From a virus: a DNA stretch of 32,832 nucleotides. The notes under the pieces were generated by a model. That model was not told where the DNA came from. It searched no databases and worked only from the letters and a program-made list of their open reading frames with translations. Both the position numbers and the translations under genes were made by a program. Shown piece after piece: positions 1-32,832 of the stretch. Location: positions 1-32,832 of the IMG/VR virus record IMGVR_UViG_3300046517_002301; one strand, written 5' to 3'. How positions within the stretch are numbered: the stretch's first letter is position 1; each line of letters begins with the position of its first letter.

Positions 1-1
1 G

Positions 2-307
2 TTTGCCCCACGCGTGGCGCTAACCGGCCCTGATCTCGAGATACTTAGCTCGTTCAAATTCGATACGATCCGCAAGCACGCGATCAGCCTTGTGCCTGAG
101 AAAGTGCAGCCCGAACACAAGGGCAACAAAAAGTTCCCACGACTCGCCAACTTCTTGAACGTCGCCAACGAATACGCGCGAATCAAACAGCGTCACACCT
201 CACAGCTGCAACTCGTGGACTTCGAGGAAGCCAGGCAGGAGCTCGGCGAATTCTATTCGTTCCTGAAGTGGTTGTATGGCGACAGTGCTAATGATCCGTG
301 GCAATGA
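2..307 (+). CDS. Hypothetical protein, 5' end probably cut by window edge
   Basis: The reading frame is open from base 2 to the stop at 305-307, so this is most likely the C-terminal part of a longer protein. A GTG at 14 could also act as a start and would give 97 residues. The visible part is basic in its first half (a KVQPEHKGNKKF stretch) and ends in an acidic/aromatic helix-like segment (FYSFLKWLYGD). I recognise no family. It reads toward the ParB-like gene, with a 174-bp gap between them. Confidence that it is coding comes from the continuous frame and balanced composition only. Confidence 0.5.
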   Translation, partial: FAPRVALTGPDLEILSSFKFDTIRKHAISLVPEKVQPEHKGNKKFPRLANFLNVANEYARIKQRHTSQLQLVDFEEARQELGEFYSFLKWLYGDSANDPWQ

Positions 308-348
308 AGACGCCCGCACGGAGATACACATGACTCACTGGACGCGTT

Positions 349-376
349 CTGCGTGCCACGGTGGCCTGCCACGCAG
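349..376 (+). other. Inverted repeat in the 308-481 intergenic gap
   Basis: CTGCGTG at 349-355 pairs with CACGCAG at 370-376, with a further CCAC/GTGG pairing inside the loop. There is no T-run after it, so it is not a canonical intrinsic terminator. It could still end or attenuate transcripts from the truncated first gene. The rest of the gap holds nothing I recognise. Confidence 0.3.
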
Positions 377-481
377 GCTTACAGCAGCCCCCTCGGAGAT
401 AACTTTTACGGTGCAGCCCCCCACCAGGGGTCTTTACGACACTCTTCATTTTCATACGAATAATCCCAAAACGAACTTCCC

Positions 482-1288
482 ATGAAATTTGCTCGTCGAA
501 AGAAACCGATCCTCGCGACAGGGATTCCGGTGTACTGCAAATTCGACAAGCTTGAACATCCGGACAATTTGCGTGCGCATCCGGACAACGCGCATCGCGA
601 ACATCCTGCGAAGCAACTCGATGCTTATGAGCGCGTGATTGCCGGTACCGGGATTGTTTCTGGCGGCCGCTTGTGGCAGAGGCCTGCAGACAAACGAAGA
701 GGAAATGGTTGGCGGAAAGCCGTCGTCGTTTCGCGCCGCTCCGGTTTCATTACGAAAGGCCACGGAGCCTGGCTAATGGCGAAACGTCGCGGTTGGCTCG
801 TGCCGGTCGAATATCAGCAATACAAATCGCTCGCTGAAGAGCGCCGCGATCTTCTCGCCGACAACAAACTGCCGGCGATGTCGATCACCGATAACGACAA
901 GCTCGCGAAGCTGCTCTCTGAACTCGACGCGTCCGATATCGAGCTCTCTGCATTCAACCAGGACGAGCTCGACAAGCTCATGCGCGACTCAACCGCGGTC
1001 GACGGCGAGTTTTCAATCACTGCGAAGTTGAATGAGCGATACGATTACGTTCTCGTCTTCACCGATAACGAGAGCGACTTCGCGTTTCTGCAAACACTCT
1101 GCGGCGTGGAAACCGAGCGATCGTACAAAAAGACCGGCATCGGCATTGGCCGCGCGGTCCCGTTCAAGCGTTTCCTGAAATCAATTCGTGAAAATCGTCA
1201 TTCCATCGATGTCCAGGGCGGCAACGATGACGACGCATCGGCTCGTCCCGAGCGCCGTCGTGTGCGTCCCGGCAAGTCAGCGCGCTGA
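482..1288 (+). CDS. ParB-like nuclease-domain protein
   Basis: A 268-residue phage-type ParB/sulfiredoxin-fold protein. The N-terminal half (about residues 18-135) has the typical order: an NLRAHPDN segment, a KQLDAYERVIA helix, the GWRKAVVV strand, the GHG motif at 93-95 followed by AWLMAKRRG, a PVE strand, and LADNKL at 125-130. The C-terminal half (about 180-235, with YDYVLVFTDNESDFAFLQ and a GIGIGRAVPF motif) matches the extension I know from phage ParB-like proteins often linked to DNA methylases or modification genes. About 18 residues (57-75, rich in R, G, K) appear inserted between the first helix and the GWRKAVVV strand compared with the usual spacing. The last 33 residues overlap the next gene and look low-complexity and basic. 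A role in DNA processing or base-modification targeting is inferred from family and neighbour. Confidence 0.75.
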   Translation: MKFARRKKPILATGIPVYCKFDKLEHPDNLRAHPDNAHREHPAKQLDAYERVIAGTGIVSGGRLWQRPADKRRGNGWRKAVVVSRRSGFITKGHGAWLMAKRRGWLVPVEYQQYKSLAEERRDLLADNKLPAMSITDNDKLAKLLSELDASDIELSAFNQDELDKLMRDSTAVDGEFSITAKLNERYDYVLVFTDNESDFAFLQTLCGVETERSYKKTGIGIGRAVPFKRFLKSIRENRHSIDVQGGNDDDASARPERRRVRPGKSAR

Positions 1289-1940
1289 TTACGCGAAGAT
1301 CGTCGGCGCCGGCCGCGTGCTCACGCATCCGGATTCCGTCAAAGGTTTAACTCCAAAGTTAAATTGGATCTTCGACCACGTGCGCGACCGCGAAGCAATC
1401 GTGTTAGTCGATGACGATATCGCCAGTCTGCAGCGCTGCTTCGTTGAGCCAGGTGAAGAATCGACGATCCGGGATCCGCTACTGATCGAGGAGATCATTC
1501 GCGCGACGTTCATCATGGCGCGCGACATCGGCGCGTTTTATTTCGGCTGGGAAGCGAGCAACGGCGCCCTGCGTTATTACACCGGCCTGAAGCCGTTCAT
1601 GCTCACCGGCTACATCAACGGCTGCGCGATGGGATTTCGCACCGGCCACGGCTTGCGATTCGATCCGCGCATCGTCGCGAAGAACGATTTCGACATCGCT
1701 GCTGCGAACGCGCATCGCCATCGAATGTGTTTCAAAAATTGCCGGTACACATTTTGCCAGAAAGAAACATTCACCGGCAAAGGCGGCCAGGCTGCATTCC
1801 GGACCAGCGCGACCGAAAAGAACGACGTCGATCTTCTCCGCAGAAAATGGGGAGACGTCTTCAACTTCGGCGGTCACTCCGGAACGCGGAAGCGCGATTA
1901 CGCCGGCGTGCAGAAAATAACGTTGAACTTGCCCTTCTGA
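1188..1940 (+). CDS. TET-associated-type glycosyltransferase (TAGT-like)
   Basis: A 250-residue GT-A-type glycosyltransferase. The IVIPSMSRA strand at residues 3-11 is the usual nucleotide-sugar-binding start. KLNWIFDH follows at 57-64, then the metal-binding DDD at 75-77 within VLVDDDI, and a C-terminal segment with GKGGQAAFR. This pattern fits the TET-associated glycosyltransferases described from phages, which are thought to add sugars to oxidised 5-methylcytosine. I chose the GTG at 1188 because any later start would remove the first beta strand. It therefore overlaps the ParB-like gene by 101 nt. No TET/JBP oxygenase or methyltransferase is visible in this window, so the substrate is unproven. 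A teichoic-acid or protein glycosyltransferase is the alternative. Confidence 0.72.
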   Translation: MKIVIPSMSRAATMTTHRLVPSAVVCVPASQRADYAKIVGAGRVLTHPDSVKGLTPKLNWIFDHVRDREAIVLVDDDIASLQRCFVEPGEESTIRDPLLIEEIIRATFIMARDIGAFYFGWEASNGALRYYTGLKPFMLTGYINGCAMGFRTGHGLRFDPRIVAKNDFDIAAANAHRHRMCFKNCRYTFCQKETFTGKGGQAAFRTSATEKNDVDLLRRKWGDVFNFGGHSGTRKRDYAGVQKITLNLPF

Positions 1941-2007
1941 TTCGATAGAACGATCCACAACTTCAAACCGGGATGAGCCGACCCGCTAAAAAACAGGCCA
2001 ATGAAAC

Positions 2008-2193
2008 ATGCCGAACAAAGAGGCACTCAAGCTGCCGGATCCGCTTCTGGTCCGGTTTTACCGCGACCAAAAGATCGACAAGATCACGAAGGTCACGATC
2101 GACGACGAAACACGCGACATCACGATCGCGCTCGGCAAACAAAAAGAACGTTTCAAGTACTTGGCCGATATCGGCTGGATTCCCGCCGTGTGA
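2008..2193 (+). CDS. Small hypothetical protein
   Basis: 61 residues, ATG start. The protein is charged, with a plausible beta-rich core (RFYRDQKIDKITKVTIDDETRDITIALG). The downstream gene starts in a GTGA overlap with its stop, which suggests translational coupling and supports this frame over the others here. Family not recognised. A short ATG-led frame at 1973 overlaps its start region, and the 67-bp gap before it contains no recognisable signal. Confidence 0.5.
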   Translation: MPNKEALKLPDPLLVRFYRDQKIDKITKVTIDDETRDITIALGKQKERFKYLADIGWIPAV

Positions 2194-2537
2194 ACCGTCA
2201 CACTGCCGGCGTGACCTGGCAGGATGCTCGCGCGATCGCATTACAGTGGATTGCTGACGCGCTCAAAGACGCGGACCGGCACGCGAAAATCTTACTGATG
2301 CCGGATTTCGTCAGCGATGAAGATTGCGATTTCTTCATCCCGGGTCGGCCGCTGGCGTTTCATCGCATGATTCTGAAAGCTGCAGCGCGCGATGCGCGGA
2401 GGCGCGGCATTAAAGTAGTGATGCACAAGATCGCGCCGGAACAATACCGCCAGGAATGTCAGCTGCTAAAACTCGCGGACACTCCGGAGCACCGCGCGCA
2501 TTTCTTATTCAGGCAGACCAAGCCCGTCGTCACTTGA
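2190..2537 (+). CDS. Hypothetical protein
   Basis: 115 residues from a GTG that overlaps the previous stop by 4 nt. A later GTG at 2211 (VTWQDARAIALQW) is an alternative start. The sequence predicts mixed alpha/beta: a WQDARAIALQWIADALKDADRH helix, an ILLMPDFVSDEDCDFF segment, then ARDARRRGIKVVMHKI. No family is recognised. It lies between the glycosyltransferase and the J-domain gene and is probably in the same operon. The frame continues upstream to 2001, but that part is a shadow of the preceding gene. Confidence 0.55.
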   Translation: MNRHTAGVTWQDARAIALQWIADALKDADRHAKILLMPDFVSDEDCDFFIPGRPLAFHRMILKAAARDARRRGIKVVMHKIAPEQYRQECQLLKLADTPEHRAHFLFRQTKPVVT

Positions 2538-2558
2538 TTGTTGTAATACAATAATCAA
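2534..2558. promoter_or_regulatory. 25-bp near-perfect dyad at the end of the 2190-2537 gene
   Basis: TTGATTGTTGT at 2534-2544 is matched, after AAT, by ACAATAATCAA at 2548-2558, with 10 of 11 pairs complementary. It is AT-rich in a GC-rich region and overlaps the stop codon. It could be an operator or an mRNA stem. A second hairpin (GGCTGAA paired with TTCAGCC) lies at about 2630-2652. The 2538-2749 gap otherwise holds a purine-rich stretch near 2695 (AGGAAAGAAAAACAAGAAA) upstream of an ATG at 2718. Confidence 0.4.
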
Positions 2559-2749
2559 AGGCGGGGCACAGCGGCAGCTTGTCAGCATCGGCCCTGCCAA
2601 ACGGCGAGCGCCACGAAAAATGGGCTGAACTTTATTTTCAGCCTAACGATTGAATTCCCGCGACGTCACGACTGCCGGATTCGAAATTTGTTCAGGAAAG
2701 AAAAACAAGAAACACGGATGAGCCAACCGACCAAACCGGCAAACAACCA

Positions 2750-3262
2750 ATGCAGAGCAATGCAGTCAGGATCAGCCCGACCGATCTAAAAGAATTGCGG
2801 CCGGCGTTCGCCGAGTGGATGGCAGGCGAGATTTACGTCTGCAAAAAAACGGGCGCTTATCGGTACCGCTTCGGCAGTCGCTCCAAATCGAAAACTTCCT
2901 GGAGCGCGATAGCGACCAGAGTTTTCAATTCGCCGGCGGAGTTCGCATCCGCTGCCGCAGCCGGAGTAACGCCAGCGGCCCCAAAGCCGACACCAACGCC
3001 AGTGACGCCCCAGAAAGTCCGGGCCAAACGCGCCCCTAAAATCCCGAAAACGTTCTCCGACTTTCTCGCGACGCGCTGCAAAAGCTTAGCGCTCGCAGCC
3101 AAAGTGCTGGGAATCAAGCCAAAACCGCCGCTGCAAAAGTCGATCGTGCGCGCGGCTTGGATTTCGCTCGTTCGCATTCATCACCCAGATAAGGGCGGCG
3201 CGCTCGAAGCGGCGCAGGCAGTGAACGGCGCCTATCAGCTTCTCGAAAAGTTTTCGCAGTAA
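2750..3262 (+). CDS. J-domain (DnaJ-like) protein
   Basis: 170 residues. The C-terminal part (about 115-170) has the J-domain core: helix II-like ILQ/AAWISLVRIH, the diagnostic HPD at 145-147, then DKGG and the AAQAVNGAYQLLEKF helix. J domains stimulate Hsp70 ATPases, so a phage copy may recruit host DnaK. The N-terminal 60 residues form a separate unknown module (EWMAGEIYVCKKTGAYRYRFG), joined by an Ala/Pro/Thr-rich linker (70-100). The ATG at 2750 has no clear Shine-Dalgarno. An upstream ATG at 2718 with a good purine tract opens only a 23-codon frame that overlaps this start. The gene is followed by a vWA gene after 27 nt. Confidence 0.75.
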   Translation: MQSNAVRISPTDLKELRPAFAEWMAGEIYVCKKTGAYRYRFGSRSKSKTSWSAIATRVFNSPAEFASAAAAGVTPAAPKPTPTPVTPQKVRAKRAPKIPKTFSDFLATRCKSLALAAKVLGIKPKPPLQKSIVRAAWISLVRIHHPDKGGALEAAQAVNGAYQLLEKFSQ

Positions 3263-3289
3263 ACCCAAAAACAGAAAGAACCCAAAAAA

Positions 3290-3877
3290 ATGAAACCACT
3301 AATCAGTACAGAAAACGAAGACAAGGCCATTCAGGCATTCAACGCGGCGCTCACTCACGAGAAAGCCGAGAAAGTAATCATCGGCGATGTGTCGGGAAGC
3401 ATGTGCGACATCGTTAGAGCGACCGGCAAAACTAAATTCGACGCGATGCGCGATTGCATGTTGCGCGTGGTGAGCAAACTCGAAAACGCGGCGGTGATAT
3501 TGTTCGCTGATCGTTCGGAGCGTGTAACGACTTGGGAGTCATTCAATGAGTTAGCGCCCCGCGGCGGATTTGGCACGATGCGACTAGGCGGCGGAACTTC
3601 GCTGCATGGCGCTTTGCGCGAGGCCGCAAAACTCAATTCAGAGCATATCGTCGTTATCACCGACGGGCAGCCCAATAGCGCGGAGCGAGCGCTGGCGATC
3701 GCGCGCACGATGCTCTGCCGCATCGATGTTTACTACTGCGGGAACGGAGCGTCGCATGAAGTCCAGTTCTGCCGCGACCTCGCGCAATATGGCGGCGAAG
3801 CAGTGATCGACCCCGCTTGCGTGACGATGCTCGAGACCGTCACGTTGTTCCTCACAGACGCAGCAATCGCGGCCTAA
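3290..3877 (+). CDS. von Willebrand factor A domain protein
   Basis: 195 residues forming almost exactly one vWA domain. The MIDAS motif is complete: D33-x-S35-x-S37 (GDVSGSM), T103 in GGGTSLHG and D125 in VVITDGQPNS. vWA domains bind partner proteins through a metal ion. There is no signal peptide, so it acts in the cytoplasm. The ATG at 3290 follows an A-rich, purine-rich leader (AGAAAGAACCC). It sits between a J-domain gene and a RadC-like gene with short spacers, so they are probably co-expressed. Its partner cannot be read from the sequence; no MoxR-type ATPase lies nearby. Confidence 0.8.
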   Translation: MKPLISTENEDKAIQAFNAALTHEKAEKVIIGDVSGSMCDIVRATGKTKFDAMRDCMLRVVSKLENAAVILFADRSERVTTWESFNELAPRGGFGTMRLGGGTSLHGALREAAKLNSEHIVVITDGQPNSAERALAIARTMLCRIDVYYCGNGASHEVQFCRDLAQYGGEAVIDPACVTMLETVTLFLTDAAIAA

Positions 3878-3882
3878 CTGCC

Positions 3883-4329
3883 ATGAACGACGCAAAAGCT
3901 TACATGGTAAAAGTCATGCGCGTCTGCGAAGTGCCAAGCGGGCACGGAGCGACTCCAACGACTGCGCACACGTACTGGAGAGACGTAATCGCGAAACAAG
4001 CTTGGTTTGACGCCGACAAAGAGCATCTAGTCGCGCTTCTGCTCAACGCAGACGGCGACGTTCAGGCGTTCAATCTAGTTAGTATTGGCTCGATCACCGA
4101 GACGATCGCTTATCCGCGCGAAATCTTTCGCGCGGCAGTCGCTAACGCCGCCTTTGCAATAGTCCTGATGCACAATCATCCGGTCGGCGCGCCGACTCCG
4201 AGTGACGCTGATAAATCAGTCACCGATCGACTGCGCGCTTGCGGCGCTCTTCTCGGCATTCCGCTAATCGACCACGTCATCGTCGCCGAAGGCGCGAGCT
4301 ATTCATTCAAGGAGAACGGGCTCTTATGA
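3883..4329 (+). CDS. RadC-like JAB-domain protein
   Basis: 148 residues. The JAB/MPN metalloprotease-type motif is intact: E47, then H97-N-H99-P followed by S107 and D110 (MHNHPVGAPTPSDAD), then LGIPLIDHVIVAEGASYSF, the hallmark of RadC (DUF2466). RadC-type proteins are common on phages and mobile elements, often near anti-restriction genes, and their biochemical role is unsettled. The ATG at 3883 lies 5 nt after the vWA stop. Its stop overlaps the next start in an ATGA, so translation is probably coupled to the RarA-like gene. It lacks the N-terminal helix-hairpin-helix of full-length chromosomal RadC. Confidence 0.82.
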   Translation: MNDAKAYMVKVMRVCEVPSGHGATPTTAHTYWRDVIAKQAWFDADKEHLVALLLNADGDVQAFNLVSIGSITETIAYPREIFRAAVANAAFAIVLMHNHPVGAPTPSDADKSVTDRLRACGALLGIPLIDHVIVAEGASYSFKENGLL

Positions 4330-4901
4330 CCTTCGCGCAACTAACGACCAAAGGCGGCTACAACTGCGCCGAGGTTTCGAGCGCGCTGCAAAAATGCATT
4401 CGCCGTGGTCTGGAAGAGCAAGCGCTCTTCTGGGCCACGGAGCTCGATCTCTCAGGATTCGCGGAATACGTCTGGAAACGGCTCAGAATCATCGCCAGCG
4501 AGGACGTGGGGCTGGCAGACAATCGCGTCGCTCCGACGATTCTCTCGCTTTATCAGAACTGGCGGGAGCAGGCCAAGCGGAAGGATACAAAGCACGCGCC
4601 AGAGCGTCTTTTCCTCGTTCACGCTGTACTAATTCTCAGCCGCGCACCGAAATCTCGCACAGTCGATCACGCGTTGATCGCGATGTACGAAGCGCCGAGG
4701 CCTCAACAGGCGATTCCAGACTTCGCGCTGGACAGGCATACCGCCGCTGGACGCAAGCGCAAACGAGGCTGGCGCCACTTCTGGGAACACGGAGCCACGC
4801 TGGAGAACAAAGCGCCGATAAACGACTCCTACGAAGCCACGGCCAGAGCAATCAGGCGAGATAAACAAGGCAGCTTCGACTTCAACGAGGGCGACGCATG
4901 A
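4326..4901 (+). CDS. Stand-alone RarA/MgsA-type AAA-associated helical domain protein
   Basis: 191 residues from the ATG at 4326. The N-terminal region (about 10-75: YNCAEVSSALQKCIRRG, QALFWATELDLSG, EYVWKRLRIIASEDVGLAD) resembles the AAA-associated helical domain of RarA/MgsA replication-fork ATPases (the HKSIRGSDPDAALYW...RIASEDIGLA pattern). No Walker A or B motif is present. It is therefore only the oligomerisation-type part without the ATPase. It might modulate the host RarA clamp-loader-like complex, by inference. The C-terminus is basic (RKRKRGWRHFWEH) and then acidic. It is coupled to the RadC-like gene by a 4-nt overlap. Confidence 0.65.
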   Translation: MTFAQLTTKGGYNCAEVSSALQKCIRRGLEEQALFWATELDLSGFAEYVWKRLRIIASEDVGLADNRVAPTILSLYQNWREQAKRKDTKHAPERLFLVHAVLILSRAPKSRTVDHALIAMYEAPRPQQAIPDFALDRHTAAGRKRKRGWRHFWEHGATLENKAPINDSYEATARAIRRDKQGSFDFNEGDA

Positions 4902-4936
4902 AATCCAACATTCGGTGCTGACATTGGCGCGCTGGC

Positions 4937-5965
4937 GTGAAGCTCACGCCGGCGGATTTCGAAAAGCTCGAGACAAAAGAGCTTGCGAACATCATTCGCA
5001 AACTCGGCGCCGGCCACACTCTCACCAAACGCGAAGAAGAAAAACTGCAGCGCGCTAAGGAGAAACAGAATCCAGCAGCGGAACAACTAAATTTCGCGCA
5101 GACCTGGGACGAGCTCGCCCGGATCCTGGCGCAGCGGCTTGGCGTGAGCGTCACGCGAAAGTCATTGCAGAACTGGCGGAATCCTCGCCTGCATCCGGAT
5201 CTTGCAGACAAATGGCCGCGGCCGCGCCCGGACGGACGCCACGACGTCGTGGCTTGGATGCATTTCATGCTCGAGACCGGACGGAATCGCGCAGATGAAA
5301 CACTCGAAGATGACGAGCAGGACGGCGACCGAACAACCGTTCGCGATTGGAAGATGTATCGCGAAGAATTGCTCTGCCAGGAAGCTGAGCGCCGGATCGC
5401 TCGCGGCGACAATCTTCTCCTGGTAGCGACCGAGCTCGAACTTCCGGTCGGCGCAATGCTCGCCGCGATCAATTCCAAGCTGGCGCTTTATCCGCAACGC
5501 GCCGCCCGTTTCATGGTGCTGAAGCGCGACGTCTCCGACGCCGAGCAAACGCTGCGCGATGAGATGGACGCCGTGATCAAAGATTTGAACCTGGCTGAAT
5601 ATATCGAACCACCGCTCGAAGAAATTCTCGCCGAGTTTCCGTTCGACGAAGAAACCGCAGCGCTTTACGCGAAAGTCAGCTTCGATGGTCAGGATCGCGC
5701 CGCGTTTATCGATCTGATTCGCCTGGCCGTGGAAGAGACGCTGCGGCGGATCGGGCGGCGCGCGATCGCAGTTGATGGCGCACCTGAAGATCGAGACGAT
5801 TCAAACGTTGAAGCAAACGATTCCGAAAAAGACGCTCGTACAGATCAAACTCTAGCAGCGTCAGCTGCTCGCAATGCGCCAGAGATAACAAAACCACGTC
5901 GCAAACGTCGCCCTGTGACACCCACGCGCAAGCGTGCTCGACGTTCAGAAAAGACGACAGGCTAG
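4937..5965 (+). CDS. Terminase small subunit-like protein
   Basis: 342 residues from a GTG, lying directly before and overlapping the large terminase by 32 nt. Residues 1-55 form a charged helical segment. About 55-90 (TWDELARILAQRLGVSVTRKSLQNWRN) looks like a DNA-binding helix-turn-helix. The middle (135-250) is helical and acidic, and the last 50 residues are strongly basic (KPRRKRRPVTPTRKRARR). This layout suits DNA recognition plus contact with the large subunit. Assignment rests mainly on position and the helix-turn-helix. A CTGACAT box 19 nt before the GTG weakly resembles the start-proximal motif seen in the late genes. Confidence 0.6.
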   Translation: MKLTPADFEKLETKELANIIRKLGAGHTLTKREEEKLQRAKEKQNPAAEQLNFAQTWDELARILAQRLGVSVTRKSLQNWRNPRLHPDLADKWPRPRPDGRHDVVAWMHFMLETGRNRADETLEDDEQDGDRTTVRDWKMYREELLCQEAERRIARGDNLLLVATELELPVGAMLAAINSKLALYPQRAARFMVLKRDVSDAEQTLRDEMDAVIKDLNLAEYIEPPLEEILAEFPFDEETAALYAKVSFDGQDRAAFIDLIRLAVEETLRRIGRRAIAVDGAPEDRDDSNVEANDSEKDARTDQTLAASAARNAPEITKPRRKRRPVTPTRKRARRSEKTTG

Positions 5966-8162
5966 AAGCGCTGTCGGCCGAGACAGGGTCGCCGCGGCGA
6001 CTCCTCCGGGAAATTATCTTAATGCGATTGATTGGCTGCGCGGGTTAATTCGCGCCACGCTCCGGCCGCGGCCGCGGATCCGGATGTTCGAATGGATCGA
6101 CAAGCACGTCGTCATTCCGGAAGAAAGCGGCGGACCGTGCACGGGGCGGATGCGCACGTCGCGCTGCCCGATCTTCCGTGGCCTCTACGATATCGTTCAG
6201 CAGCGGTTCGTTCATTTCTTCACGTTCTGCGCCAGCGCGCGAATCGGGAAAACGCTTTTTGCAATCTGCGTCGCGTTGTACTGGATCGCCGAAAGATTCG
6301 GCTGGGCGATCTGGCTGGATCCCACCAGGTCTAGCGCATCGAAGTTTGTCCGGAGCGAGCTGGATGAATTTTTACTGCAGTGCGAGCCGGTCCGCGCGCT
6401 CGCGATCGCGCCGCCGCCGCACCCGGCATCGCGCAAATTCTGGACCACGCTCGTCAAATCGTTTCGCGGAAAATTCCTGCGCATCATCGGCAGCGGCGCC
6501 GAAGCGGATCTGCACGGGTTCAACGCCGAGCTCGCGATCGTCAATGAAAAAGACCGTTGCCGGCGCAGCATCCATCGCGACGCAGCCAGCGACGACAAGA
6601 TCATCGCGCGCACCAAACTGTTTTCGGCGTCCCGGCTGATTCTGGAAAACTCGACGCCAGGTGAAGGCGGCGAGCTATCACCTACCTGGCAAACTTTTCT
6701 CGCCCGCTCGCAGCGTTATTGCTATCTGCCGTGCCCGCACTGCAGCGCAGAAAAGACTTCGCGCAGCGAAGTGACTACAGCATTCGTCCCGCCGTCCTGG
6801 GATGACGTCGAGCCCGGTCGATCGCCGCTTTCGTACGATCCAAATTTAGCCGGCTGGCAGCGGCTCACGTTTTTCATCGAGAAAAAGCTGGTTCCGTTCG
6901 ATGAAAATCACGTCCCGTTTCCGAAAGGAACGGCGCGCGAGAAATGGCGCGAAGAAACGACCGGCCAATTCAAGTTCAGCCAGTTCGCGATTTACGAAGA
7001 TCGCCCGCGCATCGACGACCCGACGAAAACCGAAAAGGTAAAAATCGGGTACGACATCGACGCGCTCGAGCGCGGCGCCACATACGAGTGCGCGCATTGC
7101 AAAAAAGAAATCCAATGGACCGACCTGCTCTGGATGGAAGATCGGTTCTGGTGGGTCAAACACAATCCGTTCGCGCCGGCCGACAAAGAAAGCGCGCACG
7201 CCTGGTCCGCTTACAACCCGTTTGAGTACTGGGGTCTCATCGCAAAGGAATTCGTCGAAGCCAAGGGCGACGTTTCCGCGCTCGTTAAGTTTTGGAATTT
7301 CACGCTCGGCCTGCCGTACGCGCGCGCCGGCGTCACGATCAAGGAAGACGATCTCGATCGCGTCATTGCGCGCACGCCGATCCGCTACGTGCAAGGCCAG
7401 CTGCCGCTCGAGCCCGAGCTGCTCACGATCACCGTCGACGTCCAGGAGCACAGTTTTTGGTGGGGGATCCGCGCCTGGGGAATTCTCTGGGATCATCCCG
7501 ATTGGCCGACGTGGTCCGCGCTCATCGATTGGGGCGAAGCCGTCAGCTGGCAACAGATTCTCGAATTTTCCGGCCTCGCGCCGATGCAGAATGGGAAAAC
7601 GCGGCAATTCGTTTGGGATCCCGCTTCAACGCTTCAACGCTTTAACGCTTCAACGACTCGCGCCCGTCGCGAGTACATCGTCACCGCGGGCCTCGTCGAT
7701 TCCGGCGACGGCGATAAAACGAAAGAAGTTTATGAGTTTTGCCTGGCTAACTCCGAAATGTTTTCGCCGTACAAAGGCGGCGACGCCAGCCGCACGCGCG
7801 GCAACACCATCAGAGTTGCGCCGATTCTCGATGGCAAGATCGATCTCATCTGGGCGTGGTCTGATTTCTTCGCGGCAAATCTTTATTACGATTGCATCAA
7901 GAACGGCGCCACTCTTACCGGGCCACTCTACTGGTGGTTGCCGACGAACATCGACAAACATTATCGCGAACAACTCACCGACGAATTTTACGGCGAGATC
8001 GACGGCAAGAAAGGTTTTCATTCTCGCCGAAAACTGAATCACCTGGGCGACATGGAAAAAATGCAGCGCGTGTTGGCGCCGACTATCGAAGAACGGCTCG
8101 ACCAGGTGCGCGCAGAGCGGAGAGAGGAACTCGCCGCCGAAGAAGCCAAGAAGCAAAGCTGA
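5934..8162 (+). CDS. Terminase large subunit, GpA family
   Basis: 742 residues, packaging motor and nuclease. The Walker A-like SARIGKT is at 101-107, a Walker B-like AIVNEKD at 201-207 (Asn replaces the usual first acidic residue), and Cys pairs CPHC and CAHC support a zinc-binding insert as in lambda GpA. The C-terminal nuclease region carries LTITVDVQE, LIDWGEAVSW and AGLVDSGDGDKTKEVYEF acidic motifs. The GTG start at 5934 is the longest option. It overlaps the small subunit, and the first 25 residues are basic and weakly conserved-looking, so a later start is possible. Residues about 564-575 (STLQRFNASTT) are encoded by a GCTTYAAC repeat array (7623-7654) that also occurs at 22640-22745, so the reading frame seems to have absorbed a repeat. 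Confidence 0.93.
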   Translation: MLDVQKRRQARSAVGRDRVAAATPPGNYLNAIDWLRGLIRATLRPRPRIRMFEWIDKHVVIPEESGGPCTGRMRTSRCPIFRGLYDIVQQRFVHFFTFCASARIGKTLFAICVALYWIAERFGWAIWLDPTRSSASKFVRSELDEFLLQCEPVRALAIAPPPHPASRKFWTTLVKSFRGKFLRIIGSGAEADLHGFNAELAIVNEKDRCRRSIHRDAASDDKIIARTKLFSASRLILENSTPGEGGELSPTWQTFLARSQRYCYLPCPHCSAEKTSRSEVTTAFVPPSWDDVEPGRSPLSYDPNLAGWQRLTFFIEKKLVPFDENHVPFPKGTAREKWREETTGQFKFSQFAIYEDRPRIDDPTKTEKVKIGYDIDALERGATYECAHCKKEIQWTDLLWMEDRFWWVKHNPFAPADKESAHAWSAYNPFEYWGLIAKEFVEAKGDVSALVKFWNFTLGLPYARAGVTIKEDDLDRVIARTPIRYVQGQLPLEPELLTITVDVQEHSFWWGIRAWGILWDHPDWPTWSALIDWGEAVSWQQILEFSGLAPMQNGKTRQFVWDPASTLQRFNASTTRARREYIVTAGLVDSGDGDKTKEVYEFCLANSEMFSPYKGGDASRTRGNTIRVAPILDGKIDLIWAWSDFFAANLYYDCIKNGATLTGPLYWWLPTNIDKHYREQLTDEFYGEIDGKKGFHSRRKLNHLGDMEKMQRVLAPTIEERLDQVRAERREELAAEEAKKQS
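7623..7654 (+). repeat. Family B repeat: four 8-bp GCTTYAAC units inside terminase
   Basis: Four consecutive 8-mers: GCTTCAAC, GCTTCAAC, GCTTTAAC, GCTTCAAC. The same units form one arm of the inverted repeat at 22640-22745. Here only one arm is present, and it is read in frame as part of the terminase nuclease domain, just before the AGLVDSG motif. Confidence 0.85.
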
Positions 8163-8163
8163 C

Positions 8164-8202
8164 GGCCGCGTAAAAGTCCGGCAGCTGCCGGACCACGCGG
8201 TC
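8164..8202. repeat. Family A nested palindrome, copy A1
   Basis: An outer arm pair (GGCCGCGT at 8164-8171, ACGCGGTC at 8195-8202) encloses a perfect 18-bp palindrome, GTCCGGCAGCTGCCGGAC (8176-8193), after AAAA. It starts right after the terminase stop. Copy A5 (28537-28591) carries nearly the same inner stem in the opposite orientation. It may act as a stem-loop in the mRNA between terminase and the next gene. The remainder of the 8163-8319 gap (8203-8297) shows nothing else until the TTGACACTC box at 8298. Confidence 0.8.
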
Positions 8203-8319
8203 CTAACCCCGACTGAACGCGCAGGGCGATCGGTCGGATACGTTCCCGCGCGCCAGTCGTAAGACTCCGGCGCCGTCCAAGTCAAAGCACTTTCGTTTTG
8301 ACACTCGCCTGAGTGCCAG

Positions 8320-8655
8320 ATGAGTCTCTTCAGGCTAAATCTCACAGAATACACTCAGGCGCTGGTCGACTACGCGACGCAGATCAATGACGTGCAGCCT
8401 CTCGTCCAGCTGCGCGATGCGCTGTTCCTAAAGATCAACACCGGCGACGGCAAAACGCTGATCACCACTTCCCCGATCGGAAAGACATTCGAGTGGCAGG
8501 TCACGATGACCAACGAAGAGCAATTCTCGGCCGTCGTTTCGGCGATCAAAACCTTCAACGGCGAGGCCGGCGATTCGCCGGTCACGTTCATAGACTTCTC
8601 GCGCATCGACACGCGCAATCCCAACTCGCTGCCGCTGGATCCACTTCTCTACTAG
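8320..8655 (+). CDS. Small head protein at connector (gpW-like) position
   Basis: 111 residues between terminase and portal, where lambda-like phages encode the head-completion protein gpW. The sequence itself does not clearly match gpW. It has an N-terminal helix (YTQALVDYATQINDVQPLVQLRDAL) and then beta-type segments (TFEWQVTMTNEEQFSAVVSAIKTFNG). The start is supported by TTGACACTC 22 nt upstream, the late-gene box; the spacer holds a small CACTC/GAGTG hairpin and no Shine-Dalgarno. The stop is 3 nt before the portal start. Confidence 0.6.
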   Translation: MSLFRLNLTEYTQALVDYATQINDVQPLVQLRDALFLKINTGDGKTLITTSPIGKTFEWQVTMTNEEQFSAVVSAIKTFNGEAGDSPVTFIDFSRIDTRNPNSLPLDPLLY

Positions 8656-8658
8656 CCC

Positions 8659-10230
8659 ATGCCTGCTGTAAAAAATTGGTGGCCGTTTTCGTGGGTGGGG
8701 TTTGGCAGCCGCGCGTTTGCCGAAGCAATCGACGGTTCTCTTGATCGATCGAATCTACGGTTTTTGATTCCGCCCGATTCGCGCTTCTACATCAACCGGC
8801 GCACCCGCAAAGCTCTGAACGATCATGCGGAATGGGCCTGGCAAAATTTTGGTGTAGTGAAAGAAGGCGTCGCAGGCATCGCTCGGCACACGATCGGAAA
8901 AGGCGTCTCGCTGCAACTGGACAGCGAGGACATCGAATGGAACACCGCGGCCGAAGCAGACTTTGAAAATTACGCGCTGACTCCCGATCGCTGCGATCTC
9001 TCCGGGCGCAGAAATTTCTACGAAGCGCAGACCACCGCGATCGAGCAGCGCATGATCCGCGGCGAATTCTTCTGCGCGAAAACCGAGAATCCTGAATGGG
9101 GCACGCCCGGCAATCCAGAGCCGTGTTTTCAGTTGTATGACAGCGAGGAAGTCGGCTCACCGGTCCCGCTGGTTGTCGGCACAAATCCGATCTTTGACGG
9201 CGTCGAGGTCAATCAAAATTCCAAGGCCACCGCGTACTGGACGCGCGACATTTTAGGGCATTACGCACCGATCCCTGCGGCGCAGATGATTCATTGGTAT
9301 AAGCCGCACGCGGTTAATCAAACGCGCGGGATCACCGATTTCGCGCAGGCCGTTAATCCGCTCGTCGACATTCACGAGCTCAAAAAACTTGCGACGCGCA
9401 GCGCCAAAGCGCAGCAGCTTCTCGCGCTCGCACTCAAAGGCGTAAAGAAAAGCCGCAGGAAAGGCGCGTTCGGCGCAGTCGGCCAGGCCGGCGTGACAGA
9501 CACCGGTGCACCGGATCCCAACAGCGCGCAGATCGAGAAGATGGTCGCCACCGCCGGCGGCGGAATCATTTACCTCGACGACCTGGAAGGCGACGCAAAG
9601 CTGATCACCGCGCAATCGCCGTCGCCTCTGGTCGAAGCGTTCATTACAGATCTGCTGATGCGTGACGCCTGTCTGAGCTGGGGCGTTCCGCCAGAATTTT
9701 TCTGGAACGTCGCGAAGATGAACGGCCCGAACGTGCGCTTCATTCTCGCGCGCGCTGATCTGTTTTTCCAAATACTTGGGGACCGACTATGCGATCGCTT
9801 TAACACGCCGATCGCGTTCCGATATCTCTCGCACCGCATCAAGATTCGCCGGCTGACCGAGTGCAAGGATCCGAATTGGGCAATGAAAATTGCCTGGCAG
9901 CTTCCGCCGCGCGTCACAGTCGACAACGGCAAAGAAAACCAAATCCTGATCGAGCTACTGGCCAACGGTCTGATCACGATGAGGGAATACTGCAACGCGC
10001 GCGGCCTCAATTACCGCGCCGTGATGAAGCAGTGGATCCGCGAGCCCATCGAGTTCATCAAAATGGCGGAAGCGCAGGGAGCTCCGCCCGAGTGGCTGCA
10101 ACGGCTGAAAGAAAACCTTCCGCTGTGGCGCGCGCCGAAACCTGGGACTGTTGGCAGCCCCGGCGCCGATCCCAACCCAGAGGTGACAGCAGTCGATCAA
10201 AACGGGGACGAGTTGAAACAGGCAGCATGA
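8659..10230 (+). CDS. Portal protein, lambda family
   Basis: 523 residues. It forms the dodecameric DNA entry ring at the capsid vertex. The sequence follows the lambda-type portal plan: an N-terminal SRFYINRRTRKALNDHAEW segment, KEGVAGIARHTIGKGVSLQL, IEQRMIRGEFFCAK, a clip/wing region ending in IHWYKPHAVNQTRGITDF, the KKLATRSAKAQQLLALALKG helix, and a C-terminal LIELLANGLITMREYCNARGLNYR helix. Length is typical for the family. The ATG follows the previous stop by 3 nt, and its own stop overlaps the next gene by 4 nt, so the head genes are tightly coupled. Confidence 0.92.
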   Translation: MPAVKNWWPFSWVGFGSRAFAEAIDGSLDRSNLRFLIPPDSRFYINRRTRKALNDHAEWAWQNFGVVKEGVAGIARHTIGKGVSLQLDSEDIEWNTAAEADFENYALTPDRCDLSGRRNFYEAQTTAIEQRMIRGEFFCAKTENPEWGTPGNPEPCFQLYDSEEVGSPVPLVVGTNPIFDGVEVNQNSKATAYWTRDILGHYAPIPAAQMIHWYKPHAVNQTRGITDFAQAVNPLVDIHELKKLATRSAKAQQLLALALKGVKKSRRKGAFGAVGQAGVTDTGAPDPNSAQIEKMVATAGGGIIYLDDLEGDAKLITAQSPSPLVEAFITDLLMRDACLSWGVPPEFFWNVAKMNGPNVRFILARADLFFQILGDRLCDRFNTPIAFRYLSHRIKIRRLTECKDPNWAMKIAWQLPPRVTVDNGKENQILIELLANGLITMREYCNARGLNYRAVMKQWIREPIEFIKMAEAQGAPPEWLQRLKENLPLWRAPKPGTVGSPGADPNPEVTAVDQNGDELKQAA

Positions 10231-10571
10231 TTACGATCACACCCAACACCGCCGTCGATGACATTAAACGTCTTCGCGCGGAAAAAGAGAGGCGTGATCT
10301 TGAAGCTATTCGCGCCGTCGCGCGGCTTGCGTCGTTCCGGGACGACGTCGAACGGTTCGATCAGGTCGGGCTCCTATGCGAGACCCAGCTGCACGCTCTC
10401 GAGGAGGCATATCTGCACTACGACGACGACGAACCAAACGTCGAGCGCTCGATCGAAAACGCACACCAGCTCGAAAGGATGGAGCGCTGTTACGACGGGC
10501 TGATGAGGCAATGGGAAAACCAGCTCAAACGCATCGAGTGGGAGAGGAAACAGACCAATGCGTTACGATAA
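10227..10571 (+). CDS. Small coiled-coil hypothetical protein
   Basis: 114 residues from an ATG in an ATGA overlap with the portal stop. It is almost entirely helical and charged (LRAEKERRDLEAIRAVARLASFRDDVERF, and a LEAYLHYDDDE-like segment, then QWENQLKRIEWERKQ), suggesting a coiled coil. It ends 14 nt inside the next gene. No enzyme motif is visible. Position between portal and protease suggests a head-assembly or scaffolding accessory role, by inference only. Confidence 0.65.
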   Translation: MITITPNTAVDDIKRLRAEKERRDLEAIRAVARLASFRDDVERFDQVGLLCETQLHALEEAYLHYDDDEPNVERSIENAHQLERMERCYDGLMRQWENQLKRIEWERKQTNALR

Positions 10572-11391
10572 AGTTTTCACGAAACTCTTTTGCCAGCCTG
10601 TCCTGGTTGAAGCCTCATTCCGCGCCGGATTGGAAATGGCGCTGCTCGCAGTGATGCGCGGCCAGATCCCGCAGACTCCGCCCGGGGTACAAAAGATGGA
10701 TCCGGAGCGCGCCGTTAAGCGCACGGACGATCTGCTCGAGATCCGCGGGCCGACAGCGATCGTGCACATCGACGGTCCCATCGACAAGAACCTGTCGGGA
10801 ATGGATCGCATCAGTTTTTCAGCGACCGACCTCAACGACGTGGACAACGCGCTTGGGCGCATCGCGAAAGACAAAGGGATCGCCAACCTCATGCTGAGCA
10901 TTGATTCCCCAGGCGGCTCGTTCCCGGGCGTCCCTGAAACTGCGATGCGAATTAAAATGCTCTCGAGCATCGTGAACACGGCAACGTATTTCGCGACCGG
11001 CTGCTCTGCCGCGTACTGGCTAGGCTGCATGACAGACCAAATTTTTCTTTCACCGAGCTCCGCTGCCGGCTCGATCGGATGTTACGCTGCGTTCCTGGAT
11101 GAGTCGGTACAGATGTCGTTGCTCGGACTCAAGATGGAATCTTTCCAGGACGGCAAATACAAAACCGCCGGCGCACCGTGGAAACCGCTCTCCAATGACG
11201 AGCGCGATTACCTGCAGAACCGCGTTGACGAAATTGGCGCGATGTTCCGCGACGAAGTGAGCATGGCGCGGCCGCAGATCCAACGCAGCGACATGGAAGC
11301 GCAGGTATATCTCGGCGCCGACGCGGTCCGCCTCGGGTTCGCTGATCAGATCGTGGTCGGGCTCGACGAAGCGATCGCGCGCGCATTCTGA
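10558..11391 (+). CDS. Prohead protease, S49 (SppA/ClpP-fold) family
   Basis: 277 residues. Phage S49 peptidases process the scaffold and capsid during head maturation. SPGG at 117-120 (SIDSPGGSFPGVP) is the oxyanion-type loop, S150 in ATGCSAAYWLG is the likely nucleophile, and K202 in DGKYKTAG is the likely partner of the Ser-Lys dyad. Length fits phage stand-alone proteases without a fused scaffold; a separate acidic scaffold-like gene lies 390 bp downstream. The start overlaps the previous gene by 14 nt. The first 40 residues are not typical of the fold and may be a targeting segment. Confidence 0.9.
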   Translation: MRYDKVFTKLFCQPVLVEASFRAGLEMALLAVMRGQIPQTPPGVQKMDPERAVKRTDDLLEIRGPTAIVHIDGPIDKNLSGMDRISFSATDLNDVDNALGRIAKDKGIANLMLSIDSPGGSFPGVPETAMRIKMLSSIVNTATYFATGCSAAYWLGCMTDQIFLSPSSAAGSIGCYAAFLDESVQMSLLGLKMESFQDGKYKTAGAPWKPLSNDERDYLQNRVDEIGAMFRDEVSMARPQIQRSDMEAQVYLGADAVRLGFADQIVVGLDEAIARAF

Positions 11392-11425
11392 CCGCGTAAA
11401 AATCGGCTGCGCCGATTCACGCGGT
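11391..11425. repeat. Family A nested palindrome, copy A2
   Basis: Outer arms ACCGCGT (11391-11397) and ACGCGGT (11419-11425) enclose AATCGGC/GCCGATT around a 3-nt loop (11401-11417). A further pair, CCGAGT (11431-11436) and ACTCGG (11456-11461), follows immediately. The element fills the gap between the protease stop and the GTGACACGC box at 11464. It shares the CCGCGT...ACGCGG frame of A1, A3, A4 and A5 but has a different inner stem. Confidence 0.75.
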
Positions 11426-11485
11426 TAAAGCCGAGTGGAGGGCGCGAGGGCTTTTACTCGGGGGTGACACGCCGTTTCCCGCAAT

Positions 11486-11761
11486 ATGAGACTGCTTTTA
11501 ACGCTCGTAAGTTTTGCAGCGCTGGTAATCGCCGCGCTTGGATCCGATTCAATTGGCCTCGATCGATCGATGGTCGATTCGGCGACCAATAACAACGTGC
11601 AGGTCCGGCTCCACGACAACGGTGACGGCACCAAATCAGTTGTGGTCTTTGCTGTGATCGTCACGCCGTCGCCGACTTCTACTGCGACGGCCACGCCCAC
11701 TGCTACGGCCACGGTAACTGCTACCGCTACGGCAACAGTGACGCCGACTCCGACGCCGTGA
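11486..11761 (+). CDS. Small exported protein with Thr/Ala/Pro tail
   Basis: 91 residues. A hydrophobic N-terminus (MRLLLTLVSFAALVIAALGS) reads as a signal peptide. A short mid region (VQVRLHDNGDGTKSVVVFAVIV) is followed by a low-complexity tail of alternating Thr with Ala, Pro or Val from about residue 60 to the end. A very similar tail ends the beta-helix protein at 13792-15102. Such tails are frequent on exported proteins of Verrucomicrobiota and some Chloroflexota. A secreted protein between protease and scaffold is unusual, so it may be a cargo gene. The start is marked by GTGACACGC 22 nt upstream. Confidence 0.6.
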   Translation: MRLLLTLVSFAALVIAALGSDSIGLDRSMVDSATNNNVQVRLHDNGDGTKSVVVFAVIVTPSPTSTATATPTATATVTATATATVTPTPTP

Positions 11762-11783
11762 GTTGACATCGCCGAAGGCGGCG

Positions 11784-12326
11784 ATGGCAACACTGAAAGA
11801 TCAGCTCGAGACCGCGCAGTCCGAGATTCTTCGCCTCACTGGCGAGGCCGACACCAAAGACACAAAAATTTCCGAGCTCGAAGAGCAGCTAAAGCCCGCT
11901 CCGAAGCCCGAGCCCGATGAGGACGACAAGAACAAGGGCAAAGACGGCAAGGACATGCCCATGAAGGGCAAGAAAGCGAAAGCTGACGAGCCCGCTCCTG
12001 CCGCGACCGCCGCGCCGACTGCGACTGTGAGTGTCGGCGTCGAAGTCGTCGACGTGAACGAGCTGAAAACGAATCTCGAAACGGCCCAACGCGATCTGAA
12101 AAATTCAAACGCCCGAGTGAAACAGCTCGAGGACGAACACAAGACTGTCGACGAAACCGCCGAAGTGAAAGCGCGAGAAATCGCTGCGCGCGCCGGCACA
12201 GCGCTCCCTGCGAAAGCGCACAACACCGGCGACCAAACAACTGAAAAGAAAGTCGACGCATCGATGCCCTGGCGGCAGCGGCTCGGCGCTTTTTGGAAAC
12301 CAATCGCGCTCGCGACGGACAGCTAA
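11784..12326 (+). CDS. Scaffold-like acidic coiled-coil protein
   Basis: 180 residues. An N-terminal coiled coil (LKDQLETAQSEILRLTGE ... ISELEEQL), then a Lys/Asp/Glu/Pro-rich low-complexity linker (about 38-75), a second coiled coil (LETAQRDLKNSNARVKQLEDEH), and a C-terminal basic/aromatic end (MPWRQRLGAFWKPI). Position between protease and major capsid protein, helical character and lack of globular motifs fit a head scaffold. I chose ATG 11784 over the TTG at 11763, because that TTG is the first part of a TTGACATC box 21 nt upstream. The spacer contains a GCC/GGC hairpin. Confidence 0.65.
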   Translation: MATLKDQLETAQSEILRLTGEADTKDTKISELEEQLKPAPKPEPDEDDKNKGKDGKDMPMKGKKAKADEPAPAATAAPTATVSVGVEVVDVNELKTNLETAQRDLKNSNARVKQLEDEHKTVDETAEVKAREIAARAGTALPAKAHNTGDQTTEKKVDASMPWRQRLGAFWKPIALATDS

Positions 12327-12332
12327 AATTTT

Positions 12333-13328
12333 ATGACTGGAACTTACACACTTCTCGACCTCGCCGCCCGCAGCGGGGTTGGCGTCTCCGCACTGATCGA
12401 AGGCGTTCTCACCTACGCGCCCGAACTCTCCGTGATTCCTGCGTTCCCGAAATCGGGAATCACCTACACCACTCTCACCCGCACCGAGTTGCCGACCGGA
12501 GCGTTCCGCAAAGCCGGCGCCGGCGTTTCCCTTACGAAGTCTGCATGGCGTCGGGACACCGGCTCCATGTGCATCTTCGATGCGCAAATGCAGATCAACG
12601 AAGACATCGTGATTGCAGCGCGCGCCGAGAATCCGGAGCTTGAGACTGGCGACATTCTCACTGACGAAGCGGTTGCAACGCTCAAAGGCAGCGTGATCAA
12701 CATCGGCAGCCAGATCTGGTACGGCGCAGCGATCGCAGCTGACGGGTTCAAGGGGCTCTCGACGCAAGTCGATACGGACAACAACGAGCTCGACGGCGGC
12801 GGCAGCGCCGGCGCGGACTCTTCCAGCGCCTACCTGGTCTATCTCGACGACAACCCGGTTAATCCCGAAGGCGTTCACCTGTTCGTCGGCAACGGCGGCC
12901 GGTTCACGATGAGCGATCAATGGATCAAGCAGCAAGTTTCCGATCCTAACGACTCAAGCAAGAAGCTGATGGCGTTCGCCAACAACTTCCTGAGTTACCT
13001 CGGACTGGTCGTGGAACGGCAGAAGGCCAATTACCGAATCAAAAATTTGGACGAATCTTCGCACGGCCTCAGCGACGCGGTCGCTGCTGCGCTCTGGCGC
13101 AAGGTGCCTCTGGCACTTCGCGCGGACAAATCGAAATGGCGCTGGTTCATCAATGCGGCGCAACTGTACATGCTGCAGAAATCCCGCCAGACCACGTACG
13201 TCACCGGAACGGGCAAAGGCGTCGGACCTGCCGGCGTGTGGCCCGACATGCCCGAGGACATTCTCGGCGTCGCGATCCAGCCCACAGACTCACTGCTCAC
13301 GACTGAGCGCGCGGGACTGCACCAATAA
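12333..13328 (+). CDS. Major capsid protein
   Basis: 331 residues, directly after the scaffold-like gene. The N-terminus (MTGTYTLLDLAARSG..ALIEGVLTYAPELSVIPAF) and the segment TYTTLTRTELPTGAFRKAGAG are the pattern I associate with phage major capsid proteins of this type, in which an N-arm precedes a beta strand followed by an RKAGAG turn. The centre has GSQIWYGAAIAADGFKGL and a long helical stretch before ADKSKWRWFINAAQLYML. No signal or membrane segment. Spacing to the scaffold is 6 nt, and a short AAGGA lies before the next gene. HK97-fold membership is expected from position and length but not proven here. Confidence 0.82.
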   Translation: MTGTYTLLDLAARSGVGVSALIEGVLTYAPELSVIPAFPKSGITYTTLTRTELPTGAFRKAGAGVSLTKSAWRRDTGSMCIFDAQMQINEDIVIAARAENPELETGDILTDEAVATLKGSVINIGSQIWYGAAIAADGFKGLSTQVDTDNNELDGGGSAGADSSSAYLVYLDDNPVNPEGVHLFVGNGGRFTMSDQWIKQQVSDPNDSSKKLMAFANNFLSYLGLVVERQKANYRIKNLDESSHGLSDAVAAALWRKVPLALRADKSKWRWFINAAQLYMLQKSRQTTYVTGTGKGVGPAGVWPDMPEDILGVAIQPTDSLLTTERAGLHQ

Positions 13329-13335
13329 GGAATCT

Positions 13336-13758
13336 ATGGCTCAAGTAATCCAAAACACGCGAACGCTCAAAGACGCGAACCTCATCGTGACGAAAGCGCT
13401 GCCGGCTGCGGCCGCGGCGAACTTCACAACCAGCATCGACAGCGGGAACGACGATCCAGGGAGAATCGACTTCCCGGGCGTTGAGCTTCTCATGTCCGTG
13501 CCTGCTACGCCTTCGTTGGTGGACGCAAAAACGATCACGCTGACTCTCAAAGACAGCGCGGACAACATCACTTTCGCGGCAGTGACCGACGTGCCCGCGC
13601 AGGTTATCACTGGCGTCAGCTCCTCCGGGGCTGCCGCGTTCGCCTATCAGTTCAAGCTTCCGATCGGCCTAAAGCGCTACGTGCGCCTGGACGCGGCCGT
13701 GCTGACTGCCGGCGGCGACAACACGGCGATCAGCTACTCGCTGGCCTTCGTGTTCTAA
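13336..13758 (+). CDS. Capsid decoration-like (Bbp16-type) protein
   Basis: 140 residues. Beta-rich with Ala/Thr-rich loops. The plan (TRTLKDANLIVTKALPAAAAANFTTSIDS, PGRIDFPGVELLMSVPATPSL, then YVRLDAAVLTAGGDNTAISYSLAFVF) is the one seen in small phage proteins encoded right after the capsid gene and annotated as Bbp16-like or capsid-stabilising. An AAGGA 6 nt before the ATG gives it one of the few clear Shine-Dalgarno sites in the late region. It probably binds the capsid surface. Name assigned from memory of the family, so moderate confidence. Confidence 0.65.
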   Translation: MAQVIQNTRTLKDANLIVTKALPAAAAANFTTSIDSGNDDPGRIDFPGVELLMSVPATPSLVDAKTITLTLKDSADNITFAAVTDVPAQVITGVSSSGAAAFAYQFKLPIGLKRYVRLDAAVLTAGGDNTAISYSLAFVF

Positions 13759-13791
13759 AAACTTTTCGGTGACACGCTCCGCACAAGCGGA

Positions 13792-15102
13792 ATGACAATC
13801 GAGTACGATCCTGAAACCCGCGTAAAAGCGCTTTCAGCGTCACGCGGCTTTCGCGCATATCTGGCCATTGCTGCAATCCTGATCTTGTCGGTCGGCTCCA
13901 ATGCGTTCGGCGCGATCACCGAGCATTACGTCACAACCACAGGCACGGACACATGGGCGAACTGCACCAATTCCGCGACGCCTTGCTCATGGGCTACGAT
14001 GCTGACTAACGCAGTGGCAGGCGACAGGGTGAACGTTAAGGCTGGCACGTATTCGAGAACCAGCAGTATTGATACATTTACTAATTCTGGAACCGTAACC
14101 AGCCCCATCATTATCAGAGGCTACAGCAGCACGATTGGCGATGGTTATCTTGGACGCACCAACAGTAATGGGCCGCTCATTACTACCAACATGCCACTGA
14201 TTAGTTACACAAGTGGACGTGAGGCTGGATCAGGCAACGCGTTCATTTTATTCGAGACGATTCAGTTTTCAGGAGCCTCATCAAACCCGCAATTTAATCT
14301 AGGTTCAGACAGCGTGATGAAGTCTTGCACGGTCACGGATAGTAACACTGGAAGCGTGGTTGGTCTGACCCTTAGCGGTTCTCGATGTGTCTTGTTCGAT
14401 AGTGACATCACAATGTCTGGAGCTTCCGGTGGAACAGCCGCTGTGCAAGTAACTGCGGTAGCAGGCGCCCGTATAGTCGCCAATCGGATAAATGGCGGGC
14501 CAACTGATGGCATACGGATATTCGCGTCGAATGCTACGCCAGTCTTTGTGAAGAACACTATTTTTACGTCTGGCGGAAACGGAATCCACTTTATCGATGT
14601 CGGGACGGTGCCATGCGTCCTGTATAACACCATTGTTAGCAATACGGCTGACGGAATTCACGAAGACACAGGAAATGGAGCATTGGGCACGATCATCGGC
14701 AATATGATCACTGACAATACGGGTGACGGAATCGACATGGTTAGCACAGCAAATGCAGCGTTTACAGCTAACAATCGTTTCCGCGACAATGCCTCGACTT
14801 ACAATAACGCTGGCGATTGGATCACCGCTACAAGCTACAATGACATCACTAGTGGGGCAGGGACTTCGGATTACGTAAACTCGGCTGGAAACAATTATAA
14901 TTTGATCTACACATCGCCAGGATTTCACGCAGGAAAGCCCGCGTTTGAAAGCCTTGGTGCGCTCGAACCGCCGACGCCAACGCCAACGGCCACAGCTACG
15001 GCCACAGCTACGGCAACGCCGACAAATACTCCAACGCCAACCGTTACGCCTACGCCTTGCGCTGGCGGAGTTTCGCGCGCCAGAATCGCAAATCCACAAT
15101 GA
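13792..15102 (+). CDS. Exported right-handed beta-helix protein with Thr/Pro tail
   Basis: 436 residues. Residues about 20-40 (FRAYLAIAAILILSVGSNAFG) form a signal peptide preceded by an unusually long N-region. The body, from AITEHYVTTTGTDTW with a GDRVNVKAGTYS motif and repeated INGG/NNTI/DNTGDGI turns, is a parallel beta-helix of the pectate-lyase/DUF1565 type. The C-terminal 45 residues hold a Thr/Pro/Ala low-complexity stretch. Base composition looks more AT-rich than the flanking head genes. It may be a tailspike-like depolymerase, but the signal peptide argues for a host-derived exported protein carried as cargo. The N-region is partly encoded by repeat copy A3. GTGACACGC lies 23 nt before the ATG. 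Confidence 0.75.
   Translation: MTIEYDPETRVKALSASRGFRAYLAIAAILILSVGSNAFGAITEHYVTTTGTDTWANCTNSATPCSWATMLTNAVAGDRVNVKAGTYSRTSSIDTFTNSGTVTSPIIIRGYSSTIGDGYLGRTNSNGPLITTNMPLISYTSGREAGSGNAFILFETIQFSGASSNPQFNLGSDSVMKSCTVTDSNTGSVVGLTLSGSRCVLFDSDITMSGASGGTAAVQVTAVAGARIVANRINGGPTDGIRIFASNATPVFVKNTIFTSGGNGIHFIDVGTVPCVLYNTIVSNTADGIHEDTGNGALGTIIGNMITDNTGDGIDMVSTANAAFTANNRFRDNASTYNNAGDWITATSYNDITSGAGTSDYVNSAGNNYNLIYTSPGFHAGKPAFESLGALEPPTPTPTATATATATATPTNTPTPTVTPTPCAGGVSRARIANPQ
13818..13847. repeat. Family A palindrome, copy A3, inside a coding start
   Basis: Outer arms CCGCGT (13818-13823) and ACGCGG (13842-13847) flank an inner GCGCT/AGCGT stem after AAAA. It lies in codons about 9-19 of the beta-helix gene, upstream of the signal-peptide hydrophobic core, so the repeat seems to have become coding or the true start has shifted. 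Confidence 0.65.
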
Positions 15103-15124
15103 AAACAGGAGAAGCTGCAAGCCA

Positions 15125-15496
15125 ATGAAACTCCTACCCTTATCGCTCGTGCTTTGTTCATTTCTTTTCGCAACTGGATGTTTTCATCCTTCTGCTTCTG
15201 ACCAGAACATCTATGACTTGGACCTCGACATTTCGGAGATGGCGAACACAACAAAGTTCCAAGAGGGCATCGTCGTTGAGTCCTATAGAAACGACAGCAT
15301 CGACATTAGTCTATTAACAAGCGCAAAAGATCAGGACGAAATAACTGATCTGGTTTCTCGCGGCATTGTTAATCGCCAAAAGGGAGCCGAAACCAAGCTC
15401 TTTATTACGAAAAAGGGTAAGGAGTTAGCCAAAGACTTGCTTCACGTCAAGCAGCACAAACTCAATGTATTTCGCCCTATAGAGCCGCCACAATGA
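15125..15496 (+). CDS. Small lipoprotein
   Basis: 123 residues. Signal peptide with lipobox: MKLLPLSLVLCSFLFATGC, cleavage before Cys19. The mature part is charged; its second half (LVSRGIVNRQKGAETKLFITKKGKELAKDLL) resembles the wing and helix of a winged-helix protein, which is odd for an exported lipoprotein. AGGAG lies about 14 nt before the ATG. Composition looks AT-richer than neighbours, as for the beta-helix gene before it. Phage lipoproteins can exclude superinfecting phages, a possible role here. The stop overlaps the next start by 4 nt. Confidence 0.65.
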   Translation: MKLLPLSLVLCSFLFATGCFHPSASDQNIYDLDLDISEMANTTKFQEGIVVESYRNDSIDISLLTSAKDQDEITDLVSRGIVNRQKGAETKLFITKKGKELAKDLLHVKQHKLNVFRPIEPPQ

Positions 15497-16503
15497 AAAA
15501 AATAGCCCTCATACTTCTCGGGATTGCAAGCTTTCAATTCTCCGCCTTCGCCATCTCCGGCGTGCTAAAACAAAGCACTGCCGCGAACGTGACTGTCGTG
15601 ATGATCGATTCGACCGATCACGTCACCGGGAAGACTGGCCTTACGCTCACAATCAAGGCGTCGAAAGCTGCGGCTTCGTTTGCCACTGTGACGCCTACTG
15701 TAACCGAATTAGAGGGCGGCATCTACAAGCTCGCCTTTACCACGTCGCACACCGATACGCTTGGCGAATTGCGCTTGCGTGTGACCAGCACCGGCGCGGA
15801 CGAGAGCGATCCGATTTGGCAGGTGGTCTCGCTGTTGCCAGGGGACGGCGTGACCGTTGGAACCAATAACGACAAGACTGGCTATTCTCTTAGCCAAACG
15901 TTCCCGTCCAACTTTTCTTCTCTCTCGATCGACGGCAGCGGCCGCGTGGACGTTATCAAGATCGCTGGAACGACACAGACAGCACGCGACATTGGCGCGA
16001 GCGTCTTGCTCGCAGCCAGTCAGCACGTGATCGTTGATTCGGGCACAGTCACCACGCTCACGAATCTTCCGAGTATCCCGGCCAACTGGCTCACCGCCTC
16101 CGGGATTGCAGCTGGCGCCTTGAATGGCAAAGGCGATTGGCTGCTCTCATCCAGTTACACCGCGCCGCCGAGCGCGGCTACGATTGCCACGACCATTTGG
16201 CAGGATCTAACTTCGAGCGGCGATTTCACAACGACCGGCTCGATTGGAAAACTGTTCACGACCGACATCGATGCTGCGATTTCTTCGCGATCCACTTATT
16301 CCGGTGGCGATACATCCGGGACTACGACGCTATTAACGCGAATCCCATCCGCGCTCACTATCACCACGGGCAAGGTGGACGTTAACGATAAGACCGGATT
16401 CAGTCTCACCAGCGGAGAGCGCACATCCATTTGGGCGACGCTCGTTCACTCGAAACAGGCCGGCGAATTGCTCTGGCGCGTCGCGAGCAGACCAAGCCCA
16501 TGA
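15493..16503 (+). CDS. Phage structural-type protein carrying a signal peptide
   Basis: 336 residues. The first 20 (MKKIALILLGIASFQFSAFA) are a clear signal peptide. The rest matches a plan I know from phage structural proteins: DHVTGKTGLTLTI, a beta domain ending in TVTELEGGIYKLAFTTSHTDTLGELRLRVTSTGADESDP, then TVGTNNDKTGYSLS, a low-complexity link, WQDLTSS...GSIGKLFTTDIDAAIS and LLWRV. The usual members sit in neck/tail modules and lack a signal peptide, so this looks like a fusion or a re-used exported N-terminus. It is coupled to its neighbours on both sides by ATGA overlaps. Confidence 0.6.
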   Translation: MKKIALILLGIASFQFSAFAISGVLKQSTAANVTVVMIDSTDHVTGKTGLTLTIKASKAAASFATVTPTVTELEGGIYKLAFTTSHTDTLGELRLRVTSTGADESDPIWQVVSLLPGDGVTVGTNNDKTGYSLSQTFPSNFSSLSIDGSGRVDVIKIAGTTQTARDIGASVLLAASQHVIVDSGTVTTLTNLPSIPANWLTASGIAAGALNGKGDWLLSSSYTAPPSAATIATTIWQDLTSSGDFTTTGSIGKLFTTDIDAAISSRSTYSGGDTSGTTTLLTRIPSALTITTGKVDVNDKTGFSLTSGERTSIWATLVHSKQAGELLWRVASRPSP

Positions 16504-17351
16504 TATTCGTGATGACTCTTCCGGGAGCGTCGTTAGCGAACGTCGCTTACCGATGGTTGGTAGCCGGCATTTGGGGCGACCCGCTCACCATCGGAATCAC
16601 CGACACCAGCTTGTTTTCCGCTTTCGTGATCGACTGCGTCCCGCCCGATGGCGCACAGGAAATCGCAGGCTACGATGTGACAGACGAGAGTAATTCTAGC
16701 CGTGGAAATTACCTTCTGCGGACTATATCCGGCGGCGCGAGTGTCGACGATATCGCGGCTCGCATCATCACCGATCACGGAGCCGGCAGTTACGCTGCTT
16801 CGGGCGGCGGTACCGGCGCGTTCCTGGTCACGGTGACCGTGAAAGACGAAGACGACGAGCCTCTTGAAAACGCCACCGTGCGGGTGAGCGAAGGCATAAA
16901 CGTTTTCACAGTCCTAAGCGATGCGAGCGGCGTGGCCGAGTTCAATCTCGATGCTGCGACGTACGCGCTCGGGATCTTCAAAGACGGCTACCAATTCACG
17001 CCGACGAGCATCGTGGTAACTGCGCCTGATGATTTCATCGGCATCCTCACGAGGATCGTCATTCCCGGGCCGAGCGGGCCTAACCAATGCGTTTGTTCCA
17101 TCGTCACACGCAACGCGCGCGGCGCTGCGCAGGCTGGCGTGAAAGTTAGTTTCAGCCTGGTGAGCGCACCGACACCCGATAGTTACGCGACAGGTGCAAC
17201 GTCGGCGACCTCAGACGGCACCGGCCTTTTGACAGTAGAATTGCGGAAAGGCGCTCATTACAACGGCCGTCGCGGAAGCGGTGTTGTAGTGCCGTTCGAT
17301 GTTCCCGACGCAGATGAATTCGAGCTTCCGCAAGTTCTTGGAGATCCATGA
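16500..17351 (+). CDS. Structural protein with carboxypeptidase-regulatory-like domains
   Basis: 283 residues from the ATG at 16500. Residues about 1-100 are a mixed domain (YRWLVAGIWGDPLTIGITDTS). About 108-190 form a beta-sandwich of the carboxypeptidase regulatory-like/Ig type (FLVTVTVKDEDDEPLENATVRV ... FKDGYQFTPTSIVV), and about 200-275 a second related domain (CVCSIVTRNARGAAQAGVKVSFSL). Such domains decorate phage heads and tails and help bind surfaces. It lies in an ATGA-coupled run with the preceding and following genes. Confidence 0.65.
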   Translation: MIFVMTLPGASLANVAYRWLVAGIWGDPLTIGITDTSLFSAFVIDCVPPDGAQEIAGYDVTDESNSSRGNYLLRTISGGASVDDIAARIITDHGAGSYAASGGGTGAFLVTVTVKDEDDEPLENATVRVSEGINVFTVLSDASGVAEFNLDAATYALGIFKDGYQFTPTSIVVTAPDDFIGILTRIVIPGPSGPNQCVCSIVTRNARGAAQAGVKVSFSLVSAPTPDSYATGATSATSDGTGLLTVELRKGAHYNGRRGSGVVVPFDVPDADEFELPQVLGDP

Positions 17352-17767
17352 CGATGAACACAGCAGCACCACTCACTGACCGCGAGCTCGCCGAGCTCGT
17401 CGATGAAGGTGGCAAGCTCGCCAGGGATATCGAACCAATGGAGCGCAAAAAGCGCCGGCTCGATTCGATCAAGGAAATCATGCGCGAGCGCGCAGACGGC
17501 AAGACGCTGACGTTCACCGGGAAAATTTACTCCGCAACAGTGGAGCAAAAACCGGACACGATCGCCCGGGTCGTTGCGAAGGACGATGTTGCCTACGCAA
17601 TCAAAACTGCCGGCGAACATCTGCCGGCGCTGTTCACGCTCCATCCCAGCAAAGGACAGGAAACCAACTTCGAGCTGAACGCTCTGAAATGCCTTGCCAA
17701 ACGCGCTGCAGTGGCGCTGGTCGCCCGCTTTACCCGGCCGGCCGTGGCATGGGTGCGCTTCCGCTGA
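17348..17767 (+). CDS. Hypothetical phage protein
   Basis: 139 residues. Helical N-terminus (LTDRELAELVDEGGKLARDIEPMERKKRRLDSIKEIMRERA) followed by a beta segment (GKTLTFTGKIYSATVEQKPDT) and a helical C-terminus. This helix-then-strand order recalls small phage proteins of Gam-like or Gp157-like type, but I cannot assign it. It overlaps the preceding gene by 4 nt, and its C-terminal stop sits in the CTGACACGC box that precedes the next gene. Confidence 0.6.
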   Translation: MTMNTAAPLTDRELAELVDEGGKLARDIEPMERKKRRLDSIKEIMRERADGKTLTFTGKIYSATVEQKPDTIARVVAKDDVAYAIKTAGEHLPALFTLHPSKGQETNFELNALKCLAKRAAVALVARFTRPAVAWVRFR

Positions 17768-17783
17768 CACGCGCGCACCGTGC

Positions 17784-18104
17784 GTGAGCGACTACTACGA
17801 GCACGTTAAGCGGGCGTTCATCGAGACACTCGAGCACGTCGGAATCCCGATCATTTTCAAGAACGTCACGAGGCAGTGCATCACTGGACCAATCGAGAGG
17901 AAACGCCATGCCGACGTGTCCGGATATCTCCCGCAGGCAGCGAGCCGCTTCGACATGCTGGGCGATCACTACGCCGATTTTGTTGCGCTGGGGATCGGCG
18001 ATCGCAGCACGGTGCAGGTTGACGGCGTGAATCTGCGCATCATCGCGATCGACAGCGAGCCCAGCGACCCAATCGTTGGCCTCATCGTGATTGGAGACAA
18101 ATGA
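17784..18104 (+). CDS. Head-tail joining-type protein
   Basis: 106 residues from a GTG. It has an N-terminal helix (YYEHVKRAFIETLEHVGIPIIF) followed by beta segments, including RSTVQVDGVNLRIIAIDSEPSDPIVGLIVIG. Size, fold pattern and position after the capsid cluster suit a head-tail joining or stopper protein. The GTG is preferred over upstream in-frame codons because CTGACACGC lies 20 nt before it and the upstream part is a shadow of the preceding gene. Confidence 0.6.
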   Translation: MSDYYEHVKRAFIETLEHVGIPIIFKNVTRQCITGPIERKRHADVSGYLPQAASRFDMLGDHYADFVALGIGDRSTVQVDGVNLRIIAIDSEPSDPIVGLIVIGDK

Positions 18105-18112
18105 GTTTTTTT

Positions 18113-18194
18113 ACAGGAGCAAACAGAGAAAACAGAGAGATGAATGTTTCAGATGCCCAACCCCAACCCTCCGTTATCTCCGTTACCTCCTGTT
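18113..18194. repeat. Family C inverted repeat with 9-bp period, copy C1
   Basis: The left arm carries ACAGGAG then AACAGAGAA/AACAGAGAG units. The right arm has CTCCGTTAT, CTCCGTTAC and CTCCTGTT units, roughly the reverse complement of the left. It fills the gap between the head-tail joining gene and the next gene, ending 9 nt before the ATG. Copy C2 is at 20146-20230 with the same spacing to its downstream ATG. Confidence 0.8.
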
Positions 18195-18202
18195 AAATTC
18201 CT

Positions 18203-18679
18203 ATGCCGACCACTCTCGAAATCATTCTCGCGTACGAAGACGCGATTGAGCCTGTGTGGATCCGGCTGCTCAGCGAGCGCGGCATTACTGCATACCCTGA
18301 ATTCTCGGACGTGACCAAGGCCACGCCGTACATCGATGTGCAGCTCGCGGACGTCATGCCCACTTCGCACCGGAAGGCTTTTGCTGACGGCGCGATGCTC
18401 GTGGACGCGTGGACCGGCTCACTCAAATGCACCGTGTGCACGTTGCGGGGGAAGAACAGCAACAAGCAGACGCCCTACCTGGGCGCGATCCGTGTTACCG
18501 CGGCAAAGTACCGGAGCGAGTTTCCGCGACATCTCTTGCCATGGCACTCTGTGCAACTGCTCAAGGAAGGCGGCCTGCGCCGCGGCGTCGATCAAGAGAA
18601 CGATATCGACTGGAGCGAGCTCCGGTTGGATCTGCATTTCGGGGTGCGTCCCGAAGCGTGGCCGCTCGTTTTGCCCTGA
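18203..18679 (+). CDS. Tail terminator/completion-type protein
   Basis: 158 residues. Begins TLEIILAYEDAIEPVWIRLLSERG, a helix, followed by YIDVQLADVMPTSHRKAF and a strand-rich middle (GSLKCTVCTLRG), ending in DWSELRLDLHFGVRPEAWPLVLP. Position between the head-tail joining protein and tail tube candidates and a size near 150 residues suggest a tail terminator or completion protein. The sequence alone does not prove it. Its start lies just behind repeat C1 with no Shine-Dalgarno, and a terminator-like hairpin follows. Confidence 0.55.
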   Translation: MPTTLEIILAYEDAIEPVWIRLLSERGITAYPEFSDVTKATPYIDVQLADVMPTSHRKAFADGAMLVDAWTGSLKCTVCTLRGKNSNKQTPYLGAIRVTAAKYRSEFPRHLLPWHSVQLLKEGGLRRGVDQENDIDWSELRLDLHFGVRPEAWPLVLP

Positions 18680-18682
18680 TAG

Positions 18683-18722
18683 CCGCGTGAAAGCGGGGGC
18701 AGAGCCCGCTTTTTTTACGCGG
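18683..18722 (+). terminator. Family A copy A4 with intrinsic terminator form
   Basis: Outer arms CCGCGT (18683-18688) and ACGCGG (18717-18722) enclose the stem AGCGGG/CCCGCT, which runs straight into a seven-T tract: a typical Rho-independent terminator. It sits inside the tail operon, followed 2 nt later by a TTGACATC box. It might act as an attenuator, setting lower expression downstream or marking an operon end. Confidence 0.7.
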
Positions 18723-18746
18723 AGTTGACATCTCCGAGTCGGGTAA

Positions 18747-19097
18747 ATGGCTCAGGAAGTTTCAGGCTCAGGTTCTCTCTCCATCAACTCGAACGGCGGC
18801 CAGGGCGCAGGCGCGTTTAATTTCGTCGCGGACATTTCCGCGGACGGTTTCATAGCGGAAGAGATCAGCGTCGCTACGAGCGCATCGGCCGTGCCAGTTG
18901 GCGACATCACTCCGCAGTCGGTGTTCATCAAAAACCTCGACGACACCAACTTCATTGAGGTCGATTCGGCGAACACGTTCGACAAATTCCCGCAGAAAAT
19001 TTATCCCGGCAAAGGCGTGTTCCTGGCGCCTGAGACCGCAACCATTTACTGGAAGGCGAATACCGGCGCTGTGAACGCGCTACTCGTCGTGGCCTGA
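18747..19097 (+). CDS. Small tail-region protein
   Basis: 116 residues. Strand-rich: SGSGSLSINSNGGQGAGAFNFVADISADGF, then SVFIKNLDDTNFIEVDSANTFDKFPQKIYPGKGVFLAPETATIYWKA. This resembles small phage proteins whose C-terminal half reads as a jelly-roll-like cap or tail accessory. TTGACATCT lies 22 nt before the ATG. Its stop overlaps the following gene (TGATG), so the two are translationally coupled and probably function together. Confidence 0.55.
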   Translation: MAQEVSGSGSLSINSNGGQGAGAFNFVADISADGFIAEEISVATSASAVPVGDITPQSVFIKNLDDTNFIEVDSANTFDKFPQKIYPGKGVFLAPETATIYWKANTGAVNALLVVA

Positions 19098-19447
19098 TGC
19101 CTGATTACTACAATGACGGCAACATTCCGTTTGGCAGCGTAGTTGTTACGCTGGGCGCGACGCCGTACGTCGCCGAAGACATCGACTTCGATGAGCCGAG
19201 CACTTCGATCATTCGCCGAAGCGAGATCAACGTGCCCAACGGCGCCGTCCACATCAAGGACATCATTAAAGCGCCAATGACGCTGCAGCTCGCCAGCAAC
19301 GCGACGCCGATCCCTGCTCGGTTTGCTATCGTGTCTCTCACTTTCCGCGGCGCATCGAAAGATTTCATCGTGACGAAAGTCGGCCAGCCCTACAAGCAGG
19401 ACGATATTCGCAAGATCAAGGTGGAGATCACCGAGAAGCTGAACTGA
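19097..19447 (+). CDS. Tail tube candidate
   Basis: 116 residues. Composition and order (FGSVVVTLGATPYVAEDIDFDEPSTSIIRRSEINVPNGAVHIKD, then PMTLQLASNATPIPARFAIVSLTFRGASKDFIVTKVG) suggest a compact beta protein with IIRR and a long loop, as in small tail tube proteins of siphophages. A strong terminator-like hairpin follows it (19470-19495), which would suit a highly expressed structural gene. No enzyme motif is seen, and assignment is by context. Confidence 0.55.
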   Translation: MPDYYNDGNIPFGSVVVTLGATPYVAEDIDFDEPSTSIIRRSEINVPNGAVHIKDIIKAPMTLQLASNATPIPARFAIVSLTFRGASKDFIVTKVGQPYKQDDIRKIKVEITEKLN

Positions 19448-19469
19448 TTTTTGTTTGCACAGGGGGAAG

Positions 19470-19495
19470 GGCCGCGGCAACGCGGCCATTTTTTT
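19470..19495 (+). terminator. Intrinsic terminator after tail tube candidate
   Basis: GGCCGCG (19470-19476), loop GCAA, CGCGGCC (19481-19487), then A and seven T. Perfect 7-bp GC stem with a GNRA-type loop and U-tract: a canonical Rho-independent terminator. It is followed directly by the CTGACACCT box for the next gene. Confidence 0.85.
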
Positions 19496-19519
19496 CTGCT
19501 GACACCTCGGCCCTAACAA

Positions 19520-20242
19520 ATGGCCGACGAACAGAAAAAGCCGCCACCGTTTCCGCTGGAAGCGTACAACGCCGCGCTCGAGCAAGAGCGCGAGGCCCGC
19601 GACACAGTGTTCCTGGGCGCGACGCTCGATATCTGCGGCGAGCCGGTCCTGCTGCTCACGGCGCGCATGTTCCTCCAGCTCACTTACCCAGGCGGCTCAC
19701 CGTTTCTGCTTGGCGGCGATCGCAGTCCGGAACACGTCGCGCAAATCCTGTGGCGGCTCTCGCCTCTGTATCAAGTGCCGCCTGTTGTCGGCCGCGATCG
19801 GGCGCGCATCCAATTCGTGAAGCGCATTGCACCGCTCCCGTTCCTGGAGTGTTGCGCCGCGATCGAAAGTTTTTTGGACCTGATGCTCTTCGACGCGCCG
19901 CCGTCCTCGGGCCAATCACGCGCGCCGACAGTGAGTTTCGGTACCAAGCTGGTCGATTTTTTCGCGCGCAATTACGGATGGTCGATCGACGCGATCATGG
20001 ACGCGCCGATGCCGCAGCTCTTTCAGTTGATGAAAGAAATCAATCGTCGCACCAATCCGGACGCGTGCTCGATCAACCGGCTAAGCGACAAGGTGAAGCA
20101 AGCCTGGGGACGCGAGCTCGAGGAATGGTCGAAGAAAAATCATTCACAGGAGGCAACAGAGAAAACAGAGGCCGGAAAGAATAATTCCCTGAACACTCAA
20201 TTACCTCCGTTACCTGCGTTTCCTCCTGTTAAATCCCAATGA
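19520..20242 (+). CDS. Tail assembly chaperone-position protein with repeat-derived C-terminus
   Basis: 240 residues between the tail tube candidate and tape-measure region. N-terminal two thirds are helical (FPLEAYNAALEQEREARDTVF, LEVLLLTARMFLQLTYPGG-like, then IAPLPFLECCAAIESFLDLMLFD), fitting a tail assembly chaperone by position, although no frameshift signal is evident. The last about 32 residues (SQEATEKTEAGKNN ... LPPLPAFPPVKSQ) are encoded by repeat C2, so the native C-terminus is probably near residue 207. Start marked by CTGACACCT 21 nt upstream. It overlaps the next gene by 4 nt. Confidence 0.55.
   Translation: MADEQKKPPPFPLEAYNAALEQEREARDTVFLGATLDICGEPVLLLTARMFLQLTYPGGSPFLLGGDRSPEHVAQILWRLSPLYQVPPVVGRDRARIQFVKRIAPLPFLECCAAIESFLDLMLFDAPPSSGQSRAPTVSFGTKLVDFFARNYGWSIDAIMDAPMPQLFQLMKEINRRTNPDACSINRLSDKVKQAWGRELEEWSKKNHSQEATEKTEAGKNNSLNTQLPPLPAFPPVKSQ
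20146..20230. repeat. Family C inverted repeat with 9-bp period, copy C2
   Basis: Left arm ACAGGAGG followed by AACAGAGAA/AACAGAGG units (20146-20171). Right arm with TACCTCCGT, TACCTGCGT and TTCCTCCTGTT units (20201-20230). Same design as C1, but here it lies in the coding sequence and supplies a new C-terminus. It ends 9 nt before the next ATG, exactly as C1 does. Confidence 0.8.
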
Positions 20243-20952
20243 GCATGACGGTCGATACATCGGGCTACGAGCGCATGGCGCATAGCCTCGCCTCAATGAG
20301 CGGAACTCCGTACGGTCCCGTCGTTAGGGCTGAGACCGGTAAAGTGCTCGAGGGCTGTGTCCGCCACACGAGAACGGCCAAAGCTGCGCGCATCCGGATC
20401 AGCGTGAAATTCCGAAACCGCACGCTATGGAAAAACGCGCAGTGGCCGCCGGCGAAACGCGGAGCTCCGATCATCGCGGAAACCAAAGACGGCCGGGTTT
20501 GGTTCGTTGAAGGTAAGACGTTCTACAACATGACCGACCGCCGTTACGGTCCGGAGCGCATGGCGCGGTTTCATGCCGCGGCCGCCGAGTTGAAGTCCAA
20601 GAAAACCGATATGGCGCGCGCGCTGCGGGCTCGCGGCCTGGCCGCGCGGTCGTGGTGGCAAATCGCGCGTGCCATGGGAATCGAGATCAGCGTTCCCGGT
20701 TACGTGCGCAACGCCGCGCCGTACAGCGGGAAAGTGTTCCTGGACGGCCGTGCGAAGCAAGTCGCAGACTCCGATCAGTACTACGTCGAAATTTCCAACA
20801 GCAATCCAACGCTCGTGAGCACGGACGGCCAGCGAATTTTAAGCCTGGCGATTCAAGCCCGGCTGACGCATTTCGAGATCGCGCTGCGCAAAGGCACGTT
20901 CGACAACCTGAAAGCAAGAGCGGAGCAATTTCCCGGCGTCTTCGTTAGCTAG
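20239..20952 (+). CDS. Tail/minor structural protein
   Basis: 237 residues. Basic and Ala/Arg-rich: MAHSLASMSGTPYGPVVRAETGKVLEGCVRHTRT at the start, a long Ala/Arg helix (ERMARFHAAAAELKSKKTDMARALRARGLAARSWWQIARAMG), then beta segments and a C-terminal helix (LTHFEIALRKGTFDNLKARAEQF). It is in the place where HK97 gp10-like or tail accessory proteins sit, and its N-terminal plan is compatible, but I see no decisive motif. The ATGA overlap links it to the upstream gene. Confidence 0.5.
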   Translation: MSMTVDTSGYERMAHSLASMSGTPYGPVVRAETGKVLEGCVRHTRTAKAARIRISVKFRNRTLWKNAQWPPAKRGAPIIAETKDGRVWFVEGKTFYNMTDRRYGPERMARFHAAAAELKSKKTDMARALRARGLAARSWWQIARAMGIEISVPGYVRNAAPYSGKVFLDGRAKQVADSDQYYVEISNSNPTLVSTDGQRILSLAIQARLTHFEIALRKGTFDNLKARAEQFPGVFVS

Positions 20953-20957
20953 TTTCC

Positions 20958-21004
20958 GGGGAGCGCACGCGGCTCGCGTGCTGGTTTCGGCGGCCTCGCC
21001 GAAA
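20958..21004. repeat. Family D 47-bp double hairpin, copy D1
   Basis: Two adjacent hairpins: GCACGCG/CGCGTGC, then TTTCGGCG/CGCCGAAA. The entire 47 bp is identical to 27393-27439. Both copies lie between a stop codon and a TTGAC box (21016 here). Confidence 0.9.
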
Positions 21005-21037
21005 TTCCCCTCTCTTTGACTCTCGCGGCTAGTCACA

Positions 21038-22624
21038 ATGTCTGCAGGTGGAGCAACGATCATGGCCCGAATGGGCCTCGACATCAAAGGGTTCAAGGCC
21101 GAACTGCAAAACGCCAATGCCGCGACGCGCCAGCACACGGCCGCGGTCAAAGAAGCGAACGCTGCGCACTCGAAGCTCGGGAAAAATTTAACCGAAGGTC
21201 TTGGCGCACTCGGCCTCGGCACGGTGATCAAGGACGTCGTCGAGTACGGCGCGCACATCGAGGATCTGAGCCGCCGCTATGGCGTCGCAACCGAAGCGCT
21301 GCAGAAATTCGGGAACGCGGCCGAGCTCAATGGATCGTCTCTCGAAGCGGTGGCGAAAGCATTTCGCTTTTTGGAAGTGAACCAAGCCAAAGCGCTCGGG
21401 GGCAACGACGCGATGGTGCAATCTTTCGGGGCCCTCGGCGTTTCGATCAACGACCTGAAAACGCTTCGGCCCGAGGAAATCATGCTGAAAATCGGTTCCT
21501 CGTCTTTGAACGCGGCCGACCTGGTCAAAGCGCTCGGCAAAAGCGCGCTTGAAATCCGGCCGACTCTCGCCGGCCTGGCTGATGGGATGATCAAATTCGG
21601 CGAAGTGATCGACGATATCGACATCGAGCGGCTGAAAGAAGCCGACGACGAATTCCGCAAGCTCAAACAAACCGTGACGATCGGAGTCGGCACAGGACTC
21701 GGATCCATCGCGGCCAATTTCCAGCATGACGTTGCGGAAATGACCGCGCAGATTTTGGCATTCGCGGAAGAGGCAAAGGGCGTAGGCAGCGCGATCGCGA
21801 CGACCTTCTCAGCCGCGTTCGATATCGCAATCAGCAAAGCCTCTCAGCTGGGGTCAATCCTGGGCAAGCTGGCGAGTGGCGATTTTAAGGGCGCGGGGAA
21901 GTCGTTAGGCGAGGGCGACACTATCGACAAGATCAAGAAGGCCACAGCAGATTCGGAAAAAACCTTGGCCGATCATCACCAGCGGGCAAAGGACATCACT
22001 CAAGCGGGACACGAGGCCGCGGACGAATTTCTGAATCCTAAAAAAGAGAAAAGTAAGCGCCGCGATTTTGGGGTAGCGCCCGAGGACACCGGCGTCGGCG
22101 AATACGACGATCAAGGCCGACTGATCGGGGTCGGCAGAGGCAGCGGAGGGGGAGGAGGAGGCCGCGGAAGCAGAAGCAGTGATGATGAAACGCCGCTGCG
22201 TGATACCTGGGGCGCGAAGTGGGCAGCTGGCGGACACCCTGGGAGAACCGCCGACGTTGGTGAATCTCAAAGTCTCGTCGACCAAATCGAGAAAGCCAGG
22301 ATCGCTAACGAAGCTGCGCAGCGACCAGGTGTACAGCCGGAGGGAGAAACCGGAACTGGCGGCCCGAGTCTCATGGGTGCAGCCGCAGCGGCCGCACGAC
22401 AGGATGCTCTCGGTAAAACCGGAGAGGACTCGCGCGCCGCCGAGATCGAGCGCCAAACGCAAATCGAAAACACGCGCCGAGGACAAGGAAGCGGTAGCCG
22501 CGCCGACGATATTCAAAGAAGCCAGTTTGGTGCGCAGGACCAAAAAGGGAGCGAATTAAAAGGCGCGGCCGCCGATCTCAAAGCCGCTGCCGGCGAGCTC
22601 AAGAAAGCGCTCACGAACCAATGA
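21038..22624 (+). CDS. Tape measure protein
   Basis: 528 residues, the longest tail gene. N-terminus (MARMGLDIKGFKAELQNANAATRQHTAAVKEANAAHSKL) has the usual tape-measure helix start. The body is long and Ala/Lys/Glu-rich (KAFRFLEVNQAKALGGNDAMVQSFGALGVSINDL is the known conserved segment of siphophage tape measures), with a hydrophobic stretch about 225-285. The last 170 residues are low-complexity and Gly/Ser/Glu-rich (GSGGGGGGRGSRSS), then coiled coil. It sets tail length; if the usual 0.15 nm per residue holds, the tail would be roughly 80 nm. TTGACTCTC lies 22 nt before the ATG. A GAGGCG/CGCCTC hairpin overlaps its stop. Confidence 0.85.
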   Translation: MSAGGATIMARMGLDIKGFKAELQNANAATRQHTAAVKEANAAHSKLGKNLTEGLGALGLGTVIKDVVEYGAHIEDLSRRYGVATEALQKFGNAAELNGSSLEAVAKAFRFLEVNQAKALGGNDAMVQSFGALGVSINDLKTLRPEEIMLKIGSSSLNAADLVKALGKSALEIRPTLAGLADGMIKFGEVIDDIDIERLKEADDEFRKLKQTVTIGVGTGLGSIAANFQHDVAEMTAQILAFAEEAKGVGSAIATTFSAAFDIAISKASQLGSILGKLASGDFKGAGKSLGEGDTIDKIKKATADSEKTLADHHQRAKDITQAGHEAADEFLNPKKEKSKRRDFGVAPEDTGVGEYDDQGRLIGVGRGSGGGGGGRGSRSSDDETPLRDTWGAKWAAGGHPGRTADVGESQSLVDQIEKARIANEAAQRPGVQPEGETGTGGPSLMGAAAAAARQDALGKTGEDSRAAEIERQTQIENTRRGQGSGSRADDIQRSQFGAQDQKGSELKGAAADLKAAAGELKKALTNQ

Positions 22625-22639
22625 GGCGTTCCGCGCCTC

Positions 22640-22745
22640 CGTTAAAGCGTTAAAAAGAGTTAAAGCGTTGAAGCGGACTTTGACTCCCGCTCGCTGCTAA
22701 TGCTCTCCGCCGCTTTAACGATTCAACGGTTCAACGCTTCAACGC
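22640..22745. repeat. Family B inverted repeat with 8-bp units
   Basis: Left arm with GTTAAAGC, GTTAAAAA, GTTAAAGC, GTTGAAGC units (about 22640-22675). Right arm with GCTTTAAC, GATTCAAC, GGTTCAAC, GCTTCAAC units (about 22713-22744). The arms are reverse complements of each other. A TTGACTCCC box (22680) and an ATG (22700) lie between the arms; that ATG opens a 20-codon frame ending at 22762, 3 nt before the real next start. Confidence 0.8.
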
Positions 22746-22765
22746 GGCGGAGCGCAGCGTAGCCC

Positions 22766-23617
22766 ATGCCTGACATTTACATCGACGGAAACTTCGATGT
22801 CGCGGAGCGCGTCGGCGCCGCGATCCCCGAGATTCCGTTCCCGACCGATCCGCAAGCCTACGTCTATCACGTGCCCTACTGGCAGAAGAAAACTGCGTAT
22901 GCGCCGATGGGCAAAGATGTGGCTGGTCCCTTTGGCGGGTTCTCCACCGGCGTCGACAAATCGCATACGGACGTCGGCGGCGGCATCATTTCGTTTCACC
23001 GCGAATTCGCGTTCGTGCCTCGCAGCCGAAATCAGTACGAGCGATTCGTTTACCCGTTCCAGGTCTGGAAAGGCGGCGACAGCCCAGGCGTGCAGGAATT
23101 TCCCTACAGCGTCAATAGCCGGATTCAGTTCGATTACTTCCAGACAACAGATCCCGATTCAATTGATCAGCCGCGCGCGCCCAGAGTGATCGACGTTTTT
23201 GGGAGGTTGTTTTTTCAGAATGGCTTTGGCCCGCCGGGCGGCGGGACCACGACATGGGGCGTCTCGTTATCCAATGGCGGCCTGGGCCACACCGTTGGCC
23301 AGATTATCGGTTACAGCGACCCGTGCATCTCGTTCAGCATTCGCGTCACAGCGATTGGTCCGGCGGGCAGTCTTGTCGCGTACGAACAGCAAGGTGCCAA
23401 CGTTTGTAACCCTGCGAACATCACCAACCCGTACGCGGTCGGCGATCCGATGCACGGCGGGGCCGCATTTAATCTGTTTAGCGTCTACCAAGCTCCTTCG
23501 GGCGCGGAGATTCTAGCCGAGGACGCAGAAGCGCACCTCTGGAAAGGCAACATCTACGAGCGCCGGCAGCGCTTCATCAAGTGGGTGAGCGATTACACGT
23601 TCCTGCTCGGAAGCTGA
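22766..23617 (+). CDS. Distal tail-region protein, unknown family
   Basis: 283 residues. Aromatic and Gly-rich: a start IYIDGNFDVAERVGAAIPEIPF, then YVYHVPYWQKKTAYAPMG, FHREFAFVPRSRNQYERFVYPFQVWKGG, and a C-terminal ERRQRFIKWVSDYTFLLGS helix. Size and position after the tape measure suggest a distal tail or baseplate protein, but the sequence does not let me name it. The next upstream box/start pair (22680/22700) does not lead into this frame, so the family B insertion may have separated the gene from its native start signal. Confidence 0.5.
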   Translation: MPDIYIDGNFDVAERVGAAIPEIPFPTDPQAYVYHVPYWQKKTAYAPMGKDVAGPFGGFSTGVDKSHTDVGGGIISFHREFAFVPRSRNQYERFVYPFQVWKGGDSPGVQEFPYSVNSRIQFDYFQTTDPDSIDQPRAPRVIDVFGRLFFQNGFGPPGGGTTTWGVSLSNGGLGHTVGQIIGYSDPCISFSIRVTAIGPAGSLVAYEQQGANVCNPANITNPYAVGDPMHGGAAFNLFSVYQAPSGAEILAEDAEAHLWKGNIYERRQRFIKWVSDYTFLLGS

Positions 23618-23621
23618 TCGC

Positions 23622-23816
23622 ATGGCTGAGCAAATTTCAATGCCTCAACAGGGCGCTAAAACCAATCAGCTCTGGAAAACCGTGTCCGAGCTCGTCAAGG
23701 CAGTGAACGCGCTGCAGAACATGACGGTCACGCCTACCGGTGCTGGCAAGTTCGTGCCCGGCGAAGGGAACATCGTTCTCGCGTTGAACACTGACGACAA
23801 GTGTCTGCCACCTTAG
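23622..23816 (+). CDS. Small tail-region protein
   Basis: 64 residues, beginning 5 nt after the preceding stop. It contains a helix (TNQLWKTVSELVKAVNALQNM) and a short Gly-rich tail (GAGKFVPGEGNIVLAL). Small helical proteins like this are common beside tail fibres as chaperones or trimerisation modules. It overlaps the following GTG by 16 nt, which suggests coupling to the Cys-rich gene. No family recognised. Confidence 0.5.
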   Translation: MAEQISMPQQGAKTNQLWKTVSELVKAVNALQNMTVTPTGAGKFVPGEGNIVLALNTDDKCLPP

Positions 23817-24934
23817 CCATTCGCAACGGCTTGCTGCTGACTAGGAGCGGCAAGCTCAGCACCAACTGTTGTAACGCTGTAGGCGCATGCCGCGCCCCCG
23901 ATGGAAGCTGCTCGCTCAAGACTGCCGCAGAGTGCGCGACCGCCGGCGGCACCTACCTTGGGGACTGTAAGAAATGTGGTGGGGGCGGCGTGGTCTCACC
24001 CTGTTGCCCAACACCGTCGCTACGCTGCGATCAGATCTGCGCTAGTGCGCAAAGGTGCGGTTATCCGCCCCTTGGTCCGTTTAGCGGGAATTGCTGGAAA
24101 AAACTTAACTGCAGCTTCGTCCTCGAAACACCGGTCGACTGTTCAAGCCGCTGGTTCAGCAGTTTTGAGCGCTGCTGCCCTGACGGAGCGCAAATCAAAG
24201 GTGGCAGATGCAATTTGCCAGCTGATTACTGCAATGAACACCCTGAATGTTATGGCACACCTTTCTGTGCAGGGCCGTGCTGCTGCTCTCCTTGCAGTGA
24301 TGAGAGTGTTTGCGAGGGCTGTACCGGATGCGCTGCCTGCCCGCCAGGTTCGTTTGGTAGTACGTTTGAAGTCGCAGATGAAAATACCGAGGACGTCGTC
24401 GCGAAAGCTTATTCCCTGCTTCCGGATTACGACGGTGTTTTTACCGATGACTGTTTAGCTTCCCGTAGCTCCACTTATGGCAGTTTTTCATTCTGCCGTT
24501 TTCGTTACAAATGGACCTGGGCCAGCCCACTCGAAGAAGCCTGCACTGTCTACTGGATTGAGCGCACCTACGACGGCGACGGCAATCCGATCGGCGACGT
24601 TGAAATGTCCGAGACTGTCAGCGCAGGCTCGACCGAAAGCAGCGTCCACGAAGTCCTGGAGCCAAGTGAGAACGGCACGATTAGCGTCCTTCGGAAAAGT
24701 GCGTGCTGCGTGTGTGAAAACTGTTCGGTGGAAACCGAAGAAGACTGCAGTGCCTTGGGTGGCACGCAGACCGGTGCTTGCGGCTGCACTCCCAATACAT
24801 GCACGCATTGTGGTGCCTGCTGCTTGTTTGGAGACTGCTACGAGGGCGTCTCTCAAGGAGATTGCGAAGACTTCGGGGGCACCTTTATCCCTGACAAAAC
24901 CTGTGAAGAAGTGGAATGCCCACCGCCGGAATGA
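23801..24934 (+). CDS. Cysteine-rich protein with GACC-type repeats
   Basis: 377 residues with about 47 cysteines. At least three modules share a plan of paired Cys, Gly-x-Cys, a helix ending in Cys, Gly-Gly-Thr and two closing Cys: AVGACRAPDGSCSLKTAAEC..GGTY near the start, CENCSVETEEDCSALGGTQ, and CGACCLFGDCYEGVSQGDCEDFGGTF near the end. This is the GACC-type repeat I know from exported proteins of Planctomycetota and relatives. Between them lies a domain of about 100 residues with few Cys (EVADENTEDVVAKAYSLL ... FRYKWTWASPLE). No signal peptide is evident, so it is probably assembled into the virion, perhaps forming disulfides after release. The GTG start at 23801 overlaps the previous gene. 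Confidence 0.65.
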   Translation: MSATLAIRNGLLLTRSGKLSTNCCNAVGACRAPDGSCSLKTAAECATAGGTYLGDCKKCGGGGVVSPCCPTPSLRCDQICASAQRCGYPPLGPFSGNCWKKLNCSFVLETPVDCSSRWFSSFERCCPDGAQIKGGRCNLPADYCNEHPECYGTPFCAGPCCCSPCSDESVCEGCTGCAACPPGSFGSTFEVADENTEDVVAKAYSLLPDYDGVFTDDCLASRSSTYGSFSFCRFRYKWTWASPLEEACTVYWIERTYDGDGNPIGDVEMSETVSAGSTESSVHEVLEPSENGTISVLRKSACCVCENCSVETEEDCSALGGTQTGACGCTPNTCTHCGACCLFGDCYEGVSQGDCEDFGGTFIPDKTCEEVECPPPE

Positions 24935-25458
24935 ACCAGCGCCATTTCAACAACGGCGTCCTAGCCAAAGAGATTCGTGACGGAATTCCGATCACCGACA
25001 ACCTGGGCAAAACGCCGGCGCAACTAGCCGCGGATGCTCGCGCAGCAAGGAAAGATCCAGTCGCCATACCAAAGGCGGCGACGGCAACACAAGGCGGCGC
25101 AGGCACCGAGCTAAAGAAGCTGCTTTCAAAGCTCGGCCTGAAACCTGCCGCCAACTGCAAATGCAATCAGCACATTGCCGAGATGAACCAAATGGGTATC
25201 GCGTGGTGCACCGCGAACATCGACACAATCGTTGGCTGGCTCAGAGAAGAAGCGGACCGAATTAAGCTGCAACAGCAAACCGCGACCGCAGAGTTGAAGC
25301 GGCTTAGATCACTTCCCGCAGATCAACGGCCCGCAGACGAATGCCTTGCTGCGCTTGAGCTAAATAGCAAAGCTCGAGTAGTGCCCTTCACGAGCATTGG
25401 CGCACGGATCCTCGTGAAACGCGCGATCTCTAATGCCAGGAAATTAGCCAAGGTTTGA
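24931..25458 (+). CDS. Conserved phage protein with CxC motif
   Basis: 175 residues from ATG 24931, overlapping the Cys-rich gene stop by 4 nt. The middle (ELKKLLSKLGLKPAANCKCNQHIAEMNQMGIAWCTANIDTIVGWLREEADR) contains a C-x-C and a downstream Cys, a likely zinc site. The C-terminus (PFTSIGARILVKRAISNARKLAK) completes a pattern I have seen in proteins encoded next to tail fibres in phages of Planctomycetota and relatives. Function unknown. Its stop codon TGA lies within the TTGACAGAC box for the next gene. Confidence 0.6.
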   Translation: MNQRHFNNGVLAKEIRDGIPITDNLGKTPAQLAADARAARKDPVAIPKAATATQGGAGTELKKLLSKLGLKPAANCKCNQHIAEMNQMGIAWCTANIDTIVGWLREEADRIKLQQQTATAELKRLRSLPADQRPADECLAALELNSKARVVPFTSIGARILVKRAISNARKLAKV

Positions 25459-25474
25459 CAGACGCGGGCTATGC

Positions 25475-26185
25475 ATGGCCCTCGAGTTTCAGTACACCGC
25501 CACTGCGAAATTCAACAAGAACGGCGCGACCTTTAGCGCCGATCAGGTCGCTCCAGGAGGCGGCTCCTCGGACGTCCTCGGAGACAATGCAATCAAGACG
25601 ACGCACACGGTCGGGCCAACGGACTCAACGCTGGACAAGGCTGCGATCGGCGACATCGGATTTTTTCTGCTCAAGAATTTGGGGTTGGCAGAGGTTCCGG
25701 CCGAGCCTGTGGTCACAGTCACGACTGCCGGCACGCCCGGATCCACCACGCGCAAATACAAAGTCGTCGCCAATTTCGCGGACGGCTCGAAATCGGTGTC
25801 GGCCGAGTTCACCCTTGCCACGACCAACGCGACGCTCGACGGAACAAATTACGATGTCGTGGCATGGACTGATGTCGGCGCGGCCACTTACGACATTTAC
25901 CGCACAGTGTCCGGTGGAACACCGTCCACAGTCGGCAAGATCCACAGCGGCAGCACCACGAGCCCGTACAACGATCAAGGCGCAGCCGGGGACGCTTCTT
26001 CGGTTCCCGCCGAGATCGCAAGCAACAAGCCCGTACTGATTGGTCCTGATGGATCCATCTATCCCGATTTGCTCTACGCCGGCGAGACCCAGCTCCGCCG
26101 GGCGAACCCAGCGGACATGACAGACATTCACGTGAAATCTCTTGGCGGCTTCACCGAGCTCGAGCAGTTACTCGTTGAAGCCTAG
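25475..26185 (+). CDS. Structural protein with fibronectin-III-like domain
   Basis: 236 residues. N-terminal part begins ALEFQYTATAKFNKNGATFSADQV. Residues about 75-165 (VTVTTAGTPGSTTRKYKVVANFADGSKSVSAEF ... NYDVVAWTDVGAATYDIYRTVSGG) are a fibronectin-III-type or Ig-like fold typical of phage fibres. The C-terminal part holds PVLIGPDGSIYPDLLYAGETQLRR. Probably part of the tail tip or a fibre. I chose ATG 25475 over 25471, which is out of frame; TTGACAGAC lies 20 nt before it. Confidence 0.65.
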   Translation: MALEFQYTATAKFNKNGATFSADQVAPGGGSSDVLGDNAIKTTHTVGPTDSTLDKAAIGDIGFFLLKNLGLAEVPAEPVVTVTTAGTPGSTTRKYKVVANFADGSKSVSAEFTLATTNATLDGTNYDVVAWTDVGAATYDIYRTVSGGTPSTVGKIHSGSTTSPYNDQGAAGDASSVPAEIASNKPVLIGPDGSIYPDLLYAGETQLRRANPADMTDIHVKSLGGFTELEQLLVEA

Positions 26186-26187
26186 CC

Positions 26188-26463
26188 GTGCTAAGCGAAC
26201 ATCCGTCGCTGCCGCCGACAACCACTTCAGAGCAGGACCTGAAAAGCGCCGGCCAACGGATCATCAACCGTATTTGGGAGATCACCCAGGCAGCGATCGC
26301 GCTTACTGTGACTGGCGCAACGATTTTTGTCTCCGCGAAGCTTGTTGAACGCGGCGGCGAATCGGAAAAGGTTGCTTTCCAATTATTGACCAACGTTTTC
26401 TTCGTTGTGATCGGCTTTTATTTCGGTCGCACCAATCATTCGCGCCCGGACGAACCGTGTTGA
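26188..26463 (+). CDS. Holin-like membrane protein
   Basis: 91 residues from a GTG 2 nt after the previous stop. Two hydrophobic segments, about 36-52 (AAIALTVTGATIFVSAKL) and 66-80 (LLTNVFFVVIGFYFG), joined by a charged loop (VERGGESEKVAF). Hydrophilic N-terminus and short charged C-terminus fit a small holin. It lies upstream of the lysozyme-like gene in the lysis region. Its stop sits in the TTGACTCAC box for the next small gene. Confidence 0.55.
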   Translation: MLSEHPSLPPTTTSEQDLKSAGQRIINRIWEITQAAIALTVTGATIFVSAKLVERGGESEKVAFQLLTNVFFVVIGFYFGRTNHSRPDEPC

Positions 26464-26481
26464 CTCACGCCGCTCTTCGCG

Positions 26482-26634
26482 ATGCGAATTTATTGGCGGG
26501 ACTTTGTCGGGACACGAACTTTCAAACTTGTTGAAGCGCTTCTCTTTGTCTGCGGGTACCGGCTCTGCATCGTTTTCGACGAAAGCCGCGTTTGCAAAGA
26601 TGCCTTCATCGAAACGCTCAGGAACACTCCGTAA
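26482..26634 (+). CDS. Small ORF abutting the late glycosyltransferase
   Basis: 50 residues (starting MRIYWRDFVGTRTF). Its ATG is 22 nt after a TTGACTCAC box, the same distance as other late genes, and its TAA is followed immediately by the ATG of the glycosyltransferase. This makes translation plausible. Residues 17-33 (LVEALLFVCGYRLCIVF) are hydrophobic, so it may be a small membrane protein or a leader. No family recognised. Confidence 0.5.
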   Translation: MRIYWRDFVGTRTFKLVEALLFVCGYRLCIVFDESRVCKDAFIETLRNTP

Positions 26635-27387
26635 ATGGGCGAGCGTTGCTACACCGAGCGCCCGCCGGGAACAGCGGACGTGATAACCGCCGACACGCTT
26701 CGGCTTGAAGCAGTCACCGTGTGCGTCGGGTTCGACGATTTTCTTGATGTCACGCTGAGCCTCAACATGGCGCAAGTCGATCACATGATTGTCGTCACGT
26801 CGCACGAGGACAAGCGCACCCACAAATGCTGCAACAAACACGGCGCAACGATGGTGCAGACAGATCTGTTCAAGAAGAACGGCCGCAATTTCAACAAGGG
26901 CGCTGCGATCCAGCAGGGCTTCAACTATTTCCACTTCATGGGTTGGCGGATCCACCTCGACGCAGACATTGCGTTGCCAGACAATTTCCGGCGCGTGCTT
27001 TTCAACCGCACGCACCTGGACCGGCAATGCATCTACGGTGCGGACAGAATGGACATCGTCGGGTTAAAGCTGCTCATGAAGATCCGGAGCTCTCCGCAAC
27101 ATCTTTACGGCTCGCATGTCCGGATCGATGGACCGCTCGGGCACCGTTTCATTGATCCGCTCAACGGCTACGTGCCGATCGGATTTTTCCAGATGTGGCA
27201 TGCCACGTCGCATCGCCATTATCCTCACTCGCTCGGAAGCGCAGCGCACGATGACACGATGTTTTCCTCGCAGTGGAAAGAAGAGCATCGCCGGCATCTG
27301 CCGACCGTGGTCTGCCAGCACATTCTCTCGGCGCCGTCCGTGCAAGGCGAAAATTGGGACGGCCGCCGCAAGCAACCGCGGCTTTAG
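26635..27387 (+). CDS. GT-A glycosyltransferase in the late region
   Basis: 250 residues. A VTVCVGFDDFLDVTLSLNMAQVDHMIVVTS start (about 27-56) gives the Rossmann-like half. D109-A-D111 (WRIHLDADIALPDNF) is the DxD-type metal/sugar-nucleotide site. A later GFFQMWHA..H and HDDTMFSSQW fit a glycosyltransferase family A/2-like fold. No membrane segments. Late position beside the lysis genes suggests modification of a virion or cell-surface component rather than DNA. It starts with an ATG that abuts the preceding small ORF (TAAATG). This is distinct from the TAGT-like enzyme at 1188-1940. Confidence 0.75.
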   Translation: MGERCYTERPPGTADVITADTLRLEAVTVCVGFDDFLDVTLSLNMAQVDHMIVVTSHEDKRTHKCCNKHGATMVQTDLFKKNGRNFNKGAAIQQGFNYFHFMGWRIHLDADIALPDNFRRVLFNRTHLDRQCIYGADRMDIVGLKLLMKIRSSPQHLYGSHVRIDGPLGHRFIDPLNGYVPIGFFQMWHATSHRHYPHSLGSAAHDDTMFSSQWKEEHRRHLPTVVCQHILSAPSVQGENWDGRRKQPRL

Positions 27388-27392
27388 ATGCT

Positions 27393-27439
27393 GGGGAGCG
27401 CACGCGGCTCGCGTGCTGGTTTCGGCGGCCTCGCCGAAA
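27393..27439. repeat. Family D 47-bp double hairpin, copy D2
   Basis: Identical over 47 bp to 20958-21004. It lies between the glycosyltransferase stop and the TTGACTCGC box at 27450. Confidence 0.9.
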
Positions 27440-27471
27440 CTTCAGGATGTTGACTCGCCGCGCGCTGACGC

Positions 27472-28080
27472 ATGACCTATTCCGCAACCAAAGCGCGCGT
27501 GTTCACTCAGGGCAGAGCGCCCGATTCTTTTCTAACCGAACAAATCGCCTGGGCGCGCACCGCGGATTACGCGATCTTCGAGCGCAACGCGATGGTCGGC
27601 ACCGCCGACATCTACAACAAAGTTTTCCTAGAGCTCGGGCCATATTCGGATGTATTTCACCGCATAGCAGTGATGCTCGAGGTGCAGCGCGTGCTCGCCG
27701 GCTTCGAGTCGAGCTGGATCTTCTCTGAGGGAGTCGATACCTCGCGACTTGGCGACGACACACCGGAAAATTCAGAGGCCGGCGTGTTTCAGGTCTCGTA
27801 CGATGCGCGCGACAATAGAGCCGATCTGGTTGCACTGCTGAGCAGAGCCAACATCGACAACGGTATTGCGTTTCAGCAGGCGATGAAATTCAACCACCCG
27901 TTAGCCTTTGAATTTTCTGCGCGACTCATGCGCGGCAACACGATGCACAACGGGCCGCTGCGCAAAGGCGACGAGCGCCTCAAGATTCGATCCAGCCTCC
28001 GCGGCCAGGAGCACTCCATTTACCCGTGGTTGTCGCGCCCGGCCGTCGCCGAGTACCAAACATTTCTCGTCGGGGTGTGA
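27472..28080 (+). CDS. Lysozyme-like endolysin candidate
   Basis: 202 residues. The region 65-110 reads as a lysozyme/lytic transglycosylase-like core: VMLEVQRVLAGFESSWIFSEG with Glu79 as candidate catalytic acid, followed by TPENSEAGVFQVSYDA, resembling the Gly/Phe-Gln-Val-Ser loop after the active-site Glu in transglycosylase-type folds. No signal peptide, so release would depend on the holin-like proteins beside it. TTGACTCGC lies 22 nt before the ATG, right behind repeat D2. TGATG overlap links it to the next membrane protein. Confidence 0.55.
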   Translation: MTYSATKARVFTQGRAPDSFLTEQIAWARTADYAIFERNAMVGTADIYNKVFLELGPYSDVFHRIAVMLEVQRVLAGFESSWIFSEGVDTSRLGDDTPENSEAGVFQVSYDARDNRADLVALLSRANIDNGIAFQQAMKFNHPLAFEFSARLMRGNTMHNGPLRKGDERLKIRSSLRGQEHSIYPWLSRPAVAEYQTFLVGV

Positions 28081-28301
28081 TGAATCACACCGCGCGATTG
28101 CTCACCTGGTTCCTCATCAACTTCGCGCAAACCGTTCCCCTGGCCAACATCGACAACGCCCTTCACTCCGAGCTCGTCCGCCGGGCCCGGTATGCGATAC
28201 GTTTCGGCATCCACGCGCCCGACAGGTTCGACGTGAGATACGCGCTGCTCATCATCGCGATCGGAGCGATCCTGCTACTTCTCGGCTTTCTCGCTCTATA
28301 G
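28080..28301 (+). CDS. Small membrane protein, lysis region
   Basis: 73 residues from an ATG overlapping the endolysin stop. The C-terminal 20 residues (YALLIIAIGAILLLLGFLAL) form one strong membrane segment; the N-terminal part is basic and amphipathic (HSELVRRARYAIRFGIHAPD). A C-tail-anchored protein next to an endolysin could be a second holin, pinholin or spanin-like factor. Confidence 0.55.
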   Translation: MNHTARLLTWFLINFAQTVPLANIDNALHSELVRRARYAIRFGIHAPDRFDVRYALLIIAIGAILLLLGFLAL

Positions 28302-28313
28302 ATCTAAGTTTCT

Positions 28314-28529
28314 ATGTCCGAGCATGAGCACAAACTTGAAGGCGGCTGGTGTAGCGAGTGCGGTGCTGTTTACGATTACGAGAACGGCTTCGTCGAGTTT
28401 CAGCACACTTCCAATCCGATCCTCGGCACGTCCGCGAAACTGTTCCTGGAACGGCTTGAAGAAATTGCCGCTACTGAAGAGCGGAATCGCGAATTGAATC
28501 GGCTACTTGATCACCCGATCGCGAGCTAA
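28314..28529 (+). CDS. Small CxxC protein
   Basis: 71 residues. N-terminal WCSECGAVYDYENG is a zinc-ribbon-type half with a single CxxC, so a full zinc site would need partners or dimerisation. The C-terminus is a charged helix (LFLERLEEIAATEERNRELNRLL). No family recognised. It follows the membrane protein by 12 nt and is followed by repeat A5. Confidence 0.55.
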   Translation: MSEHEHKLEGGWCSECGAVYDYENGFVEFQHTSNPILGTSAKLFLERLEEIAATEERNRELNRLLDHPIAS

Positions 28530-28536
28530 ATCCCAG

Positions 28537-28591
28537 CCGCGTGGTCCGGCAGTTGCCGGACTTTTACGCAGCCTTTGGCTCTTTTACGCGG
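28537..28591. repeat. Family A copy A5, inverted relative to A1
   Basis: CCGCGT (28537-28542), then GTCCGGCA/TGCCGGAC (28544-28561), TTTT and ACGC, then a short insert that repeats CTTTTACGC, ending in ACGCGG (28586-28591). The inner stem is that of A1 with one change, and the T-run is on the opposite side, showing that it is the same element flipped. Stem plus TTTT could also terminate late transcription. TTGACTCGT follows at 28594. Confidence 0.8.
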
Positions 28592-28616
28592 CGTTGACTC
28601 GTCCGCGCGGGGAAAG

Positions 28617-28844
28617 GTGAGCACCGCTACTAAAGCTTGGGCGTTGGATACGCTGGAAGAAAGCTGCGTGCGCGAAGGCGAAGAGGCTTCTGTTTCAGTG
28701 TCGATGAAAGCCACCGATGCAAAAGCGATCGTGACCGCGGCCGAGCGCGGCGAATCCTTCAGAGTGATCGAGATAATGAAACGGCAGACCTGGTGGCCGG
28801 ACCTGAGCTTCTACGTCCGCCGCAACGGTTCAAGGGGCTGGTGA
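28617..28844 (+). CDS. Small hypothetical protein, last late gene
   Basis: 75 residues from GTG 28617. I prefer this over the TTG at 28575, which lies in repeat A5, because a GGGGAAAG tract precedes the GTG and TTGACTCGT lies 23 nt upstream, the distance seen at other late genes. The protein is short and mixed alpha/beta (VSVSMKATDAKAIVTAAERGESFRVIEIM, WWPDLSFYVRR). It is the last rightward gene before attP. Confidence 0.5.
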   Translation: MSTATKAWALDTLEESCVREGEEASVSVSMKATDAKAIVTAAERGESFRVIEIMKRQTWWPDLSFYVRRNGSRGW

Positions 28845-28888
28845 TGCGATCCTGATTACGCCCTCGCGCGCTGAGCTGCGCGCGAAAA

Positions 28889-28950
28889 GTTAGGGAAACT
28901 TCACCCAGGATCGCGCGCCGCCTGGGAAGCCGTTAGGTAAACTTCACCCA
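28889..28950. repeat. Paired 19-bp direct repeats left of attP core
   Basis: GTTAGGGAAACTTCACCCA at 28889-28907 and GTTAGGTAAACTTCACCCA at 28932-28950 differ at one base and are 43 bp apart. They are good candidates for integrase arm-type or excision-factor binding sites. Confidence 0.7.
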
Positions 28951-28956
28951 AAAATG

Positions 28957-29167
28957 GTGTTCACGAACTGTTAACTTCTCAGCGAAAACGATGCGCTTTC
29001 ATTGGTGCTCGGGGCGGGACTTGAACCCGATTTTTGGGAGCGATTAGATTCGGGATTTTGTCTGGCCGTGTCGGTTTTCAGAGCGAGATCGCGCCGGCAC
29101 CCGAAATCACAAAACAAACACGCGCAAAGAAATGGATCTTTGAGTGTTCACTTTTTGTTAACTTTGG
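28957..29167. other. attP: attP candidate with tRNA 3'-end core and flanking repeats
   Basis: The core at 29003-29029, read on the minus strand, is a tRNA 3' end: CGGG-TTCAAGT-CCCG T-arm, seven acceptor bases (CCCGAGC), discriminator A and CCA. The remaining tRNA is absent, and the outer T-stem pair mismatches, as expected where phage and host sequence diverge. Direct repeats GTGTTCAC-N5-GTTAACTT flank the core at 28957-28977 and 29144-29164, a typical layout for integrase arm sites. The integrase gene follows. The rest of the 28845-29157 gap holds only these sites and the pair at 28889-28950. Confidence 0.8.
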
Positions 29168-29337
29168 CTTCCTTCGAATAATCGAATCGCTCGCCAAATC
29201 TCGTGATGGCGTCGGCGGCGTTCGATAGCTTCGAGCCGCATTTGTAGCTCGTGCTTGTATTCGGGACTGGCGCGGCGTTCGGCGCGCAGCTTCATTCGCT
29301 CTTCAAAACTAAGCTTCGTCCAGTCGACCGGCTTCAT
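29158..29337 (-). CDS. Small basic protein downstream of integrase
   Basis: 59 residues, starting MKPVDWTKLSFEERMKLRAERR, highly charged and probably helical throughout. Its ATG overlaps the integrase stop by 4 nt, so it is co-translated. Its 3' end overlaps the right attP arm repeat. Small basic proteins next to integrases often act as excisionases or recombination directionality factors, but no winged-helix or MerR motif is visible, so this is only a guess. Confidence 0.55.
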   Translation of the reverse strand: MKPVDWTKLSFEERMKLRAERRASPEYKHELQMRLEAIERRRRHHEIWRAIRLFEGSQS

Positions 29338-30602
29338 CGAAATGCGATGCCTAGTGGCATCTGCATAACTTTTCGGCTGCCGGCGAGATCGTGTTCGTCG
29401 GGAAGTACTGCCCACCATTTTTTCGCCATGGCGGCGGGCTGGGGATGATAGTAAAAGCGGCGGTTCACTTGCTCGCTGTTGCCCATTTCTTCTTTGAGCC
29501 TGGCCATGTCTTTGTGGAGCGATTGCCAGTAGCTGGCGTAACTGTGACGGAGACCATCCGGGATCCAACCGAATCCGAGGAGCTCGCCGAGGCGACCTGT
29601 CTCGCGATCGGGGCGATCGTACACGCAGACCGGGCCGGTTTCGCCGCGGTGATGGCCGCACCAGGCGAGAAGAGTTTCGTTCATCGCGATGTAGCGATCG
29701 CGTCCAGTTTTTGAAATCAACGCGGCGATCCGGATCTGGTGTTCGTCCCACAGGAAATCGGTCCACATCAATTTGCGGCGTTCGCCGGTTTTTTTGCTGA
29801 TGTGCGGTCTGCCTGCTTCTTCCGGACGAATGCCAGCGAACGCCTGGCAGCAAATCCAATCGATCCATTCGGGAGAAATGTGCTCGAGTATCACGCGCAG
29901 CTGCGCGGGCGTGTAGATCCGCGGCGCGCCGTGCTCGAGATCGATGCGTTTTACTTTCTCAGCTTCGGTGATGCGGTCCTGGGGAAGGTTGCCGTGCTCC
30001 TTTGCGAAAAGAAACAAAGTGACGATGACGTCGCGAATGTTGTTACGCCGGCGATCGCCGACTCCTAGATCGCGCAAATAATTCTCGATCGGCAACGCGC
30101 GGACTTCGTCGATGTGCTGCTGAAATTTCGAGGCGAACGCGCGCAGATCGCGTTTGAGAGCGCCCATGTATTTCGCGGAAAGTTTGTGATCGGCTTTCGA
30201 AACGAGCAGTTGCTCGACGATCTCCGGAACGCGCTCACGGCGCGCGCCGGCGGATCCGCGCGCTTTCCATTCGGACCATTGCTCGAGTGCGGAAGTAATA
30301 CCGATGCCGAATGGCGCGACGACGTTTTTTGCATGCAAATAAATTTCGCGATCGGCAGCAGTGAAATCGACGGCCTCGCCGCGGCCGTTTGAAATCGCGA
30401 TCGCTTTCTCCTGGGCGACCTGTTTCGCTTTCGAAAGAAGTGTGTACGGGAGAACTTTGCGTTTCGCCTTCGGCGCCGGACGGTACACGACGGCGAAACG
30501 GCCATCGCGCAACGCGTAAATTGGGATCGTGACGTTGCCGATTCTTACGAGGATCGGTCCACCACGGCGGATTTGTCCGTTGGCGAACTTGCCGCGTTTC
30601 AT
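29334..30602 (-). CDS. int: Tyrosine recombinase (phage integrase)
   Basis: 422 residues from ATG 30602, which overlaps the preceding stop; the longer frame to 30734 would run through that gene. N-terminal 95 residues are beta-rich and basic (arm-binding type), 100-205 is the core-binding domain, and 225-400 the catalytic domain. Active-site residues: R259 (AFAGIRPEEA), K298 (LISKTGRD), R352 (GLRHSYASY) and Tyr384 or 385 (RRFYYHP). The usual His of HxxR is D349, and the usual GH is G-N375, a variation I associate with integrases from Verrucomicrobiota-type hosts. It would recombine the adjacent attP with a host tRNA gene. Confidence 0.92.
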   Translation of the reverse strand: MKRGKFANGQIRRGGPILVRIGNVTIPIYALRDGRFAVVYRPAPKAKRKVLPYTLLSKAKQVAQEKAIAISNGRGEAVDFTAADREIYLHAKNVVAPFGIGITSALEQWSEWKARGSAGARRERVPEIVEQLLVSKADHKLSAKYMGALKRDLRAFASKFQQHIDEVRALPIENYLRDLGVGDRRRNNIRDVIVTLFLFAKEHGNLPQDRITEAEKVKRIDLEHGAPRIYTPAQLRVILEHISPEWIDWICCQAFAGIRPEEAGRPHISKKTGERRKLMWTDFLWDEHQIRIAALISKTGRDRYIAMNETLLAWCGHHRGETGPVCVYDRPDRETGRLGELLGFGWIPDGLRHSYASYWQSLHKDMARLKEEMGNSEQVNRRFYYHPQPAAMAKKWWAVLPDEHDLAGSRKVMQMPLGIAFR

Positions 30603-30925
30603 TTGCCGTCGTCGCGAGTTCCGGATTTGAAGACGCCGTCGACGAATGAAAGGGTCGCGTGCGCGCCGTAGGACCATTCTTCGTACTCGTGGCTCTCGGC
30701 GGTGGTGCGAATGACGTGCTTTGGTTCGCCCCAAGCCTGGCGAACTTGGGCCGCGCTCATGCCGACTAGCACATGGCGCTGTTTAATCGCGTCCTCGTTT
30801 TCGCGCTGCTCAGTGGCGATCTGTTGTGTTGCGCGCGTTTCGCTTTCGTTCTGAACCTTCGCGACGATTGCAATTATCAAGACAATCAACGCGATAGCGC
30901 CTAAGAATTTGAAAAGGGTCTTCAT
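30599..30925 (-). CDS. Membrane-anchored BamE/SmpA-like small protein
   Basis: 108 residues from the ATG at 30925, which overlaps the preceding stop by 4 nt; the upstream in-frame ATG at 30955 is less likely. One N-terminal membrane segment (FKFLGAIALIVLIIAIVA), a charged helix, then GMSAAQVRQAWGEPKHVIRT ... EEWSYGAHATLSFVDGVF, which resembles the SmpA/OmlA (BamE) fold: GM..xxV...GxP followed by a beta hairpin. No lipobox. It would sit in the inner membrane facing the periplasm. As part of the lysogeny operon it may be expressed in the lysogen. Confidence 0.65.
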   Translation of the reverse strand: MKTLFKFLGAIALIVLIIAIVAKVQNESETRATQQIATEQRENEDAIKQRHVLVGMSAAQVRQAWGEPKHVIRTTAESHEYEEWSYGAHATLSFVDGVFKSGTRDDGK

Positions 30926-31104
30926 TGTCGGGGCGGCGAGTTGTCGACCATCCACTGCAGCGCCTTGTTGGCTTCGTTCAGGCGGTCGTTAGAAGTCTTG
31001 ATTTCTTTGAGTATCTCGCGCTCGATTTTTTTCATGCGCGCGAGACGGCCGTCGATCAAGATCAATAACAGGACAATTAAACAGACGACGACAGCCGTGA
31101 TCAT
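30922..31104 (-). CDS. Small membrane/coiled-coil protein
   Basis: 60 residues. N-terminal membrane segment (ITAVVVCLIVLLLILI) followed by a charged coiled coil (RLARMKKIEREILKEIKTSNDRLNEANKALQWMVDN). It lies 10 nt after the repressor stop and overlaps the next gene by 4 nt. Single-pass anchor plus coiled coil could serve immunity or superinfection exclusion, by analogy with other lysogeny operons. Confidence 0.6.
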   Translation of the reverse strand: MITAVVVCLIVLLLILIDGRLARMKKIEREILKEIKTSNDRLNEANKALQWMVDNSPPRQ

Positions 31105-31114
31105 TGTTTCTCGT

Positions 31115-31534
31115 TCATCCCGCGCCGCCTTTCTGGAGGTCGCTGGTGTTAATGATTATTTTTGCGATCGACGCGTGCTCTAAAGCGGCGGCGCCCAGAT
31201 GATCGTATGCTTCGCGAAGCCTCTTCGGCATCCGCGACCGATAGACCGGAGAGTCTTCGCCAACCCGCGGCACCGCCGATTTTGGCTCGATAGCTATTAG
31301 ATTCTTGAGGGAATCGGGAACGTCATCTTCGAGGTACGCGAGGAGGAGCGATGTCTGATCTTTTTTAGGGAAAACGGCGCACAATTTCTCAAGCACCTGT
31401 GGCTCGGGGCGATTCTCGCCGTTTACGTACCGGCTCATCTGGCCCTGGGAAACACCTATCTTCTCGACGATCTCGGTCTGGGTAAGTCCGTTTGCCTCTA
31501 TCGAGGTCTGCAATTGGTTGGAAAATTGGCTCAT
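31115..31534 (-). CDS. XRE-family repressor (cI-like)
   Basis: 139 residues from ATG 31534. I chose this over ATG 31555 because AGGAAGAG lies about 11 nt upstream. Helix-turn-helix at about 17-55 (LTQTEIVEKIGVSQGQMSRYVNGENRP). The C-terminal part is short (DDVPDSLKNLIAIEP ... AYDHLGAAALEHASIAKII) and lacks a LexA-type Ser-Lys protease domain, so induction would not be by RecA-driven self-cleavage in the usual way. It is the first gene of the leftward operon and faces the early rightward genes across the operator region. Confidence 0.85.
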   Translation of the reverse strand: MSQFSNQLQTSIEANGLTQTEIVEKIGVSQGQMSRYVNGENRPEPQVLEKLCAVFPKKDQTSLLLAYLEDDVPDSLKNLIAIEPKSAVPRVGEDSPVYRSRMPKRLREAYDHLGAAALEHASIAKIIINTSDLQKGGAG

Positions 31535-31555
31535 TCTTGCTCTTCCTGAATACAT

Positions 31556-31643
31556 GCGTTTAGCGAATATCTAAAGAAAAGTCAAACTTTTTGTTGACAG
31601 CTTCTGTTTAGCAGATAAATCTGTGTAACAAAAGAAAGAGAAA
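31556..31643. promoter_or_regulatory. Divergent repressor/early promoter and operator region
   Basis: Leftward: -35 TTGACT (complement of AGTCAA 31580-31585), 17-bp spacer, weak -10 TAAACG (31557-31562). Rightward: -35 TTGACA 31594-31599, then an AT-rich -10 candidate near 31616-31621 (TAAATC). Two repeated GTTTAGC-led sites overlap the two -10 regions: 31558-31576 and 31606-31623. The first has TTTAG-N7-CTAAA symmetry and the second CAGAT-AA-ATCTG, so the true operator symmetry is uncertain. Confidence 0.65.
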
Positions 31644-31817
31644 ATGGAAGCAAAAATAGAGGTAGCCGAAGCGATGCGCGATTACGCGCGTGGATTGGAA
31701 AAAAGCAATAATCCGGACGTTATAATCGCGGCGGCTGAATGGGAAAAACGCTGCATCGAGGAGCTGGAGCGGCTGCAGAAAGCTCAGCGGAGGCAGGAGA
31801 GGCGGGTGGCGGCATGA
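31644..31817 (+). CDS. First rightward early gene, small charged protein
   Basis: 57 residues (starting MEAKIEVAEAMRDYARGLEK), with AAAGAAAGAG directly upstream as ribosome binding site. It is helical and charged, ending in a KRCIEELERLQKAQRRQERR coiled coil. First gene after the rightward promoter, in the place of a Cro-like or early regulator, but no helix-turn-helix is evident. Its stop overlaps the following start (ATGA). Confidence 0.6.
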   Translation: MEAKIEVAEAMRDYARGLEKSNNPDVIIAAAEWEKRCIEELERLQKAQRRQERRVAA

Positions 31818-32026
31818 GCGCGGAAGGCGAACAACGACTTGAGCGGATGGCTGCGCACGCTGGCTACGGCTGTGTGGAGGATCTCAAAGCGGCGCTCCGC
31901 AGCTCGAAGAAAGCGATTCACGAGGTGGAGACGGCGGCTTGGAATCGTCCAAAGATTGCGCCGATTACCGCAGATCTCCAGAATAGAAACTTCTTACGGG
32001 CGCGATCGCGGATTGCACGGATATGA
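31814..32026 (+). CDS. Small early protein
   Basis: 70 residues from ATG 31814, which overlaps the previous stop by 4 nt. The upstream part of the frame (from 31739) is a shadow. Helical N-terminus (GEQRLERMAAHAGYGCVEDLKAALRSSKKAI), which resembles a small helical DNA-associated domain but is not assignable. Its stop overlaps the next ATG. Confidence 0.55.
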   Translation: MSAEGEQRLERMAAHAGYGCVEDLKAALRSSKKAIHEVETAAWNRPKIAPITADLQNRNFLRARSRIARI

Positions 32027-32832
32027 GCCAATTGCCGGAAACACTTCCGCTGCTCGGGCTGGATGGGATCGAGCTTAGGAAGGGTAACCACGGGGCGCGC
32101 GCCCAAGGCGTCTGCGTGATGGAGGCGGTGGCCTGGATCGCAGGCGAGCCGCACAGCGATCATCCGGTATGCGCGTGTCCGGTAATCACTTCGTTTATGA
32201 TCAGCTGGAACGATCGGTTGCCGAGCGATGCAGAACGGAATCGACTTTTGAAGCCGTTAGTGCCGCTGCTTGTTGGTACGCGATCGACGCGCGCGGTGGA
32301 ACGGCACCGGCTGGAAATGATCCGTGATTTTGTGGTGCGCGATGCGGCGCCGGCGGCGCTATCGCTGGCCGGCTTGGACGCCGCAGCCGATCTACTCAGG
32401 GAGAATCCGACACTCGAGAATATTCGCAAAGCTCGCAATGAGGCGTGGGAATTAAGGGCTGCGGCTCGTAAGAAACTCGTCGATGCGGGCGTCGCTGCGG
32501 GCGTCGCTGCGGGCGTCGATGCGGGCGTCGCTGCGGGCGTCGCTGCGGGCGTCGCTGCGGTCGTCGCTGCGGGCGTCGCTGCGGTCGTCGATGCGGTCGT
32601 CGCTGCGGTCGTCGCTGCGGTCGTCGATGCGGTCGTCGATGCGGGCGTCGCTGCGGTCGTCGATGCGGGCGTCGCTGCGGTCGTCGATGCGGGCGTCGCT
32701 GCGGTCGTCGATTGGAGAAAGCTCGATTATTGGGAAGCGCTCGCGAAGGCGAAGGAAATCGCGCGGCCAATATTCGAGAAAAAATTCGCGCCGCTCAAAG
32801 CGGCGCTTGAGCTCGGGGCACAAGATCTGGTG
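32023..32832 (+). CDS. Conserved phage/bacterial protein with 19-unit tetrapeptide repeat, 3' truncated
   Basis: 270 codons visible, open at the window end. Residues about 30-120 ([31 protein letters not shown], then [28 protein letters not shown]) match a widespread unknown-function family found in phages and actinobacteria. Residues 153-228 are nineteen tetrapeptides of Val-(Asp/Ala)-Ala-(Gly/Val) encoded by the 12-bp array, giving a long hydrophobic, small-residue segment. A normal charged sequence follows ([19 protein letters not shown]). It is coupled to the preceding gene by ATGA. Antisense frames across the array are repeat artefacts. Confidence 0.75.
32479..32706 (+). repeat. Tandem array of nineteen 12-bp units
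   Basis: Unit GTCG(A/C)TGCGG(G/T)C, 19 perfect-length copies (228 bp), in frame. Only two positions vary: base 5 (Asp or Ala) and base 11 (Gly or Val). Units 14-19 alternate DG/AV three times, giving a 24-bp higher-order period. No spacers exist, so this is a minisatellite, not CRISPR. Confidence 0.95.

Follow-up and report, generated by a model that had tools for sequence, protein, structure and literature searches.

This locus raises the question of why a virus should encode, in what looks like its tail region, a protein crowded with cysteines, and how disulfides could form in such a protein if it is assembled in the cytoplasm. The window, by which we mean the whole stretch of DNA that was analysed, corresponds to a 32,832-base virus record in IMG/VR. 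An uninterrupted reading frame on its plus strand runs from a GTG at 23801 to a TGA at 24934, and encodes a product of 377 aa, here called P0001, that has 47 Cys (12.5%), which is the composition estimated in an earlier sequence-only reading of this DNA. Since Cys averages 1.2% over the 34 other ORFs of the window that were taken as genes, a high Cys content is not a trait of the whole genome. The N-terminus of P0001 reaches a maximum 12-residue hydropathy of 1.15, and by this hydropathy test, rather than by a dedicated predictor, has neither a signal peptide nor a transmembrane stretch.

The sequence-only reading had also described three repeat modules around a Cys-poor domain. This observation is partly confirmed: the modules and the domain are present, but the layout has to be corrected. 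P0001 begins with one module (A), continues with a Cys-dense region of a different kind and a Cys-poor domain, and ends with two further modules (B and C). The three modules, edges included, account for only 20 of the 47 Cys (5, 8 and 7, respectively), while 22 lie among the 122 residues of the Cys-dense region (residues 64-185, 23990..24355), which does not consist of these modules and had no match when compared with 7094 reading-frame stretches from the loci then collected. The Cys-poor domain (residues 186-299, 24356..24697) has 3 Cys in 114 residues. Full-length P0001 matches a 417-aa homologue found in a related phage contig (L024/L029; E 3e-14 by pairwise blastp), and the Cys-poor domain alone (186-300) still matches it with E 8.1e-6. 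The structure model of full-length P0001 has a pLDDT of 40.2 and offers no reliable fold for this domain. No Pfam or NCBIfam family fits P0001, a sequence search of the PDB gave no match, and neither did searches of viral contigs and genome contigs with P0001.

We define the repeat, called the GACC module, as a six-Cys unit of the form CC-x-C-x-C-x-C-x-C with GGT between the fourth and fifth Cys; no curated model of it was found. Its common core was first obtained by aligning the three mutually similar stretches of P0001, and a scan of viral contigs with that core matched 18 stretches, of which one (L022) was confirmed. The identification of the repeats as GACC-type, as proposed from the sequence alone, is borne out by an independent profile. 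An HMM built only from 26 modules of L022 matches P0001 three times, at residues 28-60, 301-334 and 338-373 (E 1.1e-4 among 2001 sequences), and none of 2000 shuffles of P0001 was reported by it at E <= 1000. The wider collection, again with P0001 excluded, comprises 141 distinct modules from 29 non-redundant proteins, and modules A, B and C score 13.2, 8.7 and 32.0 bits with a wider HMM that likewise excludes P0001. Module C (residues 338-373, 24812..24919) is a complete six-Cys module (E 8.6e-9 with a profile excluding module C); module A (residues 28-61, 23882..23983) has Arg in place of the second of the six Cys; and module B (residues 301-335, 24701..24805) carries extra Cys and is weak, its match being marginal when taken alone. 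All of these features lie on the plus strand.

Of the 106 modules that span the profile, 102 have the full set of six Cys, a count that rests on modules gathered by a Cys-rewarding profile, and the 4 modules that miss a Cys are too few for joint losses to reveal the pairing. Outside the Cys scaffold the modules vary strongly, and their copy number ranges from 1 to 19 per protein. An AlphaFold2 model of modules B and C of P0001, based on an alignment of 24 tandem pairs, has a mean pLDDT of 86.1 and a pTM of 0.56, and predicts a beta-beta-alpha-beta arrangement that is seen twice. Foldseek searches found no match at E <= 0.001 in either the PDB or BFVD. The best structural neighbour of module C is the membrane-proximal region of ADAM17, which is rich in disulfides, with 40 residues superimposed at 1.8 Å; however, the Z score is only 2.8 and the Foldseek E-value 1.7, which is no evidence of kinship.

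The surroundings of the gene place it in a tail block, which supports the earlier description of P0001 as a tail-region protein. PHROG matches on the plus strand occur in the order terminase, portal, head protease, major head protein and tape measure. The tail length tape measure gene (21038..22624; phrog_9483, E 1.1e-10) is followed, all on the plus strand, by a gene for a 283-aa minor tail-region protein (22766..23617), a small gene of 64 aa (23622..23816; best family match E 0.045), the Cys-rich gene, and a gene for a 175-aa protein that we call GTEL/CxC (24931..25458, with its core at 25093-25272). A search of viral contigs returned no relatives of the 283-aa gene; its product matches the gene behind a long tape-measure-like ORF of another fetched locus, L002 (E 2.9e-7). 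The stop codon of the 64-aa gene lies inside the Cys-rich gene, and the stop codon of the Cys-rich gene overlaps the start of the directly adjoining GTEL/CxC gene in an ATGA (24931-24934). These overlaps suggest translational coupling.

Three other features of the window were recorded. A gene at 16431-17351, in the structural region, encodes a carboxypeptidase regulatory-like/Ig-like domain (Pfam E 3.6e-8), and its product is perhaps a surface decoration. Beside the contig end, at 32478-32712, is a 12/24-base tandem repeat with ~19 copies of 12 bases and 90% matches. A gene at 26635-27387 resembles glycosyltransferases by eye; viral contigs contain 18 genes related to it (identity up to 63%), bacterial genomes 2 and INPHARED none, and it lacks a Pfam match at E <= 1. 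The suspicion, raised by eye near several GACC genes, that such genes generally go together with glycosyltransferases was rejected: PF00535 occurs in only 3 of 14 records with GTEL genes, and no GACC ORF was present in the fetched stretches of the 18 viral loci (L002-L019) that have a relative of the window's glycosyltransferase-like gene.

The GTEL/CxC protein has no significant match in Pfam, NCBIfam or PHROG, and a scan of the IMG/VR viral contigs with its GTEL...CxC core matched 424 stretches, which yielded 380 relatives. We examined the best 80 of these 380, chosen by their likeness to the window's own gene. A GACC ORF stands beside the GTEL ORF in 24 of these best 80 loci; in 21 of the 24 the end of the GACC ORF is -150 to +300 bases from where the GTEL ORF is called to start, and the remaining three show a 169-base overlap of the called ORFs. 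A Cys content of at least 4% was found in 29 of 40 non-redundant genes upstream of GTEL, versus 33 of 570 background ORFs (odds ratio 43, Fisher p 1.5e-23), where 11 of the 80 loci had fallen out of the count, 8 because the GTEL ORF was lost to an overlapping ORF and 3 because they had no upstream gene. GACC modules occur in 10 of the 40 upstream neighbours. The 11 of 40 that lie below 4% Cys include mis-picked genes, such as that of L080, where the GACC ORF is in another frame. Upstream, a long low-Cys ORF is found in 33 of the 38 GTEL loci with room for one, and 13 of these long ORFs share a match to a single tape-measure PHROG, a number that refers to this PHROG and not to the union over families.

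Homologues of the window's GTEL gene lie directly behind a GACC gene in L062/L029 (E 6e-34), L034 (2.7e-13) and L036 (1.3e-5). The first two match over the GTEL core, whereas the match in L036 is confined to the N-terminal part and does not cover the core. L034 and the window have tape measures with matches to the same PHROGs; in the contig of the closest relative (L029/L062) no tape-measure gene was recognised, and two upstream genes have no PHROG. In L002, only fibre-like low-Cys genes occupy the place of the Cys-rich gene, which, together with the low-Cys neighbours among the 40, suggests that the Cys-rich body can be replaced. What is new here is the pairing of a Cys-rich gene with a GTEL/CxC gene, which recurs across the tail regions of many uncultured phages. 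Among the individual loci, the GTEL ORF of L132 itself carries 41 Cys in 329 aa, and that of L157/L158 is 575 aa long.

P0001 is also connected to this family by its N-terminus. The motif TLAIRNGLLLTRSGKLSTNCC (residues 4-24; 23810..23872, plus strand) is common to other Cys-rich genes, most of which are upstream of GTEL genes, and fits the pattern NGxLIxxxGKL...CC. P0001 matches a profile of 11 chosen rows with E 8.9e-4, these being the 11 matches out of 18 that remained after 7 had been removed by hand because they were internal, noisy or near-copies. P0001 was not among the matches (E <= 100) of an earlier and noisier profile with 16 rows. The best local score of the P0001 motif against the 11 family N-termini is 60, which none of 2000 shuffles reached (maximum 41). 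Some neighbours that have no GACC modules have differing Cys-rich bodies behind a common N-terminus of the kind ATKNGSLIVKDGKLAENCGCC. A set of 46 neighbours, out of 75 picked at the 80 loci, came from a rule favouring stretches with at least 6 Cys, and in this set the strict N-terminal motif is present in 9 of 46, versus 6 of 656 background stretches, and a C-terminal NPLP in 13 of 46, versus 3 of 656. P0001 has no C-terminal NPLP and ends in PPPE; with 13 of 46 neighbours having it, NPLP marks only part of the family. NPLP-like endings were seen on otherwise different Cys-rich proteins upstream in L084, L088, L094, L096, L105, L113 and L127, and likewise in the upstream genes of L128, L140, L142, L149, L150 and L154.

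GACC modules are also found well beyond this gene pair. Searches with two fixed-spacing DNA patterns turned up 7 and 24 stretches, and across the loci L001-L052 we counted 40 ORFs, the window's own included, that match the GACC HMM at E <= 1. The L022 locus encodes five proteins in a row that are packed with Cys and GACC repeats. In the same record, baseplate wedge genes, which mark the contig as T4-like, flank a Cys-rich ORF that has one module (E 2.5e-5), and other module ORFs are found further along. One carrier of L022 contains seven FG-GAP stretches, repeats that are known from adhesion proteins. A tape-measure gene of L038 adjoins the gene for a 949-aa protein that has three modules at its C-terminus, and in L045 wedge genes are present, with the module ORFs at least 9 kb away. 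Two further ORFs of these records are rich in Cys and have no GACC module at E <= 0.05: one in the L022 record (L075:6094-9242), near baseplate wedge genes, has 96 Cys in 549 aa, and one in the L045 record (L078:12162-18992), beside wedge genes, has 266 Cys in 2276 aa. A near-identical short GACC gene occurs in L034:6666-7475, L042, L048 and L051; its called start is probably too early, the true start likely being the Met before ACCCC.

Some carriers resemble collagen-like tail and tail fibre proteins (PHROG 30509 and 8745), in that they bear GACC modules behind a GxT-rich N-terminus. This architecture was recognised in L031 by weak PHROG matches of the N-terminus to tail fibre and collagen-like tail families, and in L022, L025 and L052 by sequence. 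P0001 differs from these proteins in that it is much shorter and has no collagen-like part. Among sequenced phages in INPHARED, nothing was found with P0001, the tandem module of L022 or the GTEL core of L034, and module C gave only three chance-level matches (E 8-9); the plasmids in PLSDB yielded nothing with module C, the tandem module or the GTEL core. None of the titles listed by searches of the open-licence literature deals with phage GACC modules or with the gene pair described here, which is not proof of absence.

The GACC module also occurs in cells, where a profile of the same kind matches it. Using a profile that includes module C of P0001 as one row, and that served for the Acidobacteriota, Bacteroidota and record-level searches, we found GACC modules at E <= 0.001 in 8 of 149 Acidobacteriota genomes, and in none of 148 Bacteroidota genomes, a set without any genome known to match. 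The GTEL core was found in none of 297 Acidobacteriota, again a set without any genome known to match. All eight Acidobacteriota carriers have N-termini that by eye resemble those of signal peptides or lipoproteins, with hydropathy maxima of 1.88-2.70 from start codons picked by the analyst. This agrees with the earlier statement that such modules occur in exported proteins, and contrasts with P0001, whose maximum of 1.15 likewise upholds the claim that it has no signal peptide. The 24 phage-locus proteins with a closed N-terminus, P0001 among them, range from 0.13 to 1.83, with some starts uncertain, so that the phage and bacterial ranges nearly touch. The GACC modules of L063, L064, L065 and L067 (Acidobacteriota) are on long exported proteins, whose C-termini by eye resemble what we take to be multicopper oxidases. 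The idea that the Cys-rich part was acquired from a host is not supported as stated: modules and gene pair are spread over many phage contigs, and a recent private acquisition thus appears unlikely. Cys-rich cell wall or surface proteins have also been described in Planctomycetes, the YTV proteins (PMC8567305); these are cellular and defined by a YTV motif, and no tie to GACC modules was seen.

A precedent for Cys-dependent domains in phage tails is the tail-tip protein gpL of lambda and its relatives, where four Cys surround one [4Fe-4S] cluster as described for gpL (PMC10721106), and synthesis of P0001 in the cytoplasm would be compatible with Cys that hold zinc or an iron-sulfur cluster in a similar way, with no need for cytoplasmic disulfides. 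The four-Cys arrangement sets gpL apart from P0001, which has no PHROG homology to gpL-type tail-tip families, its only match being phrog_29447, of unknown function (E 0.19). Each module has six near-invariant Cys, there are only 3 His in the 377 residues, and the 9 CxxC motifs are not clearly in excess of a shuffle mean of 5.7, with 181 of 2000 shuffles as high. These properties favour disulfides over zinc in the GACC modules, and the sampled bacterial carriers look exported, so we consider metal binding very unlikely, although the argument from the modules does not extend to the central region with its 22 Cys. Most likely, judging from the sequence pattern, the modules hold three disulfides each. 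As P0001 has no export signal, these would form only after the cell has lysed, or else in the next host's envelope. Among 20 records searched for phage-coded oxidation, PF04777 was found in none, a result that carries no weight as no positive control matched, and thioredoxin PF00085 in one, under its cut-off.

The position behind the tape measure gene, the overlap with the GTEL/CxC gene, the recurrence of the pair and the fusion of modules to tail-region proteins make a tail role likely. We consider the chances about even that P0001 is an adhesion-type structural protein of the distal tail, either at the tip or on a side appendage, of a tailed and probably siphovirus-like phage. Under this model, P0001 would be made together with its overlapping GTEL/CxC neighbour as part of the tail block. 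Its short N-terminal strand and CC cluster would be the conserved attachment part, and the GACC modules, predicted to be small beta-beta-alpha-beta units with presumably three disulfides each, would be rigid, protease-resistant and exchangeable surface units that touch the host envelope. The protein would be synthesised in the reducing cytoplasm without a signal peptide, and oxidation to disulfides would probably take place once the cell has lysed, in air or in the envelope. Modules that differ in sequence but keep the same Cys scaffold, and that occur in differing numbers on unrelated carrier proteins, fit exchangeable surface units, and Cys-rich modules are the kind of part that is used outside cells. 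An adhesion role is plausible, and the earlier interpretation is partly supported. Pfam, NCBIfam and PHROG searches matched P0001 to no receptor, lectin or fibre family.

The same variability of the modules outside their Cys scaffold, with 1 to 19 copies per protein and their addition to quite different proteins, would also be expected if P0001 were in the tail and its modules stabilised the tip against proteases or drying with no binding to the host. However, these facts also fit exchangeable binding units, and one carrier contains FG-GAP repeats, and we regard such a purely stabilising role as unlikely. P0001 could also be a late protein that is absent from virions and acts at lysis or on the host envelope, its gene lying between tail and lysis genes by chance; that no tail family matches P0001 itself, and that the gene pair of L036 is followed by small genes that by eye resemble membrane and lysis genes, would agree with this. 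Yet P0001 has no signal peptide or transmembrane stretch by hydropathy, and elsewhere GACC modules sit within long tail-region phage proteins, which makes a role outside the virion very improbable.

The adhesion reading admits a bolder form, which we consider quite unlikely. In it, the modules would be reduced, unfolded and non-sticky in the cytoplasm, and disulfide folding as the particle leaves the cell would be the last step in the maturation of the adhesion device. If true, new particles would be kept from binding too early to the debris of their own host, and the conserved Cys-rich and GTEL/CxC pair would serve a large group of uncultured phages as the shared carrier of this device. The locus makes disulfide formation in cytoplasm-assembled virions directly testable, and the GTEL core, the GACC module and the N-terminal and NPLP motifs provide anchors for genes that are blank in the family libraries used. 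If the adhesion reading is right, many uncultured phages, represented by the 380 stretches with a GTEL core in IMG/VR, would carry an unannotated tail device made of Cys-rich modules.
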